This document shows, one piece after another, positions 1 through 64,000 of a stretch of 64,000 nt of DNA. The notes under the pieces were generated by a model. That model did no database searches, had not been told where the DNA came from, and saw only the letters and a list, made by a program, of their open reading frames with translations. Both the position numbers and the translations under genes were made by a program. Location: positions 193,924-257,923 of the forward strand of contig NZ_FCOU01000012.1 in the NCBI RefSeq assembly GCF_900046475.1, in the 5' to 3' direction. The stretch's first letter is position 1, and every line of letters begins with the position of its first letter. The stretch comes from Collinsella ihumii. GTDB taxonomy: Bacteria; Actinomycetota; Coriobacteriia; Coriobacteriales; Coriobacteriaceae.

Positions 1-451
1 CCTCGCGCGCGGTGCGGACGTAGGGCAGCACGACGGTGACGAAGTCCTCCTCGCCGAGCCCGCCGGGGACCGCGGGCACGTAGCCCTCCTCGCCCTCGGT
101 GCCACGGGCGGGCGCATACTCCACGAGCGGGTCGGCGCCCAGCACGCGCTCGTTGCTCGTGATGGTCTCGGTGGCCGACATGCCCACGTTGGCCTCGTTG
201 AAGCCGGCGGCGGCCCAGATGCCGTGGCCGGGCAGCGCGTCGGGCACCGAGCTGTAGCGCATCGGGTCGTCCGGCAAATCGAAGGTGAGGTGCGAGGCCG
301 TCGCGGTATAGGTGCGCGGCTGGTCCGCCGGCATGACCACGGCCATGCGCTTGGGCTCGAACTTGCCGCCGGGCGAGTCCTCGTTGCGCGCCACGATCGT
401 GGAGCCGTCATAGCTCGCGAGCTTACCTACCAGAATCGTCGTGCAGGCCAT
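1..451 (-). CDS. C69-family dipeptidase, N-terminal part (cut by window edge)
   Basis: The reading frame starts at ATG 451, nine bases after an AGGAGG site, and runs off the left edge after about 150 codons. The protein begins [13 protein letters not shown], followed by [13 protein letters not shown]. This is the signature start of peptidase family C69 (PepD-like dipeptidases, Ntn-hydrolase fold), in which the Cys near the N-terminus is expected to become the nucleophile after a very short propeptide is removed. Such enzymes cleave dipeptides in the cytoplasm. The conserved N-E-D stretch (residues 22-24) is present. No signal peptide is visible. The C-terminal two thirds lie outside the window, so completeness cannot be judged. 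Confidence 0.85.
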
Positions 452-540
452 AGCTGGTGATCCTCCTCGTCCGGCCGGACGCGGGATGCGCCGGCCATCG
501 GTTTGCCGTCCGCACTAGTGTAACGCCTCGCCCGGACACG

Positions 541-575
541 CGGCGTGACAGCAAGGCAGAGTCGTCGTCACGCCG
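541..575 (-). terminator. Hairpin after the histidine-kinase gene
   Basis: A nine-base perfect inverted repeat (CGGCGTGAC / GTCACGCCG) with a 17-base loop lies two bases beyond the stop codon of the sensor kinase. There is no T-run on the transcribed strand, so it is a weak intrinsic terminator or an RNA-stabilising hairpin. Confidence 0.4.
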
Positions 576-576
576 G

Positions 577-1767
577 TCACGCCAGGCCCGTGGGAACCTC
601 GACCGTAAAGGTCGTGACGCCGTCCTCGCTGGTCGCCGTGACCGTTCCCCCGTGCGCGCCGATGATCTCGCGGGCGATGGCGAGCCCGAGGCCCGCTCCC
701 CCGTGGCGAGCGCCGCGCGCGCCGTCTTCGCGGAAGAACCGCTCGAAGATGCGCTCCAGGTGGGCCGGCGATATCTCCTTGCCCCGGTCGCTCACGACGA
801 ACCTCGTCATGTGCCCCGCCTGCTCGAGAAGGCAGCGGACCTCGCTGCCCCGGTCCGCGAACGCGACGGCGTTGCGCACGATGTTCGCAAGGGCGCGCGC
901 CATCTTGTCGGGGTCGATGAAGGCGCATGCCCCTTCCGGCACGTCGACCTCGATCGAGACCCCGCGCGCCTGGGCCCGGGGATACAGCTCGTCGGCGACC
1001 TGGCGCACAAGCATGCCCGCGTCCACGCGCTCCCGCTCGACGGGCATGGCGCCCAGGTTGTAGCGCGTGATCTCAAAGAACTCGTCCATCATGGCGTCGA
1101 GCGAGCGCGCCTTGGCCAGCGCCGTGCCCGCATAGCGGGCGCGCGTGTCCTCGGGAAGCCCCGGCTCCTCGGCGAGCAGGGCGAGATAGCCCACGATCGA
1201 GGTGAGCGGCGTCTTGATGTCGTGCGCAAGATAGGCCACGAGCTCGTTTTTGCGCTGCTCCGCCGCCTGTGCGGCGCGTTCGCGAGCCCGATCGCGCTCG
1301 GCCAGGCGCTCGAGCTCCACGTGCGCGGCGCCGAGGTGCGCGGGCAGCTCCGGCACGGCGCCCGTCCCCATCTCAGAGACGGCCCAGGTGAGCTCGTCCA
1401 CCTCGCGGGCCGCGCGGGCGCACCACAGCGCCGAGATGACGACGAGTCCCGCCGCGAACGCACTCCAGACCACCGGCCCCTCGATGACGGAGACCACGGC
1501 CCGGTAGTCCGACAGGTCGCGGAACCGGTAGTGCCCGTCGGCCATCGAGTCCTCCTGATAGCCGAGCATGCGGTACAGCTCGACCGACTCCTCGGGGACC
1601 TCCACCCAGACAGACGTGACGTCGGCGATGACGGCGGACAGCGCGTCGCCGAACAGCGCATGGGCGCCCCACACGGCGAGCGCGAACGCGACGGCGAAGG
1701 CGCCGAGCCGCGCGAGCAGCCCGCGCACGAGCCTGCGGCGCGTGTCGATTCCCTGCATGGTCCTCAT
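577..1767 (-). CDS. VanS-like sensor histidine kinase
   Basis: A 396-residue membrane sensor kinase. Two transmembrane segments (about residues 20-40 and 96-116) flank a short extracellular loop, followed by a cytoplasmic linker. The dimerisation/phosphoacceptor region contains AYLAHDIKTPLTSIVGYL with phosphorylatable His182, a form typical of VanS-like kinases. The HATPase part shows the N box (LANIVRNAV), the FERFFRED F box and the GGAGLGLAIAREI G box, so all catalytic elements look intact. The gene lies 30 bp downstream of its response regulator, consistent with one operon. The divergent D,D-carboxypeptidase gene suggests a cell-wall or glycopeptide stress signal, but the ligand is not shown by sequence. 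Confidence 0.88.
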   Translation of the reverse strand: MRTMQGIDTRRRLVRGLLARLGAFAVAFALAVWGAHALFGDALSAVIADVTSVWVEVPEESVELYRMLGYQEDSMADGHYRFRDLSDYRAVVSVIEGPVVWSAFAAGLVVISALWCARAAREVDELTWAVSEMGTGAVPELPAHLGAAHVELERLAERDRARERAAQAAEQRKNELVAYLAHDIKTPLTSIVGYLALLAEEPGLPEDTRARYAGTALAKARSLDAMMDEFFEITRYNLGAMPVERERVDAGMLVRQVADELYPRAQARGVSIEVDVPEGACAFIDPDKMARALANIVRNAVAFADRGSEVRCLLEQAGHMTRFVVSDRGKEISPAHLERIFERFFREDGARGARHGGAGLGLAIAREIIGAHGGTVTATSEDGVTTFTVEVPTGLA

Positions 1768-1797
1768 GGCTGCGATCGCCCTCCCCCCATCAGCGCG

Positions 1798-2499
1798 TCA
1801 TGGCGCGATCTTGTACCCCACGCCCCATACCGTCTCGATGAACACCTGGTCCGAGTCGATGGCCGACAGCTTCGAGCGAAGATGCCGGATGTGGACCATG
1901 ACGGAATTGGAGCTTGACGCCAGGTACGGCTCCCTCCACACCGACTCGTACAGCTCGCGCGTGGCCACGGGATGCCCGCGGGCCTCCAGCAGGGTCGCGA
2001 GGACGTCGAACTCCTTGGGCGTGAGCGACAGCGGCTCCCCGTGGAGGCGGGCGGTATGCGCCGCGCGGTCCACCTCGATGCCCCGGCACGACAGCATCCC
2101 GCCCGGCCCGGTCGTCGCCGCGTACGACGCGCGCCGCAGACACGACCTCACCCGGGCGACGAGCTCCCGCGGCATGAAGGGCTTGACCACGTAATCGTCC
2201 GCCCCCGTCATGAACCCGAGCACCTTGTCGGACTCCTCGTCTTTCGCCGAAAGGAAGATCACCGGGACGAGCGAGACCGCGCGGATGCGGGCACACAGCT
2301 CGAACCCGTCGACACCGGGCATCATGATGTCGAGCAGCACGAGGTCGAACGCGTCTCGGGAAAACGCCGCCCAGGCGTCCTCGCCCGAGCTGCAGGCGAC
2401 CGCGACCATGCCCGCCGCCGACAGCGTATCGGCGACGAGGCGGACGATCGCGGGATCGTCGTCCACGACCAGTATGCGGGGGCCATCGTTCTCAGTCAT
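1798..2499 (-). CDS. VanR-like OmpR-family response regulator
   Basis: A 233-residue regulator. The receiver domain (residues 1-120) has the acidic pocket (VVDDD), phosphoacceptor Asp57 in LLDIMMPG and Lys in VVKPF. The C-terminal winged helix (about 135-233) ends FIETVWGVGYKIAP, the usual OmpR/PhoB terminus. ATG 2499 gives MTENDGPRILVVDDD; an in-frame ATG at 2508 is possible, and neither has an ideally spaced ribosome site. It is the first gene of the regulator-kinase pair. Its likely operator is the direct-repeat region between it and the divergent carboxypeptidase gene. Confidence 0.9.
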   Translation of the reverse strand: MTENDGPRILVVDDDPAIVRLVADTLSAAGMVAVACSSGEDAWAAFSRDAFDLVLLDIMMPGVDGFELCARIRAVSLVPVIFLSAKDEESDKVLGFMTGADDYVVKPFMPRELVARVRSCLRRASYAATTGPGGMLSCRGIEVDRAAHTARLHGEPLSLTPKEFDVLATLLEARGHPVATRELYESVWREPYLASSSNSVMVHIRHLRSKLSAIDSDQVFIETVWGVGYKIAP

Positions 2500-2550
2500 A
2501 GCCTCCATTGTAGGAGGTCGCCCCCAATATCCGTAAAGTCGTGCAGCAGA

Positions 2551-2597
2551 AATAAGGAAACGGTAAGGTTGCGCATAAAAAGCTAAGGTCTCCGCAT
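2551..2597. promoter_or_regulatory. TAAGG direct repeats in the divergent vanR-vanY-like region
   Basis: TAAGG occurs at 2553, 2564 and 2584. The last two are followed by near-identical sequence (TAAGGTtgCGCAT and TAAGGTctcCGCAT). Direct repeats roughly 11 and 20 bases apart, in phase on the helix, between a response-regulator gene and its probable target are typical of OmpR-family binding sites. Assignment to this regulator is inference. Confidence 0.45.
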
Positions 2598-2656
2598 GGG
2601 ACGCATAAGGGGAGCCGTCCGTATGGTCATGGTGAGCCCCGATACGAGGAGGTCCC

Positions 2657-3376
2657 ATGAACCGATCCGGCATCCGCGCGAGAGGCGCCGCCTCCCGCAC
2701 CATATTCCCGCCCCGCCGCAACCCCAAAGGGCGCTGGCTCGTCGCCGCGCTCATCGCAGGTGCGCTGCTGTGCGCAGGCGGCCTCGGCCTGCTCTCCACC
2801 GCGACCGACCGCCCCGTCGCCGCGGACCGGACGGACTCCGAGGCATGGCAGCTCGTCCTCGTCAACGCGACCCATCCCCTGCCCGAGGACCATCTCGTCG
2901 AGACGGTCGAGCTCGACGGGGGCGAATCCGTGGACGCGCGGATCGAGGAACCGCTCTCCGAGCTGTTCCGGGCGGCCGAGCAGGCGGGATACCATCCGTT
3001 CGTCCGCTCGGGGTACCGCACGCGAGCGGAGCAGGAGCGCGTCCTCGCCGAGCGCATAGCGTATTACGAAGACCAGGGGCTCGGCGAGCAGGCGGCACAA
3101 CAAGAGGCATCCCGATGGGTCGCCCAGCCGGGAACGAGCGAGCACGAGCTCGGGCTCGCAGTCGACATCAACGATGAGGACGGCGACGAGGAGCTCTACG
3201 CCTGGCTCGACGTCCACGCGCACGAATACGGATTCATCAAGCGCTATCCCGAGGACGCCTCGCAGATCACCGGCATCTCCCATGAGCCCTGGCACTACCG
3301 CTACGTCGGGACCGAGGCGGCCCGCGACATCTACCTGGGTGACTTGACCCTCGAGGAGTATCTCGGCGCCGTGTGA
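2657..3376 (+). CDS. VanY-like D-alanyl-D-alanine carboxypeptidase (M15B)
   Basis: A 239-residue membrane-anchored zinc peptidase that should remove the terminal D-Ala from peptidoglycan stem peptides outside the cell. One transmembrane helix (about residues 27-48) follows a basic N-terminus. The extracellular domain carries SGYRTRAEQ, then SEHELGLAVD with zinc ligands His163 and Asp170, and EPWHYRYVG with the third ligand His213. GAGGAGG precedes ATG 2657 by four bases. It is transcribed away from the VanRS-like pair and is probably controlled by it. No vanH, vanA/B or vanX homologue is present nearby, so this looks like a cell-wall remodelling unit rather than a complete glycopeptide-resistance cluster. 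Confidence 0.88.
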   Translation: MNRSGIRARGAASRTIFPPRRNPKGRWLVAALIAGALLCAGGLGLLSTATDRPVAADRTDSEAWQLVLVNATHPLPEDHLVETVELDGGESVDARIEEPLSELFRAAEQAGYHPFVRSGYRTRAEQERVLAERIAYYEDQGLGEQAAQQEASRWVAQPGTSEHELGLAVDINDEDGDEELYAWLDVHAHEYGFIKRYPEDASQITGISHEPWHYRYVGTEAARDIYLGDLTLEEYLGAV

Positions 3377-3399
3377 CGGCACGGCAGGGTCGCCGTCAC
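3373..3399. terminator. Hairpin between convergent carboxypeptidase and folD genes
   Basis: GTGACGGC (3373-3380) pairs perfectly with GCCGTCAC (3392-3399). It overlaps the carboxypeptidase stop codon and lies just before the folD stop, so it can act in both directions. There is no clear U-tract. Confidence 0.45.
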
Positions 3400-3404
3400 G
3401 CCCC

Positions 3405-4262
3405 CTACAGCCCGTGCTGCAGCTTCGCGGCAAGCACCACGTTGCTCATCAGCATCGCGCGCGTCATGGGGCCCACGCCGCCGGGCACCGGCGTGATGGC
3501 GCCGGCCACGAGCTCGGCCGAGTCGAAGTCGACGTCGCCGCAGAGCTTTCCCGCCTCATCGCGGTCCATGCCCACGTCGATGACCGTCGCGCCCGGCTTT
3601 ACCCACGGCCCCTTGATCATCTTGGGCACGCCGCAGGCCGCCACGAGGATGTCGGCGCTCTGGCATATGCGCGCGAGCTCGTGCGGGTCGGTGCGGGAAT
3701 GCGCGACCGAGATCGTCGCGTTGCGGGCGAGCAGCATGAAGGCCATCGGCTTGCCGACGATCGACGAGCGGCCGACGATCACCGCGTTTTTGCCCGCCGG
3801 ATCGATCTCGTACTCGTCGAGCATCTCCATGATGCCCGCCGGGGTGCAGGGGCGCAGGCCCTCGAGGCCGCGCACGAGCCGGCCCATGTTCATGGGATGG
3901 AAGCCGTCGACGTCCTTGTTCGGGTCGATGGCCGCCACGACCTGCTCGGTATCGAGGTGCGCCGGCAGCGGCATCTGGACGAGGATACCCGTGACGTCCT
4001 CATCGGCGTTCAGGCGCCCGATAAGCTCCATGAGCTCCTCTTGCGACGTCTCGGCGGGCAGCTTGTAGTCAAAGGAGCGGATGCCGCACTGCTCGCAATC
4101 GCGCAGCTTGGAGCGCACGTAGGTGGCCGAAGCCTGGTCGTCGCCCACGAGCACCACGGCGAGCCCGCACGAGATGCCGCGACCGCCGAGCTCGGCGACC
4201 TCCGCCGCTGCGCGCTCGCGCACCTTCGCCGCCAACGCCTTTCCATCGATAATCGTCGCCAC
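3405..4262 (-). CDS. folD: Bifunctional methylenetetrahydrofolate dehydrogenase/cyclohydrolase
   Basis: FolD interconverts 5,10-methylene-, methenyl- and 10-formyl-tetrahydrofolate in the cytoplasm. The 285-residue length matches the family. [13 protein letters not shown] carries the conserved Tyr/Lys substrate region, then QMPLPAHLD, and the nucleotide-binding [11 protein letters not shown] motif; the C-terminus has [16 protein letters not shown]. The start is GTG 4262 with AAAGGA eight bases upstream. Together with fhs on the same strand it makes a one-carbon module, although 427 bp of repeat-rich sequence separates the two, so they may be transcribed separately. Confidence 0.95.
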
Positions 4263-4332
4263 GGACCGTTCCTTTCATCTGTGTTCTGGAAACCGTTTCC
4301 CAAGGGAGCCGCCGGTCAATCGCGTTCGCGAC

Positions 4333-4545
4333 GCCCGGCACGTGGCCGACCGACGCGAAATGGATTGATCGGTGGTTCCCTAGGGAAACGCTGATCGATT
4401 GCTTTCGCGGCGGTCGGTTCCGTGGCGAGGCGGATGCGGGAGAAGACAAGGAAGGCGCAGTGTACCTGCGCCGACGCAGCCTGAACCCGCAGGCGCCCGC
4501 CACGGGGCCGACCGGTGCGGAATGAATTGGTCAGCGTTTCCCTAG
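4333..4545. repeat. Cluster of three copies of a 51-bp intergenic repeat (family C)
   Basis: The 427-bp gap between folD and fhs contains a forward copy at 4333-4383, an inverted copy at 4380-4431 sharing the central CTAGGG, and a second forward copy at 4495-4545. The best-conserved half reads close to GCCCGCCACGGGGCCGACCG and the other end is (A/G)GTTTCCCTAG-like. A further copy is at 43603-43653. A more degenerate inverted copy may lie at about 4297-4330. No reading frame is evident here. Confidence 0.65.
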
Positions 4546-4634
4546 CCTACTACGAAACGGGCGCGACCGCCCTCGGCATCGCGCATGTTTCGATTTGACG
4601 CGCCCTCTTGCCACGGCCCGCCCGCAACGCAAAC

Positions 4635-4661
4635 GGCCCGGGCAGCTCAACCGCCCGGGCC
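4635..4661 (-). terminator. Intrinsic terminator of fhs
   Basis: GGCCCGGGC / GCCCGGGCC hairpin with a nine-base loop, 29 bp beyond the fhs stop, followed on the transcribed strand by GTTTGCGTTG. Confidence 0.6.
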
Positions 4662-4689
4662 TCATATCCAGCGATCGGAGGCCTATCGC

Positions 4690-6357
4690 CTAGAACAGGC
4701 CGGAGATGACGCCGTTCTCGTCGACGTCGATGTTCTCGGCAGCCGGGACCTTCGGCAGGCCCGGCATGGTGAGCACCTGTCCGGTCAGCGCGACCACGAA
4801 GTGCGCGCCGGCAGACACCTTGAGCTCGCGCACCGTGATGCGGAAGCCCTCAGGCGCGCCGAGGACCTTGTCCTGGTCGGTGAAGGAGTACTGGGTCTTC
4901 GCGATGCAGACGGGCAGGTTGCCGAAGCCGTTCTCGCGCAGCTGGGCGAGCTGGCGCTTGGCAGCGGGCGTGAAGTCAACGCCGTCGGCGCGGTAGACCT
5001 TGGTCGCCACGGCCTCGATCGCGTCGGCGATGTCCGTGCCGTCCTCGTAGGAGAAGCGGAACTCGTTCGGCTGCTCGACCAGGCGCATGACCTCGTCGGC
5101 GAGCTCGAGCGCACCCTCGCCGCCCTTCGCCCAGACCTCGGAGAGCTTGACGTTGACGCCGAGTTTCTTGCACTCCTCCTCGATGAGGGCGAGCTCGGCC
5201 TCGGTGTCGGACGGGAAGCGGTTGATGGCAACGACGCACGGCAGGCCGTAGACGCTCTGGATGTTGTCGACGTGGCGCAGCAGGTTGGGCAGGCCGGCGC
5301 GCAGGGCATCGAGGTTCTCCTCGTTGAGGTCGGCCTTGGCCACGCCGCCGTTGTACTTGAGCGCGCGGGCGGTGGCGACGATCACCACAGCGTCGGGGGA
5401 AAGCCCGGTCATGCGGCACTTGATGTCGAGGAACTTCTCCGCACCCAAATCGGCGCCGAAGCCCGCCTCGGTAATGGCGATGTCGCCGAAGCGCATGGCC
5501 ATGCGGGTGGCCATGATGGAGTTGCAGCCGTGCGCGATGTTGGCGAACGGGCCGCCGTGCACGAAGGCCGGCGTGTGCTCGAGCGTCTGCACGAGGTTGG
5601 GCTTGAGCGCGTCTTTGAGCAGGGCCGCCATGGCGCCCTGGGCCTTGAGCTCGGAGGCGCGCACCGGGCGCCCGTCGTAGGCGTAGCCCACCACGATCTC
5701 GCCCAGACGGTTCTTGAGGTCGGTGATGGAGGTGGACAGGCACAGGATGGCCATGATCTCGGAGGCGACGGTGATGTCGAAGCCGTCCTCGCGGGGCACG
5801 CCCTGGGCGCGCCCGCCGAGGCCGTCCACGATATGGCGCAGCTGGCGGTCGTTCATGTCCACGGCGCGCTTCCAGGTGATGCGCTTGGGATCGATGCCGA
5901 GGGCGTTGCCCTGCTGGATGTGGTTGTCGAGCATCGCCGCGAGCAGGTTGTTGGCGGCGCCGATGGCGTGGAAGTCGCCCGTGAAGTGCAGATTGATGTC
6001 CTCCATGGGGATGACCTGGGCGTAGCCGCCGCCCGCCGCGCCTCCCTTGACGCCGAACACCGGGCCGAGCGACGGCTCGCGCAGCGCCACCGCGCTCTTG
6101 ACGCCGCGACGGCGCAGGCCGTCGGCCAGGCCGATCGTCGTGGTGGTCTTTCCCTCGCCCGCAGGGGTGGGGTTGATGGCGGTGACCAGCACCAGCTTGG
6201 CGTCGTGGTCCGTCGGCTCGTTCAGCAACGAGTAGTCGATTTTGGCCTTGTCGAACCCGTACGGGATGACGTACTTCTCATCGACGCCCGCTTCGCGGGC
6301 GACCTCGATGATGGGAAGCGGCTTAACGGAATGTGCAATCTCGATGTCTGACAACAT
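4690..6357 (-). CDS. fhs: Formate-tetrahydrofolate ligase
   Basis: Formyl-THF synthetase makes 10-formyl-THF from formate, THF and ATP. The 555-residue length is normal. The P-loop [14 protein letters not shown] lies near residue 68, and [22 protein letters not shown] and [14 protein letters not shown] are classic Fhs motifs. ATG 6357 has GGGAGG eight bases upstream. It works with FolD in purine and formyl-Met supply. No other Wood-Ljungdahl genes are nearby. Confidence 0.97.
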
Positions 6358-6411
6358 GGCGGACCTCCCTGACGCGCCTTGTAAAACAGACGACTAGCAT
6401 ACAACGAACAC

Positions 6412-6444
6412 GGCCGGTTACGAAGAACTCCTCCGTAACCGGCC
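6412..6444 (-). terminator. Terminator of the ruvCAB operon
   Basis: GGCCGGTTACG / CGTAACCGGCC form an 11-bp perfect stem with an 11-base loop, 22 bp after the ruvB stop. Confidence 0.55.
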
Positions 6445-6466
6445 AAATGTATAAACCGAAAGTAAC

Positions 6467-7552
6467 CTACGCATCTGCAGGGGGCTCGATACCCAAGTGA
6501 TCGAACGCGACGGCTGTGGCCACGCGTCCCTGCGGCGTCCTCACGATCAAACCGCGCTGCAGCAAATAGGGCTCGTACACGTCCTCCATCGTGTTGGGGT
6601 CCTCGCCCACCGCGCTCGCCAGCGTGGTGAGGCCGACCGGGCGGCCGCGAAACGTCTTGACGAGCGTCTCCAGGATGCGGATGTCCATCCAGTCGAGACC
6701 GAGCTCGTCGATCTCGAAGAACGAGAGCGCCTCGCGCGTGATGGGATAGTCGATATGCCCCCCGCCGCGCACCTGTGCGTAATCGCGCACGCGCTTGAGC
6801 AGGCGGTTCGCCAGGCGCGGCGTCCCGCGCGAGCGGGACGCGATCTCGCAGGCGGACTCGTGGTCGATCTCCACGCCCAGAATGGTCGCCGAGCGCACCA
6901 CGATATCGGCGAGGTCGGCGATGGAGTAGTAGTCGAGGCGGAACGAGATGCCGAAGCGGTCGCGCAAGGGGCCGGTGAGCATGCCAGAGCGCGTCGTCGC
7001 GCCCACGAGCGTGAAGTGCGGGATGTCCAGGCGGATCGATCGGGCCGCGGGGCCCTTGCCGATCACGATGTCGAGGGCGAAGTCCTCCATCGCGGGATAG
7101 AGGATCTCCTCCACCTGGCGGTTCAGGCGGTGGATCTCGTCGATGAACAGCACGTCGCCGGGCTGCAGGTTCGTGAGGATGGCCGCCAGGTCCCCCGTGC
7201 GGGCGATGGCGGGGCCCGACGTCGTCTTGATCTGCGCGCCCATCTCGTTCGCGACGACCGCGGCGAGCGTCGTCTTGCCGAGGCCCGGAGGACCCGAGAA
7301 GATCACGTGGTCGAGGCATTCGCCACGCGACTTGGCCGCCTCGATGAGGATGCGCAGGCTCTGCTTGATATGGTCCTGGCCGCAATAGTCGTCCAGGCGC
7401 TGCGGGCGCAGCGAGCGCTCGACGTCCAAGTCCTCGGTGGTGAGGTTCCCGGTGACGAAGCGGCCGTTCTCGTGCCCTCCCGCGGCCGAAGAGGGATGCG
7501 GGGGCGCCGCATCGGCCCACAGGTCTACCGAATCATCTGCTTCCCACATCAT
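6467..7552 (-). CDS. ruvB: Holliday junction branch-migration ATPase RuvB
   Basis: A 361-residue AAA+ motor that drives branch migration with RuvA. It has Walker [12 protein letters not shown], Walker B FIDEIHRL, sensor [18 protein letters not shown] and a C-terminal winged helix. The N-terminus is about 25 residues longer than E. coli RuvB. Its ATG overlaps the ruvA TGA as ATGA, so it is the last gene of a translationally coupled ruvC-ruvA-ruvB operon. Confidence 0.97.
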
Positions 7553-8169
7553 GCATCCATTCCGAGACGCTTCAGCGCCGCGGTCAGAAGATCCTCGACG
7601 CGCATGCCGTCCCCATCATATCCGGAAAGCGCGAGGTCGACCTCCTGCGGGCTGAATCCCATGGACAGCAGCGCGGCGCGCGCGTCATCGATCGCGGAGG
7701 GCGCGGGTGCGGGTGCGAGCGGCAGCTGGCCGGCTGCGGGGATATCGGCCGCCAGCAGGCCGTGGTCCTTGGCGAAGACGCTCTTGAGCTCGAGGATGAG
7801 ACGCTGGGCGGTCTTCTTGCCCACGCCGGGCACCGTCGCCATGCCCTGGTCGTCCTCCGCCATCACCACGCTGTAGAGCTGGGACACGGTGAACTTCGAC
7901 AGGACCGCGAGCGCGAGGCGCGGACCGACCTTCGAGACGGACACGAGCCGCTCGAACATCGTACGCTCCTCCTTAGTGGCGAAGCCGAACAGCGTCATGG
8001 CGTCCTCGCGCACCTGCAGGCGCGTGAACAGGCGGCACTCCTCGCCCGGCGCGGGCAGGGACGCCGCCGTCGTCCCGGATACCCCGAGCTCGAACCCGAC
8101 GCCGCCGACGTCGACGACCGCCGCGCTCGGCGTCGCCTCGATGAGCGTTCCGCGAATCTGGGTGATCAT
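7549..8169 (-). CDS. ruvA: Holliday junction DNA helicase subunit RuvA
   Basis: A 206-residue RuvA. The OB domain starts [28 protein letters not shown], followed by the tandem helix-hairpin-helix region ([15 protein letters not shown] and [16 protein letters not shown]) and, after an Ala/Pro linker, the C-terminal RuvB-binding domain ([17 protein letters not shown]). ATG 8169 overlaps the ruvC stop codon by four bases. The longer upstream frame lacks RuvA homology, so this start is preferred. Confidence 0.96.
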
Positions 8170-8690
8170 GAGTAGCCGTTTCCCCTCTTCTCGACATACG
8201 ACCAGCCGCTCAGGGCAGCGGTTCGACGTTGGTTGGCATGGCAGATGGCGCAGGCGAGGGCATCGGCGGCATGGTCCGGGCGCGGGTCGTGGTCGAGGTG
8301 GAGAAGATTGCGCACCATGTACATGACCTGGCCCTTGTCGGCAGCGCCGGTGCCCACGACCGCCTGCTTGATCTGCATGGGCGTGTACTCGCCCACCTCG
8401 ACGCCGCACAGCGAGATCGCGACGAGCGCCGCGCCGCGCGCATGCGCCGTCGGGATGGCCGAGCGGACGTTCGCGCCGAAGTACACGCCCTCGACCGCCG
8501 CCTCCTGGGGACGGTAGCGCTCCACCACCGCCGTCAGGTCGTCGGCGATATGGCGAAGGCGCACGGCCAGGTCGCTGCCCGAAGACGTCTGGATGCAGCC
8601 GTATGCGCGGCAGCGCACCTCGCCGCGGCGCTCCTCGACCACGCCCCAGCCGGTGTTGGCGAGACCGGGATCGATACCCAAGATGACCAT
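8166..8690 (-). CDS. ruvC: Crossover junction endodeoxyribonuclease RuvC
   Basis: A 174-residue Holliday-junction resolvase. GIDPGLANTGWGV carries the first catalytic Asp, EGVYFGANVRSA the Glu pair region, and DPRPDHAADALACAICH the C-terminal catalytic acidic residues. ATG 8690 is preceded by GGAGG at a short, normal spacing. It is the first gene of ruvC-ruvA-ruvB. Confidence 0.96.
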   Translation of the reverse strand: MVILGIDPGLANTGWGVVEERRGEVRCRAYGCIQTSSGSDLAVRLRHIADDLTAVVERYRPQEAAVEGVYFGANVRSAIPTAHARGAALVAISLCGVEVGEYTPMQIKQAVVGTGAADKGQVMYMVRNLLHLDHDPRPDHAADALACAICHANQRRTAALSGWSYVEKRGNGYS

Positions 8691-8802
8691 GCGCACCTCC
8701 TCACGCGTGTATGTTCGAACATCTGTTCTACTATACCATGAGAGCCGGTCCCGCATGGACACATTTTTCCATCTCGCGCCCGCCCTCCGCATGCCCTCCG
8801 CA

Positions 8803-8866
8803 TGCAAGAAACAGGTACGTCCCCCTCTTGCAAAAATGCATGCGGGGGACGTACCTGTTTCTTGCA
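8803..8866. repeat. Perfect 23-bp inverted repeat, GGGGAC palindrome family A
   Basis: Arms at 8803-8825 and 8844-8866 are perfectly complementary and include AGGTACGTCCCCC. It sits between ruvC (start 8690) and the stop of the next gene (8901), both on the minus strand. It shares the GGGGACGTACC core with 12176-12259 and 14629-14702. Confidence 0.8.
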
Positions 8867-8900
8867 CTTTTGCATGGGAGGCGCACCTCGCGGGGCGGCA

Positions 8901-10883
8901 TCAGTTCTGGGAGAAGAAGGGGTACTGCCTGATATGGCTGCCGAACGCCTGCTGGGCGTCCGCATCGGGCACCTGCCCGTCGGAAGCGGAGTTCAGCATG
9001 GACCGCAGGCTGCTCTCGAAGCGCTCCATATTTTCGCGCATGCGCTGCTGGCCCTCTTCGCTCATGAGCTCCTCCTGCTGCTCGGGAGACAGGCCGAGCA
9101 GGTTTCCCAGAAGGCCGAGGATCTCGCCGCGCACCCGCTCGCTGTGCGCCTCGCCGAGCGACTCGACGTGCTTGACGCCCTCGCGGGCGACGTCGACCAC
9201 CGTGCGCGGTTCCTCCCCATGACGGCCCAGATCGGACCAGCCGAGCATGGCGGGCCAGATGCGCTCGCCAAACGAGCGCGGGGACACCGCCGGGATCATG
9301 GGCAGCGCGCGGCGCGCCATCTCCGCCCGCCTCGTCAGCATGAGCAGGATGGCGGCCCCTTCCGGCGAGGTCTTGTACAGCGGAAGCTCCTCCAGCACCC
9401 GGTTGCGGTCAACATGCGCCTCGAGCGCGCCGTCAATCTGCGTGGGTTCGAGCGTCGCCAGAAGCTGCGCCATGCGCTCCGTGTAGACGGGGTCCTCGCG
9501 GCACGACATGATCGCGTGCGCAAGGATCAGCCCCATGCGCTCGGCAACCGCCTCGAGCGTGACGACCGAAGGCGGCAGCACCGACGAGACCCGCATGCGG
9601 TAGCGGGCGAGGAACTCGAGCGATGTCAGGTAGACGTCGCCGAACGGGGCGTCCGCGGCAAGGGACGCGCCGGAGCTCAGCGCGGCGGCAGGCGCGAGCG
9701 CCGCGTCGGTCTTGGTGAGCGACGACAGCATGCAGGCGTCCATCTCATGCGCCACGTCCGCCAGGTACAGCGCGTCGATGCCGATCCGCAGGCGCCCCGC
9801 GTCGCGTGCAGGGACGTCGCGGTCCATCCAGCGCGAGATATCGCCCTGGGAGCGCTCGACCAGCCGGATGTTCAGATTGGCGGCGAGCTGCCTGACGCAC
9901 TCCATGCGCTCGCGCTCCTGCGCCTCCTGCTGCGGGGTGAACACATCGGAGCGCTCGAACGCCACGCCGACCACGTTGCGCGGGCCGAGCGCGTCGACGG
10001 CGAGCACGGCGAGCAGGCTCGACGGAAGATCGCCCTCGAGCGCCAGCGCCGCGCGCGCACGGCCGCTCGCCTGCACCGTGTCGCGCACATGCAGGCGAAG
10101 CGCCTCCCAGATCCACTCCTCGCGGAAGAAGCGCGGCAGCTCGTGCGCATCGAGCGCCGGCACGATCACGCCACGGCTGACCTCCTGGATCAGCAGGTCC
10201 TCCTCGAAGCACGGCGAGTAGGCGACGACGCGACCCGAATCGTCCATCACGAACGACCCGCCCGTGTAGACCGTCTCGTCGAACGCGCCGACCGGCGCCA
10301 TGCAGGCGAGCCACACGCCGTTTTGGGACGCGACCTCGGTGAAGTGCCCGTCGGCCACGCCCGCCACCGCGCAGGTCTCCTCGTTGTAGGCGTTGAAGCC
10401 GCTCATCTGGAAATAGATCGCCACGTCGCATCCGCGCGGCAGCTGCGGCATGTCGCGCTCCAGGTCGAAGACGGCGGCCACGCGCGAACCCGCGACGTCG
10501 AAGACCGCCGGCTCCCACACGCCGACATCGAACCTTCCCGTGCGCAGGGAGAACATGGTGCGCAGCGGCAGCACGCGGCCCTCGCGCAGCAGAAACGCCT
10601 CCACGAAGGGGGTCTGCTCGATGGCGACCACCGCGGGAACCAGACAGTCGACGCCGAGGTGCTCCACCCTCCGGGCCACATCGGCAAGACCGCCCACCAG
10701 GTCGTTCTCGTAGTTGGGATAGTCAACGAGCGTCGTCGGCTGCATGCCGCCGAACAGCGGGACCGGCGCGCACAGCAGGTTCGCACCGGCGCGCGCGGCG
10801 AGCTCCGCCTGGTCGGCGATCCGCGCGCACGTGCCCTCTATGTCTCCAAGGCGCATATCGATCTGCGCCAACGCAAGCTTCAT
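8901..10883 (-). CDS. NAD-synthetase-like protein with degenerate active sites
   Basis: A 660-residue protein with the architecture of glutamine-dependent NAD synthetase: an N-terminal nitrilase-like half (residues 1-250) and a C-terminal synthetase-like half (about 255-560) with DALGPRNVVGVAFERSD. The catalytic signatures are missing. The nitrilase Cys motif (usually ICEDLW) reads VFDLER at 138-143, the Glu motif region reads CAPVPLFGG, and the synthetase P-loop (SGGxDS) is replaced by EGDLPSS at 283-289. A tail of about 100 residues is extra. The start is ATG 10883 with GAGGGGAT upstream. It probably does not make NAD; a structural or ligand-binding role is possible but unknown. Confidence 0.7.
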   Translation of the reverse strand: MKLALAQIDMRLGDIEGTCARIADQAELAARAGANLLCAPVPLFGGMQPTTLVDYPNYENDLVGGLADVARRVEHLGVDCLVPAVVAIEQTPFVEAFLLREGRVLPLRTMFSLRTGRFDVGVWEPAVFDVAGSRVAAVFDLERDMPQLPRGCDVAIYFQMSGFNAYNEETCAVAGVADGHFTEVASQNGVWLACMAPVGAFDETVYTGGSFVMDDSGRVVAYSPCFEEDLLIQEVSRGVIVPALDAHELPRFFREEWIWEALRLHVRDTVQASGRARAALALEGDLPSSLLAVLAVDALGPRNVVGVAFERSDVFTPQQEAQERERMECVRQLAANLNIRLVERSQGDISRWMDRDVPARDAGRLRIGIDALYLADVAHEMDACMLSSLTKTDAALAPAAALSSGASLAADAPFGDVYLTSLEFLARYRMRVSSVLPPSVVTLEAVAERMGLILAHAIMSCREDPVYTERMAQLLATLEPTQIDGALEAHVDRNRVLEELPLYKTSPEGAAILLMLTRRAEMARRALPMIPAVSPRSFGERIWPAMLGWSDLGRHGEEPRTVVDVAREGVKHVESLGEAHSERVRGEILGLLGNLLGLSPEQQEELMSEEGQQRMRENMERFESSLRSMLNSASDGQVPDADAQQAFGSHIRQYPFFSQN

Positions 10884-11044
10884 CGGATATCCCCTCATCA
10901 CATCACTGCATCCATGATAGCCGCTCGGCGCCCGCCCGTAGGCGAGCGCGCAACAATAAGCGAAGGGCCGCCCGCACGGGACGACCCTTCTTTGCACGGC
11001 ACGCGGCGATCCCCCGCCGCAGGCGGCGACGGGATGCTACATGC

Positions 11045-11404
11045 TTAGAACTTCGCGCTCCACAGACCATGCAGGTTGCAGTACGCATAGATGGTACCGG
11101 ACTTCATGCCGCCGGCAAAGAACGTGACCGGCGTCTGGCCGGGCTTGAGATAGTGGACCTCGAGACGGTCATCGGCCTCGAGCGCCACCCACTCGATGTA
11201 GTGCTCCTCGACCATGGGGTGCTCGACCTCGCCGATCTGCACATGGATGATGTGCCCGTCGCGCTGCAGGTCGACAGAGGGGACGTGCTTCTCGGTGGCG
11301 GCGTCCACCGTGTTGGGCTCGAGCGCGGTGAAGCCCTCGGGCACCGCCTCGCCCTTGATGTTCGCCAGGAAATTGCCGTTCTCATCCTTATAGAACGTAG
11401 CCAT
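11045..11404 (-). CDS. Superoxide-reductase-like protein (desulfoferrodoxin family)
   Basis: A 119-residue protein whose C-terminal 85 residues carry the iron centre II ligand set: EKHVP (His40), EHPM (His62), EEHYIEW (His68), and YCNLHGLW (Cys109, His112). This centre reduces superoxide to peroxide in anaerobes. The N-terminal 35 residues occupy the place of the desulforedoxin domain but have no cysteines, so centre I is absent, as in class III-type enzymes. The downstream uspA-like gene on the same strand also fits a stress role. Confidence 0.88.
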   Translation of the reverse strand: MATFYKDENGNFLANIKGEAVPEGFTALEPNTVDAATEKHVPSVDLQRDGHIIHVQIGEVEHPMVEEHYIEWVALEADDRLEVHYLKPGQTPVTFFAGGMKSGTIYAYCNLHGLWSAKF

Positions 11405-11445
11405 GTCGGCTCCCTTCGTTTCGTCGTTCGTTCACTCGGGCTTAT

Positions 11446-11470
11446 TATGCCCACGCGAACGACGGGCATA
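11446..11470. promoter_or_regulatory. TATGCCC inverted repeat upstream of the superoxide-reductase gene
   Basis: TATGCCC (11446-11452) and GGGCATA (11464-11470) form a perfect seven-base dyad 42-66 bp upstream of the start codon. It overlaps a CATAAT hexamer on the minus strand that could be a -10 box. An operator or a promoter-associated hairpin is possible. Confidence 0.35.
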
Positions 11471-11596
11471 CACCGAACGCGGTTTGCCCACAAGTGAGGA
11501 CGGATTTGCGAAGGCGAACTCAAGAAGCCCCTGGTCGTTGCGCTCGCGCCGCGCAGCGCGGCGACGCGGATTGAACCGGTCGGTGGCTCTCGGCGC

Positions 11597-12070
11597 CTAC
11601 TTGACCGTCAGCACCGGAACGTCGACCGAGCGCAGCACGCCGAAGCTCACGCTGCCGAGCATGCCGCGCAGGGCGCCCAGGCCGCGCCTGCCCATGACGA
11701 CCAGGTCGATGCCGTGGTCGGACACGTACTCGGCGATTCCCTCGACCGGGGAATTCGCGACCTTCGCGTTGGTCACGATCTTGCACTGCGCGTTGTCGAG
11801 GGCGTCGTCCACGACGTTTTGGATGTCGGCGCGCACGCGATGGACGATGGCGCCCATCATGCTGTCGTAGTCCACCGAGCTGGCCATGATGGACGAGTCG
11901 TCGAAGGCGCCGCCGGCGAGCATGGGCATCGACACGGCGTTGAACGACACGACCGAGATCACGTGGACCGTGGCATCCGGGTCGTCGCCCACCATCCCGA
12001 AGGCGATATGCAGCGCGCTTCTCGCATGATCGGACTCGTCATAGGGAACCAACACGTTCTTGAAGAACAT
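11597..12070 (-). CDS. Universal stress protein (UspA family)
   Basis: A 157-residue single-domain Usp. It starts MFFKNVLVPYDESDHARSAL, and the C-terminal nucleotide-binding signature VVMGRRGLGALRGMLGSVS matches the G-2x-G-9x-G(S/T) ATP-binding motif, so it belongs to the ATP-binding subclass. It is cytoplasmic with no membrane segment. It lies downstream of a palindromic repeat and upstream of the superoxide-reductase-like gene on the same strand, separated by 190 bp. Confidence 0.92.
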   Translation of the reverse strand: MFFKNVLVPYDESDHARSALHIAFGMVGDDPDATVHVISVVSFNAVSMPMLAGGAFDDSSIMASSVDYDSMMGAIVHRVRADIQNVVDDALDNAQCKIVTNAKVANSPVEGIAEYVSDHGIDLVVMGRRGLGALRGMLGSVSFGVLRSVDVPVLTVK

Positions 12071-12175
12071 AGGCGCTCCTTCCCTCGCGAACGAACACGG
12101 ACCTCACCCGCGTTTATACCCGCCCCGCGGATGCGGCCGGCGCCCGCACCGGCAACGGCGCAAATCGGTCCCCAA

Positions 12176-12259
12176 GCGGCCCCGTGCAAATTCGGGGACG
12201 TACCCGCTGCGTGCATTTTTGCACGCAGCGGGTACGTCCCCGAATTTGCACGGGGCCGC
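12176..12259. repeat. Perfect 40-bp inverted repeat, palindrome family A
   Basis: Arms 12176-12215 and 12220-12259 are perfectly complementary around a TTTT loop. The core reads GGGGACGTACCCGC. It fills most of the gap between the usp start (12070) and the ABC-ATPase stop (12268). Confidence 0.85.
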
Positions 12260-12267
12260 CATGCGCG

Positions 12268-13080
12268 CTAGTAGCGGCCGCGCAGGGCGTACCAGCCCTC
12301 GTGCTGCTCGACCTCCAGCGGGACGCCGAACAGGTCGCTCATGGTCCGGCTGTTCAGAAGCTCGCGCTTGGGGCCGTCGGCGAACACCTGGGCGTCCTTG
12401 ATCAGCAGCACGCGGTCGATGGCGGGGATGATGTCCTCGGGATAGTGCGTGACGAGCACCACCGAGCGGCCCTCCTCGGCGAGCAGGCGCATGGTGTTGC
12501 GCACGTGGTACATGCCCTCGGGGTCGAGGCCCGTGCAGGGCTCGTCGAAAATCAGGATGCTCGGGTCGCTCATGAGCTCGCGGGCGACCAGCACGCGGCG
12601 CACCTGGCCCGTCGACAGCGTCATCACGTCGCGCTCGGAGAGGTCGACGATGCCCAGCCGATCGAGCGCCTCGAGCGCCTTGGCGCGGACCGCATCGTCC
12701 ACGTCCACGTGGCGCGGGAGACCGAGCGTGCCGAACTGGCCGCCGCACACGATGTCGACGACCGGCAGGTGCACGCGCACCTGGTCGTGCATCGTGGCGG
12801 ACACGATGCCGAGCGCCTGCTTGATGTCGGAGAGCAGCGGGCGTGCCTGGCCCCGGAAGCGCATGGGCGGCTCATCCCGATGGAGCGGAAACACCTCGCG
12901 CGTGAGCAGCTGGATAAACGTCGACTTGCCGGCGCCGTTGGGGCCCAGCAGCGCCACGTGCTCGCCCTCGGCCAAATCGAAGCGGTCGACCGACAAGATG
13001 GTGCGTCCCCCGCGCACGACCTGCGCATCGCGCAGCTGGAACAAGGGGGCGTCCGCCCGCTCGCAAGCTTTCGTCTCCAT
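12268..13080 (-). CDS. ABC transporter-type ATP-binding protein
   Basis: A 270-residue single ABC ATPase. Walker A LLGPNGAGKSTFIQLL, signature LSTGQVRRVLVARELM, Walker B ILIFDEPCTGLDP and the H-loop VLVTHYPED are all intact. ATG 13080 (METKACER) has GAGG six bases upstream; an in-frame ATG 12 bases earlier is less well placed. No permease or binding-protein gene is adjacent, so substrate and direction are unknown. It diverges from ilvA. Confidence 0.9.
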   Translation of the reverse strand: METKACERADAPLFQLRDAQVVRGGRTILSVDRFDLAEGEHVALLGPNGAGKSTFIQLLTREVFPLHRDEPPMRFRGQARPLLSDIKQALGIVSATMHDQVRVHLPVVDIVCGGQFGTLGLPRHVDVDDAVRAKALEALDRLGIVDLSERDVMTLSTGQVRRVLVARELMSDPSILIFDEPCTGLDPEGMYHVRNTMRLLAEEGRSVVLVTHYPEDIIPAIDRVLLIKDAQVFADGPKRELLNSRTMSDLFGVPLEVEQHEGWYALRGRY

Positions 13081-13164
13081 AGTCGACCTCATTTCCGCAC
13101 GGATGTTTTGGCTATGCTACGCCAAGCGCCCCCACGCGAAAAGGGCCGAAACGAGATTTGAGCT

Positions 13165-13236
13165 TTTGGGGACAGTCCCTTTTTGTTCACGACGGCGCCC
13201 ATGCGCCGTCGTGAACAAAAAGGGACTGTCCCCAAA
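13165..13236. repeat. Perfect 34-bp inverted repeat with GGGGACAGTCCC core
   Basis: Arms 13165-13198 and 13203-13236 are perfectly complementary with a four-base loop. The arm begins TTTGGGGACAGTCCCTTTTT. It lies between the divergent ABC-ATPase and ilvA starts, so it cannot be a simple 3' terminator for either. Confidence 0.85.
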
Positions 13237-13260
13237 GGTTCCCCATGCGCCGGGCCCGCG

Positions 13261-13289
13261 TTGCGCCGCCTCCGAGAACGTGATACTTT
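13261..13289 (+). promoter_or_regulatory. Probable ilvA promoter
   Basis: TTGCGC (13261-13266), a 17-base spacer, then TACTTT (13284-13289). This would give a leader of about 40 bases before ilvA. Confidence 0.4.
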
Positions 13290-13336
13290 ACAACGCAAAA
13301 GCACATCCATGGGAATTAAGAAGAGGGGCGCACGCT

Positions 13337-14557
13337 ATGACCGATATGCTCACGCTGGACGCATTCGAGGAGGCCTCCGCCAAGGTCAAGGAGGTCACCC
13401 AGAAGACCGAGCTCGTCGAGAGCCCGTACTTCAGCCAGGCGACCGGCAACCGCGTGTTCTTCAAACCCGAGAACATGCAGCGCACGGGCGCCTACAAGGT
13501 CCGCGGCGCCTACTACAAGATCTCGACGCTCACGCCCGAGGAGCTCGACCGCGGCCTCATCACCGCGAGCGCCGGCAACCATGCGCAGGGCGTCGCCTAC
13601 GCGGCCACCCGCGCGGGCGCCAAATCGGTGGTCGTCATGCCGACGACGACCCCGCTCATCAAGGTCGAGCGCACCAAGCAGTACGGCGCCGAGGTCGTGC
13701 TGCACGGCGACGTCTACGACGAGGCGTGCGACCACGCCCTCAAGCTCGCCGAGGAGCACGGCTACACGTTCATCCACCCCTTCAACGACCCGGTCGTCGC
13801 CACCGGCCAGGGCACCATCGCCATGGAGATCGTCCAGGAGCTGCCGCTCGTCGACACCATCCTGGTCCCCGTGGGCGGCGGCGGCCTCGCCTGCGGCGTC
13901 TCGACGTTCGCCAAGCTCTACAACCCCAAGATCCGCGTGATCGGCGTCGAGCCCGAGGGGGCCGCGAGCCTCACCGCGGCGCTCGAGGCCTCCCGTCCGG
14001 TCAAGCTCCCCAGCGCGAACACCATCGCCGACGGCACCGCCGTGCTCGAGGTCGGCGACGAGGTCTTCCCCTATCTGGAGCAGAACCTCGACGAGGTCAT
14101 CACGGTGCCCGACGAGGAACTCATCGTCGCGTTCCTCGACATGGTCGAGAACCACAAGATGATCGTGGAGAACTCCGGCCTGCTCACCGTCGCCGCGCTG
14201 AAGCACCTCCCGGCGACGAACAAGCGCGTCGTGTCGATCCTGTCCGGCGGCAACATGGACGTCATCACCATGTCCTCCGTCGTCCAGCACGGCCTCATCC
14301 AGCGCGACCGCATCTTCACGGTGAGCGTGCTTCTGCCCGACCGCCCCGGCATGCTCGTGCGCGTGGCGAACGCCATCGCCGAACAGAACGGCAACGTCAT
14401 CAAGCTCGAGCACAACCAGTTCGTGAGCACGAACCGCAACGCAGCGGTGGAGCTGCGCGTGACCATCGAGGCCTACGGCACGGAGCACAAGCAGCAGATC
14501 ATCGACGCGCTGCGCGCCGCCGGCTTCGAGCCGCACGCCAGCCAGACGATGCTTTAG
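13337..14557 (+). CDS. ilvA: Threonine ammonia-lyase with ACT domain
   Basis: A 406-residue PLP enzyme that converts threonine to 2-oxobutanoate, feeding isoleucine synthesis. The PLP Lys is in the GAYKVRGAYYKIS region; ITASAGNHAQGVAYAA and the glycine loop VGGGGLACG bind PLP. Residues about 330-406 form an ACT domain (VSVLLPDRPGMLVRVANAIAE), which is shorter than the double regulatory domain of E. coli IlvA. ATG 13337 follows AGAGGGG. It is followed 500 bp later by the ilvDBNC operon on the same strand. Confidence 0.93.
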   Translation: MTDMLTLDAFEEASAKVKEVTQKTELVESPYFSQATGNRVFFKPENMQRTGAYKVRGAYYKISTLTPEELDRGLITASAGNHAQGVAYAATRAGAKSVVVMPTTTPLIKVERTKQYGAEVVLHGDVYDEACDHALKLAEEHGYTFIHPFNDPVVATGQGTIAMEIVQELPLVDTILVPVGGGGLACGVSTFAKLYNPKIRVIGVEPEGAASLTAALEASRPVKLPSANTIADGTAVLEVGDEVFPYLEQNLDEVITVPDEELIVAFLDMVENHKMIVENSGLLTVAALKHLPATNKRVVSILSGGNMDVITMSSVVQHGLIQRDRIFTVSVLLPDRPGMLVRVANAIAEQNGNVIKLEHNQFVSTNRNAAVELRVTIEAYGTEHKQQIIDALRAAGFEPHASQTML

Positions 14558-14586
14558 CGCAGGCAGCTGGCAACACGGATCTCATA

Positions 14587-14622
14587 GGGGCGGCGGGCCG
14601 GACGCTTCCGGCCCGCCGCCCC
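14587..14622 (+). terminator. ilvA terminator hairpin
   Basis: GGGGCGGCGGGCCGG / CCGGCCCGCCGCCCC form a 15-bp perfect GC-only stem with a six-base loop, 30 bp after the ilvA stop. The downstream sequence is C-rich, not T-rich. Confidence 0.6.
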
Positions 14623-14628
14623 TCCCCA

Positions 14629-14702
14629 CCTCATGCAAATCGGGGACGTACCTGCCGCGTGCATGAATGCACGCGGCAGGTACGTCCCCGATTTGCATGA
14701 GG
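14629..14702. repeat. Perfect 35-bp inverted repeat, palindrome family A
   Basis: Arms 14629-14663 and 14668-14702 with a TGAA loop. The core reads CGGGGACGTACCTGCCGCG. It directly follows the ilvA terminator, so the 497-bp ilvA-ilvD gap contains terminator, repeat, then promoter and leader. Confidence 0.85.
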
Positions 14703-14760
14703 CCGTTTACCGGCTGTGCGGGGTCTTTGGCCGAGTAACGAGATGTTTACAAAAAATCGC

Positions 14761-15054
14761 TTGCTTGCGCAGGTCGCACTGTAGCATAGTAGAGCAACTT
14801 AGGAAATGCGACGACAGGGCGAGTACCGGACGGACGCACCACAGCGAGCGGGCAGCGTGAGAACCCGCGGCGTGCGGTCGGGAACATACCCTCGAGCAGC
14901 CAAGCCGAACGCGTATCGGCGGACGGGCGATCCCCGCATCCGCATGAGACGCAAGTACGCCGCGCCGGAAGCCACCGTGACAGGCATCCTTGCAGGGTAG
15001 CACCTCCGTCTTCGCACATCCTGGTATCCAACACTGCGATAGCGAGGGGGACGG
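14761..15054 (+). promoter_or_regulatory. ilvD promoter and long untranslated leader
   Basis: TTGCTT (14761-14766), 18 bases, CATAGT (14785-14790) is a plausible promoter and would leave about 260 bases of leader. It contains a possible hairpin TCGCA/TGCGA (15012-15039) just before the ribosome site. A 64-codon frame (14806-15000) ends in codons for Thr-Val-Thr-Gly-Ile-Leu-Ala-Gly but has a poor ribosome site. The leader length suggests post-initiation control of the BCAA operon; the mechanism is not resolved. Confidence 0.35.
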
Positions 15055-16719
15055 ATGCAACTGAGAAGCGATGCCATCAAGAAGGGGCTGGCGCGAGCGC
15101 CCCACAGAAGCCTTCTGAAAGCCGACGGGTTGACCGACGAGGAGCTCGAGCGACCGCTCGTCGCGGTCGTGTCCGCCCAAAACGAAGTGATCCCCGGCCA
15201 TATCCACCTGCAGCAGATCGCCGACGCCGTCAAGGCGGGCGTACGGCTCGCAGGCGGAACGCCGCTGCAGGTCAACACCATCGGCGTGTGCGACGGCATC
15301 GCCATGAACCATGAGGGCATGCGCTACTCCCTCACGAGCCGCGAGGTCATCGCCGACTCGGTCGAATGCGCCATCCAGGGCCACCAGTTCGACGCCATGG
15401 TCCTCATCCCCAGCTGCGACAAGATCGTCCCCGGCATGCTTATCGCCGCGTGCCGCCTGAACATCCCCACCATGCTCGTCTCCGGCGGCCCCATGCTCGC
15501 CGGGCGCGACAAGTGCGGCAACCAGACCGACCTGAACACCCTGTTCGACGCCGTGGGCCAGGTCACCGCCGGCACCATGACGCCCGAGGAGTGCGCATGG
15601 CTCGAGAACACCGCCTGCCCCACCTGCGGCAGCTGCTCGGGCATGTTCACCGCGAACTCCATCTGCTGCCTCGCCGAGGCGCTGGGCCTGGCCCTTCCCG
15701 GCAACGGCACCGTGCCCGCGGTCTTCTCCGAGCGCATCCGCCTGGCCAAGCGCACGGGCATGAAGGTGATGGATCTTCTCGAAAAGGGCATCCGCGCCCT
15801 CGACATCATCAACGAGGCCTCCGTCTACAACGGCATGGTGCTAGACATGGCCTTCGGCGGCTCCACGAACACGATGCTGCACCTCACGGCCATCGCGCAC
15901 GCGGCGGGCTGCCCCGTGACGATGGAGGACTGGGACCGCGTGTCCGACAAGACCCCGAACATCGTGCGCATCGCGCCGGCAGGCCCGCTGCACATCGAGG
16001 ACCTGAACGCCGTGGGCGGCATCCCCGCCATCATCGGCGTGCTCGGCCGCGCGGGGCTGCTGCGCGAGGAGGCCTGCACGTGCCACGGGTGCATGAGGGA
16101 CTGGATCGAGGCGTGCCCCGAGCCCGACGGCGAGATCGTCCGCACCGTCGAGAACGCCTACTCCCCCATCGGCGGCCTCAAGGTCGTGCGCGGCAACCTC
16201 GCGCCCGACTGCGGCGTCGTCAAGCGCAGCGCCTGCGCGCCCGAGATGTACAGGCACTCCGGCCCCGCCCGCGTCTTCGATTCCGAGGAGACCGCCTGCG
16301 AGGCCATCCTCGGCGGCAAGATCAACCCCGGCGACGTCGTGGTCATCCGCTACGAGGGACCCGCCGGCGGCCCGGGCATGCGCGAGATGCTCACGCCCAC
16401 GAGCGTCATCTGCGGCATGGGCCTCGACAAGTCCGTGGCGCTCATCACCGACGGCCGCTTCTCCGGCGCGAGCAAGGGCCCGTGCATCGGGCACGTGAGC
16501 CCCGAGGCCGCAGCGAGCGGCCCCATCGCGCTGATCCAGGAAGGCGACATCATCGATATCGACATCGAGGCGGGCAAGCTCGACGTTCGCCTGTCCGACG
16601 ACGAGCTCGAGGCGCGCCGTGCCGCATGGCAGCCGCCCGCGCCCAAGTACACCACCGGCGTGCTCTCGCGCTACGCGAAGCTCGTCACCAGCGCAGACAA
16701 GGGGGCGTACCTCTCATGA
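15055..16719 (+). CDS. ilvD: Dihydroxy-acid dehydratase
   Basis: A 554-residue Fe-S dehydratase that converts dihydroxy-acids to 2-keto acids in valine and isoleucine synthesis. IPSCDKIVPGML supplies one cluster Cys, TACPTCGSCSGMFTANSM-like sequence (about residues 185-202) another, and GPAGGPGMREML and TDGRFSGASKGPCIGH are C-terminal family motifs. GAGGGGGACGG precedes ATG 15055. Its stop overlaps the ilvB ATG by four bases. Confidence 0.96.
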   Translation: MQLRSDAIKKGLARAPHRSLLKADGLTDEELERPLVAVVSAQNEVIPGHIHLQQIADAVKAGVRLAGGTPLQVNTIGVCDGIAMNHEGMRYSLTSREVIADSVECAIQGHQFDAMVLIPSCDKIVPGMLIAACRLNIPTMLVSGGPMLAGRDKCGNQTDLNTLFDAVGQVTAGTMTPEECAWLENTACPTCGSCSGMFTANSICCLAEALGLALPGNGTVPAVFSERIRLAKRTGMKVMDLLEKGIRALDIINEASVYNGMVLDMAFGGSTNTMLHLTAIAHAAGCPVTMEDWDRVSDKTPNIVRIAPAGPLHIEDLNAVGGIPAIIGVLGRAGLLREEACTCHGCMRDWIEACPEPDGEIVRTVENAYSPIGGLKVVRGNLAPDCGVVKRSACAPEMYRHSGPARVFDSEETACEAILGGKINPGDVVVIRYEGPAGGPGMREMLTPTSVICGMGLDKSVALITDGRFSGASKGPCIGHVSPEAAASGPIALIQEGDIIDIDIEAGKLDVRLSDDELEARRAAWQPPAPKYTTGVLSRYAKLVTSADKGAYLS

Positions 16720-18782
16720 CGAACAGCACCATGCCCCTGGCGGGCAGCCCGCGAACGCCAGACATGCCCGACGACATCCGCCAGCACCGCTGCTCGAGCG
16801 CCAGCGGCGCAGCGCACGTCACCGACATGAGCCGCGAGGCGAGGCTCGCCCGCAAGGCGCGCGCCATCTCCGGCGAGCCCTTCGGCCCGGGCAGCGGCAC
16901 CGAGCACGAGGGCAAGACCATGACCGGCGCGCAGGCCATCATCGCGAGCCTCGAGGCCGAGGGCGTCGACACGGTTTTCGGCTACCCCGGCGGCCAGGCC
17001 ATCAAGATGTACGACGCGCTGTACGACTCGACCAAGATCCGCCACATCCTCGCCCGCCACGAGCAGGGTGCGGTCCACGAGGCGGACGGCTACGCGCGCG
17101 CGACCGGTCGCGTGGGCGTGGTCCTGGTGACGAGCGGCCCGGGCGCCACGAACACGGTCACGGGCATCGCCACCGCCTACATGGACTCCGTGCCGCTCGT
17201 GGTCATCTCCGGCCAGGTCACGCGCGGCGTCATCGGCACCGACGCCTTCCAGGAGGCCGACATCGTGGGCATCACCATGCCCGTGGTCAAGCACAGCTTC
17301 CTGCTGCAGTCCAACGACGACCTCACGCGCACGTTCCGCGAGGCGTTCTACATCGCCTCGACGGGGCGCCCGGGTCCCGTGCTGATCGACATCCCGAGCG
17401 ACCTCGCCGGCGAGCAGATGGTCTTCCACTACCCGGACAAGATCGATATCCCCAGCTACCGACCCACGTACAAGGGCAACGCCAAGCAGGTGCGCCAAGC
17501 GGTCGAGCTCATCGCCCACAGCACCCGCCCGCTGCTTCTGGTCGGCGGCGGCTGCGTGACGAGCCATGCGTGCGACGAGGTCGTCGAGCTCGCCGAGACC
17601 ATGCAGATCCCCGTGGTCACCACGCTGATCGGCAAGGCGGCCGTCCCCTGCTCCAACCCGCTGAACCTCGGGCCCGTGGGCATGCACGGCTCCAAGTACG
17701 CCAACATGGCCATGACCGAGTGCAACCTCATCATCGCCGTGGGCGCGCGCTTCTCCGACCGCGTGACCGGCAAGCTCTCCGAGTTCGCGCCGCACGCCAA
17801 GGTCATCCACATCGATATCGACCCCGCCGAGATCGGCAAGGTCCGCGACCCGCAGGTCCCCATCGTGGGCGATGCGCGCGTGGTCGTCGCCGCCATCAAC
17901 GAGCGCATCGCCAAGGTGGGCGCCGAGCCGGTCTCCGACGAATGGGTCCGGACCTGCTACGAATGGCGTGAGCGCTGGCCGTTCTACACGACCGACTTCG
18001 CCGACTACCCGGACCGCATCGCCCCCGAGATCGTGCTCGAGAAGCTCTCCGCCAAGCTCGACCCGCACGCCAGCGTCGTCACCACCGAGGTCGGCCAGCA
18101 CCAGATGTGGGCGCACCAGCACATCCATCGCGAGGAGTCGCGCACGTTCATCTCGAGCGGCGGCCTGGGCACCATGGGCTTCGGGTTCCCCGCGGCCATC
18201 GGCGCCAAGATCGGGCGCCCGGACGCGCAGGTCGTCTGCATCGCGGGCGACGGCAGCATCCAGATGAACATCCAGGAGATGGCCACCGCCATCGGCAACG
18301 GCGTGGCGGTCAAGGTCCTGCTGATCGACAACAACGCGCTGGGCATGGTCCACCAGTGGCAGCGCCTGTTCTACCACGAGCGCTACTCGTGCACCGAGTT
18401 CACGGCGAACCCCGATTTCGTCAAGCTGGCCGAGGCCTACGGCTGGCAGGGCGAGCGCATCAACCATCCCGACCAGGTCGACGCGGCGCTCGACCGCATG
18501 CTCGCATCCGAGGGCCCCTACCTGCTCGACGTGGTCATCCCCACCAACCAGACCGTCTACCCCATGGTCGCCCCGGGTGCCGCCATCGATGACATCATCG
18601 GCGCCATCGACGTGACGCTCGGAGGCGTGCGCGTGACCGAGAAGGGCATGAGCCCCGCCGGCAAGACCGCGGGCACCGTGGCCGAGCCCCTGCCGTTATC
18701 CGACACCGACGCCGACACGCGCGTGGCGGGCGCCACCGCCGGCTTCGTTGCGGACGAATCGGGCAAGAAAGGAGGCGAGTGA
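16716..18782 (+). CDS. ilvB: Acetolactate synthase large subunit with extended termini
   Basis: A 688-residue ThDP/FAD enzyme that makes acetolactate and acetohydroxybutyrate. The catalytic homology begins only at residue 69 (MTGAQAIIASLEAEGVDTVF), so there is a 68-residue hydrophilic N-terminal extension. The C-terminus runs about 55 residues past the usual end with a Thr/Ala/Pro-rich tail. The catalytic Glu lies in ARHEQGAVHEADGYAR; the ThDP motif is GDGSIQMNIQEM...LLIDNNA. An internal start at ATG 16920 would give a normal-length N-terminus, but ATG 16716 is coupled to ilvD as ATGA. The small-subunit gene ilvN follows with overlap. Confidence 0.95.
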   Translation: MTNSTMPLAGSPRTPDMPDDIRQHRCSSASGAAHVTDMSREARLARKARAISGEPFGPGSGTEHEGKTMTGAQAIIASLEAEGVDTVFGYPGGQAIKMYDALYDSTKIRHILARHEQGAVHEADGYARATGRVGVVLVTSGPGATNTVTGIATAYMDSVPLVVISGQVTRGVIGTDAFQEADIVGITMPVVKHSFLLQSNDDLTRTFREAFYIASTGRPGPVLIDIPSDLAGEQMVFHYPDKIDIPSYRPTYKGNAKQVRQAVELIAHSTRPLLLVGGGCVTSHACDEVVELAETMQIPVVTTLIGKAAVPCSNPLNLGPVGMHGSKYANMAMTECNLIIAVGARFSDRVTGKLSEFAPHAKVIHIDIDPAEIGKVRDPQVPIVGDARVVVAAINERIAKVGAEPVSDEWVRTCYEWRERWPFYTTDFADYPDRIAPEIVLEKLSAKLDPHASVVTTEVGQHQMWAHQHIHREESRTFISSGGLGTMGFGFPAAIGAKIGRPDAQVVCIAGDGSIQMNIQEMATAIGNGVAVKVLLIDNNALGMVHQWQRLFYHERYSCTEFTANPDFVKLAEAYGWQGERINHPDQVDAALDRMLASEGPYLLDVVIPTNQTVYPMVAPGAAIDDIIGAIDVTLGGVRVTEKGMSPAGKTAGTVAEPLPLSDTDADTRVAGATAGFVADESGKKGGE

Positions 18783-19270
18783 CCGTGAAGTACATCCTGT
18801 CGGTCCTCGTTGAGAACAAGCCGGGCGTCCTCTCGCGCGTCACCGGCCTCATCTCCCGCCGCGGCTTCAACATCGACTCGCTCACCGTCGCGCCCACCGA
18901 GGACGTCACGATGAGCCGCATGACCATCATCGTCGAGGCGGACGAGGTGGGCTACGAGCAGATCACCAAGCAGCTGCACAAGCTCGTCTCCGTCTACAAG
19001 ATCTCGGACCTCACGTTCGAGGACGCCATCGAGCGCGAGCTCGTGCTGTTCAAGGTCATCGCGACCCCCGACCGGCGCCACGAGATCATCGAGATCGCCA
19101 ACATCTTCCGCGCCAACATCGTCGATGTGGGCAAGAACTCGCTCACGGTCGAGGCCACCGGCACCCAGAGCAAGCTGGACGCCATGGAGGATCTCTTCCG
19201 CAGCTACGGCATCCGCCAGCTCACCCGCACCGGCAAGATCGCGATGAGCCGCGGCGCCCGCGACTCATAG
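18779..19270 (+). CDS. ilvN: Acetolactate synthase small (regulatory) subunit
   Basis: A 161-163-residue regulatory subunit. The ACT domain at the N-terminus (YILSVLVENKPGVLSRVTGLISR) binds valine for feedback control; the C-terminal ALS_ss_C domain follows (ATPDRRHEIIEIANIFRANIVDV). Start is GTG 18779, overlapping the ilvB stop as GTGA, or GTG 18785, which has a better nine-base distance from GGAGG and matches the usual MKYILSVL start of the family. Confidence 0.94.
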   Translation: MTVKYILSVLVENKPGVLSRVTGLISRRGFNIDSLTVAPTEDVTMSRMTIIVEADEVGYEQITKQLHKLVSVYKISDLTFEDAIERELVLFKVIATPDRRHEIIEIANIFRANIVDVGKNSLTVEATGTQSKLDAMEDLFRSYGIRQLTRTGKIAMSRGARDS

Positions 19271-19354
19271 GCCCGGACCGCGCCCGCGGCGCTTTTGCGA
19301 CGGGCGCGGCGCATCACCAGGTAACACCAGCCACCAACCTTAAGGAGAACAACC

Positions 19355-20350
19355 ATGGCTGTTACGATCTATTACGAGAGCGACTGCGATCCCAAGGTCA
19401 TCCAGGACAAGAAGATCGCCATCATCGGCTACGGCTCTCAGGGCCACGCCCATGCGCTCAACCTGCTCGATTCGGGCTGCGACGTGCGCGTCGGCCTGCG
19501 CGAGGGCTCCAGCTCCTGGGCGAAGGCCGAGGAGGCCGGCCTCAAGGTCTGCGACATGGACACCGCTGCCGAGGAAGCCGACATCATTATGATGCTCGTT
19601 CCCGACGAGACCCAGCCCAAGGTCTACGAGGACCACATCGCCGCACACTTGAAGCCCGGCGACACCCTGGCCTTCGCCCATGGCTTCAACATCCACTTCG
19701 GCTACATCAAGGCCCCCGAGGACGTGAACGTCATCATGTGCGCGCCCAAGGGCCCCGGCCACATCGTGCGCCGCCAGTTCGTCGAGGGCTCCGGCGTGCC
19801 CGATCTGGCCTGCGTGGCGCAGGACGCAACCGGCAACGCCTGGGATATCGCGCTCGCCTACTGCTGGGGCGTGGGCGGTGCCCGCTCCGGCATCATCAAG
19901 GCCACCTTCAAGGAGGAGACCGAGGAGGACCTGTTCGGCGAGCAGGCCGTGCTCTGCGGCGGCCTCGTCGAGCTCGTCAAGGCCGGCTTCGAGACCCTGA
20001 CCGAGGCGGGCTATCCGCCCGAGCTCGCGTACTTCGAGTGCTACCACGAGATGAAGATGATCGTCGACCTCATGTACGAGAGCGGCATCCACTTCATGAA
20101 CTACTCCATCTCCAACACGGCGGAGTACGGCGAGTACTACGCCGGCCCGAAGGTCATCAACGAGGAGAGCCGTGCGGCCATGAAGCAGATCCTGGCGCGT
20201 ATCCAGGACGGCTCCTTCGCCCAGGAGTTCGTGGACGACTGCGCCAACGGCCACAAGTGGCTGCTCGAGCAGCGCGAGAAGATCAACGAGCACGAGATCG
20301 AGAAGACCGGCGAGAAGATCCGCTCCATGTTCAGCTGGATCAAGAAGTAG
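19355..20350 (+). CDS. ilvC: Ketol-acid reductoisomerase, class I
   Basis: A 331-residue NAD(P)H enzyme that isomerises and reduces acetolactate. The Rossmann motif [17 protein letters not shown] is followed by a beta2 loop LREGSSSW, whose Ser-rich sequence suggests NADPH use. [19 protein letters not shown] and the metal-binding Glu-rich CYHEMK region are present. AAGGAGAACAACC precedes ATG 19355. It is the last gene of ilvDBNC, with an 84-bp gap after ilvN. Confidence 0.97.
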
Positions 20351-20376
20351 GGCTCTGAGGCAGCCTGATCGTTGAT

Positions 20377-20413
20377 GCGGGCGCCCCTTCCAGCAGGAGG
20401 GGCGCCCGCTTTT
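20377..20413 (+). terminator. Intrinsic terminator of the ilv operon
   Basis: GCGGGCGCCCCT pairs with AGGGGCGCCCGC across a short loop and is followed by TTTT, 27 bp after the ilvC stop. Confidence 0.8.
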
Positions 20414-20465
20414 GTGCGTGTGTTTGCAAGCTCGGGCGCCTGGGAGACCGCGCCGTGCGGTATAG

Positions 20466-20703
20466 ATTTCGGTTCGTGGTCAATTTAGCCATCGAACCGG
20501 GTTTTTGATGGCGCGCGACGTGCGCTGGGGGTGCTGGAGCCTCGGATTATGGCCGGTTTGGCCGTTGTCGGGACCCATCTGCTCGCTTCACAGGTGACTT
20601 CTAAGCTATGTCCCACCGCCGGAACGACGAGATGCAATATTATATGTTGTTTCCGCAACCCATCCGTCCCGGTTCGATGGGTAAATTGACCACGAACTGA
20701 AAT
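20466..20703. mobile_element. 238-bp MITE-like element with 36-bp TIRs and 6-bp target duplication
   Basis: The terminal inverted repeats (20466-20501 and 20668-20703) agree at 34 of 36 positions; the outer end begins ATTTCGGTTCGTGGTCAATT. GTATAG flanks the element directly on both sides (20460-20465 and 20704-20709), which is a target-site duplication. The 166-bp interior has no credible gene. It is a non-autonomous element; no matching transposase is in the window. It makes up most of the otherwise empty 20414-20895 gap. Confidence 0.85.
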
Positions 20704-20895
20704 GTATAGGGATGTCAGTCGAGGTCGCAGCTGTTTGCGATGTACCAAAAGCCATCACACTTGATGCACTCGCTCGCGGTTACCGATGAAAAGCGCATGA
20801 CGTGAGCCCGAGCGGGGCACCGGGCGCTCACTATAATGTGGGTGGGGCGCAATGACGAACACCCCCGCATGCCATGCTCAGAGGAAGGAGCACAT

Positions 20896-21702
20896 ATGCA
20901 AAGAAAGGGCTTTTGCCGAGGCCTGAGGACACGCTTGCTTCGCGGCGTTGCCATCGCGTGCGCGGCAGCGATGATGATCGCACCGAGCGTCGCCACGGCC
21001 GCGCCCCAGAACGGCTGGGACGAGGTGGGCGGCGAGCGCTACTGGTACGACGACGGCGTCATGGCCCGAGACAAGCAGGTCTATGACCCCGGGACGGACG
21101 CCTGGTACTGGTTCGACGCCGACGGCACGATGGCCCGCGACAAGGACGTGTTCATCCCGGTTTCCAACGAGGACCGCTCCCGCGGCAAGTGGGTGCGCTA
21201 CGACGCGGACGGCCACATGGTCAAGGGCGAGGACTTCCGCTACGGCGGCTGGTACTACTTCGACCCCGTGACCGGCGAGATGGCAAAGGGCTTTGCCTAC
21301 ATTCCGGGCCAGAACAAGTGGTCGTTCTACGATCGAACCACTGGGAAAATGCTCTACGGCGAGCAGGCGATTGACGGCGGCTGGTACTATCTGGACGATT
21401 TCACGGGAGCCGTGCACTACGGTTGGAAGGACCTGCCCGGCAAGCGCGTGTACTACGACACCACCACCGGACGCATGGTCTATGGCTGGCAGAACATCGG
21501 CGGAACGTCCTACTACTTCGATCCCGCAACCGGTGCTCTGCAGCAAGGCGAGCCTGTGGTAGAAACGGTATATGTCACCCCGAACGGACGCAAGTTCCAC
21601 CGCGCATCGTGCCCCACGACCTCCGGTCACAGCACGAGCGCCCTATCGCGAGCCGATGCCGTCGCAGCGGGTTACGAGGCATGCAGGGTCTGCAAGCCGT
21701 AG
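20896..21702 (+). CDS. Secreted cell-wall-binding repeat protein
   Basis: A 268-residue exported protein. A signal peptide (residues 1-35: basic start, hydrophobic IACAAAMMIAPSVATAA) is followed by seven or so choline/glucan-binding-type repeats rich in WYYFD, GWQNI and similar aromatic motifs (about 40-225), which usually bind teichoic acid or glucan. The last 45 residues form a small Cys/His domain (RKFHRASCPT...ACRVCKP) resembling a metal-binding module found at the ends of secreted nucleases. No catalytic domain is seen. The start ATG 20896 has GGAAGGAG upstream. A small adhesin or wall-retained protein is likely. Confidence 0.85.
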   Translation: MQRKGFCRGLRTRLLRGVAIACAAAMMIAPSVATAAPQNGWDEVGGERYWYDDGVMARDKQVYDPGTDAWYWFDADGTMARDKDVFIPVSNEDRSRGKWVRYDADGHMVKGEDFRYGGWYYFDPVTGEMAKGFAYIPGQNKWSFYDRTTGKMLYGEQAIDGGWYYLDDFTGAVHYGWKDLPGKRVYYDTTTGRMVYGWQNIGGTSYYFDPATGALQQGEPVVETVYVTPNGRKFHRASCPTTSGHSTSALSRADAVAAGYEACRVCKP

Positions 21703-21735
21703 CACCGATCAACACGCTCAGCGTCACCTCGCAAG

Positions 21736-21773
21736 CGCGGGCCCCGATGGCTGCCATCGGGGCCCGCGCTTTT
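21736..21773 (+). terminator. Intrinsic terminator of the cell-wall-binding protein gene
   Basis: GCGCGGGCCCCGATGG / CCATCGGGGCCCGCGC form a 16-bp stem with a CTG loop, followed by TTTT. Confidence 0.85.
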
Positions 21774-21775
21774 CT

Positions 21776-22196
21776 ATACGGTCAGGGCGCCGATGCGCCA
21801 GCTTGTAATCCCGCTTGTTTCCAAAGTGGCTAAATTGTTCTATTATGCTGTCAGTCGGGTCTGCTCAAGTAGTCCGTTATAGCTGCTGTGTCTATATTGA
21901 CCATCTGAATTGTGAGGATCGAGGCCCTCACCGCCTCAAATCTGCCCTGTAAGAGGGATATGCGGTGCCGGAAGCGAGCTCTGCGCCTTCCGCGCGGTAA
22001 TCGCAACAGCAAAATAGTAATTTCTAGCCACAAATCCCGATAGCAGGTCCTAAGCTGGCGCACCGAAGGATGACCTGCCGGCATCATGCAACATTCCCGC
22101 AGACCGCCCGCGCTGTGCTGCCCAGCCCAGCCTCAACAAGAGCGCGCATTCTGGGTACAAACTAGCCAACGGCGGCGCCCGGACCGAGGAGGCACT
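21776..22196. other. Intergenic stretch without a recognisable gene
   Basis: About 420 bp between the terminator and the next gene. A 78-codon minus-strand frame (21851-22087) has no homology I recognise and atypical composition. CAGGTC/GACCTG (near 22046-22079) is the only clear dyad. The sequence is less GC-rich than its neighbours in the first half and may be an old mobile-element remnant. Confidence 0.3.
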
Positions 22197-23396
22197 ATGA
22201 CCGCAAAGCACACCGACCCGCCCATGGACGGGGATGACTTCGAGCAGATGGTGATCGAGGCGCTGACGCTCGCACTTCTACGTCTGACCTGCTGGAAAGA
22301 AGGCAAAGGCGAGTTCTCTTACTACCGCGCGTGGAAGGGATACGATTTCGGTACGCTCGACGCCCTGCAGGAGCAGGGCTTCGTTGCGTTCGAGCGTAGA
22401 AACAAGTCGCTCGAGCTCACCGACGACGGCTTCTTCTTCGGCGACGTCTTCGCCGCGCGCTTTGGCATGGCGCTTTCAGAAGCCCTGAACGGCACGCCGC
22501 ACCCGGGGCACGAAGACGCACCTTCTCCTTCCGGCTTCAGCGTGGTGGACGGCGGACTTGACGACGGCAGCGCCACGCCGACGCCATCCGGAACGCACTC
22601 CCCCTTCGACGTCGCCGATGGCATGCCTCCTGCGGCTTTCGCCCCCTTCGTCCCCGCACACGACATGCCCGGAGCAGCCTCTGGTGCCCCCATGCCATAT
22701 GGAATCCCCCTGGCAGACATGGCAGACCGCCCGACCTTCGACCCCACGGAAGGCCGTCGCGACAACGATACGCGCGCGTTCCGCCTGCGCATCGACCTCG
22801 ATCTGGGAAGCTTGCACCCGTGCTGGCGAGAAATCGAGATCCCGGCGACCTGCACGTTTCTCGATCTCCACATCGCGATCCAGCGCATCTTCAACTGGTA
22901 CGACGAGCATCTGTTCAGCATACGAGCCACCGCGCGCGGCCAGAAGCTGTGGATCGATGAGGCCTCGTTCGCCGGCTCCATGTTCGATCCGTTCGCGCCA
23001 CCCGAGTGCGCAGTGGTGGAAGCCAGCCGCATCCAGCTGGGCGACGTGTTCCCCAAGACACGCACCGCGCAGTACCTCTACGATTTCGGCGACGGCTGGG
23101 AACACAAGATCAAGGTGGTCAAGACCATGGCGAAAAGCTCTCTGCACGCACCACGCCTGCTCGACGGCGAAGGCGATGCACCGCCGGAGGATGTGGGCGG
23201 GCCCGGCGGATTCGAGCATTTCCTCGAAGCCGTGTCGGACAGAAAGCATCCCGAGCACGACAGCGTGCTCGCATGGGCGGAATCACAGATGGCCCACCCG
23301 TTCGATTTGGTGGAGAAGCAGCAGGAGCTGATCAAGTCCTGGAAAGGCGACCGTGCACTTTGGGCTCAGAACCTAGCGGAAGGACGAAGCGAGTAA
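22197..23396 (+). CDS. DUF6429 plus pRiA4b ORF-3-like (IS1096 TnpR family) protein
   Basis: A 399-residue two-domain protein. Residues 1-90 (DDFEQMVIEALTLALLRLTCW, GYDFGTLDALQEQG) look like a DUF6429 domain. A low-complexity Pro/Ala linker follows (about 100-180). Residues 190-385 form the pRiA4b ORF-3-like domain, with LRIDLDLGSLHPCWREIEIP, TFLDLHIAIQRIFNWYDEHLF, YLYDFGDGWEHKI and PPEDVGGPGGFEHFLE, the hallmark motifs. GAGGAGG precedes ATG 22197. The family is common in mobile or accessory regions; its biochemical role is not established. Confidence 0.8.
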   Translation: MTAKHTDPPMDGDDFEQMVIEALTLALLRLTCWKEGKGEFSYYRAWKGYDFGTLDALQEQGFVAFERRNKSLELTDDGFFFGDVFAARFGMALSEALNGTPHPGHEDAPSPSGFSVVDGGLDDGSATPTPSGTHSPFDVADGMPPAAFAPFVPAHDMPGAASGAPMPYGIPLADMADRPTFDPTEGRRDNDTRAFRLRIDLDLGSLHPCWREIEIPATCTFLDLHIAIQRIFNWYDEHLFSIRATARGQKLWIDEASFAGSMFDPFAPPECAVVEASRIQLGDVFPKTRTAQYLYDFGDGWEHKIKVVKTMAKSSLHAPRLLDGEGDAPPEDVGGPGGFEHFLEAVSDRKHPEHDSVLAWAESQMAHPFDLVEKQQELIKSWKGDRALWAQNLAEGRSE

Positions 23397-23400
23397 CGAT

Positions 23401-23441
23401 GCTCCCCGGCGCCGAGCGACGGCACCGGGGAGCCGTGTTTT
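23401..23441 (+). terminator. Terminator hairpin after the pRiA4b-like gene
   Basis: GCTCCCCGG(C) pairs with CCGGGGAGC (arms 23401-23433), followed by GTGTTTTT, starting five bases beyond the stop. Confidence 0.7.
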
Positions 23442-23570
23442 TAGGGACATCTGCTATCCGAATCGAGCATCCTTACAGCAAAGCGCCAGGACCTCTATCG
23501 CTATGCCGAGGTAACGCATGTCCTGTATGCAGGTCCGAACGGGCGACATGACGGAGAAGGAGGTTTTATC

Positions 23571-23864
23571 ATGGACGAGGTGCTTACGCCCTGCGAATTG
23601 AGCGAGATCACAACTCCCTTGCTCAAGCACCACAGACTCAAGGCGACGCTCTAGTTTGGATCATATGCTCGCGGGGAGGCAACGCCGGAGCCGGACATCG
23701 AGCTCATCATCGACGGCGGCCCGTCATTTCGTCCACTAAACATATACGCCCTGGGAGAAATCCTCCGCGAACAAACGGGGAAACGCGTCGATGTGTTTGA
23801 GATATCAGAGCTGAACGAAGGCACCTTTAAACAGGAAGCGCCAGCCGAAGGGGTGGAGCTGTGA
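23571..23864 (+). pseudogene. MNT-type antitoxin (nucleotidyltransferase) with in-frame TAG
   Basis: The frame from ATG 23571 (AGGAGG upstream) to TGA 23864 is 98 codons, the usual size of MntA-like antitoxins. It contains one internal TAG at 23652-23654. The stop falls immediately before FGSYARGEATPEPDIELIID, the nucleotidyltransferase signature, and the C-terminal part (NIYALGEILREQTGKRVDVF) is intact. The catalytic pair normally SDxD reads PDIE. With the stop, only a 27-residue peptide is made. MntA-like proteins AMPylate and neutralise HepT toxins. Confidence 0.75.
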
Positions 23865-24001
23865 AGAAAAGCGACGCATATCGGATCTCCCGTATTATCG
23901 AGCTGGGAGATTTGCAACATAAAGACGCATGCGCCGCTGTTCCCGTAACGCGTACGCGACGAGCCGTCATCAACCGACCCGTCGAAGCCTCTTCTGCATG
24001 A
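23861..24001 (+). pseudogene. Truncated HepT-like (DUF86) toxin remnant
   Basis: GTG 23861 overlaps the antitoxin stop as GTGA, the usual MntA-HepT arrangement. The first residues (VKKSDAYRISRIIELG) match the start of DUF86/HepT ribonucleases, but the similarity ends after about 20 residues and the frame stops at 46. The catalytic RxxxxHxY motif is lost. The remainder was probably removed when the neighbouring Septu pair became joined here. Confidence 0.55.
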
Positions 24002-24647
24002 AATAGATAACGATACCATCGAAAGGTATCCTTGCTTCGGGATTGGCGAGATGCTCGTCAATATAGTCTCGGCAAAAGGACGTGACAGCGCCCACGCCCC
24101 GCCGCTTTTCTACAGCTTGAAGTTTCCGGGCAAGCTGGCGATAAGCCTCATTCCGATTTCGCTTCAGAAGTTCTTGGTTGAGGTTGAGGGTCGTCTGCAC
24201 ATCTCTACCGATTCGTGGATCATCCGCAGATATTTTCCCATCACGGCCATAGTGAATGCTGCTGAGGGTCTCGTGTTTGAGAGGGTTCACCGTGAGAGGT
24301 GCGTTACCTCGCGCCCTGTCACACGTTAGGCCCGCAGCATTGCCTCGAAAACCGTCGCACACCGCCAGCAGATTCTTGTAGTCAACCGAGTTCCGGTCAT
24401 CGCTACCGGCCCCGGCGCTTTGAGGAACGATATGCTCTACATGAGCCGAATCCTCATCTATCCTGCCTGTACAGTACGCGCACAAACCGCCTTGCTCTTT
24501 CAGCAAGCAGCGCAGAACGGCCCTGTGCTCGTACCCATCAAGCGATTCCCAGCTCAGCGTCGTATTCGGCGTCGCCTTGATACGCCGAATAGCGTCTATA
24601 AGCTCATTTGGGACAGGGCCCTTATCAATTGGCAACATAATGCGCAT
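23970..24647 (-). CDS. ptuB: Septu-type HNH endonuclease PtuB
   Basis: A 225-residue predicted nuclease. GGLCAYCTGRI is the zinc-binding CxxC pair before the HNH motif AHVEHIVPQS; YKNLLAVCDG continues the ββα-metal fold, and GNAAGLTCDRARG lies downstream. This matches the HNH partner of AAA ATPases in Septu and some retron systems (TIGR02646-like). ATG 24647 follows GGAGG closely; ATG 24638 is an alternative. It overlaps the ptuA stop by 23 bp, implying coupling. The expected role is cleavage of phage nucleic acid after ATPase-dependent activation. Confidence 0.85.
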   Translation of the reverse strand: MRIMLPIDKGPVPNELIDAIRRIKATPNTTLSWESLDGYEHRAVLRCLLKEQGGLCAYCTGRIDEDSAHVEHIVPQSAGAGSDDRNSVDYKNLLAVCDGFRGNAAGLTCDRARGNAPLTVNPLKHETLSSIHYGRDGKISADDPRIGRDVQTTLNLNQELLKRNRNEAYRQLARKLQAVEKRRGVGAVTSFCRDYIDEHLANPEARIPFDGIVIYFMQKRLRRVG

Positions 24648-25971
24648 CGGCCTCCTCGAGCGCCAGGGCGGTCTGTGCACCTACAAAGGCCGTATCGTCC
24701 CTGCCAATCTGCCGTTCAAGCTCGCCTAGCAGCTGGCGAGATCGATCGAAATCCCCGTCATCGAGCTCGTCGTAGAACATATCGAGAAGATCTTGGACTT
24801 CCCGAGGGCGCTCGGGGGCTCCCATCACGGACAGCAGCACGCGCCCGGTATCGCTCCCGTAGATCTCGGTGTTGAGCTGTTTGGCCTCTGCGCCCCCATC
24901 CAGCACGCGAATATGCCTAGCGCGGACGGACGAAATAACAACTGGCGCATGCGTCGTCACGATAAACTGGATATTGGGAAATGTCCGGCGCAAATCCCCA
25001 AGTATCCTCGCTTGCCAAAGAGGATGAAGGTGTAGATCAACCTCGTCGATTAGCACCACGCCAGAGGTGTCCAAGACATCGGATCCAAGCTGCGGATTCA
25101 ATATCGCCATCCGATAGGCGATATCCGCAACCATGCTCAGCGTCGTGCGATACCCGTCGCTCAGACTGTTCATGGGCATGCGGTGAACCGTATCGTCGGG
25201 ATCAACGTACTCGATTTCCAGATCATCGGCATCAAAGCTGTACGTGACACGTACCCTGTCGCGCCCGGCAATCGATTTGAAGCAATCCCCCACCGCCTTG
25301 CGCACGGCGGCAAACAGAGGGCTTTCCCCTTCCTTCGCATAGCTCTGAGCACGCTGAACATCAGAAGCTGTCATCTTGAAGAACCAGGTGAGCATCTGAT
25401 CAGAACTCACGCGAGCGTCCAGCGCCCCCTTGTAACCATCCAAACGCGTAAACGCTTGTCGGCGGTTGTCGCCAAACCCCTTGCCACCTGCCCAAAGGCG
25501 ATCGGTTCCATAATATGCTATCAGGGGCAGGACGAGCGAGGCATCCCCATTCTGGACGCGCTCGAGAAGGTGCCTAGCGGCATGTATCATGTTGTTCGCT
25601 TCGGAGTATGTCGTTTTTCCATCGGAAGAAGCGAGGCTACGAGACCAGGAAATCTTGTCCGTGGAACCCCGCTCGCCCATCAGGCCCTCGGCATATACCG
25701 AGACGGGATACTGACCTTGAAAATCAAGGGCCTCGCCGAGCTCGTGGGCGGCGATGCGCGCATCGCTGCGCTCGATGAGCCTTTGCTCGGAATGGGCCAG
25801 CGGAAAGAAAAACGTTCCCAACGCCACGCACGCCGCTTCGAGAACGGAGGACTTGCCGGCACCGTTATCGCCAACGAGCACGGTCAGATGCTCGTCAAAA
25901 TCGACAGTATACTGCTCAAACTGATGGAAATTCGTCAGCTCGAGCCTATCAAGTCGAATTTCAAACGCCAT
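24625..25971 (-). CDS. ptuA: Septu-type AAA ATPase PtuA
   Basis: A 448-residue ABC/SMC-like ATPase. Walker A is VGDNGAGKSS at residues 33-42; the signature-like LSDGYRTTLSMVADIA, Walker B VLIDEVDLHLHP and the switch His in IVTTHAPVVISS lie in the C-terminal third, separated by a 200-residue helical region. ATG 25971 has AGGAGA six bases upstream. Paired with the overlapping HNH gene it forms a Septu-type defence operon. No reverse transcriptase is present, so it is not a retron. Confidence 0.87.
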   Translation of the reverse strand: MAFEIRLDRLELTNFHQFEQYTVDFDEHLTVLVGDNGAGKSSVLEAACVALGTFFFPLAHSEQRLIERSDARIAAHELGEALDFQGQYPVSVYAEGLMGERGSTDKISWSRSLASSDGKTTYSEANNMIHAARHLLERVQNGDASLVLPLIAYYGTDRLWAGGKGFGDNRRQAFTRLDGYKGALDARVSSDQMLTWFFKMTASDVQRAQSYAKEGESPLFAAVRKAVGDCFKSIAGRDRVRVTYSFDADDLEIEYVDPDDTVHRMPMNSLSDGYRTTLSMVADIAYRMAILNPQLGSDVLDTSGVVLIDEVDLHLHPLWQARILGDLRRTFPNIQFIVTTHAPVVISSVRARHIRVLDGGAEAKQLNTEIYGSDTGRVLLSVMGAPERPREVQDLLDMFYDELDDGDFDRSRQLLGELERQIGRDDTAFVGAQTALALEEADAHYVAN

Positions 25972-26009
25972 GGCATCTCCTAGGTAGCCCGCAGTGGAAA
26001 CACGTGTAC

Positions 26010-26038
26010 ATCGTATCGCATTATTTGTGACAGGCGAA
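26010..26038 (-). promoter_or_regulatory. Possible ptuAB promoter
   Basis: On the minus strand TTCGCC (26038-26033), a 17-base spacer and TACGAT (26015-26010) lie about 40 bp upstream of the ptuA start. The sequence from 26040 to 26286 holds no recognisable gene. Confidence 0.35.
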
Positions 26039-26286
26039 CCGTGTTGCTGGCTCTGGATCATACGAGTAGCAACCCGATTAGGTACCGCCGGCAAGATCGA
26101 ACGGCACCGCGAATCGGCTCCCGCAGTGCCGCCCGTACAATCCGTTGCAGGGGCGCCCGAAGGGCAAACGACGCAAAACGGAAAGGGGCTGGCGTCCACA
26201 TGTATTTGATACTGGAAGGCCCGTGACGCGTATCGGCGCATCAGGACCTGTGTGGCGCGCGACCTCCAGTAGGCAGCCAGACGCCG

Positions 26287-26485
26287 AGTGGAGGCTGCGC
26301 AGCGAATAATTGCTGATTAATCGACGTTGTAGACGGATTGATTCGGAACGTGCGGACAACCGCACCCGCCGCGAAGTCATTACCTGCAGAAACGATGAGC
26401 CTACAGGTGCCGTTTCGCCCGGGATCGGATTTCACCCGCATACAACGTCGATTTTTCAGCAATATCAGCGCGTCGAGCCTCCACT
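26287..26485. repeat. 199-bp imperfect inverted-repeat element (possible second MITE)
   Basis: The ends AGTGGAGGCT (26287) and AGCCTCCACT (26485) are perfect inverted repeats. Complementarity continues imperfectly for about 50 bp, with ATCGACGTTGTA conserved in both arms (about 26320 and 26447). No target duplication or gene is visible. It lies 34 bp from the IS element. Confidence 0.55.
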
Positions 26486-26566
26486 GGGGGCCCTGTGGGC
26501 GGCGCAGAGACGACGGGGATGCGGACAAAAAGTTGGACACCCGCGGGTGTCCGGATTGGAGTCCGA

Positions 26567-27079
26567 ATGTACCCCAAGGAGACCAGGGAGCTCGCCCTCG
26601 AGGCGCTGCGGCTCGGGTTCAGCGTCCGCGAGGCCGCCGAGCTCGCCGGCTGCAGCCGGCGGTCCGTCCGCACGTGGCGCGCGAAGGTCGCCGGGCCCCG
26701 CCCGCGCAAGGCTCCGGTATACTTGCCCCTCGAGAGGAAGATGGAGCTCGTCGCCCGCTACGAGGCGGGCGAGCGCGCCGCCGACCTCGCCGACATCCGC
26801 ACCGGAATCCGGGCAGAGCTCCCGGGCCGCGGGGTCGGCGACCGGGCCTCCGGCGAGTCGTAGGGCACGCCCTTGGCCATGAGCAGGCTCCGCGAGGTGG
26901 GCGGCTGGCGCTGCTGGTACGACGACGGGGTCATGGCCCGGGCCCCGGAGCCCGCCGAGCCGCCCTCGGAGCTGGAGGCCCTCAGGGCCCGCTGCGAGGA
27001 GCTGGAGCTGGAGAACGCGATACTGGCCGGCACGGTCGAGATACTAAAAAAGGCCCAGGCGCCGACCCGTCCGCCCTGA
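26567..27079 (+). pseudogene. IS3-family OrfA with an in-frame TAG
   Basis: The frame opens at ATG 26567 (MYPKETRELALEALRLGFS, then SVREAAELAGCSRRSVRTW, a helix-turn-helix). It meets TAG at 26861-26863 and continues in the same frame through SRLREVGGWRCWYDDG and a leucine-zipper-like LEALRARCEELELENAIL up to TGA 27079. The segment around the stop (26785-26870) does not resemble a second HTH, so extra small lesions may exist. The slippery heptamer A AAA AAG (27046-27052) would normally give -1 frameshifting into orfB. Confidence 0.6.
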
Positions 27080-27987
27080 CGGCGGCGGAGCGGGCGGCGC
27101 TGGCTGAGTCCCTCAGGGGCCGGTTCGGGCTGCCGCGCGTGCTCGCGGCGCTCTCTCTGCCCAGGAGCACGTTCTACCACCGCCTCTCGCGCGCCGCGGC
27201 GGACCGCGACGCCGGCATCAAGGCCCCCGAGGACGAGGAGTTCCGGGCCTCCGGGGGCCGCTACGGCTACCGGCGCGCGCACGCCGCGCTGCGGGCCCGC
27301 GGCGTCGTCGCCTCCGAGAAGCGCGTGAGGCGCGTCATGCGCGAGGAGGGGCTCGAGGCCGCGAGGCCCCGCCGCCGGCGTTACAGCTCCTACGCCGGCG
27401 AGGAGGGGCGCGCGTGCGCCCCGAACCTGCTGCTCGTCGACGCCTCCCGAGACCTGCACGACTTCTCGGCCGCCGCGCCCGGCGAGACCATGGTCACGGA
27501 CGTCACCGAGTTCAGGCTGCCGGACGACGCGCGCAAGGTCTACCTCAGCCCCGTCATCGACCTCTACGACGGGGACGTCGTGTCCTTCTCGGCCGGCACG
27601 AGCCCCTCCAAGGCGCTCGTCTCGGAGATGCTCGCGGGGGCCGTGGCCGCCGCGGGAGGGGGCTTCACCCTGCACTCCGACCGCGGCTGGCACTACCGCA
27701 CCCCCGACTGGGTCGCCGCCTGCGGGTCGGCGGGCGTGACGAGGTCGATGTCGCGGAGGGGCCACTCGCCCGACAACGCCGCCTGCGAGGGCTTCTTCGG
27801 CAGGCTGAAGGTCGAGTTCTTCCACGGCAGGGACTGGTCGGGCTGGAGGGCGGAGGAGTTCATCGCGGAGCTCTCCTCGTACATCCGCTGGTACCGGGAG
27901 GGCCGGCTGAAGGCCTTCCGGGAGGGCGGCCGGACGGTGTACGATACGATCAGGGGCCGAAGGGAGCGGCTCGGGCCGGCCGCCTAG
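27046..27987 (+). CDS. IS3-family DDE transposase OrfB
   Basis: About 313 residues in the -1 frame relative to OrfA. An HTH_21-like region (YGYRRAHAALRARGVVASEKRVRRVM) is followed by the rve integrase core: first Asp in TMVTDVTEF, second in LHSDRGWHY, Glu in NAACEGFFGRLK, all with normal spacing. Translation should depend on the A6G slippery site. Because OrfA carries a stop codon upstream, full OrfAB production is doubtful unless OrfA is restarted at ATG 26879. Confidence 0.85.
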   Translation, partial: KKGPGADPSALTAAERAALAESLRGRFGLPRVLAALSLPRSTFYHRLSRAAADRDAGIKAPEDEEFRASGGRYGYRRAHAALRARGVVASEKRVRRVMREEGLEAARPRRRRYSSYAGEEGRACAPNLLLVDASRDLHDFSAAAPGETMVTDVTEFRLPDDARKVYLSPVIDLYDGDVVSFSAGTSPSKALVSEMLAGAVAAAGGGFTLHSDRGWHYRTPDWVAACGSAGVTRSMSRRGHSPDNAACEGFFGRLKVEFFHGRDWSGWRAEEFIAELSSYIRWYREGRLKAFREGGRTVYDTIRGRRERLGPAA

Positions 27988-28010
27988 GCCTGTCCAGGAA
28001 ATCGTCCGCA

Positions 28011-28391
28011 TCCCCCACCACGGTCCAATTGGCCGAAATCGCCTGCGTTATTCGCCGTCCCCGTCTCACCATACCAGGCCATTTACAAGGGTAAATGTTC
28101 TTGGAAGGCGATCGTTTCCGCGCAGGTCATCGGCACCGCGGGGCGCACCTCTTTACGTACGCGATGCCCCGCGTCTTCACGTTCTCATCTCATTGCAGCG
28201 GCAACCATCACGCCTCCGACACAAATGCACGGTTCCGCGAAGACGCATGGAGGTACACAGATCCCCGATTACTGCACTTTGCTGATATGGGCTCGTGGCA
28301 AATCGCGCCATGGTATTATCGACCCACGCTCGACGGCTGTTCTGCGTGCTAGGCAGCGCTCATTCCCTGATGAAGGGAGGTGAACCTGCCC
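28011..28391. other. Intergenic region upstream of the small-peptide genes
   Basis: An extended -10 box TGGTATTAT (28311-28319) lies about 73 bp upstream of the first small gene and is a plausible promoter. GCGGGGC/GCCCCGC (about 28138-28170) forms a hairpin. An 85-codon frame at 28095-28352 has no recognisable features and is probably chance. Confidence 0.35.
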
Positions 28392-28526
28392 ATGGATCTG
28401 GTAATTGAGCTCGTGAAGCTCCTGACCGCATTGGTCGGACTCGCGGTGGCGATTGCCGGTGCCGTGCCCGCGCGTAGGCGCAACGTGCCGTATAAACAGG
28501 CGAAGAGCCGAAAGCGGAAACGCTAA
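28392..28526 (+). CDS. Small hydrophobic/basic peptide, copy 1 (toxin-like)
   Basis: A 44-residue peptide preceded by AGGGAGGTGAA. Residues 1-25 (MDLVIELVKLLTALVGLAVA...) form one predicted membrane helix; residues 27-44 carry 10 Arg/Lys and end KSRKRKR. This layout resembles type I toxins of the Fst/Ldr/TisB kind and also some leaderless bacteriocins. A paralogue lies 309 bp downstream, and their downstream untranslated sequence is conserved as well, which suggests a functional RNA or terminator. No family assignment is certain. Confidence 0.65.
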   Translation: MDLVIELVKLLTALVGLAVAIAGAVPARRRNVPYKQAKSRKRKR

Positions 28527-28913
28527 CGGCTCTGAACTGTAACAACGGCGCTGCCTAAACTCCCGAACGTAGGCTGCCGTCGAGCTACAGTGTACCCCAT
28601 CGCATCGCTGATGCGGCCGCCATTCGGGGAAAACTTCTGAACACGCTCATGACTTAACGGCCAAATGCAGCAACGCGCTGACGCGTCCAACCATTGGAGA
28701 CGGGCTCAGATGGCTGAGCTCGTGAAACTCCTGACCTCGCTGGTCGGACTCGCGGCGGCGATTGCCGGTGCCGTGCCGGCGCGTAGGCGCAACGTGCCGT
28801 ATAAACAGGCGAAGAGCCGCAAGCGGAAACGCTAACGGCTCTGAACTGTAACAACGGCGCTGCCTAAGTTCCCCAACGTAGGCCGCCGTCGAACCACAGT
28901 CTACCCCATCGCA
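28407..28913. repeat. Tandem 198-bp repeats carrying the two small-peptide genes
   Basis: Units at 28407-28604 and 28716-28913 (offset 309 bp) share the coding region and about 78 bp beyond the stop codon, including CTCTGAACTGTAACAACGGC. Sequence upstream of the start codons is not repeated. Confidence 0.8.
28710..28835 (+). CDS. Small hydrophobic/basic peptide, copy 2 (toxin-like)
   Basis: A 41-residue peptide, TTGGAG ten bases upstream. Residues 1-22 (MAELVKLLTSLVGLAAAIAG) form a membrane helix; the tail from PARRRNVPY onwards is identical to copy 1 over its last 18 residues. The two genes differ in the first residues but keep ELVKLLT.LVGLA.AIAGAVPARRR, and several codon differences are silent, which argues for selection on the protein. 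Confidence 0.65.
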   Translation: MAELVKLLTSLVGLAAAIAGAVPARRRNVPYKQAKSRKRKR

Positions 28914-28961
28914 CCGCGCCATCGCAAGAACAACGAACCCACTCGGGACAACAACATCCCC

Positions 28962-31900
28962 CTACACCACGGTCACGCGTCCTCGGCTGCCGACGATGCC
29001 CTTGACCTCGGCGAGCAGCGGGATGCTGCGCGCGTTCACCCGCGTGGGGATTTCAGCGCGCATGGTCTGACCGTCGTTTTGCTCGATAAAGAGCTCCACG
29101 CGGTCGCCGCCCGGGTTCGTGGACAGGATCGTCGCCAGGCGCGCCATGTTGCCCTGGGAGAAGCGTGCGCTCGGCACCATGATCTCAAACACCTTCGGAC
29201 GGTTGTTCTCCTCGGAAAGCTCGAGCGGCAGGATCTCCTGCGCGATGATCTGGTCGCCGCGGTCGGAGCGCTCCAGCTTGCCGCGCACGCGGATGAACGC
29301 ATCGGAGAGCACCGCACCCGTCTCCGGATCAGTCTCGCCGTAGAGACAGCCTTCGGCTTCCTTGTAGGTCTTGGGGAACACCACGACCGTGGCCTCGCCC
29401 TCCATGTCCTCCATGCGCACGATTGCCATGGGATCGCCGTTTTTGGTCACGCGCTTGGAGACCTCGGCCACCATGCCGGCGAACCAGAACGGCTTGCCCT
29501 CGGGAATCTCCTGGTTGATGGTGCCCTCGCCCGCCGGGTTGGCGGTCTCGAAGCCCGTGTCGATCTGCGACAGCGAGAACTCGCGCGACTTGGCGAGCGC
29601 GTACTCGAACGGACGCAGCGGGTGGTCGGACACGTAGATGCCCAGCACGTCGCGCTCGGCGGAGAGCTTCATGTGGCGGTCCCACTCCTGGCCGTCCGGC
29701 TCGGGCACGACGACCTCGAAGCCCGACCCCTCCACGTCGCCGAACACGTCGAACAGCGACGTCTGGCCGGCTGCGCGGTCCTTCTGGCGCTTGGTCGCCG
29801 CGTCGATGATGTTCTCCGGGTTGTTCTTGTCCACGAAGCTCATGAGCTGGCGGCGCGGATAGCCGGTCGAGTCGAACGCGCCCGCCTTGATGAGCGCCTC
29901 GATGACGCGGCGGTTCGCCTGGCTCGAGTCCACGCGGTCCACGAAATCGTGCAGGTTCTTGAAGGCGCCTCCGCGCTCGCGCTCGGCGATGATGGCATCG
30001 GCCACGCCCTCGCCCACGCCGCGGATGCCGGCCAGACCGAAGCGCACGCCCTCGGACGTCGCCGTGAACTCGCGGCCCGACTCGTTCACGTCAGGCGGCA
30101 GGACCGGGATGCCGTCGTGGCGACACGCGGACACGTAGTGCACGATCTTCTCGGTCTTGCCCGTATACGAGGTCAGAACGGCCGCCATGTACTCGTGCGG
30201 GTAGTGCGCCTTCAGCCACGCGGTCTGCATGACCAGGATGGCGTAGCCCGCCGAGTGCGACTTGTTGAACGCGTAGGACGCGAACTCCAAAACGTCGTCC
30301 CAGATCTTCTGAGCCGTCTCGCGCTTGTAGCCGTTTTTCTCGGCGCCGTTCATCCAGTGGTCGTAGATGGTCTCGTCCTCGCCGTCCGACCAGTTGAAGA
30401 CCTGCTCGGTGAGCATCTTGATCTTCTTCTTAGCCACCGGCTTGCGGATGCGCGAGTCGGACTCGCCCTTGGAGAAACCGCACATCTCGACCGAGATGTT
30501 CATGACCTGCTCCTGGTAGACCATGGTGCCGTAGGTCTCGCCCAGGATATCGTCCAGGCGCGGGTCGTAGGAGACGGCGGGCTCCTTGCCGTTCATGCGG
30601 TTGATGTAGGAGGACACCATGCCCGCGCCCAGCGGACCCGGGCGGTACAGGGCGATCAATGCGACGACGTGCTTGTACTCGGTGGGCTTCATGTTCTTGA
30701 TGGTCGCCGTCATGCCGGCGGACTCGATCTGGAACACGCCCGCCGTGTGGCCGGCCTGCATCAGCTCGAAGATCTTGGGGTCGTCGAAGGGGATCTTGTC
30801 CACATCGATGTCGATGTCGAAGTTCTTCTTGATGTTGGCCTTGGCCTTGGAGATGACCGTGAGCGTGCGCAGGCCCAGGAAGTCCATCTTGAGCAGGCCC
30901 ATGTCCGCGACGGTATGGCCTTCGTACTGGGTGATCTCCACGCCGCCTTTGGTGTCGAGCTTGGTGGGCACGTGCTCGTTCACCGGGTCGCGGCAGATGA
31001 GGACGGCACACGCGTGCACGCCCTCGCCGCGCGTGAGGCCCTCGATGGCGAGCGCGGCGTCGATGATGCGCCGGGAGTCGTCGTCTTTCTGATAGGCCTC
31101 GGCGAAATCGGGGTTGTACAGGTCCTCCTTGCCCTCGACGCGCGTGAGGACCTGCTTGAGCTTGACGCTCGGGTCGCTCGAGATCATCTTCGACAGGCGC
31201 TGGCCCACGTAGACCGGGTAGTCCAGCACGCGCGCGGCGTCGTTGATGGCCTGCTTGGCCTTGATGGTCGAGTAGGTGATGACGTGGGTGACCTTCTCGG
31301 GGCCATAGAGCTGTCGCACGTGCTCGATGACCTCGAGGCGCCGCTCATCGTCGAAGTCCATGTCGATATCGGGCATCTCGGAGCGTTCCGGGGAGAGGAA
31401 CCTCTCGAACATGAGGCCGTTCGACAGCGGGTCGAAGGTGGTGATGTCCATGGCGTAGGCGACCAGCGCGCCGGCGGCCGAGCCACGGCCCGGGCCGACG
31501 CCGATGCCGTTTTGCTTGGCCCAGCGCACGTATTCCGCCACGATGAGGAAGTAGGCGGCGAAGCCCTTCTCGCAGATGACCTTGTATTCGTACTCGAAGC
31601 GCTCGGACACGTTCACGCCGCCGATGGTTTGCTCGCGCCAGTCGTCTCCGTAGCGCTTGGCGAGGCCCTCCTCGCACTCGCGACGGAACTGGCTCTCGTG
31701 CGTCTCACCCTCGTCGAGCAGCGGGTAGCGAGGCAAGATGATCTTGCCCCACTCGAGCTCGACGTTGCACTTGTCCGCGATCTCGACCGTGTTGTCGCAC
31801 GCCTCCGGGCAGTACGGGAACAGCGCGCGCATCTCCTCCTCGGTCTTCATGTAGAACTCCGAGCCCTGCATGCGCATGCGGTTGGGGTCGTCGACCTTGG

Positions 31901-32768
31901 AGTTCATGCCGATGCACATCATGATGTCCTGCACCGGCGCGTCGTCGCGCGTGAGATAGTGGAAGTCGTTGGTGGCGATGACCTTGACGCCGACCTGGTT
32001 GGCGATGTCGATGAGCTGGCGGTCGAGCTGCTCGTCGGTCAGACCGGAGTCGGTCGTGATGCCGTGCTCCTGGATCTCGATGTAGAAGTTGCCCGGCTCG
32101 AACAGGTCACGGAATGTCGTGGCCCACTCGATGGCGCGGTCGAGCTCGCCGCGGTCGATGCACTTGGGGATGATGCCGGCGATGCACGCCGAGCTGGCGA
32201 TGAGGCCCTCGCGATGGCGGCGCAGGTTGTCGAGCGTCACGCGCGGCTTGTAGTAGAAGCCCTGCACGGCGGCCTCGGAAACCGTCTGCATGAGGTTGAT
32301 GTAGCCCTGCTCGTTCTGCGCGAACAGCACCATGTGGTACAGTTCGGGCTTATGGTCGCGCGCGAGCGTGTCGTCCGGGGTGAAATACACCTCGCAGCCG
32401 AAGATGGGTTTGATCACGAGCGGCGGCTTGGTGGCGTCCAGGTTGCCCGAGCGGTCCCACTCCTCCATGTCGCGCATGTACTGGGCGTAGCCGCGCGGGT
32501 TCTTCTCCTGGTCGGGCACCTCGAGCTCGTCGCGACGGCCCTTGGAGAGAAACGACTTGTCGTGGCTCCAGACCTTGTACTCGGGCGTGCTGTGGTTCAC
32601 GGAGTCGCAGGCAAGTCCGAGCTCCGGCACGCCGTACATGTACCCGTGGTCGGTGATGGCCACGGCGGGCATGCCGAGCTCCACGGCGCGATCGACCATG
32701 TCGGAGATGCGCGTCGCGCCGTCGAGCATCGAGTATTCGGTGTGATTGTGCAGGTGGACAAACGCCAT
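28962..32768 (-). CDS. dnaE: DNA polymerase III alpha subunit
   Basis: The replicative polymerase, 1,268 residues. N-terminal PHP domain (HLHNHTEYSMLDGATRI, ITDHGYMYG), polymerase core with the catalytic PDIDMDFDDERR, fingers and β-binding region, then an OB fold (FWFAGMVAEVSKRVTKNGDPMAIVRMED) and C-terminal domain. It is about 100 residues longer than E. coli DnaE. ATG 32768 follows AAGGAG; the longer upstream frame lacks homology. The neighbouring genes are unrelated. Confidence 0.97.
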   Translation of the reverse strand: MAFVHLHNHTEYSMLDGATRISDMVDRAVELGMPAVAITDHGYMYGVPELGLACDSVNHSTPEYKVWSHDKSFLSKGRRDELEVPDQEKNPRGYAQYMRDMEEWDRSGNLDATKPPLVIKPIFGCEVYFTPDDTLARDHKPELYHMVLFAQNEQGYINLMQTVSEAAVQGFYYKPRVTLDNLRRHREGLIASSACIAGIIPKCIDRGELDRAIEWATTFRDLFEPGNFYIEIQEHGITTDSGLTDEQLDRQLIDIANQVGVKVIATNDFHYLTRDDAPVQDIMMCIGMNSKVDDPNRMRMQGSEFYMKTEEEMRALFPYCPEACDNTVEIADKCNVELEWGKIILPRYPLLDEGETHESQFRRECEEGLAKRYGDDWREQTIGGVNVSERFEYEYKVICEKGFAAYFLIVAEYVRWAKQNGIGVGPGRGSAAGALVAYAMDITTFDPLSNGLMFERFLSPERSEMPDIDMDFDDERRLEVIEHVRQLYGPEKVTHVITYSTIKAKQAINDAARVLDYPVYVGQRLSKMISSDPSVKLKQVLTRVEGKEDLYNPDFAEAYQKDDDSRRIIDAALAIEGLTRGEGVHACAVLICRDPVNEHVPTKLDTKGGVEITQYEGHTVADMGLLKMDFLGLRTLTVISKAKANIKKNFDIDIDVDKIPFDDPKIFELMQAGHTAGVFQIESAGMTATIKNMKPTEYKHVVALIALYRPGPLGAGMVSSYINRMNGKEPAVSYDPRLDDILGETYGTMVYQEQVMNISVEMCGFSKGESDSRIRKPVAKKKIKMLTEQVFNWSDGEDETIYDHWMNGAEKNGYKRETAQKIWDDVLEFASYAFNKSHSAGYAILVMQTAWLKAHYPHEYMAAVLTSYTGKTEKIVHYVSACRHDGIPVLPPDVNESGREFTATSEGVRFGLAGIRGVGEGVADAIIAERERGGAFKNLHDFVDRVDSSQANRRVIEALIKAGAFDSTGYPRRQLMSFVDKNNPENIIDAATKRQKDRAAGQTSLFDVFGDVEGSGFEVVVPEPDGQEWDRHMKLSAERDVLGIYVSDHPLRPFEYALAKSREFSLSQIDTGFETANPAGEGTINQEIPEGKPFWFAGMVAEVSKRVTKNGDPMAIVRMEDMEGEATVVVFPKTYKEAEGCLYGETDPETGAVLSDAFIRVRGKLERSDRGDQIIAQEILPLELSEENNRPKVFEIMVPSARFSQGNMARLATILSTNPGGDRVELFIEQNDGQTMRAEIPTRVNARSIPLLAEVKGIVGSRGRVTVV

Positions 32769-32926
32769 ACCGATGTGCTCCTTGTTTTCGTCATGTGCTG
32801 GAAGCATTGTACCGCAGCGCGCAGACGCGCCCCGAGGCGCACGCCCGCGGTCGCGAGACGCCCACAGGGCCCGTCCCCGACGGCACAAGAAGACGGCGCC
32901 CCGGGGATGCCGGAGCGCCGCCTGCG

Positions 32927-34384
32927 CTACTCGATGTAGATGAGCTCGTCCATCTGGTCGATCGGCCACATGGGGCGGAACATCCGCCTGATGGGGATCT
33001 TCTCGTAGAGCTGATCGGTCGGGCCGCCGGTCAGGGCCATGATGTGGTAGGCGGTCTCGGGGATGAGGTACGTGTCGAGGTAGCCCATCTTGACCACGAC
33101 GATATCGTAATCGTGGAACTCGACGCCCGCGGCATGGAACTGCTCCATATGGCCGTACTGGACGTTCTGGGGCATGACGAGCACGTCGAGCGCCGTGCCG
33201 TCGACCGTCACGATGTAGCAGGGGCCCGCGCTCTTCTGCGAACCCATCTCGGCCTCGCCCACGACGCTCAGCACGCCGGAGATCTCGACGGGCTCAGACA
33301 CCTCGTTCTCGCCGGTACCCAGCATGAACGTCACGTGGTCCCCCACCTTGACGTGCGACAGCTCCTCGCATGCGCGCGGATCCTTGACGCCGGCCACGAG
33401 CACCTTCTTGCCGCGGAGGTCGGCCGCCATGAGCTCGCGCACCATGACCGTCGCGGATCCCGAGGAGCCGGCGCCGCAGTTGTCGCCCGAATCGGTGATG
33501 ACGGCTGTCTTGCCCTCGAAGGCCACCGCGCGCGCCACGGAATCGGCCGGGTCGCCGAAGTTCCCGCCGAACGTGAACTCCTCGCGGTGGTCCCAAGCGT
33601 AGCGGGCGACCTTTTCGGCGACCTCGGTGCAATAGGCCTCGTCGGCCGGCGTGTTGGGGACCACGACGACCGCGGCGCCGAGCTTGTCGTCGTCGTGACG
33701 CAGGTAGCCGACGTGGTAGGAGCTGGAGAACACGCGCGGGTCGGTCTCCGCCTCGTCAAGCAGGCGGTTGATGGAGCGCATGGGCTCGTTGGCCGACACG
33801 CTGCGCTCGCCCTCGACGATGATGGGGAGCTTGCGCACGATCGGCTTCATGGGACGGCGGTGCTCCATGAGGTCGACGAGCTTCTCGGCGACCGTGCGCC
33901 AGGTGTCGACGGTGTCGATATGCGGGGACTCGCGGAAGCAGCGCAGGATGTTCACGCGTGAGCAGAGCTCGGCGGTCACGTTGCCGTGGGGGTCGTAGGC
34001 GACGGCGATGGGCATGTACTTGCCCACGATCTCGCGGATGCGGCGCAGAAGATCGTGCTCGCCGGACACGCAATCGAGATCGCGGATGCCGCTGGCGCCA
34101 TGCAGCTGGAGGTAGATGCCGTCGATCTCGTCGAGATGGTCGCGCAGGTCGGACAGGATACTGTCGGAGATGAAGTCGTACGCGCGGCGCTCGATCATGC
34201 CGGTCGGGTTGACGCCCGCAAAGATCGACGGGATGATCTCGATGCCATGGCCCTCGAAGATGTCCCTGATGTGCATCGAGTTGATGCACTGGTCGCCGTA
34301 GAGCAGCACAAAGTCCTCGAGCTTGCCGTCGTGCGTGACGTGCTCGTTGCATTCAGCGTGTACGTGAGCGACGAATACTTTCAT
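32927..34384 (-). CDS. M81-family metallopeptidase (MlrC-like)
   Basis: A 485-residue protein starting MKVFVAHVHAECNEHV. GIYLQLHGASGI, AVAYDPHGNVTAELCSRV and DSGDNCGAGSSG are typical of the DUF1485/MlrC N-terminal and C-terminal domains, the family of microcystinase C and related zinc peptidases. The substrate is unknown here. AAGGG precedes ATG 34384. An identical copy of 128 bp of its 3' part (33029-33156) reappears inside addB; see 39567-39726. Confidence 0.85.
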   Translation of the reverse strand: MKVFVAHVHAECNEHVTHDGKLEDFVLLYGDQCINSMHIRDIFEGHGIEIIPSIFAGVNPTGMIERRAYDFISDSILSDLRDHLDEIDGIYLQLHGASGIRDLDCVSGEHDLLRRIREIVGKYMPIAVAYDPHGNVTAELCSRVNILRCFRESPHIDTVDTWRTVAEKLVDLMEHRRPMKPIVRKLPIIVEGERSVSANEPMRSINRLLDEAETDPRVFSSSYHVGYLRHDDDKLGAAVVVVPNTPADEAYCTEVAEKVARYAWDHREEFTFGGNFGDPADSVARAVAFEGKTAVITDSGDNCGAGSSGSATVMVRELMAADLRGKKVLVAGVKDPRACEELSHVKVGDHVTFMLGTGENEVSEPVEISGVLSVVGEAEMGSQKSAGPCYIVTVDGTALDVLVMPQNVQYGHMEQFHAAGVEFHDYDIVVVKMGYLDTYLIPETAYHIMALTGGPTDQLYEKIPIRRMFRPMWPIDQMDELIYIE

Positions 34385-34551
34385 GAATTCCCTTTCCACC
34401 TTGTCGCAAGCGAAGGGTATCCTACCACCGCGGTGCGTTGATGCCCGCACCTTCACGCAAGAGGCACAAGGGGACGCGAACGCCTCAACCCGCCCTAGGG
34501 GATGGCGCCGCGGAGTGAGTCGATCGGCGGCTTCCCCAGGCACCGAAAGCC

Positions 34552-34637
34552 GTAACCCCGCCGGCATCACCCGGCCGGAATGCACGGAATCGGCGCCGAT
34601 TCCGTGCATTCCGGCCGGGTGATGCCGGCGGGGTTAC
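34552..34637. repeat. 86-bp perfect palindrome
   Basis: Arms 34552-34594 and 34595-34637 are perfectly complementary over 43 bases with no loop; the arm begins GTAACCCCGCCGGCATCACC. It lies between the addA stop and the M81-peptidase start, both on the minus strand. It has no T-tract and no GGGGAC core, so it differs from family A. Confidence 0.85.
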
Positions 34638-34662
34638 AACAAGAGCCCCCTCAGCGGCGGCG

Positions 34663-37600
34663 CTACAGCCGGTAGGTGACCACCTGGGGCTCGTTGCCGC
34701 CCGCCTCCGGGACCTCGACACGTACAAACTTGAGCGTCACGTACGCAAAGCCCGCCTTATGGAGGACGTCGGCGTAGACGCGCGCCTGCAGGGCGTGTTT
34801 GTCCTGCAGCTGCTCGGGCGTCTCCTGCACGCTGCCTCCGGTTTTGTAGTCGATCACCAGGGCCTCGTCGGGGCAAGCGGGGTCGGTTGCGAGCACGTCG
34901 ATGGCACCCTCGGCGTACGCACCGAATGTCGAGGAGATCTCCGCATCGTCCAGGCCGAGCGAGAAGAACGGCACCTCCGCGCGGACCTGCGACCATGCGG
35001 CGAGCTCGGCGCGCACGGCAGAGTCCTCCCAGCGCGCAAGCGCCGATTCCAACCGCTCGCGCTGGGCGGGCGTGACCTTCCAGTAGCGCGCGAGCGCGTC
35101 GATGCGCGCCGCCGGCACCCCCGCGGCGCCGGTCTCGATGAGCCACTGGGCGGCCGCGTGGAACGCCGAGCCGAGCGCCGTGGGATCTCCCCCCGCTGCG
35201 GCGGGCTCCGCAGCGGCCTCGGAGGCGTCGGCGGCGACCACGTCCAGGACCACCGGCCCGGACGGCGCGAAGGGGCTCTCCCCCTCCTCCGCACCAGGCT
35301 CCGGCAGCGACGCGCTCGCCTCGTCGGCCGCCGCGATCGCCTGGGCGCCGAGCGCCTCGGCACGGTCCTCCTGCTCGGTGTGCAGCGCCGCGGAGATCGA
35401 CGAGTAGCTGTACGAGACGCGCTCGGGACGGGCCTCGGGGCTCACGCGCCAGTCGACCTGGAGGGGATGGACGAGCGTGAACGTGTCGGACTTCGCGCTG
35501 TCGGGCGCGTCGTCGTCGAGCGCATCCGCGGCTCCCTCGTCCGGGCGCTCCTCGTCTCCATCGGCTACCGTCGCGGCATAGCTCTCGCCGGCGAACATGA
35601 AGTCGCGCAGCGCGACAAGCTCGAAATCGCCCGCGCGCGCGTTGTCGAACACCAGCCGGTCGACATCGAGGCGCGCCCCGTCGTTCGGCAGAATGCGCTC
35701 GAGCACCGCGCGCGTGAGGTCCCGTCCCTCGTCGAAGGCGAGCTCGGGCACCTTGCCGGTGCCCACGCGCCCGTCCATCACGAGGATCAGCAGCTCGCGG
35801 GCGCGCGTCATGGCGACGTAGAGCAGGCGCGCCTTCTCCTCCAGCTCGCGCGCGGCGGCCTCCTCGCGCATCGAGATGAACGCCTCGGCCGACGAACCGG
35901 TCGCGCACACGTCGTCGAACGCCTCGGGCGTGAGCCACGATGAGTAGAGCTGCTTGAAGCGATTCTCCACGTCGGTATCGATCGCCGCGCTGCCGTCGGC
36001 GCGCACCGTGCCGGCGAAGCGCGCCGGCATCGCCGCCGCCTCGATTGCGCCCGCAAGGCGCCTCGTCTGCATGCGATCCGTGTTGCGCTTGCAGCCGTAG
36101 CACTCCGCGACCGCGACCACGGGGAACTCCAGGCCCTTGGACGCGTGCACGGTCATGATGCGCACGGCGGCCCCGCCCTGCTCGTTGATGGCGCCGGGCG
36201 CCTGCTTGCCCGCGAGCGCCGTGTCGAACGCGCGCACGATGCGCCGGGGCGAGCGCCCGACGCGCGCCTCCGCCTCGCCCAGCATATCGAGTGCCTTGAG
36301 CACGTTCGCCGCGACGGCACGACCCTCGGGGCCGCGAGCCGCCAGACGGACGAGCCAGCCCGACTCGCGCACCACATCGCGCGCAATGGCCTCGAACGAA
36401 TCGCGGCCCACGCGGGAAAGAGCCGCACGCAGCACGCTGCGCGCACGGCTCAACAGCTCCAAGCCGTCGAGACCGGGGGCGTCGTCATCGCTCATGATGC
36501 CGGCGTCCGCGTTGCGGCGGCGCGTCTCGCCCGTCTCGGGATCCATGACCGTCGAGAGCGCCAGAAACTCAGTCGCCCCGAGCGCGAACATGGGCGAGGC
36601 GAGCAGCGGGACCAGGCCCTGCGCGGTGTCGGCGGGGTTCGCGAGCGCGCAGGCGAGCGCGCGCACCGCCTTCACCTCGGGCGTCGAAGAGAACACGGAG
36701 CCGCCCGCGATCACGCAGTCGAGCCCCTCGGCGCGCATCGCGTCCGCGTAGACGCCCGAGAAGGTCATGGCCCCCAGCAGCAGCACCATGTCGCCCACCG
36801 GCTGCCCCGCGTCGGCGAGCTCGCGGAACCGCCGCGCGACCGCCTTCGCCTTGGCCTCGGCGCGCTCCTCGGAGGTGCCGCCGGCGATGAAGACCGCCTG
36901 GCGGCGCGAAGCGTCCGCCACCAGCGAATCCTTGCGCTCGTCGTGCGCCTGCAGATCCAAAAAGCCCTGCATGAGGCCGCCCCGCTCGCCGTCGAAGATG
37001 CGCGCGACGTACTCGAGGATCTCGGCGTGGCTGCGGAAGTTCTTGACCAGGCGGACGATGCGGCCGGGCGCCTCCTCGTCGGCGGGCTCGCCGCAGGCCC
37101 CCTCCGCCGAGGAGGCGATCGAGCGCTCCTGGCGGCGGAACACCTCGACCTCGGCGCCGCGGAACCGGTAGATGGACTGCTGCGCATCGCCGACCGTGCA
37201 CAGGCGCCGGCCGCCATCGGTGAGGTACCCGATCAGGTCGACCTGCTGCTGGTCGGTGTCCTGGAACTCGTCAATCATCACGAGCCTGAAGCGGTCGGCG
37301 TATGCGGCCCGGATGGCTTCGTGGTCGCGCAGCGCCTCGTAGGCGATGCGCAGCAGGTCGTTGTTGTCGAGCGCCGAGGCCTCGAGCTTGAGCGAACGGT
37401 ACTCGCGCTCGACCGCGCGCGCAAGGCCCATGAGGGCATCGAGCGCCGGCGCGCCCACGGCGAGGTAGGCGTTGATGAACGTGTCGGCCACGTCGGCGCG
37501 CAGGAGCTCGATCTGCTCTTTGGGCAGCGCCTTGCTCGCCCGCGGGATCTCGCAGCTCATCATGCACGCCGTGAGATCCGCCACGGTGCGGCCGCTCGCC

Positions 37601-38313
37601 TCGTAGGCCTCGATGGCGCAGATCGCCGCGCGTCCGATCTCGGCCGCCTTGGGGCTTGCGTCGAGGCAGGCCCGGTAGGCGTCGGCGAGATCCGGCACAT
37701 GGTCGTCGCCGCGCGCCAGGCGCACGTCGTCCATGCCGTGCGGCAGGCTGCACGCGAGCTCCAGCAGACGGCGCACCAGCCCCTGCGCGCTCGTGGAGGC
37801 CTCGTACCCCGACGGGCCCGTCTCGCCTTTCAGCGGATACCACGACAGCAGGGCCGCGAGCTCGTCCGCCCGGATCGCCCCCTCTCCCTGCTCGACCTGC
37901 GCGATCACGCGATCGACCGCCTGGCCGATCAGCTCGTCGGTGTCCTCGACGACGCTGAACTCGGGGTCGAGCCCCAGCTCGAGCGCATGCGCGCGCAGGA
38001 TGCGCGAGCACATGCCGTGGATGGTCGAGATCCAAGCGTCGTCGACGAGCAGCGCCTCGTCGCCCATCCCCTCCTCGATCAGCGCCCCGCGCACGCGCTC
38101 GCGGATCTCGGCCGCGGCGTCTTTGGTGAACGTGATGGCGAGCACCTGGTCGACGTGCTCGATGAACGGGCCGGATTCGGGCGAGAGCGCCCACAGGATA
38201 CGCCGGGTGAGCGTGAAGGTCTTGCCCGAACCGGCGCCCGCCGACACGAACAGCGGCTGGTCGAACGTCGTGACGATCTCGCGCTGCTGGGGCATGAGGG
38301 TCGAGAGATCCAT
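34663..38313 (-). CDS. addA: ATP-dependent helicase/nuclease subunit A
   Basis: A 1,216-residue UvrD-type helicase-nuclease. Walker A SAGAGSGKTFTLTRR is near the N-terminus, motif II VMIDEFQDTDQQQ, motif III CTVGDAQQSIYRFRGA and VRIMTVHASKGLEFPVV follow. The C-terminal PD-(D/E)xK domain ends with ALVIDYKTGGS. With AddB it processes double-strand breaks, the Gram-positive counterpart of RecBCD. The stop of addB lies four bases before its ATG, so the two are coupled. Confidence 0.94.
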   Translation of the reverse strand: MDLSTLMPQQREIVTTFDQPLFVSAGAGSGKTFTLTRRILWALSPESGPFIEHVDQVLAITFTKDAAAEIRERVRGALIEEGMGDEALLVDDAWISTIHGMCSRILRAHALELGLDPEFSVVEDTDELIGQAVDRVIAQVEQGEGAIRADELAALLSWYPLKGETGPSGYEASTSAQGLVRRLLELACSLPHGMDDVRLARGDDHVPDLADAYRACLDASPKAAEIGRAAICAIEAYEASGRTVADLTACMMSCEIPRASKALPKEQIELLRADVADTFINAYLAVGAPALDALMGLARAVEREYRSLKLEASALDNNDLLRIAYEALRDHEAIRAAYADRFRLVMIDEFQDTDQQQVDLIGYLTDGGRRLCTVGDAQQSIYRFRGAEVEVFRRQERSIASSAEGACGEPADEEAPGRIVRLVKNFRSHAEILEYVARIFDGERGGLMQGFLDLQAHDERKDSLVADASRRQAVFIAGGTSEERAEAKAKAVARRFRELADAGQPVGDMVLLLGAMTFSGVYADAMRAEGLDCVIAGGSVFSSTPEVKAVRALACALANPADTAQGLVPLLASPMFALGATEFLALSTVMDPETGETRRRNADAGIMSDDDAPGLDGLELLSRARSVLRAALSRVGRDSFEAIARDVVRESGWLVRLAARGPEGRAVAANVLKALDMLGEAEARVGRSPRRIVRAFDTALAGKQAPGAINEQGGAAVRIMTVHASKGLEFPVVAVAECYGCKRNTDRMQTRRLAGAIEAAAMPARFAGTVRADGSAAIDTDVENRFKQLYSSWLTPEAFDDVCATGSSAEAFISMREEAAARELEEKARLLYVAMTRARELLILVMDGRVGTGKVPELAFDEGRDLTRAVLERILPNDGARLDVDRLVFDNARAGDFELVALRDFMFAGESYAATVADGDEERPDEGAADALDDDAPDSAKSDTFTLVHPLQVDWRVSPEARPERVSYSYSSISAALHTEQEDRAEALGAQAIAAADEASASLPEPGAEEGESPFAPSGPVVLDVVAADASEAAAEPAAAGGDPTALGSAFHAAAQWLIETGAAGVPAARIDALARYWKVTPAQRERLESALARWEDSAVRAELAAWSQVRAEVPFFSLGLDDAEISSTFGAYAEGAIDVLATDPACPDEALVIDYKTGGSVQETPEQLQDKHALQARVYADVLHKAGFAYVTLKFVRVEVPEAGGNEPQVVTYRL

Positions 38314-38316
38314 ACC

Positions 38317-39566
38317 TTACGCGTCCCTTCGTTCGAATCCGAGCGGATGGTTGTGGTAGCAGCTCGTGAGCGGGTCGGCGGCCGCGGCGATGCGCCCCGC
38401 CCTGAGCTCGCCGAGGCGCTCGGCAATCCCCGCCTCCACGCGGTCGAGCAGCGCGTCGAAATTCATGGTGCCGCCCGCCTGCACGGCGGGGAACCCGTCG
38501 CGCAGCCCGGGCACGCGCCCGTCCCCGGGCTCCTCCTCGGCGAGCTCCGATGAGACCGCGCCGCGCATGGCGACCTTGCCCTTCGTCGAGAAGTACAGCG
38601 CCCCGCGCACGTCGAGGCCGAGCGCGCGGCGCAGCGCCTGCCCGTAGATGAGCGTCTGCGTGTGCTCGGGCAGCCAGCGCGGGTCGTCGGCGGGCACCTC
38701 GCCGGTCTTCTTGAGCGGCACGGTGGGGTCCTTCAGCTTGAACGGGTTGGCGTCGGAGCGGTGCTTATAGTCGATCACCACGGCGCGGCCCTCGGCATCG
38801 ACGTCCACGCGGTCAATGCGACCGCCGAGCGGCCAGCCGGCGTAGTCGACGCCCAGGCCGTTGAACGAGTATTCGAGGTATTCGGGGGCGAACGGCGCGA
38901 GCGCATCCGCCTCGTAGCGCACCACGCGCCGCAGCTGGGGCAAGATGTCGTCGATCTGCGCCTGCTCGGTCGGCGAGAGCGCGACGAGGGCCGCCGAGCT
39001 CGCCGTCTTGCCGCGCGCGTGCTCTGCGCGCACCGCAGCGAACACCTCGTCGAGCAGCTCCAGCGACGCGCGCAGGTTCTCCGGCGTCACCCGGCGCATG
39101 CCGCGTTCGCGCACCTCCTCGTGGAACCGGTCCATGACGTCGTGGACGAAGTTGCCCTTCTCCATATTGGTGAACCCGGCGTCGACCATCGAGGGGCGAA
39201 CGCGCGACGAGACGAACCAGCACAGCGGGCAGCCCACATAGCTTTCGATCTGCGAGGCGGAGAACTGGCGCGGCACGAGCGCCCCGTCTTCGGTTCGGCG
39301 CATCAGGACCAGATACGGCACCGCCGAGACGCCCAGGCGCTGCGGCGGCAGGCAGAGCACGCGCTCGACGCGCGCCGTCCCCGTTCCCGCAGGGTCGAAA
39401 TCGCCCGCCACGTCGCCCTCGCCCGTCTTCTCGACCGGCGCATCGTCCCCGCCCCGAAGCGCGAGGAGCTCCGTCCACAGCGCGGCCGGATACCGGTCCT
39501 TCGCCTGCCGGTCGTGCGACACGCGCGTCAGGGCCACCGACCCGCGGGAGGCGCAGATCGCTGGAT
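38317..39566 (-). pseudogene. addB: AddB, C-terminal part (gene split at an artefactual junction)
   Basis: About 416 residues ending at 38317. It begins at the junction with PAICASRGSVALTRVSHDRQ and includes the AddB C-terminal nuclease: SQIESYVGCPLCWF with Fe-S cluster cysteines, GRIDRVDVDAEGRAVVIDYKHR as the PD-(D/E)xK core, and a last Cys at TSCYHNH. It lacks its own ribosome site. It is the continuation of 39727-41443, interrupted by adapter-like sequence, and is most likely intact in the real genome. Confidence 0.85.
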
Positions 39567-39726
39567 CTTATACACATCTAGGTGTGTGTAAGAGACAGGG
39601 TCAGGGCCATGATGTGGTAGGCGGTCTCGGGGATGAGGTACGTGTCGAGGTAGCCCATCTTGACCACGACGATATCGTAATCGTGGAACTCGACGCCCGC
39701 GGCATGGAACTGCTCCATATGGCCGT
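39567..39726. other. Tn5 mosaic-end sequence plus duplicated M81 gene fragment (probable library chimera)
   Basis: CTTATACACATCT (39567-39579) and AGGTGTGTGTAAGAGACAG (39580-39598) match the two orientations of the Tn5/Nextera 19-bp mosaic end, CTGTCTCTTATACACATCT, with two mismatches in the second. They are followed by 128 bp (39599-39726) identical to 33029-33156 inside the M81 gene. This is the pattern of a sequencing-library chimera built into the assembly. Confidence 0.9.
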
Positions 39727-41443
39727 CGAGCACAACGGCGTCGGCGCCCAGGGCGGACCCCAGCGTCACGACGGGGCCCTCCTCGTGGGAAAGCGGGTAG
39801 CTCGCCACGTCGACGTCGGCGAGCAGTACCGCGTCGACCGAGGCGGGCTCAAGCACGGCGGCGTCGGCGAGCGTCATGAAGACGACGGTGCCGACCTCGC
39901 CCTCAGAGGACGCCGACGCGGCGCGCTCGCGGGACGCCGTGCACAGCCCGTCGAGGATCTTCGTCGCCACGGCCTGGCTCACATCGAGAGCGCGCGCCTC
40001 GTTCATCAGCACGTCGACGGCGCGCTCCGCCATGGCGCGCTCGGTCGCCTGGCGGCAGCGCCCGTCGCGCGTGCCGAACGAGGACGCCGGCAGCGCCTCG
40101 ATGGCGGAGAGCATCGACTTGAACGCGGAGACGGGGCGGTCCTGCCAGATAAACTGCACAACCTCCGAGCAGACCGCGGGAACCCGGCGCAGGGGATGGT
40201 CGTCTGCGAGCTTGCGGCGCGCCGAGCCCGCGCGCGACTGGACGCTCTGCAGCTCCCGCAGAACGCCTTCGACGCCGAGGGCACGATTGGAGCGGATCTT
40301 CTTGTCGAAGCCGCGCGCGAGCGCCGCGTCGGCACCGGAGACGGACGCGTAGAGCCAGTCGGTCAGCTCGGGCGCGGGCCACCATGCGCCGTCTGCCACC
40401 TGGCCCTCCTGCGCGGCCTTCATGCGCGAGACCACGTCGGAAAGCGCCTCGAACTGCTGGCCGACGACCGTCTGGGAGAATCGCGAGAAGCGCGTGACGC
40501 TCGAGGCGATGCCGCGCGCGGCGAGGTACCCGGCGAGCTCGTCGAACAGCTCGGCCGGACGGGCGCAGGCGACGACAGCCGTCTTGGCGCCCCCACTCTC
40601 GCCGGCAGGTGCCGATAAGAGCAGCGAGGCGAGCTCGTCGGCGTAGGCACGGGCCCTGGCATGGGGGCCAGCGACCTCCAGAAACGACAGGGCGGGCGTC
40701 GCGGCGCCGTCTGTGCCGTCGGCGCCCCCGAGCTCAAGCGTTCGCTCGACCGCACATCCCATCTGCGAGAACGCGCGCGTGACCTCCTCCTCCCACACCT
40801 GCTGGGAGGCGCGCAGCAGCACCTGCACCGAACCCGCACGGCCCACCTGGGCGAGCAGGCGGACGAGATGGGCGGGAAGCGTCGTCACGTCGCGCACGAT
40901 CGCGCAGCGCGCGCACGCGGGGGCCAGATCGGCCACCGCGTCGGCAAGCAGAACGGCCGCCTGCGAGGGCTCGATGAGGCCGCGGTCGCGCAGGCGCGCG
41001 CCGTACGCGTCGAGCAGGGAGAGCACGACGCGCGTCGCGGCATCCGCCGGGCCTTTTGCCCCCTCGGCGAAGGGAAGCAGGTCTTTTGCCATGCGCGCCA
41101 GCATGCGCACGGTGCCCGGGTTGGCGCGCAGCGGCGCAAGCTCCCGCTCGTCGCGAGCGTAGAGCGTATCGGCGATAAGCAGCTGGCGCTGCAGGTTGGT
41201 GCACAGGCGCCGGCCGTCGCCCAGAAGCTCCCAGAGGCCTTCGATCCACGCGGTCGGCGTCACGATGTCGAGCCCGACGCCCAGGTGCGCGTCCGCCGCG
41301 GCGCGACGGCAGACGTCGCGCTCGGACGTCGAGGGCACCAGCAGCGTGACGCGCCCGAAGCGCTCGACGGCCCGGGCCATGAGCTGCAGCTCGTCGCCTG
41401 CGGGCACGGCGCCCGAGGCGTGTCTCACTATCTGAACCGCCAT
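39727..41443 (-). CDS. addB: AddB, N-terminal part
   Basis: About 572 residues of the helicase-like part of the AddB-type nuclease subunit: it starts MAVQIVRHASGAVPAGDELQLMARA and includes FGRVTLLVPSTSERDVCRRA and VDAVLLADVDVASYPLSHEEG. No intact Walker A motif is seen in this divergent actinobacterial AddB. The frame then runs into the artefact at 39726 and would end 39578. About 10-20 residues may be missing between the two AddB parts. GGAGGATC precedes ATG 41443. Confidence 0.8.
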
Positions 41444-41513
41444 GATCCTCCATCGTCGAGAGAACTATCCGTTCACAGTATCCTACACGCCCGCGTGGAC
41501 ACATCTCCCCGCA

Positions 41514-41550
41514 AATGGGTTCGTTGGGGACGGGTTCGTTCCAACCCGCC
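41514..41550. repeat. Family B repeat (GGGTT...GGGGACGGG...AACCC)
   Basis: ATGGGTTCGTTGGGGACGGG, then TTCGTTCCAACCC. Near-identical units lie at 54481-54515 and 61860-61894. It lies in the addB-trpR-like gap. Confidence 0.7.
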
Positions 41551-41626
41551 CTCAAACGACCCAGGCGCCCGCAACAGGGGCGCCCGACGTGAAATCAATT
41601 GTTCAGCAGCTGCCCAGGATGGCGGT

Positions 41627-41938
41627 CTATCTGTGCTCGCGCTCCTGGTCTTCGAGCTTGATGAGGATGCGCCGGTACCCGCCATGGGCGCCGTTCAGGG
41701 CCTTGGACACGCGGCTCACCGTCGTCGACGACGCGCCGGTGCGAGCCTGCACCTCGACGTAGGGCTCGCCTTCGTCGAGATACCGGGCGACCTGCAGGCG
41801 CTGCGCGAAGTCGCAGATCTCCCGCGGCGTGCACAGGTCGGTCAGAAACGCCCGCACATCGTCCTCGTTCTCCAACAGCAAAACGGAACGGACAAGCTGC
41901 TCGACGTCCCCGCGCTCGTACATCTTCTCGATATCCAT
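41627..41938 (-). CDS. TrpR/YerC/YecD-family regulator
   Basis: A 103-residue helix-turn-helix protein: MDIEKMYERGDVEQLVRSVLLLENEDDV, then LCTPREICDFAQRLQVARYLDEG and the recognition region VQARTGASSTTVSRVSKALN. It is related to TrpR but the ligand is not known in this group. ATG 41938 matches the family start; ATG 41968 is in frame upstream. No trp genes are adjacent. Confidence 0.88.
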   Translation of the reverse strand: MDIEKMYERGDVEQLVRSVLLLENEDDVRAFLTDLCTPREICDFAQRLQVARYLDEGEPYVEVQARTGASSTTVSRVSKALNGAHGGYRRILIKLEDQEREHR

Positions 41939-42075
41939 GGTGCACCGCCACATCCGTTCGCGAAACATAACTAACTCTAGCCGGATGCAGTGTAACACAC
42001 CACCACGCTAAAGTGCCACGGCTCCGTCGAGCGGCACAACATCCACGAGCGCGCCGGCTCCCGATGGCCCCGCCC

Positions 42076-43137
42076 CTACTTGGGCCACGTGGGGACGAGC
42101 GACAGGCTGTCCTCGATGCCCGAGGTCCAGAACACCTCGTCGGACCCATCGATCAGCACGGCCTCGACATCCGGCGTCGCCTCGACCAGCTCCAACCCGC
42201 GCTCGACGCCCAGCATCAGGACGGCCGTCGAGTACCCGTCGCAATCCAGGGACCGCCGGGCTACGATCGTCGCCGACACCACGTCCGTCTTCGCGGGCAT
42301 GCCGGTCGCTGGGTCGAGGATGTGGTGGTACGTCACGCCGCCCCGCGTGAAGCAGCGCTCGTGCAGTCCGCTGGTGACCACCGAGCCGTCAGCCACGTCC
42401 ACGATCGCCCGGCTGTGCTCGGGGTCCCGCGGGTTCACGATGCCCACCCGCCACGGGGCTCCCGCACGCGCATGCCCGTGGCGGGGGTCGGCGGGCCGGC
42501 CGCCGCACACGAGCACGTTGCCGCCCAGGTTGAGCACGAAGCGCCCCACCCCGTGCTCGCCCATGATGCGCGCGAGGTCGTCGGCGATATAACCCTTGGC
42601 GATGCCGCCCAGGTCGAGCACGGTCTTCGGGTCGTCGATGGAAAGCGTCGGCGCGCCCCCGTCGGTCTCGCCCACATGTATGTGGCCCATGCCCACGTGC
42701 GGCAGCGCGCGGGACAGGGCGAGCGACCCCGGGACCACGCCGGCGTGGAAATCCCACAGCGACGTGACCGTGCCCATGGTGATGTCGAACGTGCCCCCGC
42801 TGCGCGCGCAGTACTCGCGTGCAAGCTCCACCAGCTCGGCGGTCTCGGGTTCCACCTCGACCGGGTCGGGCGCGGCAGCATGGGCCCGGGCGATATCCGA
42901 GTCCGCCCGCGTCCTCGAAAGCGTCCGCTCGAAGAACAAGCAGCGGTCGCGGCACGCGATCAGCGCCTCGTCAAGCTGCGCCGCGGTCTGGGCACCGCCG
43001 CCATCCATCCCGTCCGCCGGATACGCGTGCATGTGCACGTCGGTGTTGAAGATGAACAGCGCGATGACGCGCGACCCGTCGACGCCCGCTTCGGGGAAAG
43101 CTGTGTGCGGATCGCCATACCGGTATGTCTGCTGCAA
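42076..43137 (-). CDS. apbE: FAD:protein FMN transferase (ApbE family)
   Basis: A 353-residue ApbE-like enzyme that covalently attaches FMN to Thr residues of flavoproteins such as RNF/NQR subunits. Family motifs are VLDLGGIAKGYIADDLAR (Mg/FAD binding), FVLNLGGNVLVCGG and YHHILDPATGMPAK. No lipoprotein signal is visible, so it is likely cytoplasmic. No flavoprotein substrate gene lies in the window. Confidence 0.9.
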   Translation of the reverse strand: MQQTYRYGDPHTAFPEAGVDGSRVIALFIFNTDVHMHAYPADGMDGGGAQTAAQLDEALIACRDRCLFFERTLSRTRADSDIARAHAAAPDPVEVEPETAELVELAREYCARSGGTFDITMGTVTSLWDFHAGVVPGSLALSRALPHVGMGHIHVGETDGGAPTLSIDDPKTVLDLGGIAKGYIADDLARIMGEHGVGRFVLNLGGNVLVCGGRPADPRHGHARAGAPWRVGIVNPRDPEHSRAIVDVADGSVVTSGLHERCFTRGGVTYHHILDPATGMPAKTDVVSATIVARRSLDCDGYSTAVLMLGVERGLELVEATPDVEAVLIDGSDEVFWTSGIEDSLSLVPTWPK

Positions 43138-43222
43138 AATCCGCCCTTTCTGTGGAACAATCTATGCGTCCATGATAGCCGCGCGGCACCTGCGGCCGCG
43201 CGACATACCGAAAGGCACCCCC

Positions 43223-43594
43223 ATGCGCTTCGTCCTCAACTGGCTGCTCACCTCGATCGCCATCTCGATCGCGGCCTTCATCGTGCCGGGCATCGAGCCG
43301 TTCGGCATGGTGGAGCCCTGGATGAGCTTCGCGTTCACGGGCCTCTTCCTCGGCTTTGTCAACGCGCTCATCAAGCCGTTCGTCACCATCATCTCGCTGC
43401 CGGTGACCATCCTGACGCTGGGCATCTTCCAGCTCGTGGTCAACAGCCTCATGCTCGAGCTCGCCAGCTGGCTGTCGGTGAACCTGCTGGGTGCGGGCAT
43501 TTCCATCACCGGCTTCGGCGCGGCGTTCTTCGGCGCCATCGTGGTGAGCATCATGTGCGCGCTGCTCGGCGTCGCCACCAAGGACGCGCAGTAG
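43223..43594 (+). CDS. Phage-holin-family four-helix membrane protein (pfam04020 type)
   Basis: A 123-residue protein with four hydrophobic segments (about 4-22, 30-50, 53-77, 85-115): RFVLNWLLTSIAISIAAFIVPGI, GLFLGFVNALIKPFVTIISLPVTI, TLGIFQLVVNSLMLEL and GFGAAFFGAIVVSIM. This is the Mycobacterium 4TM holin-like family, usually chromosomal and of unknown function. There is no phage context. Confidence 0.9.
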   Translation: MRFVLNWLLTSIAISIAAFIVPGIEPFGMVEPWMSFAFTGLFLGFVNALIKPFVTIISLPVTILTLGIFQLVVNSLMLELASWLSVNLLGAGISITGFGAAFFGAIVVSIMCALLGVATKDAQ

Positions 43595-43602
43595 CGATCA
43601 GC

Positions 43603-43653
43603 GCCCGCCACGGGGCCGACCGCCGCGGAATGAATCGATCAGTGGTTCCCTAG
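43603..43653 (+). repeat. Family C intergenic repeat, fourth copy
   Basis: GCCCGCCACGGGGCCGACCG, then CGCGGAATGAATCGATCAGTG and ending TTCCCTAG. It matches the copies at 4333-4545 and overlaps the stop codon of the Rrf2 gene. Confidence 0.7.
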
Positions 43654-44075
43654 AGGCACTCCATGCCGCGCGGCGACTCCGCGAGCTGCGCCAGCGTGAT
43701 GCCGTCGAGGTAGTCGTTGATCATGGTGCCGAGGCTCTTCCACATGCGGATCGTGGGGCATGAGTTCACGCGCTCGCATCCGACCTGGTCGCCGTCGAGG
43801 CAGGCGACGGGTGAGAGGCTCCCCTCGGTCAGGCGCAAGATCTCGCCGACCGAATAATCGGTTGCCGGACGCGTGAGACGGTAGCCGCCCCCTTTGCCGC
43901 GCATGCCCGAGAGCAGCTCGTTGCGCACGAGCGTCGAGAGGATGTTCTCGAGGTACTTCTCCGAGACGCCTTGGCGCTCGGCGATCTCCTTGAGCGGGAT
44001 GCGTCCCTCGTCCTGGTGTTCTGCCAAATCGACCATGACACGCAGCGCGTAGCGTCCCTTCGTCGACACCAGCAT
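43650..44075 (-). CDS. Rrf2-family transcriptional regulator (CymR/IscR-like)
   Basis: A 141-residue winged-helix regulator starting MLVSTKGRYALRVMVDLAEH. Recognition region SEKYLENILSTL, wing GKGGGYRL. Three cysteines (Cys92, Cys100, Cys106) sit in the IscR cluster-ligand region, so it may bind an Fe-S cluster, although the spacing differs from E. coli IscR. Its divergence from cysK suggests CymR-like control of sulfur metabolism. ATG 44075 has GGAGG six bases upstream. Confidence 0.9.
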   Translation of the reverse strand: MLVSTKGRYALRVMVDLAEHQDEGRIPLKEIAERQGVSEKYLENILSTLVRNELLSGMRGKGGGYRLTRPATDYSVGEILRLTEGSLSPVACLDGDQVGCERVNSCPTIRMWKSLGTMINDYLDGITLAQLAESPRGMECL

Positions 44076-44191
44076 GACCATCCTCCTTTCTGTCGCGTAG
44101 CACAAGAATACCAAAACGGACACGACTCCATTACGGTAAAGCATATGAGAACGAGAGAGGTGTCTGATTTTCTTTCTCGTTACCGATTGTT

Positions 44192-44244
44192 ACATTGCAC
44201 AGCGCGCACGCCGCGATATTAATCCTAGTAGTACAATAGGGTTT
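44192..44244 (+). promoter_or_regulatory. cysK promoter and possible Rrf2 operator
   Basis: TTGCAC with a 16-base spacer to TATTAA could be the promoter (about 44195-44222). It is overlapped by the dyad AATCCTA...TAGGGTT (44221-44243). The site faces the Rrf2 gene and cysK, so autoregulation and cysK repression are plausible. Confidence 0.4.
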
Positions 44245-44295
44245 ATACGGGCGCGGCAACCGGCGTCCGTGCAACACGACTGCCCGGAGGCGCAT

Positions 44296-45240
44296 ATGAG
44301 CAACATCTACACCTCGATCGACCAATTGATCGGACACACGCCCCTGCTCGAGATATCCCGCATCGAAGAGCAGCTCGCCCTCAAGGCGCGCGTCCTGGTG
44401 AAGCTCGAGTACTTCAATCCCGCGGGATCGGTCAAGGACCGCGTCGCGCTGAACATGCTCGACGAGGCCGAAGCGGCGGGCGCCATCCGTCCGCACGCCG
44501 GCTGCACGATCATCGAGCCCACGAGCGGCAACACGGGCGTCGGCCTCGCCTCGCTGTGCGCCGCGCGTGGATACCGCCTCATCATCACCATGCCCGACAG
44601 CATGAGTCCTGAGCGCCGCCTGCTCATGGAGGGCTACGGCGCCGAGGTGATGCTGACCCCGGGCGCCCAGGGCATGGCCGGCGCCATCGCGCGAGCCGAG
44701 GAGCTGGCGCGGACGATCCCCGACAGCATCATCGCGGGGCAGTTCACCAATCCCGCCAACCCGGCGGCGCACGAGGCGACCACCGGGCCCGAGATCTGGA
44801 ACGACACCGACGGGGCGGTCGACCTCTTCGTCGCGGGTGCGGGGACGGGCGGCACGGTGACCGGCGTGGGCCGCTACCTCAAGCGACAGAACCCGCAGGT
44901 CCAGGTCGTGGCCGTCGAGCCCGCCGGCTCCCCCGTCCTGTCGGGAGGCAGCGCCGGCCCCCATGGCCTGCAGGGCATCGGGGCGGGATTCGTCCCCGAC
45001 GTGCTCGACACGACCGTCTTCGACCGCGTCATGACCGTCGCCGACGCCGACGCCCTCGAGTCCTCGCGCATGCTCGCGCGCACCGAGGGCGTGCTCGTGG
45101 GCATCTCGTCGGGCGCGGCGCTCTGGGCGGCGCTGCAGCTCGCGCGCGAGGACGCGAACGAGGGGAAGACCATCGTCGCCCTTCTGCCCGACACCGGCGA
45201 GCGCTACCTGTCCACCCCGCTGTTCGGGGAAGCGGGCTAG
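44296..45240 (+). CDS. cysK: O-acetylserine sulfhydrylase (cysteine synthase)
   Basis: A 314-residue PLP enzyme that forms cysteine from O-acetylserine and sulfide. PLP Lys is in NPAGSVKDR, the substrate loop is [13 protein letters not shown], the phosphate-binding loop [12 protein letters not shown], and [10 protein letters not shown] is near the C-terminus. CGGAGG precedes ATG 44296. Followed by mnmA, whose sulfur comes from cysteine. Confidence 0.94.
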
Positions 45241-45360
45241 GACACGCGCCTCGCGGCGCTGCGGAGAAATGATGCCGAACGGATGCCGTTTCGGCGCGCG
45301 CCGCGCGCGCATGGACGGCCTCGCTACAATGAGATGCCGCAACCAGCAGAAAGGACCGTG

Positions 45361-46497
45361 ATGCCGAGCAAGGGCCGCGTGCTCGTCGCCATGAGCGGCG
45401 GCGTCGATTCGAGCGTAACCGCATATCTCCTCAAGCAGCAGGGCTACGAATGCGTGGGCGTCACCATGCTTCTGACCTGCAGCGCGACGTTCGACGACAT
45501 GGGCGAGCGCTCGTGCTGCTCGCTATCGGACCTGGAGGACGCGGAGGCGGTCGCGCAGCGCCTGGGCATCCCCTACCGCGTGGTGGACATGCGCGACATC
45601 TTCGAGCGCAACGTCGTCGCCAAGTTCGTGAGCACCTACGAGGCGGGACGGACCCCCAACCCGTGCATCGACTGCAACCGGTACCTCAAGTTCGGCGCGC
45701 TGCTCGACTACGCGAGCTCCCTGGACTGCTCGCACATCGCGACCGGCCACTACGCCCGCGTCCGCCGCGCGCCCACCGACGCGGGCGCACCGGGGCCCTG
45801 GACCCTGTCGCGCGCCGCCGACGCCGGCAAGGACCAAAGCTACGTCCTCTACTCGCTCACGCAGGAGCGCCTGGCGCACGTGCTGCTCCCCCTCGGCGAC
45901 CTCATCAAGGATGCTGACGTCCGCCGCATCGCCGCCGAGCAGGGCTTCGCCAGCGCGAGCAAGCCCGATAGCCAGGGGATCTGCTTTGTCCCCGACAACG
46001 ATTTCGCCTCGTTCATCGAGGCGCGCGAGGGGCGCCTTCTGCCCGAGGGCGATATCGTCAGTACCTCCGGCGAGGTCCTGGGGCGCCATCGCGGCGCGCT
46101 GCGCTACACGATCGGCCAGCGCAAGGGCCTTGGCGTCGCCGCCGCGCACCCCCTCTACGTATGCGGCATCGACGTCGAGAGCAACACGGTCACGCTGGGC
46201 GGGGTCGACGACCTCATGGCAGACGAGCTCGACGCCGGCGACTGGATCTGGAGCGCGCCCGCCGAGACGATAGAGCGCCGCATCGTCGATGCCGGCGCGC
46301 ACGGCCTCCCCGTGGCGGCGAAGATCCGCTACCACCAGACCGACCAGCCCGCACGCGTCAGGCTCGTCGATGCCGAGGCCGGCGCGCAGGCGGGCGTGCA
46401 CATCGACTTCGACATCCCGCAGCGCGGCATCGCGCCCGGCCAGGCCGTCGTCATCTACGACGGCGAGATCGTCCTCGGCGGCGGCACGGTCCTGTAG
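45361..46497 (+). CDS. mnmA: tRNA-specific 2-thiouridylase MnmA
   Basis: A 378-residue enzyme that thiolates U34 of Glu, Gln and Lys tRNAs. PP-loop AMSGGVDSSVTAYLL, first catalytic Cys in NPCIDCNRYLKF, GHYARV, second Cys in DSQGICFVPD, and the C-terminal β-barrel with GQRKGLGVA. AAAGGA precedes ATG 45361. The 120-bp gap after cysK contains a TACAAT box, so it may have its own promoter. Confidence 0.95.
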   Translation: MPSKGRVLVAMSGGVDSSVTAYLLKQQGYECVGVTMLLTCSATFDDMGERSCCSLSDLEDAEAVAQRLGIPYRVVDMRDIFERNVVAKFVSTYEAGRTPNPCIDCNRYLKFGALLDYASSLDCSHIATGHYARVRRAPTDAGAPGPWTLSRAADAGKDQSYVLYSLTQERLAHVLLPLGDLIKDADVRRIAAEQGFASASKPDSQGICFVPDNDFASFIEAREGRLLPEGDIVSTSGEVLGRHRGALRYTIGQRKGLGVAAAHPLYVCGIDVESNTVTLGGVDDLMADELDAGDWIWSAPAETIERRIVDAGAHGLPVAAKIRYHQTDQPARVRLVDAEAGAQAGVHIDFDIPQRGIAPGQAVVIYDGEIVLGGGTVL

Positions 46498-46552
46498 GCG
46501 CCCCGGCCCGAGGGACAAGCCCCGACTCAAACGCACCGCCCAACGCAAAAAA

Positions 46553-46589
46553 GCAGGGCCCTGCCGCACCGCGTGCGACAGGGCCCTGC
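46553..46589. terminator. Bidirectional terminator between mnmA and fucO
   Basis: GCAGGGCCCTG / CAGGGCCCTGC, 11-bp perfect stem with a 15-base loop; an A-run on the left gives a U-tract for the minus strand gene. Confidence 0.75.
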
Positions 46590-46612
46590 GCCATATGCCG
46601 AGATGCGGCAGG

Positions 46613-47773
46613 CTACTTCATGATCTTGCGGAACAGCTCCACGACGGTGGCGTGGTCGGCGTCGCGCGGGTTGCCGGGATAGCAGGCGTCGGCGAGCGCG
46701 TCGTCGGCGATCTGGTCGAGCTCGTCCTCGGTGATGGCCTCGCAGACCGTCGGGATGTCGACGTCGGCGGACAGCTGGCGCACGGCGGCGATGGCGGCGT
46801 CGGCGGCCTCGTCGGTCGTCATGCCGGTCGTGTCGACGCCCATGGCGACCGCCACGTCGGCCAGGCGCTCGGCCACGACGGGCTTGTTGAACTCCATGGC
46901 GATGGGCAGCAGCATGGCGCAGGCGACGCCGTGCGGGGTGTCGTAGTGCGCCGAGAGGGTGTGCGCCATGGCGTGGTCGATGCCCAGGCCGACGTTGGAG
47001 AAGCCCATGCCGGCGATGTACTGGGCGAGCGCCATGCCCTCGCGCCCGCTCCCGGGCTGGCCGCTCTTGGCCTCGGCCACGGCATCGCGCAGGTTCTTGG
47101 CGATGAGCTCGATGGCCTTGAGGTGGAACATGTCGGTGAGCTCCCAGGCGCCGCGGGTGGTGTAGCCCTCGATGGCGTGGGTGAGCGCGTCCATGCCGGT
47201 GGCGGCGGTGAGGCCGGCGGGCATGGTGGCCATCATGTCGGGGTCGACGACGGCGACCTCGGGCGCGTCGTTGGTGTCGACGCACACGAACTTGCGGACC
47301 TTCTCGGGGTCGGTGATGACGTAGTTGATGGTGACCTCGGCGGCCGTGCCCGCGGTGGTGGGGACGGCGATGGTGAACACCGCGTGGTTCTTGGTGGGAG
47401 CAACGCCCTCGAGCGAGCGCACGTCGGCGAACTCGGGGTTGTTGACGATGATGCCCACGGCCTTGGCGGTGTCCATGGCCGAGCCGCCGCCGATGGTCAC
47501 GATGCAGTCGGCCTCGGCCGCTTTGAAGGCCTCGACGCCGTCGGTCACGTTCTTGATGGTGGGGTTGGGCTTGATCTCGGAGTACATGCTCCACGCGATG
47601 CCGGCCTCGTCGAGCAGGTCGGTAACCTTGGCGGCGACGCCGAACTTGACGAGGTCGGGATCGGTGCAGACGAAGACCTTCTTGAAGCCGCGGCGGGTGA
47701 TCTCGCCGGGGATCTCCTTGATGGCGCCGGAGCCGTGGTAGGAGATGGTGTTCAGAACGATACGATTAGCCAT
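46613..47773 (-). CDS. fucO: Iron-dependent lactaldehyde reductase (FucO-like)
   Basis: A 386-residue group III iron alcohol dehydrogenase. NAD-binding GGGSAMDTAKAVGI, TTAGTAAEVT, and the metal ligands in GMDALTHAIEGY and GIDHAMAHTLSAHYDTPHG are present. Sequence is closest in style to lactaldehyde:propanediol oxidoreductase FucO, which reduces lactaldehyde from fucose or rhamnose to 1,2-propanediol. The rhaM-like gene upstream on the same strand supports deoxysugar metabolism. Confidence 0.9.
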   Translation of the reverse strand: MANRIVLNTISYHGSGAIKEIPGEITRRGFKKVFVCTDPDLVKFGVAAKVTDLLDEAGIAWSMYSEIKPNPTIKNVTDGVEAFKAAEADCIVTIGGGSAMDTAKAVGIIVNNPEFADVRSLEGVAPTKNHAVFTIAVPTTAGTAAEVTINYVITDPEKVRKFVCVDTNDAPEVAVVDPDMMATMPAGLTAATGMDALTHAIEGYTTRGAWELTDMFHLKAIELIAKNLRDAVAEAKSGQPGSGREGMALAQYIAGMGFSNVGLGIDHAMAHTLSAHYDTPHGVACAMLLPIAMEFNKPVVAERLADVAVAMGVDTTGMTTDEAADAAIAAVRQLSADVDIPTVCEAITEDELDQIADDALADACYPGNPRDADHATVVELFRKIMK

Positions 47774-47988
47774 GTTGGTGCCTCCTTGTCTTTGCGCGCC
47801 CCGGCCGCGGGGCGCGCCGTCCAGGATGCCGTCACCGCGCGATGCGCGGGCGGCATCTAAGCCATGATATGCCTTGTTCGGGCACGGCGAGAAGCGGCGA
47901 TCCGCATCCGATACCGCCACCAGCAAAACGTTTTATCAGCATTGGATAAATGGTCGAAAAACGCCGGCGAACGGCAGCGCGGAAGCGC

Positions 47989-48315
47989 CTACTCCAGGTG
48001 GTAGAGCTCCTCCATGAACTCCCAGTCCCCGTTCTCGCCGAACGGCTTCATGTTGGGGCCGACCGCCGCCCACCACTCCTGGGTCCTGGGGTCCGCCGCC
48101 ATCTTGGCCATGTCCGCCTCGTAGTCGTCGCCGGTGTACTCGTAGTAGGAGAACAGCAGGCCGTCGTAGTAGTAGATCGAGTAGTTCTGCAGGTTGCAGG
48201 CCTTGATCATCTCGTTGACGCCCTCGAACGGCGCGGCGTGGTAGGCCTTGTACTTCTCATACCCCTCCTTGCCGTTCGTGCGGGAAATGGAACCGAAGCG
48301 CTGGATCTTGCCCAT
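47989..48315 (-). CDS. rhaM: L-rhamnose mutarotase-family protein
   Basis: A 108-residue dimeric α+β barrel protein. QRFGSISRTNGKEGYEKYKAYHAAPF and the C-terminal WWAAVGPNMKPFGENGDWEFMEELYHLE are typical of the RhaM/YiiL mutarotases, which interconvert sugar anomers before isomerisation. Start ATG 48315 has GGAGG-like sequence just upstream. It lies 215 bp before fucO. No isomerase or kinase is in the window. Confidence 0.85.
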   Translation of the reverse strand: MGKIQRFGSISRTNGKEGYEKYKAYHAAPFEGVNEMIKACNLQNYSIYYYDGLLFSYYEYTGDDYEADMAKMAADPRTQEWWAAVGPNMKPFGENGDWEFMEELYHLE

Positions 48316-48441
48316 AGGAGCCTCCTTGATCGATGCGGACACAACCCCTATGTACCCATCTGCGCAGCTGACCTCGCGGCGCATGTGGCCGATCTCGCCG
48401 CGCACGGGCGCTCAGGGTCTGCACGAACATCGCACGGTGAA

Positions 48442-48456
48442 TCATATACGTATAAG
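48442..48456. promoter_or_regulatory. ATACGTAT dyad upstream of rhaM
   Basis: CATATACGTATAAG, centred about 48449, 130 bp upstream of rhaM, in an AT-rich patch. It resembles GntR/LacI-type half-site palindromes. No regulator gene is adjacent. Confidence 0.3.
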
Positions 48457-48535
48457 ATTCTTATAAACGCGCAGGTATCAGAAAATCTTGTGCATAAAAA
48501 TCCGTATCGGGCAAAACCCATAGAGACGGTAGGCT

Positions 48536-48670
48536 GAGTTTGGTGCGATTTTTGAGTGCCGTTTCTCCCCACGCGCCATACCCTTCAACAAAACCGCAGG
48601 ATTCAACTGGGCTTTTGTTGAGGGGTGTTGCGCCTGTGAGCGAGGGGCACGCAAAAATCGCACCAAACTC
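48536..48670. repeat. 135-bp imperfect palindromic element
   Basis: Outer arms GAGTTTGGTGCGATTTTTG match at 24 of 25 positions (48536-48560 and 48646-48670). An inner dyad CCCTTCAACAAAA / TTTTGTTGAGGGG continues the hairpin. It lies in the otherwise empty 430-bp rhaM-ThrE gap. Confidence 0.7.
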
Positions 48671-48746
48671 GATATACATGGTTTTTGACCTTGGAAATCC
48701 CTCGATCCACATACCGCCGACCGGCCTTAATCGTTACCGGGCCGCA

Positions 48747-50144
48747 TCAGGAGCAGTAGCGCCAGTCCGGATCGGTGAGCGCCCGGGCGAGCCCCAGCCC
48801 CATCGGCAAGAACAGGATGATCATGATGGCGCGGATGATCCACTCCATGGCGTCCAGCGTCTGGAACACGCCCATGTAATACACCGCCCGGTACATATAC
48901 AGGCCGGGGACCATGATGACGATGGAAGGAACCGTGATGGAGATGCGCGGGAACTTCGTCTTGGTGCCGGTGATCGACGCCAACAGGCCGGCGCAGATAG
49001 CACCCGCGAACGCCGCCGCCTCGGGCGGCATGCCGACCAGGTCGACGAGCGTGAGGCGCAGCGTGTTGGCGATCGCGCCCACGACGCCCGCCGTCGCCGC
49101 CATCCTGTAGGTCGAGTTGAACATCATCGAGAAGCCGAACACCCCGACGAAACTCGCGACGAACCGCAGCGCGAACATGACCGGCGCGCTCAGGCCCTGC
49201 GCGGCGAAATCATCCGGATGCAGCTCGACCATCATCGCCACGAGCCAGGCCACGAGCGTCGCGACCACGATGACCGCGCACGCGTAGGCGAGGCGCTCGA
49301 GCCCCGAGCGGAAATCGAGCTTCGCGATGTCGAGCCCGCTCGTGATCAGGGGGAACCCGGGGATCACGAACAGCATGGCCCCGATATAGCCCGCCTCGTG
49401 CTCCGCCGCGTCCTTCACCGCAAGCGACAGCAGCGACAGGCACCCCAGGTAAACCAGGCAGGCGACCGCGACCGACACGCCGATGCAGACGAAATGCGTG
49501 AGCCTGCGATCGAGCATGATGCGGCGCGTGAAGTTCCCGAGTCCCGCGCCCACGAACGCGCAGCCCATCTCGATGGGCCCGCCGCCGAGCAGGAACACGA
49601 AGGCGGCACACGCGGCGGCAGACGCCAAGCCGACCGCCCACGGGGCATAGTTGCCCGGCGTGTGCTCGATGGCGTCCATGCGATCATGGAACGCGCGCAC
49701 GGTCAGGGTGTCGCCGCGCTTCTGCACGTCGCGGACGAACTCCTCCATGAGCTGGATGCGCTCGGTGTTCACGCCGGTCGTATGGAGCGAGACGACCTCG
49801 GAGAAGCTGTTGTGCCCATCGATGCACGTGCATTCGATCGTCGTGAGGCTCACCGCCGCCGAGACGGTGACGCCCAGGACGCCGGCGATCTTGTTCATGC
49901 AGTCGCGCACGCGCCAGCTGCCCGTACCGCCCGCGAGCAGCAGCAGGCCCGCGCGACAGATGATCGACGACTTGTCGTCGAGGTCGGCGTCGATGGCGAG
50001 CATGTCGTCGCAGTCGGTCACCTCATGCCAGGGCACCGCCATGTGGTTTCGATGGCGGATGCGCGCGCGGTGCACATGCGGCAGGGGCGCGTGCGCGATG
50101 GCTTCGCGAATTCCCGCGGCGGTCCGTTTCTGCTCGTGGTCCAT
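48747..50144 (-). CDS. Threonine/serine exporter (ThrE family)
   Basis: A 465-residue membrane protein combining both halves of ThrE. The cytoplasmic N-terminal region holds a conserved hydrolase-like motif (GTGSWRVRDCMNKIA). The first bundle follows from about residue 160 (YAPWAVGLASAAACAAFVFLLGGGP), then the second (MFALRFVASFVGVFGFSMMFN to the C-terminus), for about 10 helices. It should export small amino acids by proton exchange. ATG 50144 (MDHEQKR) follows AAAGG. Confidence 0.88.
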   Translation of the reverse strand: MDHEQKRTAAGIREAIAHAPLPHVHRARIRHRNHMAVPWHEVTDCDDMLAIDADLDDKSSIICRAGLLLLAGGTGSWRVRDCMNKIAGVLGVTVSAAVSLTTIECTCIDGHNSFSEVVSLHTTGVNTERIQLMEEFVRDVQKRGDTLTVRAFHDRMDAIEHTPGNYAPWAVGLASAAACAAFVFLLGGGPIEMGCAFVGAGLGNFTRRIMLDRRLTHFVCIGVSVAVACLVYLGCLSLLSLAVKDAAEHEAGYIGAMLFVIPGFPLITSGLDIAKLDFRSGLERLAYACAVIVVATLVAWLVAMMVELHPDDFAAQGLSAPVMFALRFVASFVGVFGFSMMFNSTYRMAATAGVVGAIANTLRLTLVDLVGMPPEAAAFAGAICAGLLASITGTKTKFPRISITVPSIVIMVPGLYMYRAVYYMGVFQTLDAMEWIIRAIMIILFLPMGLGLARALTDPDWRYCS

Positions 50145-50306
50145 GGGGCGCCTTTCGATGGGATGCACGGTTTACCCATGGTACCGTGCGGGCGCGCCCG
50201 CTTGAAAACAAAGGGGTGTCCAAACCGGACAAGCGGTGCGTTTTGGCGCGCGCAAGGGAGACGCCGGCAGGTCGCCTTCACGCCGGGCGCCCGCGACCGC
50301 CAGGGG

Positions 50307-50993
50307 CTACGGGCGACCGGCGACCGCCCCTTCGCGGGCGGGCTTGCGCTCGCGATCGATGAACATGATGGCGAACGCCGCGACCAGAAGCCCCGAGCAC
50401 ACGCCGATGGCCATGTGCCCCAGGCGGCCGACGCACCAGTTGCCGAGCACCGCGCCCGCGGCAAAGCAGGCGATCAGACCGAAGTAGAGCAGGCCGTTTT
50501 CCAAAAAGCCGCGGTCGCGGTTGAGCAGGTAGTCGTCCATGTTCTGCATGGCGGAACGCAGGTTGCCGATGCACATGGTTGTGGCGATGCCGTGCCCGTG
50601 GATCTTCCGGAACGACTCGACCTGCATGCCGCACGCGAACGACGTCACGCAGTTCGCCGCGACATCGGGCACGATGAAGGCGACGGCGAGCAGGGCGGCC
50701 GCCTCGAGCAGCACGATGACCTGCCTCCAGTGCAGCGCGCTCGAAAAGCGGCAATGGACGAGATCGGCGATCACGATGCCCGCGGCAAACGCGAGCACCG
50801 GCAGCGCGTAGTGGACCATGCCGGCCCAATCGCCTTCGGAAAGATGCACGCCGCACAGCAGGATGTTTCCCGTTTGCGCGTTGGCGAACACCCCGCCACG
50901 CGCCATGTAGGAATAGGCGTCCATGAATCCCCCGGCAAGGGCCATGATGACGCCGAGCTCGATGGAATCGGATATCTGACGTGCACGCTCCAT
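50307..50993 (-). CDS. DUF1275 (YoaK) family membrane protein
   Basis: A 228-residue protein with six hydrophobic segments. GGFMDAYSYMARGGVFANAQTGNIL is the family hallmark; FACGMQVESF...NLRSAMQ follows. DUF1275 proteins are inner-membrane proteins of unknown function. Confidence 0.88.
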   Translation of the reverse strand: MERARQISDSIELGVIMALAGGFMDAYSYMARGGVFANAQTGNILLCGVHLSEGDWAGMVHYALPVLAFAAGIVIADLVHCRFSSALHWRQVIVLLEAAALLAVAFIVPDVAANCVTSFACGMQVESFRKIHGHGIATTMCIGNLRSAMQNMDDYLLNRDRGFLENGLLYFGLIACFAAGAVLGNWCVGRLGHMAIGVCSGLLVAAFAIMFIDRERKPAREGAVAGRP

Positions 50994-51159
50994 GGCGCCC
51001 TCTCCCCTTCATGTCGAGCGGAGCGCCCCGCGCCCGCCCCGTCGTCTTGCGCCGCGATCCCACAGCGACGCGCCCGCTGAGCCGCACGACGAATCGAGCG
51101 GCCAGCAGGAAAGCGTAGCGTAATCGTGCGCACCCCGCGCAAAAACGAGATACGGTAAT

Positions 51160-51176
51160 CGAATTGGTACAATTCG
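51160..51176 (+). promoter_or_regulatory. ygiQ promoter region with dyad
   Basis: The dyad CGAATTGGTACAATTCG contains an extended -10 TGGTACAAT, about 60 bp upstream of the YgiQ gene. Confidence 0.4.
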
Positions 51177-51232
51177 ACACGATCAGAATCGCGCGATGCC
51201 CGTCACCGCGCAGGTAATGGATTGGAGTCCCC

Positions 51233-53251
51233 ATGGCCGACCGCTCGCAGTTCCTTCCCGTCTCCCGCGCCGACATGGACGCGCGCGGCTGGGATGCCTG
51301 CGATTTCGTCTACATCTGCGGCGACGCGTACGTGGATCACCCCTCGTTCGGCATGGCCATCATCACGCGAGTGCTCGAGGCGCACGGATACCGCGTCGGC
51401 ATCATCTGCCAGCCGGATTGGCGCGACCCCTCAAGCATCGCCGCGCTCGGCGAGCCGCGCCTGGGCTTTTTGGTCTCCGCGGGCAACATGGACTCCATGG
51501 TCAACCACTATTCCGTCACCAAGCATCGTCGCCGAACCGACGCCTACACGCCCGGCGGCGTCGCGGGCGCGCGGCCCAACCACGCCGCCGCCGTCTACGG
51601 CAACCTCATCCGCCGCACATTCAAGCACGCGCCCATCATCTTGGGCGGCATCGAGGCGAGCCTGCGCCGCCTCGCCCACTACGATTACTGGTCCGACTCC
51701 CTCAAGCGCAGCATCCTGCTCGATTCCGGCGCCGACCTCGTGCTGTACGGCATGGGCGAGCACGCCATCGTCGAGGTGGCCGACGCGCTCGCCGCGGGCC
51801 TGCCCATCGACCAGATCACCTATGTCGACGGCACGGTCTACCGCGTGAGCGGCGGCGAGCAGGCGCTTGCCGAGGTCTACGATTACGAGCTGCTCCCCTC
51901 GTGGGACGATCTCGAGGCCGACCGCCTGGCGTACGCGCGCAGCTTCGCCATCCAGTATCGCAACATGGACCACATCACCGCCCACCGCCTTGTGGAGCCC
52001 TATCCGCATGGGGTGTACGTGGTGCAGAACCCGCCGGCGGCGCTGCTTTCGACCGAGGAGATGGACGCGGTCCACGAGCTTCCGTACGCGCGCGCCTGGC
52101 ACCCCGACTACGATGAGGCCGGCGGCGTGCCGGCATTCTCCGAAGTCAAGTTCTCCATCACGTCCAACCGCGGGTGCTTCGGGGAGTGCTCGTTCTGCGC
52201 GCTCGCGTTCCATCAGGGCCGCGCGCTGCAGGTGCGCAGCCGCGAGAGCATCATCCGCGAGGCGGAGGCGCTCACCCGCGATCCCGACTTCAAGGGCTAT
52301 ATCTCCGACGTGGGCGGGCCCACGGCCAACTTCTTCCGTCCCGCCTGCGACAAGCAGCGCAAACACGGCGTGTGCGCGAATCGCCGCTGCCTGTGGCCGA
52401 GCGTATGCAAGAACATGGTCGTCGACGAGGACGGATACGCCGACCTGCTGCGCGACCTGCGCCAGCTTCCCGGCGTGAAGAAGGTCTTCGTGCGCAGCGG
52501 CATCCGCTTCGACTACGCCATGGCCGACCGATCGGACAGATTCCTGACGGAACTCGTCCAGCACCATGTAAGCGGCCAGCTGAGGCTGGCGCCCGAGCAC
52601 GTGAGCGATGCCGTGCTCTCCATCATGGGCAAGCCCAGCCGTGCCGTCTACGACGCGTTCTGCCGTCGATTCGACGACCTGTGCGAGCGCTACGGCCTGG
52701 AGCAGTACGTGGTGCCCTACCTCATCAGCAGCCATCCCGGCTCGACGATGAAGGAGGCCGTCGAGCTGGCGGAAGCCGTGCGCGACATGGGATACATGCC
52801 CGAGCAGGTGCAGGATTTCTACCCGACGCCGTCGACGATGTCCACCTGCATGTACTACACGGGCGTGGACCCGCGCACGATGGAGCCGGTGTACGTGGCG
52901 CGCGACCCGCACGAGAAGGCCATGCAGCGCGCCCTGATCCAGTACCGCAAGCCCGAGAACTACAAGCTGGTGCGCGAGGCGCTGCAGCGCGCGGGACGCA
53001 CCGACCTCATCGGCTACGACCGGCACTGCCTGATCCGCCCCGTACCGCCGCGGCCGGGCGCCGCCAAGGGCAAAGGCAAGGGCAAGGGCGCCGGTGGCAA
53101 GACGGGCGGCTGTTTTGCCGGCAAGCAGCAGGATAAGCGGGGCGGACAGTTCGGCAAGGGTAGCAAGGGACCCTCCGGCGCCGCGCCGCACGGTCGCAAT
53201 CGGGCCGCGCAGGGGCGCGAGGGCGCACGCGGAAGCAGAAGACGGCCATAG
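51233..53251 (+). CDS. ygiQ: YgiQ-family radical SAM protein
   Basis: A 672-residue protein. An N-terminal B12-binding-like region (residues 20-140) is followed by the radical-SAM core with the cluster motif RGCFGECSFCALAFHQGR, SDVGGPTANFF and GQLRLAPEHVSD, and a basic, Gly/Lys/Arg-rich C-terminal tail (KGKGKGKGAGGK) suited to RNA binding. The specific reaction is not established. GGAG precedes ATG 51233. Confidence 0.93.
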   Translation: MADRSQFLPVSRADMDARGWDACDFVYICGDAYVDHPSFGMAIITRVLEAHGYRVGIICQPDWRDPSSIAALGEPRLGFLVSAGNMDSMVNHYSVTKHRRRTDAYTPGGVAGARPNHAAAVYGNLIRRTFKHAPIILGGIEASLRRLAHYDYWSDSLKRSILLDSGADLVLYGMGEHAIVEVADALAAGLPIDQITYVDGTVYRVSGGEQALAEVYDYELLPSWDDLEADRLAYARSFAIQYRNMDHITAHRLVEPYPHGVYVVQNPPAALLSTEEMDAVHELPYARAWHPDYDEAGGVPAFSEVKFSITSNRGCFGECSFCALAFHQGRALQVRSRESIIREAEALTRDPDFKGYISDVGGPTANFFRPACDKQRKHGVCANRRCLWPSVCKNMVVDEDGYADLLRDLRQLPGVKKVFVRSGIRFDYAMADRSDRFLTELVQHHVSGQLRLAPEHVSDAVLSIMGKPSRAVYDAFCRRFDDLCERYGLEQYVVPYLISSHPGSTMKEAVELAEAVRDMGYMPEQVQDFYPTPSTMSTCMYYTGVDPRTMEPVYVARDPHEKAMQRALIQYRKPENYKLVREALQRAGRTDLIGYDRHCLIRPVPPRPGAAKGKGKGKGAGGKTGGCFAGKQQDKRGGQFGKGSKGPSGAAPHGRNRAAQGREGARGSRRRP

Positions 53252-53338
53252 CGGACAGTTTTTCCGTGCTGGGCGCCTGTTCGGCCATCGCGCTGTTCAC
53301 AGAGGACCTGCCGAGGACCTCGCGGGCCCAAAAACCCT

Positions 53339-54382
53339 TTACAGCAACGGCGTGGGATGGTCCACAGCCCGACGAAACAGCCACAATCCCGCCCCGACCA
53401 TAGCCGCCGACGCAGTGATAGCAAACACGACACCTCCCGCCTCGAGCACCGTCGCGATCTCGTTGACAAAGTAGAAGCAGAAGTTGATGACCAGATGCAG
53501 GCCCATGCTGGGCAGCAGGCTTCCGGTCTGCCAGACGAGCCAACCCGCAATCAGGCCCATGACCGTGGCATATGCGAACTGGGTGATATTGAGATGCAGG
53601 GCGCCGAACAGCACCGCCTGCACGGTGTTGGCGAGCCAGAACGCGCGCGGCGGAACCGCACCGAGCGGAGGGCACGGCTGGCTTCGGGCAGTACGCCATG
53701 CGCGATCCCTCCAGCGGCCGGCCTGCTTGGGGCACATGGCGCGAAGGGCGAACTCGAACACCACGCCGCGACATGCGAGCTCTTCGGTCAGCGGGGCGCC
53801 GACCGCCAGGATCAGGACCGCCGCCACGGAGAACTCGTTCATGACGGGGTTGTCGGTCAGCGTATCGTACTCCGTCTTAACATCGGGAAACAGCGGCAGC
53901 AGCAAGCCCAGCGCATAGCTGATCACCATCTGCAGACCTACTCCCAGCAGCACAACGGCAACCACCCCCAGCGCGCGCGAGCGAGGGGTCCGTCTGCGTC
54001 CCTGCAGGAAGGAGACGGGCCGGACGCGAAGCCACCACGGAAGGACCACCGCGCACACCGCGAGCTCGGAGATGATCTGGACGGGGATGGCGATCTGGGC
54101 GGCAAGGGCGGCAGCATCCGTCGAGGCCGTAAGCTGCTGCAACACGAGCGCGACCGCGAACGACCCGACAGCAATCGACACGAGCTGCGTCGCATACACG
54201 GCAAACGTCGCCCCGAGTGCGGCGAGCAGCCAGCGCACGGCGTTGACCACCGGCGACTCAGGCGTATCAGAGGGGCGCGGCATGGACAGCCGGGCATCGA
54301 GGGGCGAGACGGGGGCGCCGGGCACAGGGGCGCAACCCTGCCGGGACCGATCGTCCGATACGTGCTGCAGAATCTCGTTCAT
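53339..54382 (-). CDS. CPBP-family intramembrane metalloprotease
   Basis: A 347-residue membrane protein with about eight helices. The Abi/CPBP motifs are GAPLTEELACRGVVFEFALR (EExxxR) and LFGALHLN (FxxxH), followed by the third His region. A 30-residue hydrophilic insertion (CPKQAGRWRDRAWRTARS...) separates motifs 1 and 2. In other bacteria such proteins process prenylated substrates or confer bacteriocin immunity. ATG 54382 follows GAGGTG. Confidence 0.88.
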   Translation of the reverse strand: MNEILQHVSDDRSRQGCAPVPGAPVSPLDARLSMPRPSDTPESPVVNAVRWLLAALGATFAVYATQLVSIAVGSFAVALVLQQLTASTDAAALAAQIAIPVQIISELAVCAVVLPWWLRVRPVSFLQGRRRTPRSRALGVVAVVLLGVGLQMVISYALGLLLPLFPDVKTEYDTLTDNPVMNEFSVAAVLILAVGAPLTEELACRGVVFEFALRAMCPKQAGRWRDRAWRTARSQPCPPLGAVPPRAFWLANTVQAVLFGALHLNITQFAYATVMGLIAGWLVWQTGSLLPSMGLHLVINFCFYFVNEIATVLEAGGVVFAITASAAMVGAGLWLFRRAVDHPTPLL

Positions 54383-54480
54383 AGCTTCACCTCGCAAGCA
54401 GTATCCCCGCGCTCCCGCATTCCAAACGGCGAAAACGTGGCAGCATGCCATTTTTAAGGAAGCGCCCTATAGGCACACCC

Positions 54481-54515
54481 ATGGGTTGGTTGGGGACGGG
54501 TCCGTTCCAACCCAT
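54481..54515 (+). repeat. Family B repeat, second copy
   Basis: ATGGGTTGGTTGGGGACGGG then TCCGTTCCAACCCAT; same family as 41514-41550 and 61860-61894. Confidence 0.7.
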
Positions 54516-54639
54516 GCCTGGCGTCGCGACGGTTTTTGCAGGAAGCTCGGACGAAATATGCATGTCAACTCGAGCAGAATGCAGAACCACGAGGTGAGTG
54601 GCCGTATCGTATTGGCCGTTATGCAGGATGTCCCCGCCG

Positions 54640-54675
54640 TTCCCGCAAAATCCGTCGCGACGGTTTTTGCGGGAA
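54640..54675. repeat. 36-bp near-perfect palindrome
   Basis: TTCCCGCAAAATCCGTCG and CGACGGTTTTTGCGGGAA pair at 17 of 18 positions. A related half-site lies at 54523-54545, next to the family B unit. Confidence 0.65.
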
Positions 54676-54760
54676 GGTGACGCGGCGGCCCGGGCGCCCT
54701 CCCCCCGGCAAGATGGGCCGCCTCCGCGCCTCCCGCGCCGCGCAACCTCGCCCGAATCGA

Positions 54761-54871
54761 CGGTACGCTATGGGCACGCCGTCCCGCCGAGAGTACGGTA
54801 TAGGCACGTTTTTCACCCGGAAACGTGCCTATACCGTACCGTGGACAGGATGGTGTGCCTATAGCGTACCG
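54761..54871. repeat. 111-bp nested palindrome
   Basis: A perfect 19-bp inner dyad (GTACGGTATAGGCACGTTT, 54793-54839) is nested in an outer pair CGGTACGCTATGGGCAC / GTGCCTATAGCGTACCG. With neighbouring units it fills the 54383-54906 gap, where no gene is seen. Confidence 0.7.
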
Positions 54872-54906
54872 TGGACCGCCCGCTCACGCTCCCGATCGAT
54901 ACAAAG

Positions 54907-54940
54907 ACGGCCCGAGTCCTCGCTGAAGGACTCGGGCCGT
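54907..54940 (-). terminator. Intrinsic terminator of the PTS operon
   Basis: ACGGCCCGAGTCCT / AGGACTCGGGCCGT, 14-bp perfect stem, followed on the minus strand by CTTTGT. It lies 35 bp beyond the stop at 54976. Confidence 0.75.
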
Positions 54941-54975
54941 AATGCGCATCGTCTCAGGCTCGCGTCGGCGCTTCC

Positions 54976-55365
54976 CTAGTAACGAGAGCTCCTGCCGCCG
55001 CGATCGCCGGGGCGGCGAGACGAACGGCTGCGGTCGGAGGGATGCTGAAATCCGCGCCCACCGCGGTTGGCGCCACCCTTGCCGCCGCGGCGCTCGCGCG
55101 AGCTCGGCTCATCGTAGTTGCGCCAGGTGTCGCGAGACGGGCGAGCCGGACGCGCGGAACGATCGTCGCGATCCTCGCGCCTCGCGCTCCCCTTGCGGTC
55201 GCGCGCGGAGCTGTGCGGCGAGCGACGGCCCTCGCGGGAGCCCTCGAAACGCTCGCGATGGCCGCGCTCATCGGCCTGCTCGGCGAACTGGGCGGCGCGG
55301 CGCTGGGCGACCGCGGACATGTAGGTCCATGGAGAGGAGTAGAAGGGGCGGGTGCTGGGCGGCAT
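54976..55365 (-). CDS. Arg/Ser/Gly-rich protein fragment, fused frame after EIIC
   Basis: The frame can be read from ATG 55365 for 129 codons: MPPSTRPFYSSPWTYMSAVAQRRAA, then an arginine-, serine- and glycine-rich tail ending GGRSSRY. Such tails occur in RNA-binding proteins and DEAD-box helicases. There is no ribosome site and its first part overlaps the EIIC frame, so this is probably the 3' end of another gene whose beginning has been lost by a deletion (real or assembly-made) that joined it to EIIC. Confidence 0.4.
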   Translation of the reverse strand: MPPSTRPFYSSPWTYMSAVAQRRAAQFAEQADERGHRERFEGSREGRRSPHSSARDRKGSARREDRDDRSARPARPSRDTWRNYDEPSSRERRGGKGGANRGGRGFQHPSDRSRSSRRPGDRGGRSSRY

Positions 55366-56512
55366 GAGCGGGGGCGTAGGAGGAGATGGTCGCCGCGGCC
55401 ATGGGCGCGAGGACGAACGGCACGGCGAGTGCGGGGTTGTACACGATGGGCAGGCCGAAGAGGAGCGGCTCGTTGATGTTGAAGAACGCGGGCACGATCT
55501 CGGCCTTGCCGATGGCCTTGAGCTGCTCGGACTTCGCCATCGTGACCATGAGGATCGACAGGCCGAGTGTGCAGCCGGAGCCGCCGATGATGACGAATGC
55601 GTTGTTGTACTCGCCGGCCCACACCGCGGCACCGCCGTCGGCGTTGACGACGAGGTTGGCGATCGCGATGGCGGTCAGCGAGGAGGTGACGATGGTGGCG
55701 CCGTGGATGCCGACGAGCCACAGGGCGTGGATCAGGAAGTAGATCAGCAGGATGCCGGGATAGGTGCCGACGATGTTGACCACGAAGCCGAACGGGATGG
55801 CGATGAAGTCGTAGAAGTTGGTGCCGAACATCATGAAGACCGTCTGGATGAGCATGCAGACGATGGCGACCAGGAAGCCGGGGACGAGAGCGGTGAACGA
55901 GCGGGCGACGCCGTCGGGCACGACCTCGGGAAGCTTGATGACGATCTTCTTATCGACGCAGGTCGCGTAGACGCGCACGGCGAACCAGGCGATGATGAAG
56001 GCGCAGAAGATGCCGGTCGCGCCGAAGTTCGCCGGACCGTCGCCGCCAAGCTCCCAGCCGTTGTAGACGACGGAGGACCAGCCGGTCTCGCCCTCGACGA
56101 TGCTCGTGATGCGGCTGATGACGCCGTCGACGAAGCCGACCTGCGGGGCGAGCATGAACATGGCCATGATGGCCATGAGCACGCCGTTCAGCGGCTTGAT
56201 GTCGATACCGTCCTCCTCGGAGAGGATGCGCGAGTACTCGAACGCGGTGCCGATCAGGAAGTACACGGCGATGCACCCGATGGTGGCGTGATTCGCCAGC
56301 ATGTAGAGCTCGGTGATCTGATCGAACGAGACGGCCCAGATGCCCCGGAGGCCAGGGAACGCCTGGGGAAGGACGTTCAGGATCAGGAACATGGAGCCCA
56401 CGATCGTGAAGGAGATCGATGTCATACCGGCTTGGGTGATGGAGCGGATCATGCGGAACTGTGACAGCTTGGTCATCGGCCCCATGATGTATTTCTCGAG
56501 AAAGTCAAACAC
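55268..56512 (-). CDS. PTS lactose/cellobiose-type EIIC, C-terminus replaced
   Basis: A membrane permease for β-glucosides or similar disaccharides. Start GTG 56512 (VFDFLEKYIMGPMTKLSQFR), GGGAG seven bases upstream. About eight or nine helices and the conserved INEPLLFGLPIVYNP motif are present. Homology ends at PMAAATISSYA; the last 37 residues (PAHAAQHPPLLLL...) are unrelated and read into another frame at 55385. The final helices of a normal EIIC (some 50-60 residues) are absent. It is therefore likely non-functional as assembled. Confidence 0.8.
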   Translation of the reverse strand: MFDFLEKYIMGPMTKLSQFRMIRSITQAGMTSISFTIVGSMFLILNVLPQAFPGLRGIWAVSFDQITELYMLANHATIGCIAVYFLIGTAFEYSRILSEEDGIDIKPLNGVLMAIMAMFMLAPQVGFVDGVISRITSIVEGETGWSSVVYNGWELGGDGPANFGATGIFCAFIIAWFAVRVYATCVDKKIVIKLPEVVPDGVARSFTALVPGFLVAIVCMLIQTVFMMFGTNFYDFIAIPFGFVVNIVGTYPGILLIYFLIHALWLVGIHGATIVTSSLTAIAIANLVVNADGGAAVWAGEYNNAFVIIGGSGCTLGLSILMVTMAKSEQLKAIGKAEIVPAFFNINEPLLFGLPIVYNPALAVPFVLAPMAAATISSYAPAHAAQHPPLLLLSMDLHVRGRPAPRRPVRRAGR

Positions 56513-56516
56513 AGGA

Positions 56517-57089
56517 CTACTCTCCCTTCCGTTGTCCTGCATGCTCAAGCGCCATGAGGTAGAGGCCGTAGCGCTTCTTGTCGCGGCGGTCGCGCACGAG
56601 CACGATACGCCAGGCGATGAGGGCCTTGAGCGCGAGCAGTATCGCGCACAGGCCGATGCCGACGACCGGGGTGGAGAAAAACGGGAAGAGCGTCTCCTTG
56701 CCGAAGACGGCGGTGATCGCGATCTCGAGCACCGACAGGAAGCAGCCGATGATGAGCGCGACGTGCGAAGCCCTGAGATATTCGATATCGTGCGTGAGCA
56801 CGCGGTTGACCTCGAGCAGCACGATGGCGCCGAGTGCGATCTCCGAGGCGGGCGCAGCGAGCGCAACGAGGCTGTCTGTTGTCGCGAACAGCATGACGCC
56901 CCAGTACAGACCCACGAAGAAGATCCCTGAATCCAGGTATCGAATCAGCATGTAGCGGTTCCACTTCGCGGTGTTCACCTGCTGCATCTGGCGAAACGAA
57001 ATCTCTTCCTCGGTGGGTCCACGCCCGGCCCTGTCATGAAGCCGGCGACGCTCCGCGCGAATGCGCTCTTTCCGTTTTCCCTTTTTCAC
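56517..57089 (-). CDS. Small multi-helix membrane protein in the PTS operon
   Basis: A 190-residue protein not assigned to a family. The N-terminal 45 residues are highly basic and cytoplasmic; then about five hydrophobic segments (for example LDSGIFFVGLYWGVMLFATT, SEIALGAIVLLEV, VALIIGCFLSVLEIAITAVF, VVGIGLCAILLALKALIAW). It lies between EIIB and EIIC and its stop sits in the EIIC ribosome-site region. Operon position suggests a transport accessory. Confidence 0.6.
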   Translation of the reverse strand: MKKGKRKERIRAERRRLHDRAGRGPTEEEISFRQMQQVNTAKWNRYMLIRYLDSGIFFVGLYWGVMLFATTDSLVALAAPASEIALGAIVLLEVNRVLTHDIEYLRASHVALIIGCFLSVLEIAITAVFGKETLFPFFSTPVVGIGLCAILLALKALIAWRIVLVRDRRDKKRYGLYLMALEHAGQRKGE

Positions 57090-57116
57090 GCTTGAGCTCT
57101 CTTATCTGTTGCTGGC

Positions 57117-57416
57117 CTACGCCAGGATCTTGTCGATCTGCTCGAAGATCGCCGGGCAGTTCTGGCGTCCGTAGTCCTTCATGGGGATGACGTCGACGGG
57201 CAGGCCCTGGGCCTTGGCGACGACCTTGTCCTTCTGATAGGAGATCTGCGGACCGATGAGGATGCAGTCATAGCCGTCATCGGCGGGGTTCTTGAGCTCG
57301 GAGAAGCTGCGGGCGGCGATCTCGAGGTCGATGCCGTTGTCCTTGGCGTAGGCCTCCATCTTCTTCATGAGCATGCTGGTCGACATACCGGCTGCGCAAA
57401 CGAGCAGTACCTTCAT
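57117..57416 (-). CDS. PTS lactose/cellobiose EIIB component
   Basis: A 99-residue phosphocarrier. The active-site Cys is Cys7 in MKVLLVCAAGMSTSMLMKKM; YDCILIGPQISYQKD is typical of the family. It passes phosphate from EIIA to the sugar on EIIC. GGGAG precedes ATG 57416. Confidence 0.94.
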   Translation of the reverse strand: MKVLLVCAAGMSTSMLMKKMEAYAKDNGIDLEIAARSFSELKNPADDGYDCILIGPQISYQKDKVVAKAQGLPVDVIPMKDYGRQNCPAIFEQIDKILA

Positions 57417-57469
57417 GTGAGTACTCCCTTCGATAGAGCGGGATCTTCGGGTCCCGCGACGGTCGCTCG

Positions 57470-57508
57470 AGGGGCCCGGGGGTGCGGTCTGTTCGACCCC
57501 GGGCCCCT
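57470..57508 (-). terminator. Intercistronic hairpin between EIIA and EIIB genes
   Basis: AGGGGCCCGGGG / CCCCGGGCCCCT, 12-bp perfect stem. On the transcribed strand it is not followed by a U-tract, so mRNA stabilisation or partial termination is possible. Confidence 0.5.
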
Positions 57509-57515
57509 TTCAGGA

Positions 57516-57836
57516 CTATTTGTCCTGCTTGAGCTCGTACAGGTTGATGATCTCCTCAGCCAGGTCCTGGCACAGCATGGCGGTCATCAGGTGGTCCTGC
57601 GAATGGACCAGCAGGATGTCCACGGGAACGTGGTCTCCGCCGGCCTCGCGGGAAAGCAGCTTGGTCTGCTCGTCATGCGCGGCGAGACCCGCGGTGCGGG
57701 ACTCCTCGAGCATCTGGCGGGCCTCGTCGAACTTGCCCTCACGGGCGGCCTTGATCGACTCCATCGCGAGGCTGCGCGCCTGACCGGCTGCAGCGACGAT
57801 TCCGAACGAAATCATCTCCATGCTTTCCTCTGCCAT
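57516..57836 (-). CDS. PTS lactose/cellobiose EIIA component
   Basis: A 106-residue trimeric EIIA. Phosphorylation site His78 lies in ILLVHSQDHLMTAM. Start ATG 57836 (MAEESMEM) is eight bases after AGGAGG; GTG 57845 is a weaker in-frame start. With EIIB and EIIC it imports cellobiose- or lactose-type sugars. Confidence 0.93.
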   Translation of the reverse strand: MAEESMEMISFGIVAAAGQARSLAMESIKAAREGKFDEARQMLEESRTAGLAAHDEQTKLLSREAGGDHVPVDILLVHSQDHLMTAMLCQDLAEEIINLYELKQDK

Positions 57837-57919
57837 CTTCGTCACCTCCTCGTGTGCGGTCTCGTGCTTTATAGGTCCTATCTAGAAAACCGGTGCGAAC
57901 CCGGTCCGTAGATATGCGT

Positions 57920-59965
57920 TCACGTTCCGGGCGAGCCGTCCGGCTCTCCTGAGAGGGCGCTTTCGAGTAGCGCCATGAGGGTCTCCCAGTTCTGGTGCTT
58001 CAGGAGCGTGTCGACGGCCTCCTTGTCGACAAGGAGGCTCGCGAACGCACTCATGAACTCGTGGAGTGGCATCTCGCCGTTCCGTTTCTTGTCGGAGAAG
58101 CCGAGCAGGAACACCGCTTGGACCGGCTGGCCGTCTGCATCCCATGCCACAGGGTGATTAAGCAGGCCGACGCAGATGAACGTCTCGTCACTTGCCGCCT
58201 CGATGGGATGCGGGGTCGCGACGCGGTTGCCGAACGACGTGGGCACCAGGGCCTCGCGTTTCCAGACGAGTTCGCGGAAGTCCGACGCCACCGAGCACGT
58301 CTCGCACGTCCGGTCGAGCAGGAAGTCGAGCACCTTGCGCTTGGACGTCAGGGTCATGTGCGGGAAGAACAGGGAGCGCTTGAAGTAGGGCGGGACCTTG
58401 CCCGGTTTGCTCCCCGAGTCGAGGACCAGGCGCATGTCGATGACCTCGTCGTCACCGAGGAAGTAGGAGACCTCGCGAACGGGGACCGGAAGCTTGCGGT
58501 TGATCGGTACGGTGGTGAACACGTAATCGATATGCGAGAAGTCGACGTTGTCGATACCCATGAGGTCGCAGGTGAAGATCCGGTCGACGTAGTCGGCGAA
58601 CTCGCGGCGGCAGCGGTATTCGAGCAGATGGGCCGATCCCGCGCCCGACGCGCAGATCACCAGGATGTTCTTCTTGGGAATCTTGGATTTCTGCCGCTCG
58701 AGCGCGAGCGCGAACGCCAGGGCGATATAGCCGATCTCATCCTCGCTGACCTCGGCGCCGTATTTGCGCGCGAGCACGATCGAGGCGTCCATGGCCATGG
58801 AGTACGCCAGGGCATAGCGCTTCTTGATGTCGTCGATCAGCGGGTTCTTCAGGTACATGCGGTAGCGCAGGCGCACCGCGAGCGGCACGATATGGCGCGC
58901 GAGGTTCATATGGAGTTCAAGGTCGTTGCGGAAATCGAACCGGAATGCCTTCCAGACGCACTCGATCATCTCCTCGACGACATGCCAGACGTCGTCGGTG
59001 ATGATCAGGCCCTCGTCTTTGGGCGAGTCGCCGAGCATCATCCGCTTGCCCGCGAGGTGGATGGAGATGTAGGCGATCTCCTCCTCGGGCAGCAGGCTCT
59101 CCTGGCCCATGGCCCCCTCGATCGCCGCGACGATCTTCTCGGCGACCCTGAACTCGTCGGTGCCCTTCATCTGGTCGAGCTGATCGGATGCCATCGGCAC
59201 ATAGCAGTGCTCTTGGATGCGGACGAGCGCTACGGCGATATGGACGATGAGGTTGCGGTAGGCGGCAGTGTTGATCTGGAAGTGCTCCTCCCGGATGACG
59301 CGGGAGACGCAGTCGGACACGATGTCGAGCGTCGTGTCGCTACCGGCGTCGGCGCCATCGCCCGCGTTCGCATCGGGATCCGGCTCCTGCCTGTCTTTGA
59401 ACAGGCGAGAGAACAGCGTGTCGAGCGAGCGTTTCGTCTCGCTCTCGATGTCGCCCATGGCGTCGTTGAAGCGGTCGACGATGACGTTCGCCAGGCAGAT
59501 GCGGCGCGACAGCTCCGGACCGGTGATGCGGATGCCGTAATGGGGGCGCGTCTCGATGGAGAGCCCGTAGCCGTCGAGGAACTCCTGGGCGTGCTTGAGG
59601 TCATTGGAGACGGTGCCGCGCGATACGAACATGAACCCGCTCAGGTCGTCCAGTTTGACCCAGTCGTTGCGCATGAGCAGATCGTTGAGCAGGAGCATCA
59701 GGCGCGCCTTCGGGGTCTGCACCGCCGAAGACGCCCCCACCCCCTCGCGCCAGGTGTCATAGGCGTACGGGTCTGATATCTCCATATGGTAGCCGCTCTT
59801 GCGGTTCAGCTTGATAGCCGCGAACCCGCTCATCGTCCTGTTGATCTGGTTGACGTACGTCCTGACGGTGCGTACGCTGACCCCGATGTAGTCAGCAAGG
59901 GCGTCCGGCGTTATGCCCGGATGGGTCTCGACATATGCAGCGAGCGTTTCGGCTCCGATGCGCAT
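57920..59965 (-). CDS. PRD-containing PTS regulator (LicR/MtlR-like)
   Basis: A 681-residue transcription activator. N-terminal HTH (ITPDALADYIGVSVRTVRTYVNQ), a second HTH/Mga-like region, two PRDs (about 190-400) carrying conserved His, an EIIB-like domain (NILVICASGAGSAHLLEYRC) and a C-terminal EIIA-like domain with His in NRVATPHPIEA. Phosphorylation of these sites by PTS proteins should set its activity. It is encoded just upstream of EIIA on the same strand, so it probably controls that operon. AAGGAGG precedes ATG 59965. Confidence 0.92.
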   Translation of the reverse strand: MRIGAETLAAYVETHPGITPDALADYIGVSVRTVRTYVNQINRTMSGFAAIKLNRKSGYHMEISDPYAYDTWREGVGASSAVQTPKARLMLLLNDLLMRNDWVKLDDLSGFMFVSRGTVSNDLKHAQEFLDGYGLSIETRPHYGIRITGPELSRRICLANVIVDRFNDAMGDIESETKRSLDTLFSRLFKDRQEPDPDANAGDGADAGSDTTLDIVSDCVSRVIREEHFQINTAAYRNLIVHIAVALVRIQEHCYVPMASDQLDQMKGTDEFRVAEKIVAAIEGAMGQESLLPEEEIAYISIHLAGKRMMLGDSPKDEGLIITDDVWHVVEEMIECVWKAFRFDFRNDLELHMNLARHIVPLAVRLRYRMYLKNPLIDDIKKRYALAYSMAMDASIVLARKYGAEVSEDEIGYIALAFALALERQKSKIPKKNILVICASGAGSAHLLEYRCRREFADYVDRIFTCDLMGIDNVDFSHIDYVFTTVPINRKLPVPVREVSYFLGDDEVIDMRLVLDSGSKPGKVPPYFKRSLFFPHMTLTSKRKVLDFLLDRTCETCSVASDFRELVWKREALVPTSFGNRVATPHPIEAASDETFICVGLLNHPVAWDADGQPVQAVFLLGFSDKKRNGEMPLHEFMSAFASLLVDKEAVDTLLKHQNWETLMALLESALSGEPDGSPGT

Positions 59966-59989
59966 TGATACATACCTCCTTACCGTTTT

Positions 59990-60019
59990 ATAGTATGTGT
60001 ACGAAATGTGAAGTTCCAA
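59990..60019 (-). promoter_or_regulatory. Probable promoter of the PTS regulator operon
   Basis: On the minus strand TTGGAA (60019-60014), 18 bases, TACTAT (59995-59990), about 25 bp before the start codon. Upstream dyads in the 60020-60120 region may be regulatory. Confidence 0.5.
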
Positions 60020-60160
60020 CGATGAAAGTTCCGGTGCAAAACGGAAAGAACTGAACAAAACGAAAACCGCTGTTTCCGCAGGTATATAACGGTCCTGTTG
60101 GTAATCTGCCATATGTTTCGGAAAGCCGCGCCGCGTTTTTTTGTCTGGGCGTTAAGAGCA

Positions 60161-60195
60161 CGGCCGCCGAGGGGAATGGGAACCCTCGACGGCCG
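60161..60195 (-). terminator. Terminator of the SDR gene
   Basis: CGGCCGCCGAGGG / CCCTCGACGGCCG, a 12-13 bp stem with one mismatch, 27 bp beyond the SDR stop. Confidence 0.6.
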
Positions 60196-60221
60196 AATAC
60201 GAAGATTGTCGAAGGTCAGGT

Positions 60222-60959
60222 CTACGCGACCATGCCGCCGTCGACCACGATGTAGGTTGCCGTGACGTAGGAGGCCTCATCGGAGGCGAGGAACGCCGCC
60301 ACGGTTCCGATCTCGCGCGGTTCGCCACCGCGGCCCATGGGGATCCTGGAGAGCGTCGAGCCGGTGAACTCGCCGTCACGCGGCATCATCTCGGAGAAGA
60401 TGGTGCCCGGGCAGATGGCGTTCACGCGGATGCCCTTGGGCGCGAGCTCGACGCCGCTGCTCTTGGTGAGCGAGATGGTTGCCGCTTTGGATGCAGCGTA
60501 GGTGGACAGCGTGGGCGCCGCCCCGAGGCCGCCGACCGACGCGATGTTGACAATCGAGCCGCCCTCGCCGATGACGTTGGAGAACAGCTTGGTTGCCAGG
60601 AAGTACGCGCGAATGTTGACGTTCATGACGGCGTCGTAATCCTTGGCCATGTCCATATCGGTGATGGGGAAGGGGTGCATGACGCCGGCGTTGTTCACGA
60701 GGATGTCGACCTTGCCGTACGTGTTGACGGCGCGGTCGAGCAGGTTTTGGACGTCCTGCTCGACCGTCATGTCGCAGCGGACGAACGTAGCGTCGTAGCC
60801 GTCGGCGCGATAGCCCGCCTCGATTTCGCGGCCCTGCTCCTCGCGCCGCCCGCAGAAGACGACCTTAGCGCCCTCTTCCAAAAAGATCTGCGTGATACCG
60901 ATGCCGATGCCAGCGGTGCCGCCAGTGACGACCGCAACCTTGCCTTCGAGTTTGCCCAT
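60222..60959 (-). CDS. Short-chain dehydrogenase/reductase
   Basis: A 245-residue classical SDR. Cofactor motif VTGGTAGIGIGI, NNAGVMHPF, catalytic Ser in NIASVGG, YAASKAA catalytic Tyr and Lys, and C-terminal IVVDGGM. The CGRREEQ after β2 suggests NADPH preference. FabG-like or hydroxysteroid dehydrogenase activity cannot be separated by sequence reading. It does not match the known C. aerofaciens 7β-HSDH sequence as I remember it. AAAGGCGG precedes ATG 60959. A TetR gene is divergent. Confidence 0.9.
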   Translation of the reverse strand: MGKLEGKVAVVTGGTAGIGIGITQIFLEEGAKVVFCGRREEQGREIEAGYRADGYDATFVRCDMTVEQDVQNLLDRAVNTYGKVDILVNNAGVMHPFPITDMDMAKDYDAVMNVNIRAYFLATKLFSNVIGEGGSIVNIASVGGLGAAPTLSTYAASKAATISLTKSSGVELAPKGIRVNAICPGTIFSEMMPRDGEFTGSTLSRIPMGRGGEPREIGTVAAFLASDEASYVTATYIVVDGGMVA

Positions 60960-60996
60960 GGTGAGCCGCCTTTCCGCGTAGGAGCATGATGCGTGT

Positions 60997-61010
60997 GGGA
61001 CGATTGTCCC
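60997..61010. promoter_or_regulatory. GGGACGATTGTCCC dyad, possible TetR operator
   Basis: A 14-bp inverted repeat (with flanking CGCCC/GGGCG at 61011-61038) between the SDR and TetR starts. Confidence 0.4.
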
Positions 61011-61104
61011 GCCCGTTACGTTCATTATTCGTGGGCGACGTGGGATACTCAATGTACGGTTCTGAGCGATGTGCCCATTCAGCAGTTCCCGGAAGGGGGA
61101 GCCG

Positions 61105-61776
61105 ATGGCGCGCCACACTGATCGAATCGAAGCGGGCCGTGCTGCGGCATCCGTCCACGTTGAGCGGATTGCCGACCGGACGCGCACCATGCGGGAGCGC
61201 CACGCTCCCGAGGCGTTTGAGCGCGCGTTTCTGGGGCTTGCGCTCGAACGCGGCTCGACGGGCGTGACGGCAACCGATGTGATCGAGGCCTCCGGGTATA
61301 GTCGTGGCAGCTTCTACCGGTATTACGCCGATCTGTATGATCTGCTCGAACAGCTCATGTCTTCCGAGGTCGAGGCCTACGTATGGTTGGTGAGTCGGGC
61401 GGTGGAGCAGGGGCTCTATCTGGAGCGCGAGTTCGACCGCGTGCTGTGCGTGGCGAACGATCTGCTGATTCATGTGGAGGACCGCCTGCTGTTCTACCGG
61501 GCGCTCTTTTCGTCCGATGTGGACTGCATCGGATTCGAGGAGTTCTGCAGTCGGGCCATCGCGTGCTTTCGGGCCTCCGGCTACCGCGTCATGTGCGAGG
61601 GCGCGGGCGAGATCGACGAGGACTTCTATTGCTACTGCACCACCCGATCGTTTTTGATGTACATCAAGTACTGGGTCGAGCGCGGCTGCAGTACTCCCCG
61701 TGAGCAGCTTGCGCGCCAGATAGCGTCTATGAGCGCGCCGGAAAGCGCGGGCATGCGGCCACGCTTTCTGAAATAA
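61105..61776 (+). CDS. TetR/AcrR-family regulator
   Basis: A 223-residue repressor. HTH region FLGLALERGSTGVTATDVIEASGYSRGSFYRYYADLYDLL is typical; the ligand-binding part (about 85-210) is Cys-rich. GGAAGGGGGAG precedes ATG 61105. It is divergent from the SDR gene and probably represses it and itself. Confidence 0.9.
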   Translation: MARHTDRIEAGRAAASVHVERIADRTRTMRERHAPEAFERAFLGLALERGSTGVTATDVIEASGYSRGSFYRYYADLYDLLEQLMSSEVEAYVWLVSRAVEQGLYLEREFDRVLCVANDLLIHVEDRLLFYRALFSSDVDCIGFEEFCSRAIACFRASGYRVMCEGAGEIDEDFYCYCTTRSFLMYIKYWVERGCSTPREQLARQIASMSAPESAGMRPRFLK

Positions 61777-61859
61777 ACAGGGATTACCTGCCATTGACGG
61801 GTGCGTTTGGCAGCGCCCGCCCCGCCGCGGCCTCCTTCCTGCCAAAATGTCCCGTCCCA

Positions 61860-61894
61860 ATGGGTTGCTTGGGGACGGGTTCGTTTCAACCCAT
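61860..61894 (+). repeat. Family B repeat, third copy
   Basis: ATGGGTTGCTTGGGGACGGG then TTCGTTTCAACCCAT. CTTCCTGCCAAAA-like sequence occurs just before it (61836) and again after (61953), as next to the second copy. The 61777-62042 gap has no gene. Confidence 0.7.
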
Positions 61895-62042
61895 CCGGCG
61901 GCCCCTGCGGTTCTCGCGAACCGGAACGGAAGCGTCCCGCCACAGCCCCCTCCTTCCAAAATGCCTCGCTCCAAGACGCATCAGAGCGTAGGTGTGGGAC
62001 AATGGGCATGGTTCCAGTCGATGCAATAGGACGGGGTGCGTC

Positions 62043-63080
62043 ATGCCGTTTGCCATCGAACGCAACGATATCGCCAAGGTTCATGCCGACGTGCTGGTGA
62101 ATGCCGCCAACGAGCAGCTGGCTCCGGGAGGCGGCGTGTGCGGCGCGCTGTTCGAGGGTGCGGGATACCAGCAGATGCTCGCGGCGTGCCGGGCTATCGG
62201 GCACACGCCCACGGGAAGCGCTGCCGTCACACCGGGCTTCGACCTGCCGTGTCGCTGGGTCGTGCACGCAGTGGGACCGGTGTGGCGCGGTGGGGCGCAC
62301 GGCGAGGAGCAGCTGCTCCGTGAAAGCTACCGTAGCACCTTCGCCGAGGTTGTGCGTCTAGGCGCCTCCTCAGTTGCGTTTCCGCTGATATCGGCGGGCA
62401 TCTACGGGTATCCGATCCGCGATGCGCTGCGTATCGCGCGCGAGGAGACGGCGGCGTTTCTGGATGAGCATGATGACGTGCGGGCGACGCTCGTCGTGTT
62501 CACGCGCGACGTCATCGTGCAGGGAGGCAGGCATCTTGCGGACCTGCGCGCCTATATCGACGATACGTATGTGGAAAGCAGCCCGCACATGCGCCGCCGC
62601 ATGGATGAGGTGCCGCACCTGGATGCTTCCGCCATGGTTCAGATGGATGCCATGGTTGCGCCAGGGCGGGCACCCGAGACGGTGTTCGCCGGTGCCCCTC
62701 GGGATAAAAACGAGCTGGCAGACCTGCTCGATCATCTGGACGAGCCCTTCTCTACAACGCTTCTTGCCCTGATCGACGCGCACGGCCTGACCGACGCGCA
62801 GGTGTACAAGCGCGCGAATATCAGTCGGCAGCTCTTCGCCAAGATACGCTCCAACCCGGCGTACAAGCCGACCAAGCCGACGGCGGTGGCACTCGGTATG
62901 GCGCTCGAACTCACCTATGACGAGCTGCAGGATCTGCTTGCCCGCGCGGGACTCACGCTCTCGCGCAGCAGCAAGTTCGACGTGATCATCGAGTTCTTCA
63001 TCATGCGCGGCGACTACAGCATCTTCGATGTCAACGAGGCACTGTTCGCATTCGACCAGCCACTGTTGGGATCTGCCTGA
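62043..63080 (+). CDS. Macro-domain protein with C-terminal XRE-like domain
   Basis: A 345-residue protein. Residues 1-175 form a macro domain: VLVNAANEQLAPGGGVCGALFEGAG binds ADP-ribose-type ligands, and FPLISAGIYGYP is the second loop. Residues 230-320 hold an HTH (TDAQVYKRANISRQLFAKIRS...), then SSKFDVIIEFFIMRGDYSIFDVNEALFAFDQPLLG, a conserved tail in related proteins. Start ATG 62043 follows GGACGGGG. It is followed by a vWA gene and a metallophosphoesterase on the same strand, which suggests a shared stress- or ADP-ribose-linked module. Confidence 0.88.
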   Translation: MPFAIERNDIAKVHADVLVNAANEQLAPGGGVCGALFEGAGYQQMLAACRAIGHTPTGSAAVTPGFDLPCRWVVHAVGPVWRGGAHGEEQLLRESYRSTFAEVVRLGASSVAFPLISAGIYGYPIRDALRIAREETAAFLDEHDDVRATLVVFTRDVIVQGGRHLADLRAYIDDTYVESSPHMRRRMDEVPHLDASAMVQMDAMVAPGRAPETVFAGAPRDKNELADLLDHLDEPFSTTLLALIDAHGLTDAQVYKRANISRQLFAKIRSNPAYKPTKPTAVALGMALELTYDELQDLLARAGLTLSRSSKFDVIIEFFIMRGDYSIFDVNEALFAFDQPLLGSA

Positions 63081-63179
63081 CGCGTGCGCGGACGAGATGT
63101 CGCCTGGCGGTTTACCTGTCGCCTGCGGCCAGACGGTAGTCTTCAGGGTGTCAGGAACCTCGATGCCAAGGAGGCAACC

Positions 63180-63851
63180 ATGAGCAAGAAGCAGCAGGAC
63201 AAGCAGGGTCTTCGCACCGAGATCGTCTTCATCTTGGATGCGAGCGGGTCGATGAGCGGGCTGGAGAGCGACACGGTCGGCGGGTTCAACGGCATGATCG
63301 AGCGCAACCGCGAGGAGCCTGGCGAGGCGGTGGTGTCGACCATCATCTTCAACGATAAGAGTTACGTGCTGCACGACCGCATCGATATTCGGGAGGTGCC
63401 GCGCCTCACGCGCAGGCAGTACCGCTGCAGTGGTTGCACGGCACTGCTGGATGCGGTAGGCGGCGCCATCAAGCATGTCGACGTGGTGCAAGGTGTGCTG
63501 CCCGACGGCTACAAGGCGGACAAGGTACTGTTCGTCATCACGACGGACGGGATGGAGAACGCGAGCCGGCATTTCTCGTATGCGCAGATTAAGCAGATGA
63601 TCGAGCATCGACGCGAGCGGGGATGGGAGTTTCTGTTCATCGGTGCCAACATCGATGCGGGGGCGGAGGCAGAGCAGCTGGGAATCGAGCGCGATCGCGC
63701 GGCGGACTATCTGGCCGACGAGCAGGGCACCGAGGTGCTCTATGCTGCGATGGCATCGGCTGTGGCGAGCGTGCGCAGCGTGCCGGCGGGCGGGTCTCTG
63801 GGAAGCGCATGGCGCAAGGGCCTCGACGAGGACGTCCGCGCCCGCCGCTGA
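63180..63851 (+). CDS. vWA-domain protein
   Basis: A 223-residue protein that is essentially one von Willebrand A domain with an intact MIDAS: DASGSMSG near residue 18, a Thr in GCTALLDAV and the TTDGMENAS Asp. No signal peptide, so cytoplasmic. AAGGAGG precedes ATG 63180. It lies 100 bp after the macro-domain gene and 84 bp before a metallophosphoesterase gene. Confidence 0.88.
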   Translation: MSKKQQDKQGLRTEIVFILDASGSMSGLESDTVGGFNGMIERNREEPGEAVVSTIIFNDKSYVLHDRIDIREVPRLTRRQYRCSGCTALLDAVGGAIKHVDVVQGVLPDGYKADKVLFVITTDGMENASRHFSYAQIKQMIEHRRERGWEFLFIGANIDAGAEAEQLGIERDRAADYLADEQGTEVLYAAMASAVASVRSVPAGGSLGSAWRKGLDEDVRARR

Positions 63852-63934
63852 CGGGCGGCCCGCCGCGGGGGCGGGCTCTGCCATGGGGCGCCATGGGGGA
63901 CGGGTACAATTGGCAGATGAGGGAAGGGGGCTCC

Positions 63935-64000
63935 ATGAGCATCTGGGTCACCGGAGACATCCACGGCAGCATCGATATCAAGAAGCTGTCGCATCGCCGC
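63935..64000 (+). CDS. Metallophosphoesterase, N-terminal fragment (cut by window edge)
   Basis: ATG 63935 has GGAAGGGGG upstream. The 22 visible codons (MSIWVTGDIHGSIDIKKLSHRR) contain GDIHG, the first metal-binding block of calcineurin-like phosphoesterases. The rest is beyond the window. Confidence 0.7.
   Translation, partial: MSIWVTGDIHGSIDIKKLSHRR

Follow-up and report, generated by a model that had tools for sequence, protein, structure and literature searches.

A NAD synthetase homologue devoid of both catalytic centres, retained in Collinsella and related bacteria with a conserved C-terminal tip

Why would bacteria keep a gene for an NAD synthetase in which the residues of both catalytic centres have been replaced? 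The enzyme, NadE, produces NAD, and many bacteria cannot live without it; the question is raised here by pNadE, a gene found in the window (i.e. the whole 64,000-nucleotide stretch of Collinsella ihumii DNA that was analysed). A sequence-only reading had described it as a NadE-like frame with lost active sites and an additional tail, possibly retained as a nucleotide sensor or a scaffold. Relatives were compared across the families of the order, numbered f1 to f10. Family f1 is the window's own and was taken as Coriobacteriaceae since the only relative that bears a name belongs to an uncultured Collinsella (74% identity); family f5 is, as a guess, Atopobiaceae. The parts of the gene are as follows.

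8901..10883, minus strand: pNadE, coding sequence of a putative 660-residue NadE pseudoenzyme (ATG at 10883, TGA at 8901-8903)
10134..10883, minus strand: nitrilase-like (glutaminase) half, residues 1-250, with Glu, Lys and Cys replaced
9228..10133, minus strand: synthetase-like half, residues 251-552
10020..10037, minus strand: former SGGxDS loop, now EGDLPS (residues 283-288)
9708..9713, minus strand: K391-T392, remnant of NKSE, with the Lys kept in 25/25 tabulated f1 and f5 rows
8916..9227, minus strand: variable C-terminal tail, residues 553-656
8904..8915, minus strand: C-terminal tip FSQN, residues 657-660 (F-S-x-N-COOH in relatives)

Fold and catalytic motifs

Both halves of pNadE were recognized by Pfam, barely above the cut-offs (CN_hydrolase, 31.3 bits for a cut-off of 23.2; NAD_synthase, 22.4 bits for a cut-off of 21). 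A profile built from 30 orthologues matched structures of glutamine-dependent NadE along nearly the full length (5kha, 226 bits; 3n05, 210 bits; 4f4h, 208 bits), and the two-domain homology to PRK13981-type NadE was found throughout, PF02540 being detected in 30/30 and PF00795 in 29/30 members at E 0.01. The NAD-synthetase fold and the NadE order proposed from sequence alone were thereby borne out, as was the open frame, which comprises 660 residues and a stop codon. An AlphaFold prediction of pNadE from two sequences reached a pLDDT of 36. The closest NCBIfam model, equivalog PRK13981, gave 102.1 bits, well short of its cut-off of 479, and two f5 members scored 139.8 and 117.2 bits; this cut-off was also missed by intact copies from f3 (L080, 391.4 bits) and f7 (L085, 420.0 bits). 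Since both Pfam scores are just above the cut-offs, automatic annotation may label pNadE as an NAD synthase, and metabolic models of Collinsella could miscount. On the plus strand, positions 8802-11048 hold a 748-codon open frame antisense to the whole gene; GC-rich sequence often yields such antisense frames.

Thirty intact PRK13981-type NadE proteins from the phylum served as a yardstick for the motifs, and all of them (30/30) displayed the nitrilase Glu, Lys and Cys as well as SGGxDS. The window protein has EGDLPS where SGGIDS would stand. SGGxDS was absent from 76/76 aligned rows (59 from f1 and 17 from f5), which include many close relatives, motifs having been read in the named rows rather than in all 155 genomes. 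The nitrilase Glu occurred in none of these 76 rows (the L069 row begins beyond this position), and the Cys column held Asp in 12/12 tabulated f1 rows. The claim that the nitrilase Cys and Glu and the P-loop had been replaced was thus confirmed, and the orthologue alignment that had been recommended as a check revealed a P-loop loss common to all 76 rows.

A detailed motif table of 25 rows (12 from f1, 13 from f5) extended this picture. The second Gly of the pyrophosphate loop was lost in 25/25 rows, and the loop Asp in every letter printed (12/12 f1 and 12/13 f5 rows). Most NKSE and YGD residues had gone; in NKSE only the Lys was kept throughout, and the Glu had become Asp in 10/12 f1 rows. 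Motif ENxxxR was mostly lost. What remained included Lys391, Pro413 and Asp416 (25/25 each) and Arg524 (24/25); many such residues are conserved in true NadE too and may be structural. With the second loop Gly missing from all rows, and NKSE and YGD mostly eroded, these sequences argue against normal ATP binding by pNadE, while saying little on NaAD. In sum, pNadE displays neither the nitrilase Glu-Lys-Cys set nor the SGGxDS and NKSE/YGD motifs of a glutamine-dependent NAD synthetase; its loss of catalytic motifs across the orthologues of the clade is that of a pseudoenzyme of the NadE superfamily. Bacterial pseudoenzymes in general likewise combine conserved motif loss with a retained fold. 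Literature searches for a NadE pseudoenzyme found none among the matches listed.

Retention and selection

A pNadE match with an open frame and full-length homology was present in 65/65 f1 genomes, and a match was found in 90/91 f5 genomes of the order-wide sample, genome G093 being the exception. Among 193 close f1 pairs (equal length, 75-99.5% identical, not mutually independent), median dN/dS was 0.062 (range 0.034-0.128), consistent with purifying selection after the loss, as measured in f1. The long-term retention without NadE catalysis that had been proposed is strongly supported by these data: the motifs are lost, yet the gene has been kept. A misread frame was rejected in view of the open frames and full-length homology in f1, and a strain-specific decay was discarded on account of the family-wide matches in f1 and f5, the shared loss and the dN/dS values. 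Orthologues with intact motifs had been named as the observation that would speak for such a decay. Homologues with an intact loop do occur in other families (see below), with f3 offering the best case for orthology to pNadE; the loss itself, however, is old and common to f1 and f5.

On a longer scale, three more distant genome pairs gave pNadE dN/dS values of 0.23-0.35 versus 0.13-0.19 for the intact NadE encoded elsewhere in the genome, while one very close pair gave 0.028 versus 0.052. Over long times pNadE thus evolves faster than intact NadE, yet it is clearly constrained. A decaying pseudogene without function would account for the faster change in 3/4 genome pairs, and for a change that also exceeds that of neighbours (e.g. 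in L046, 51% identity for pNadE versus 83% for RuvC). This explanation is extremely improbable, being contradicted by the selection data, with dN/dS around 0.06 in close pairs, by the frame that stays open in 65/65 f1 genomes and by the conserved tip.

When the close f1 pairs were analysed by part, dN/dS was 0.044 for the nitrilase half, 0.059 for the synthetase half and 0.084 for the tail. The proximity of the first two values would suit a ligand sensor, in which the dead pocket would still recognize a nucleotide such as NaAD or NAD and pass on the signal by way of the tail. So would Lys391, Asp416, Arg524 and the many other scaffold residues that remain, and Lys391 with Asp416 could form a ligand site, counter to the docking role discussed below. 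Yet the loop has lost its second Gly and its Asp, YGD and ENxxxR are mostly gone, and most of the kept residues are conserved in true NadE as well. We regard the sensor as rather unlikely; of the roles first suggested for pNadE, the sensing of NAD or ATP is a possibility that the data do not support.

The same residues lend themselves to an enzyme repurposed around a new active site on the old fold, for instance with Glu95, Arg108, Lys391 and Asp416. Thr392 is specific to f1 and f5 (25/25, with Ser in all others), and Glu95 and Arg108 are found in 22/25 and 20/25 rows, respectively. Both, however, are already present in the intact f3 copy, and 30 rows displayed no invariant or nearly invariant Cys, which leaves a new enzyme unlikely.

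The other NadE and the order of the losses

An intact nadE elsewhere in the genome had been suggested as a check, and one was found on the same contig (C12:58472-60505), about 140 kb from pNadE. It has all motifs and belongs to another NadE subfamily, PRK02628 (NF002730, NAD(+) synthase), with 830.4 bits for a cut-off of 473. This long fused NAD synthetase is a distant homologue of pNadE from which it differs by intact motifs, by its place on the contig and by the absence of a comparable tip; 679-680-residue chains (3dla, 6ofc) likewise matched the pNadE profile weakly. Long NadE matches at E 5e-113 or better occurred in 65/65 f1 and 90/91 f5 genomes (none in G264). Elsewhere in the sample the best ones were in G110 (f2) and in G109 and G118 (f6), the rest being at E 1e-21 or worse. 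Ten f1 copies all displayed CED and SGGLDS, as well as the nitrilase Glu (nine by pattern, one by eye), and 7/10 fitted the strict Lys pattern. Judged by these motifs, another gene would supply the active enzyme.

Among 34 relatives from other families of the order (f2 G143, f3 G066, f4 and f6-f10), the synthetase loop read S, G, G, D, S in 34/34, and neither the nitrilase Glu nor the Cys was found; the Lys column was printed for all save one f6 row. NadE proteins with a dead glutaminase and an intact synthetase loop were observed across much of the order (L116, L117, L119-L134, L084, L085), and they probably use ammonia. Because all 34 relatives keep the loop and show no nitrilase Glu or Cys, the glutaminase centre died first and the synthetase centre afterwards. 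A search of 21 genomes from f3 (G066), f4 and f6-f10 recovered, in place of the long NadE, a NAD_synthase domain of 220-258 bits in 18; the exceptions were G069, with two in pieces, and G070 and G087, with none.

A tree of 66 rows united f1 and f5 in one clade (100/100), with f3 and the long-branched f8 adjoining and the references outside. Family f3 was sampled by three genomes, one of them without a usable copy. Genome G066 displays an intact synthetase (TIGR00552, 217.5 bits for a cut-off of 63.65), whereas the copy in G074, split over two contig pieces, is dead (AGDLDS, DKTA) and accompanied by a separate small NadE bearing SGGKDS. The dead G074 copy and that of G066 branch together (94/94), pointing to a second loss that occurred independently; this is the favoured reading of the sequences, a single dead clade not being rejected by the AU test (p 0.199).

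The natural reading is that a further NadE, when present, left the synthetase site free to decay. For the NAD synthetase family, horizontal transfer as well as loss in particular lineages has been described (PMC3376133, abstract), which fits such a replacement; Collinsella, Coriobacteri- and Atopobium do not occur in the text of PMC3376133. A second NadE does not force the loss, since an intact-loop copy coexists with another NadE in G075 (f4; 238 and 121 bits) and in G143 (f2; 240 and 119 bits). In G109, G118 and G110, all of them with the long NadE, no good match to the pNadE family was obtained; by sequence this is outright loss rather than retention, G109 and G118 being only 82% and 77% complete.

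The near-perfect co-occurrence of both genes in f1 and f5 might also mean that pNadE regulates the intact NadE or forms heteromers with it, and NadE enzymes are indeed homo-oligomers. Simple replacement already predicts this co-occurrence, however, the two genes lie far apart in the window's genome, and G074 pairs its dead copy with a small NadE of a different type. Such a partnership is quite unlikely.

The C-terminal tip, the neighbours and a possible docking role

The additional C-terminal tail noticed at first was confirmed. It extends 69-132 residues beyond Trp549 in relatives (about 111 in the window protein) and is variable, except for its very end: Phe657, Ser658 and Asn660 were invariant in 30/30 aligned relatives. 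Mean column entropy was 0.56 bit for the last four residues, whereas the tail averaged 2.26 bits and the two halves 1.88 and 2.00. An F-S-x-N-COOH end was found in 74/75 f1 and f5 rows (L034, cut by a contig end, being left out), the exception reading FAQN, and three further f5 copies end likewise. This tail, the missing motifs of both catalytic domains and the score below the equivalog cut-off separate pNadE from the short fused glutamine-dependent NAD synthetases of PRK13981 (NF010588; 5kha, 3n05, 4f4h), with which it shares domain order and scaffold residues. A very diverged pNadE in f5 (L199, genome G230) is a 1085-residue frame ending in NPFSIN, perhaps a pNadE fused to more sequence.

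Both f3 proteins, the intact one from G066 and the dead one from G074, end in FSKN. The tip, and with it any docking, looks older than the loss of the synthetase motifs, since the intact copy, a single protein from one draft genome, carries the same ending. Terminal Asn residues were also recorded in 21/21 f6 proteins, all with an intact loop, and in 0/12 proteins from f2, f4 and f7-f10 and 0/30 references. The f6 tails did not align with those of f1 and f5 (hhalign probability near 0); a common origin is not supported by this comparison, and the f6 Asn may be a convergence. A general C-terminal tag was rejected as well: the pattern of a Phe codon, an A/T-C/G-N codon, any codon and an Asn codon followed by TAA or TGA gave 8 matches in the window's genome versus 6 when read backwards, and pNadE alone among the 8 ends a long ORF, the others closing 9-88 open codons.

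The gene lies in a mostly conserved order, dfx-pNadE-ruvC-ruvA-ruvB, with a formate-tetrahydrofolate ligase gene farther downstream.

11045..11404, minus strand: desulfoferrodoxin-family gene (dfx), upstream neighbour (Pfam PF01880, 64.9 bits)
8166..8690, minus strand: ruvC, downstream neighbour after a 210-bp gap (Pfam PF02075)
7549..8169, minus strand: ruvA
6467..7552, minus strand: ruvB

Among loci with flanks, desulfoferrodoxin precedes pNadE in 21/21 f1 and 13/17 f5 cases and ruvC follows it in 21/21 and 16/17, respectively. This linkage suggests co-expression, and is no proof of shared function. Membership in the RuvABC Holliday-junction machinery would explain the near-constant company of ruvC, as well as the fact that G093, the sole f5 genome without a pNadE match (one contig, 99% complete), yielded no RuvC or RuvB either, apart from one weak match to a 465-residue frame; in its congener G089 the three stand side by side. 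The G093 absence may however reflect a single block deletion or faulty assembly, pNadE and ruvB are on different contigs in G126, and the intact f3 orthologue, although adjoined by desulfoferrodoxin, is not near ruvC, its RuvC being on another contig. An integral role in RuvABC is accordingly judged unlikely. A cis-acting arrest peptide for ruvC was disfavoured too, the intact f3 copy having the same tip away from ruvC.

Near-universal retention, strong selection, a near-unchanging ending and the making of NAD by another gene make it highly probable that pNadE has taken on a new role other than catalysis. A docking peptide would be expected to look like this, with a conserved motif at the carboxy end of a variable linker, and docking through the tip is the best candidate for the reason why the gene is kept; of the roles first proposed, that of a scaffold would fit such a tip. 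In SSB and FtsZ a variable tail ends in a conserved docking tip at the C-terminus, and pNadE would share their layout of a folded core, a variable linker and conserved final residues; we know of no sequence relation between them. We lean, by a little, towards pNadE being a NadE pseudoenzyme kept for an older protein-docking role and freed from catalysis by another NadE. The ancestral NadE would have been bifunctional, with synthesis in the core and protein docking through the tip. Once another NadE had released the synthetase site, the latter would have decayed while scaffold and tip were kept, and pNadE would now act by offering its tip, held at the end of a flexible tail, to a partner, which might, as a weak guess, be a neighbour (desulfoferrodoxin, RuvC, RuvA or RuvB) or the other NadE.

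More tentatively, and with some doubt, the ancestral docking job may survive in the last four residues alone, glutaminase having been lost first, then synthetase, perhaps repeatedly, in lineages in which another NadE had taken over. If so, these bacteria would be a natural experiment in which a second, hidden NadE function stands isolated, possibly one linked to the defence against superoxide (dfx) or to the repair of Holliday junctions (ruvCAB). A family-wide dead NadE with fold and tip kept would point to a role beyond catalysis for a protein of NAD synthesis in common bacteria of the gut. It would also offer a step-by-step record from enzyme to pseudoenzyme, with the glutaminase centre lost first and the synthetase centre later, in the presence of another NadE.

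Two further observations concern the surroundings of these genes. Four palindromes of 64-84 bp, whose arms are 93-100% complementary, were found in the window (8803-8866, 12176-12259, 14629-14702 and 13160-13241); three share the core GGGGACGTACC, one of these lying between pNadE and ruvC, and the fourth has a GGGACAGTCCC-type core. Presumably they are dispersed REP or MITE-like elements. The f6 NadE loci L119, L122-L124, L126 and L131 (and in part f4 L129 and f6 L133) occur in a different conserved block, whose neighbours look, as guessed from sequence, like RecJ, RelA/SpoT, an EamA transporter and an aldolase.

What the first reader, a model, noticed from the sequence alone, without database searches (positions are those of the whole stretch)
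20466..20703. MITE with 36-bp terminal repeats and 6-bp target duplication
34 of 36 TIR positions match and GTATAG is duplicated exactly at both edges, so transposition, not chance, created it. There is no transposase inside. A 6-bp duplication with long TIRs does not match the IS3 element nearby, so another transposase must move it.
Basis: seen in the sequence. Interest (0 to 1): 0.6.

Follow-up and report, generated by a model that had tools for sequence, protein, structure and literature searches.

The report
Private family of paired inverted repeats
The 238-bp stretch is one of nine scattered elements in this genome that share near-identical inverted ends around mostly unrelated interiors; it looks like a small non-autonomous mobile element, but the 6-bp "target duplication" that suggested how it moves is a coincidence.

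Summary
The sequence is as described: 20466-20703 has 36-bp inverted ends matching at 34/36, with GTATAG at both edges. The genome holds nine such pairs plus one solo end, intergenic or at gene edges. They were found in no other of 400 sampled genomes of the class except at one locus in one relative. The 6-bp duplication is not real. Aligned across nine copies, GTAT (left) and ATAG (right) are constant parts of every element, and only the window copy happens to show GTATAG twice. Only a TA dinucleotide flanks all nine, so a TA duplication is possible but unproven. The conserved part is a 27-bp box, CGTGGTCAATTTRCCCATCGAACCGGG. Boxes are nearly identical between copies, while interiors are 60-70% identical at best and mostly unalignable. 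Box-to-box spacings (194, 203, 205, 205, 214, 215, 216, 234, 236 bp) fall about 10.4 bp apart, and a sister family has 304-305 bp in all five copies. This suggests that ends, distance and helical phase are selected, and the interior is not. Best reading: a long-lived population of non-autonomous elements, REPIN-like in dynamics, moved by an unidentified transposase that must bring both ends together. It is neither a classical MITE nor a REPIN by definition.

The parts
20460..20463 (+). GTAT, outer left end, constant in all nine copies when oriented (usually preceded by CG)
20464..20474 (+). variable outer stretch of the left arm (AGATTTCGGTT)
   Evidence: low conservation across copies
20475..20501 (+). 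left conserved box CGTGGTCAATTTAGCCATCGAACCGGG, likely protein-binding site
20502..20667 (.). interior, 166 bp, not alignable with the interiors of the other eight copies above chance; no gene
20634..20653 (.). AT-rich segment GCAATATTATATGTTGTTTC; similar AT-rich segments occur in most of the other copies (seen by eye, not tested)
20668..20694 (-). right conserved box (same as left, inverted); TGGTCAA-to-TGGTCAA distance 215 bp
20695..20705 (-). variable outer stretch of the right arm
20706..20709 (+). ATAG, outer right end, constant in all nine copies when oriented

Best explanation
The window copy belongs to a family (F1) of non-autonomous mobile elements of about 230-270 bp. Each ends in TAT...ATA, probably inserted at TA, and carries one 27-bp box per end in inverted orientation. 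A trans-acting transposase, not identified, would bind the two boxes and bring them together by looping the intervening ~200 bp, so only copies with intact boxes at a workable distance and helical phase keep moving. Shown: shared ends, scatter in both orientations, near-absence from relatives, lack of a 6-bp duplication, conserved boxes against diverged interiors, spacing in ~10.4-bp steps. Inferred: mobility itself, the TA duplication, the transposase, and the looping step.
For: Nine pairs plus one solo end genome-wide. Found in only one other genome, at one locus, of the 400 sampled in the class. Orthologous gene spacers in close relatives lack the arms at the four loci compared. Three copies (L065, L071, L068 reversed) share a diverged interior, and L065/L068 homology stops just outside the TATAG/GATAG ends on both sides, as expected for copies inserted at different sites. 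L065/L071 boxes are 49/50 identical against about 62% in the interior, Fisher p = 5e-8. Box spacing is phased at 10.3-10.5 bp, Monte Carlo p about 0.001; 0.0007-0.006 with one copy per related group. A sister family F2 with the related box TGGTCAA-N9-TCCCATTGCAAA has paired sites exactly 50 bp apart at each end (49-50 at one end of one or two copies) and a total of 304-305 bp in five of five copies, despite mostly unalignable interiors. Precedents: REPINs keep ends and spacer length but not spacer sequence (PMC3116915); Paramecium IESs show ~10-bp size periodicity attributed to looping of transposon-like ends (PMC3464196).
Against: No autonomous element with these ends and no candidate transposase was found. 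Insertion was not caught directly: flanking spacers in relatives are too diverged to read an empty site. The phasing test was devised after seeing the spacings, with few independent copies. One locus (L104/G016) is shared by two species, although that region is ~98% identical and may have been exchanged.
Confidence: 0.6

Rival explanations
1. In-place host function: the two boxes are binding sites of a host protein that bridges them into a DNA loop (regulatory or chromosome-organising), and selection acts on each site where it stands.
For: Boxes conserved while interiors decay, spacing in helical steps, fixed 304-305 bp in F2; left and right arms covary at variable bases (column pairs 27/58 and 28/57 show double changes; covariation score reached by 5 of 500 shuffles).
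Against: Neighbours are unrelated housekeeping genes in every orientation, e.g. ilvC, valS-clpX, metG, rho (names by inference), and close relatives with the same genes lack the sites. Private to one species lineage.
Confidence: 0.2
2. Classical MITE: recent deletion derivative of a full-length IS with 36-bp TIRs and 6-bp duplications.
For: Long TIRs, no ORF, multiple copies.
Against: 6-bp duplication absent in 8 of 9 copies and no better than chance; most interiors not shared; no full-length partner among genome-wide hits of the box, which are all close pairs but one, nor in the IS21 copies inspected.
Confidence: 0.07
3. RNA element: the arms form a long stem in a transcript (terminator, RNase target, sRNA).
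For: The transcript would fold strongly (-120.7 kcal/mol, arms paired); some covariation between arms.
Against: G-U and C-A mismatches between arms are equally common (9 versus 10), so no strand shows RNA-pairing preference; outer 13 bp of the stem are largely unpaired across copies; no Rfam match near threshold.
Confidence: 0.08
4. Invertible segment (phase-variable switch) flipped by a recombinase acting on the inverted boxes.
For: Same inverted repeats at several loci with different interiors, as in multi-locus inverton systems (from general knowledge).
Against: The one orthologous pair (L104 and G016) has the same orientation; contexts are housekeeping genes; no recombinase shown.
Confidence: 0.03

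Closest known systems
REPINs (REP doublets forming hairpins, moved by RAYT transposases; PMC3116915, PMC8049555)
   Same: Two highly conserved inverted ends, less conserved interior whose length matters, intergenic, lineage-specific, non-autonomous.
   Different: No GTAG/CGTC-tagged small palindromic REP, 9 pairs rather than hundreds, longer (about 200-bp box spacing versus 71 or 110 bp), TA-bounded; no RAYT linked.
TA-inserting MITEs of the IS630/Tc1-mariner group (Correia elements, ERIC; from general knowledge)
   Same: Short, no ORF, inverted ends, TA at both edges in 9/9 copies, TATAG-like termini.
   Different: Outermost bases after TAT vary and the conserved box is subterminal; most interiors are not shared between copies; presence of an IS630-type transposase was not tested.
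Paramecium internal eliminated sequences (PMC3464196)
   Same: TA-bounded, conserved ends, decayed single-copy interiors, lengths in about 10-bp steps read as a DNA-looping constraint.
   Different: Ciliate germline elements excised by domesticated PiggyMac; here a bacterium and no sign of programmed excision.
IS21-family ends (multiple transposase sites per end; from general knowledge)
   Same: Sister family F2 has two tandem sites per end, 50 bp apart.
   Different: The IS21 copies inspected in this genome have unrelated ends.

Membership tests
MITE | terminal inverted repeats, no coding capacity | tested here: met
   34/36 ends; no meaningful ORF
MITE | target-site duplication (6 bp as claimed) | tested here: not met
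   1 of 9 copies; within-copy agreement equals between-copy agreement
MITE | target-site duplication of TA | tested here: inconclusive
   TA at both edges in 9/9, but TAT/ATA may simply belong to the element; no clean empty site
MITE | copies share their interior | tested here: not met
   only L065, L071 and L068 are clearly related to each other; the window interior is not related to any
MITE | autonomous relative with the same ends | tested here: inconclusive
   no partner among genome-wide box hits; genome is 98% complete in 35 contigs
REPIN | two inverted conserved ends with a less conserved interior | tested here: met
REPIN | REP unit with GTAG or CGTC tag | tested here: not met
   ends are GTAT/ATAG in all copies
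REPIN | associated RAYT (Y1 transposase) gene | not tested
   only a crude motif scan of about 0.65 Mb (some overlap) was made, no clear candidate
REPIN | high copy number (REP families mostly tens to thousands of units, PMC3733652) | tested here: not met
   9 pairs plus 1 solo end
IS21-derived element | ends shared with an istAB element | tested here: not met
   F1/F2 boxes absent around the 14 IstB regions inspected; ends of one multi-copy IS21 differ
Known Rfam RNA | covariance-model match | tested here: not met
   no relevant hit over 13 loci at E <= 1

The most novel reading that the evidence does not exclude
A bacterial population of small elements that is a natural helical-twist experiment: ends, distance and rotational phase are kept by selection for synapsis while interiors drift freely. 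Several such families (F1, F2, and others in the same genome with near-fixed lengths of 157, 135 and about 215 bp) would coexist, each with its own box, served by unidentified transposases.
Probability: 0.35. Interest if true: 0.6.

Novelty: new variant of a known kind. Interest (0 to 1): 0.42.

Why it matters
Short mobile elements in bacteria are usually recognised by shared interiors and target duplications; here both criteria fail or mislead, and one apparent duplication proves accidental once other copies are aligned. If the spacing pattern holds in more strains, these elements would let the looping constraint on transposon ends be measured from genomes, and would show that several REPIN-like populations with different end sequences can coexist in one small genome.

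Tried and rejected
(1) 6-bp duplication: rejected by comparing nine copies. (2) IS21 as mobiliser, suggested by TGGTCAA and tandem sites: IstB loci inspected have other ends. (3) RNA element: no Rfam hit, no G-U bias. (4) Invertible promoter: same orientation in the one orthologue. (5) Arm-to-arm complementarity in F2 linkers looked striking by eye but is no higher within than between loci (permutation p = 0.67). (6) Phage or plasmid origin: no match in phages; three chance-level 29-bp plasmid hits; the single viral-contig hit lies in what looks like a tail tape-measure gene, without a partner. (7) The 17-mer scan of genome contigs gave 13 scattered hits, about what chance predicts for that collection. 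(8) Empty-site test: spacers in relatives lack the arms but are too diverged to show the junction.

Full report
OBSERVATION. The element at 20466-20703 is as described: inverted ends matching at 34 of 36 positions, GTATAG at both edges, no transposase inside. The end sequence is far above chance in the window (two hits, 0.05 expected). It lies between ilvC (19355-20350, + strand; name by inference from the translation) and the start of a secreted-type protein near 20896 on the + strand.

FAMILY. A genome-wide search shows nine inverted pairs of the same 27-bp box plus one solo end at C13:67004. In the class, 400 sampled genomes gave real matches only in this genome and at one locus of one congener, G016; other hits were single sites with three mismatches. 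That G016 locus is orthologous to copy L069 (wider locus L104), with flanks about 98% identical by eye and the element in the same orientation.

ENDS AND THE SUPPOSED DUPLICATION. Oriented on the GTAT end, all nine copies read CG(or AG)-GTAT ... ATAG. The box is CGTGGTCAATTTRCCCATCGAACCGGG, and TGGTCAA begins 16 bp inside the TAT in every arm. The ~13 bp between TAT and box vary. The duplication is therefore an accident of the constant GTAT and ATAG plus two variable bases on each side. A TA dinucleotide flanks all nine and is the only duplication still possible. L065 and reversed L068 are homologous up to TATAG on one side and GATAG on the other and then diverge (allowing a short TTCG shared on the left), which locates the element boundary close to there.

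INTERIORS. Pairwise alignment in both orientations relates only L065, L071 and L068 clearly (z 12.8, 9.3, 5.8; 61-71% identity); the window copy is not related to any other above chance. Between L065 and L071 the boxes are 49/50 identical and the interior about 62% (Fisher p = 5e-8). So the boxes are maintained and the interiors are not.

SPACING. TGGTCAA-to-TGGTCAA distances are 194, 203, 205, 205, 214, 215, 216, 234 and 236 bp; the G016 orthologue of the 214-bp copy has 194. These cluster at a period of 10.3-10.5 bp (resultant 0.86; Monte Carlo p 0.0006 and 0.002; 0.0007-0.006 with one copy per related group). The test was chosen after seeing the numbers and the sample is small, so I treat it as suggestive.

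SISTER FAMILY F2. A related box, TGGTCAA-N9-TCCCATTGCAAA, occurs only in this genome among 45 congeners. Five elements have two direct sites 50 bp apart at each end, 203-204 bp between inner sites, and 304-305 bp overall, with mostly unalignable interiors (only C10 and reversed C12b are clearly related, z 6.8). A sixth place, C7:163973-164047, is a short hairpin of two sites.

GENOMIC SETTING. Stretches of this genome contain many other inverted-repeat families: 48 pairs in about 404 kb, none in shuffled sequence, against 14 and 9 pairs in similar lengths of two relatives. Families A (157 bp, 5/5 copies), B (134-bp arm spacing, 9/9 copies), D (213-215 bp arm spacing), H and I keep near-exact lengths while interiors diverge to 60-80% identity, or 35-50% in D. 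Family A shows 12 pairs with compensatory changes. F1 is thus one of a zoo of hairpin-ended families.

RELATIVES. At four loci compared (L100, L102, L103, L107) the flanking genes are present in close relatives and the spacer between them lacks the boxes. Downstream of ilvC gene order differs, so the window locus itself has no comparable empty site.

MECHANISM (inferred). Conserved ends, phased distance and free interiors are what is expected if only elements whose two ends can be brought together by a protein keep being copied. REPINs are the closest documented dynamic: their ends and spacer length are conserved and spacer sequence less so (PMC3116915). Paramecium IESs show the length periodicity and its looping interpretation (PMC3464196). 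Membership in either is not claimed: the REP tag is absent, and the IES system is eukaryotic. The transposase is unknown.

VERDICT.

Noticed in passing
window 26293-26479: Member of hairpin family A (arms AATTGCTGAAAAATCGACGTTGTAGACGG); five copies all exactly 157 bp between arm ends, with compensatory base changes.
   Followed up: partly
window 48536-48670: Member of hairpin family B (arms GAGTTTGGTGCGATTTTTGAGTGCC); nine copies in the stretches read, all with 134-bp arm spacing.
   Followed up: partly
window 54760-54872: Very strong hairpin of family I (ACGGTACGCTATGGGCACG...), -95.9 kcal/mol as RNA; three copies found, all 112-bp arm spacing.
   Followed up: partly
window 4380-4545: Inverted pair of family C (CTAGGGAAACGCTGATCGATTGC); many single arms elsewhere.
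   Followed up: no
window 8803-8866, 12176-12259, 14629-14702, 13165-13236, 34552-34637: Short tight inverted repeats, those at 12176 and 14629 with the motif GGGGACGTACC (its complement at 8803), resembling REP-type hairpins; unassigned.
   Followed up: no
window 41516, 54482, 61861: Single copies of a widespread 34-bp unit TGGGTTGGTTGGGGACGGGTTCGTTCCAACCCAT (family J), at least 20 copies in the stretches read.
   Followed up: no
L146 4703-5007, L108 4762-5066, L109 4836-5140, L110 4852-5155, L199 about 4652-4955: Sister family F2: four boxes per element in fixed 50/204/50 geometry with mostly unrelated interiors.
   Followed up: yes
L101 about 5064-5200: In copy L066 the right box lies inside the start of a predicted CDS (MAITTDSTRGD...RFDGHIDHDSEIIPS), so the element appears to contain the start codon.
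   Followed up: no
L133-L136: A 3.9-kb multi-copy IS21-type element whose end reads GGTCAAGTCCGTCTTTCTGAAATGATCACGG, unrelated to F1/F2.
   Followed up: partly
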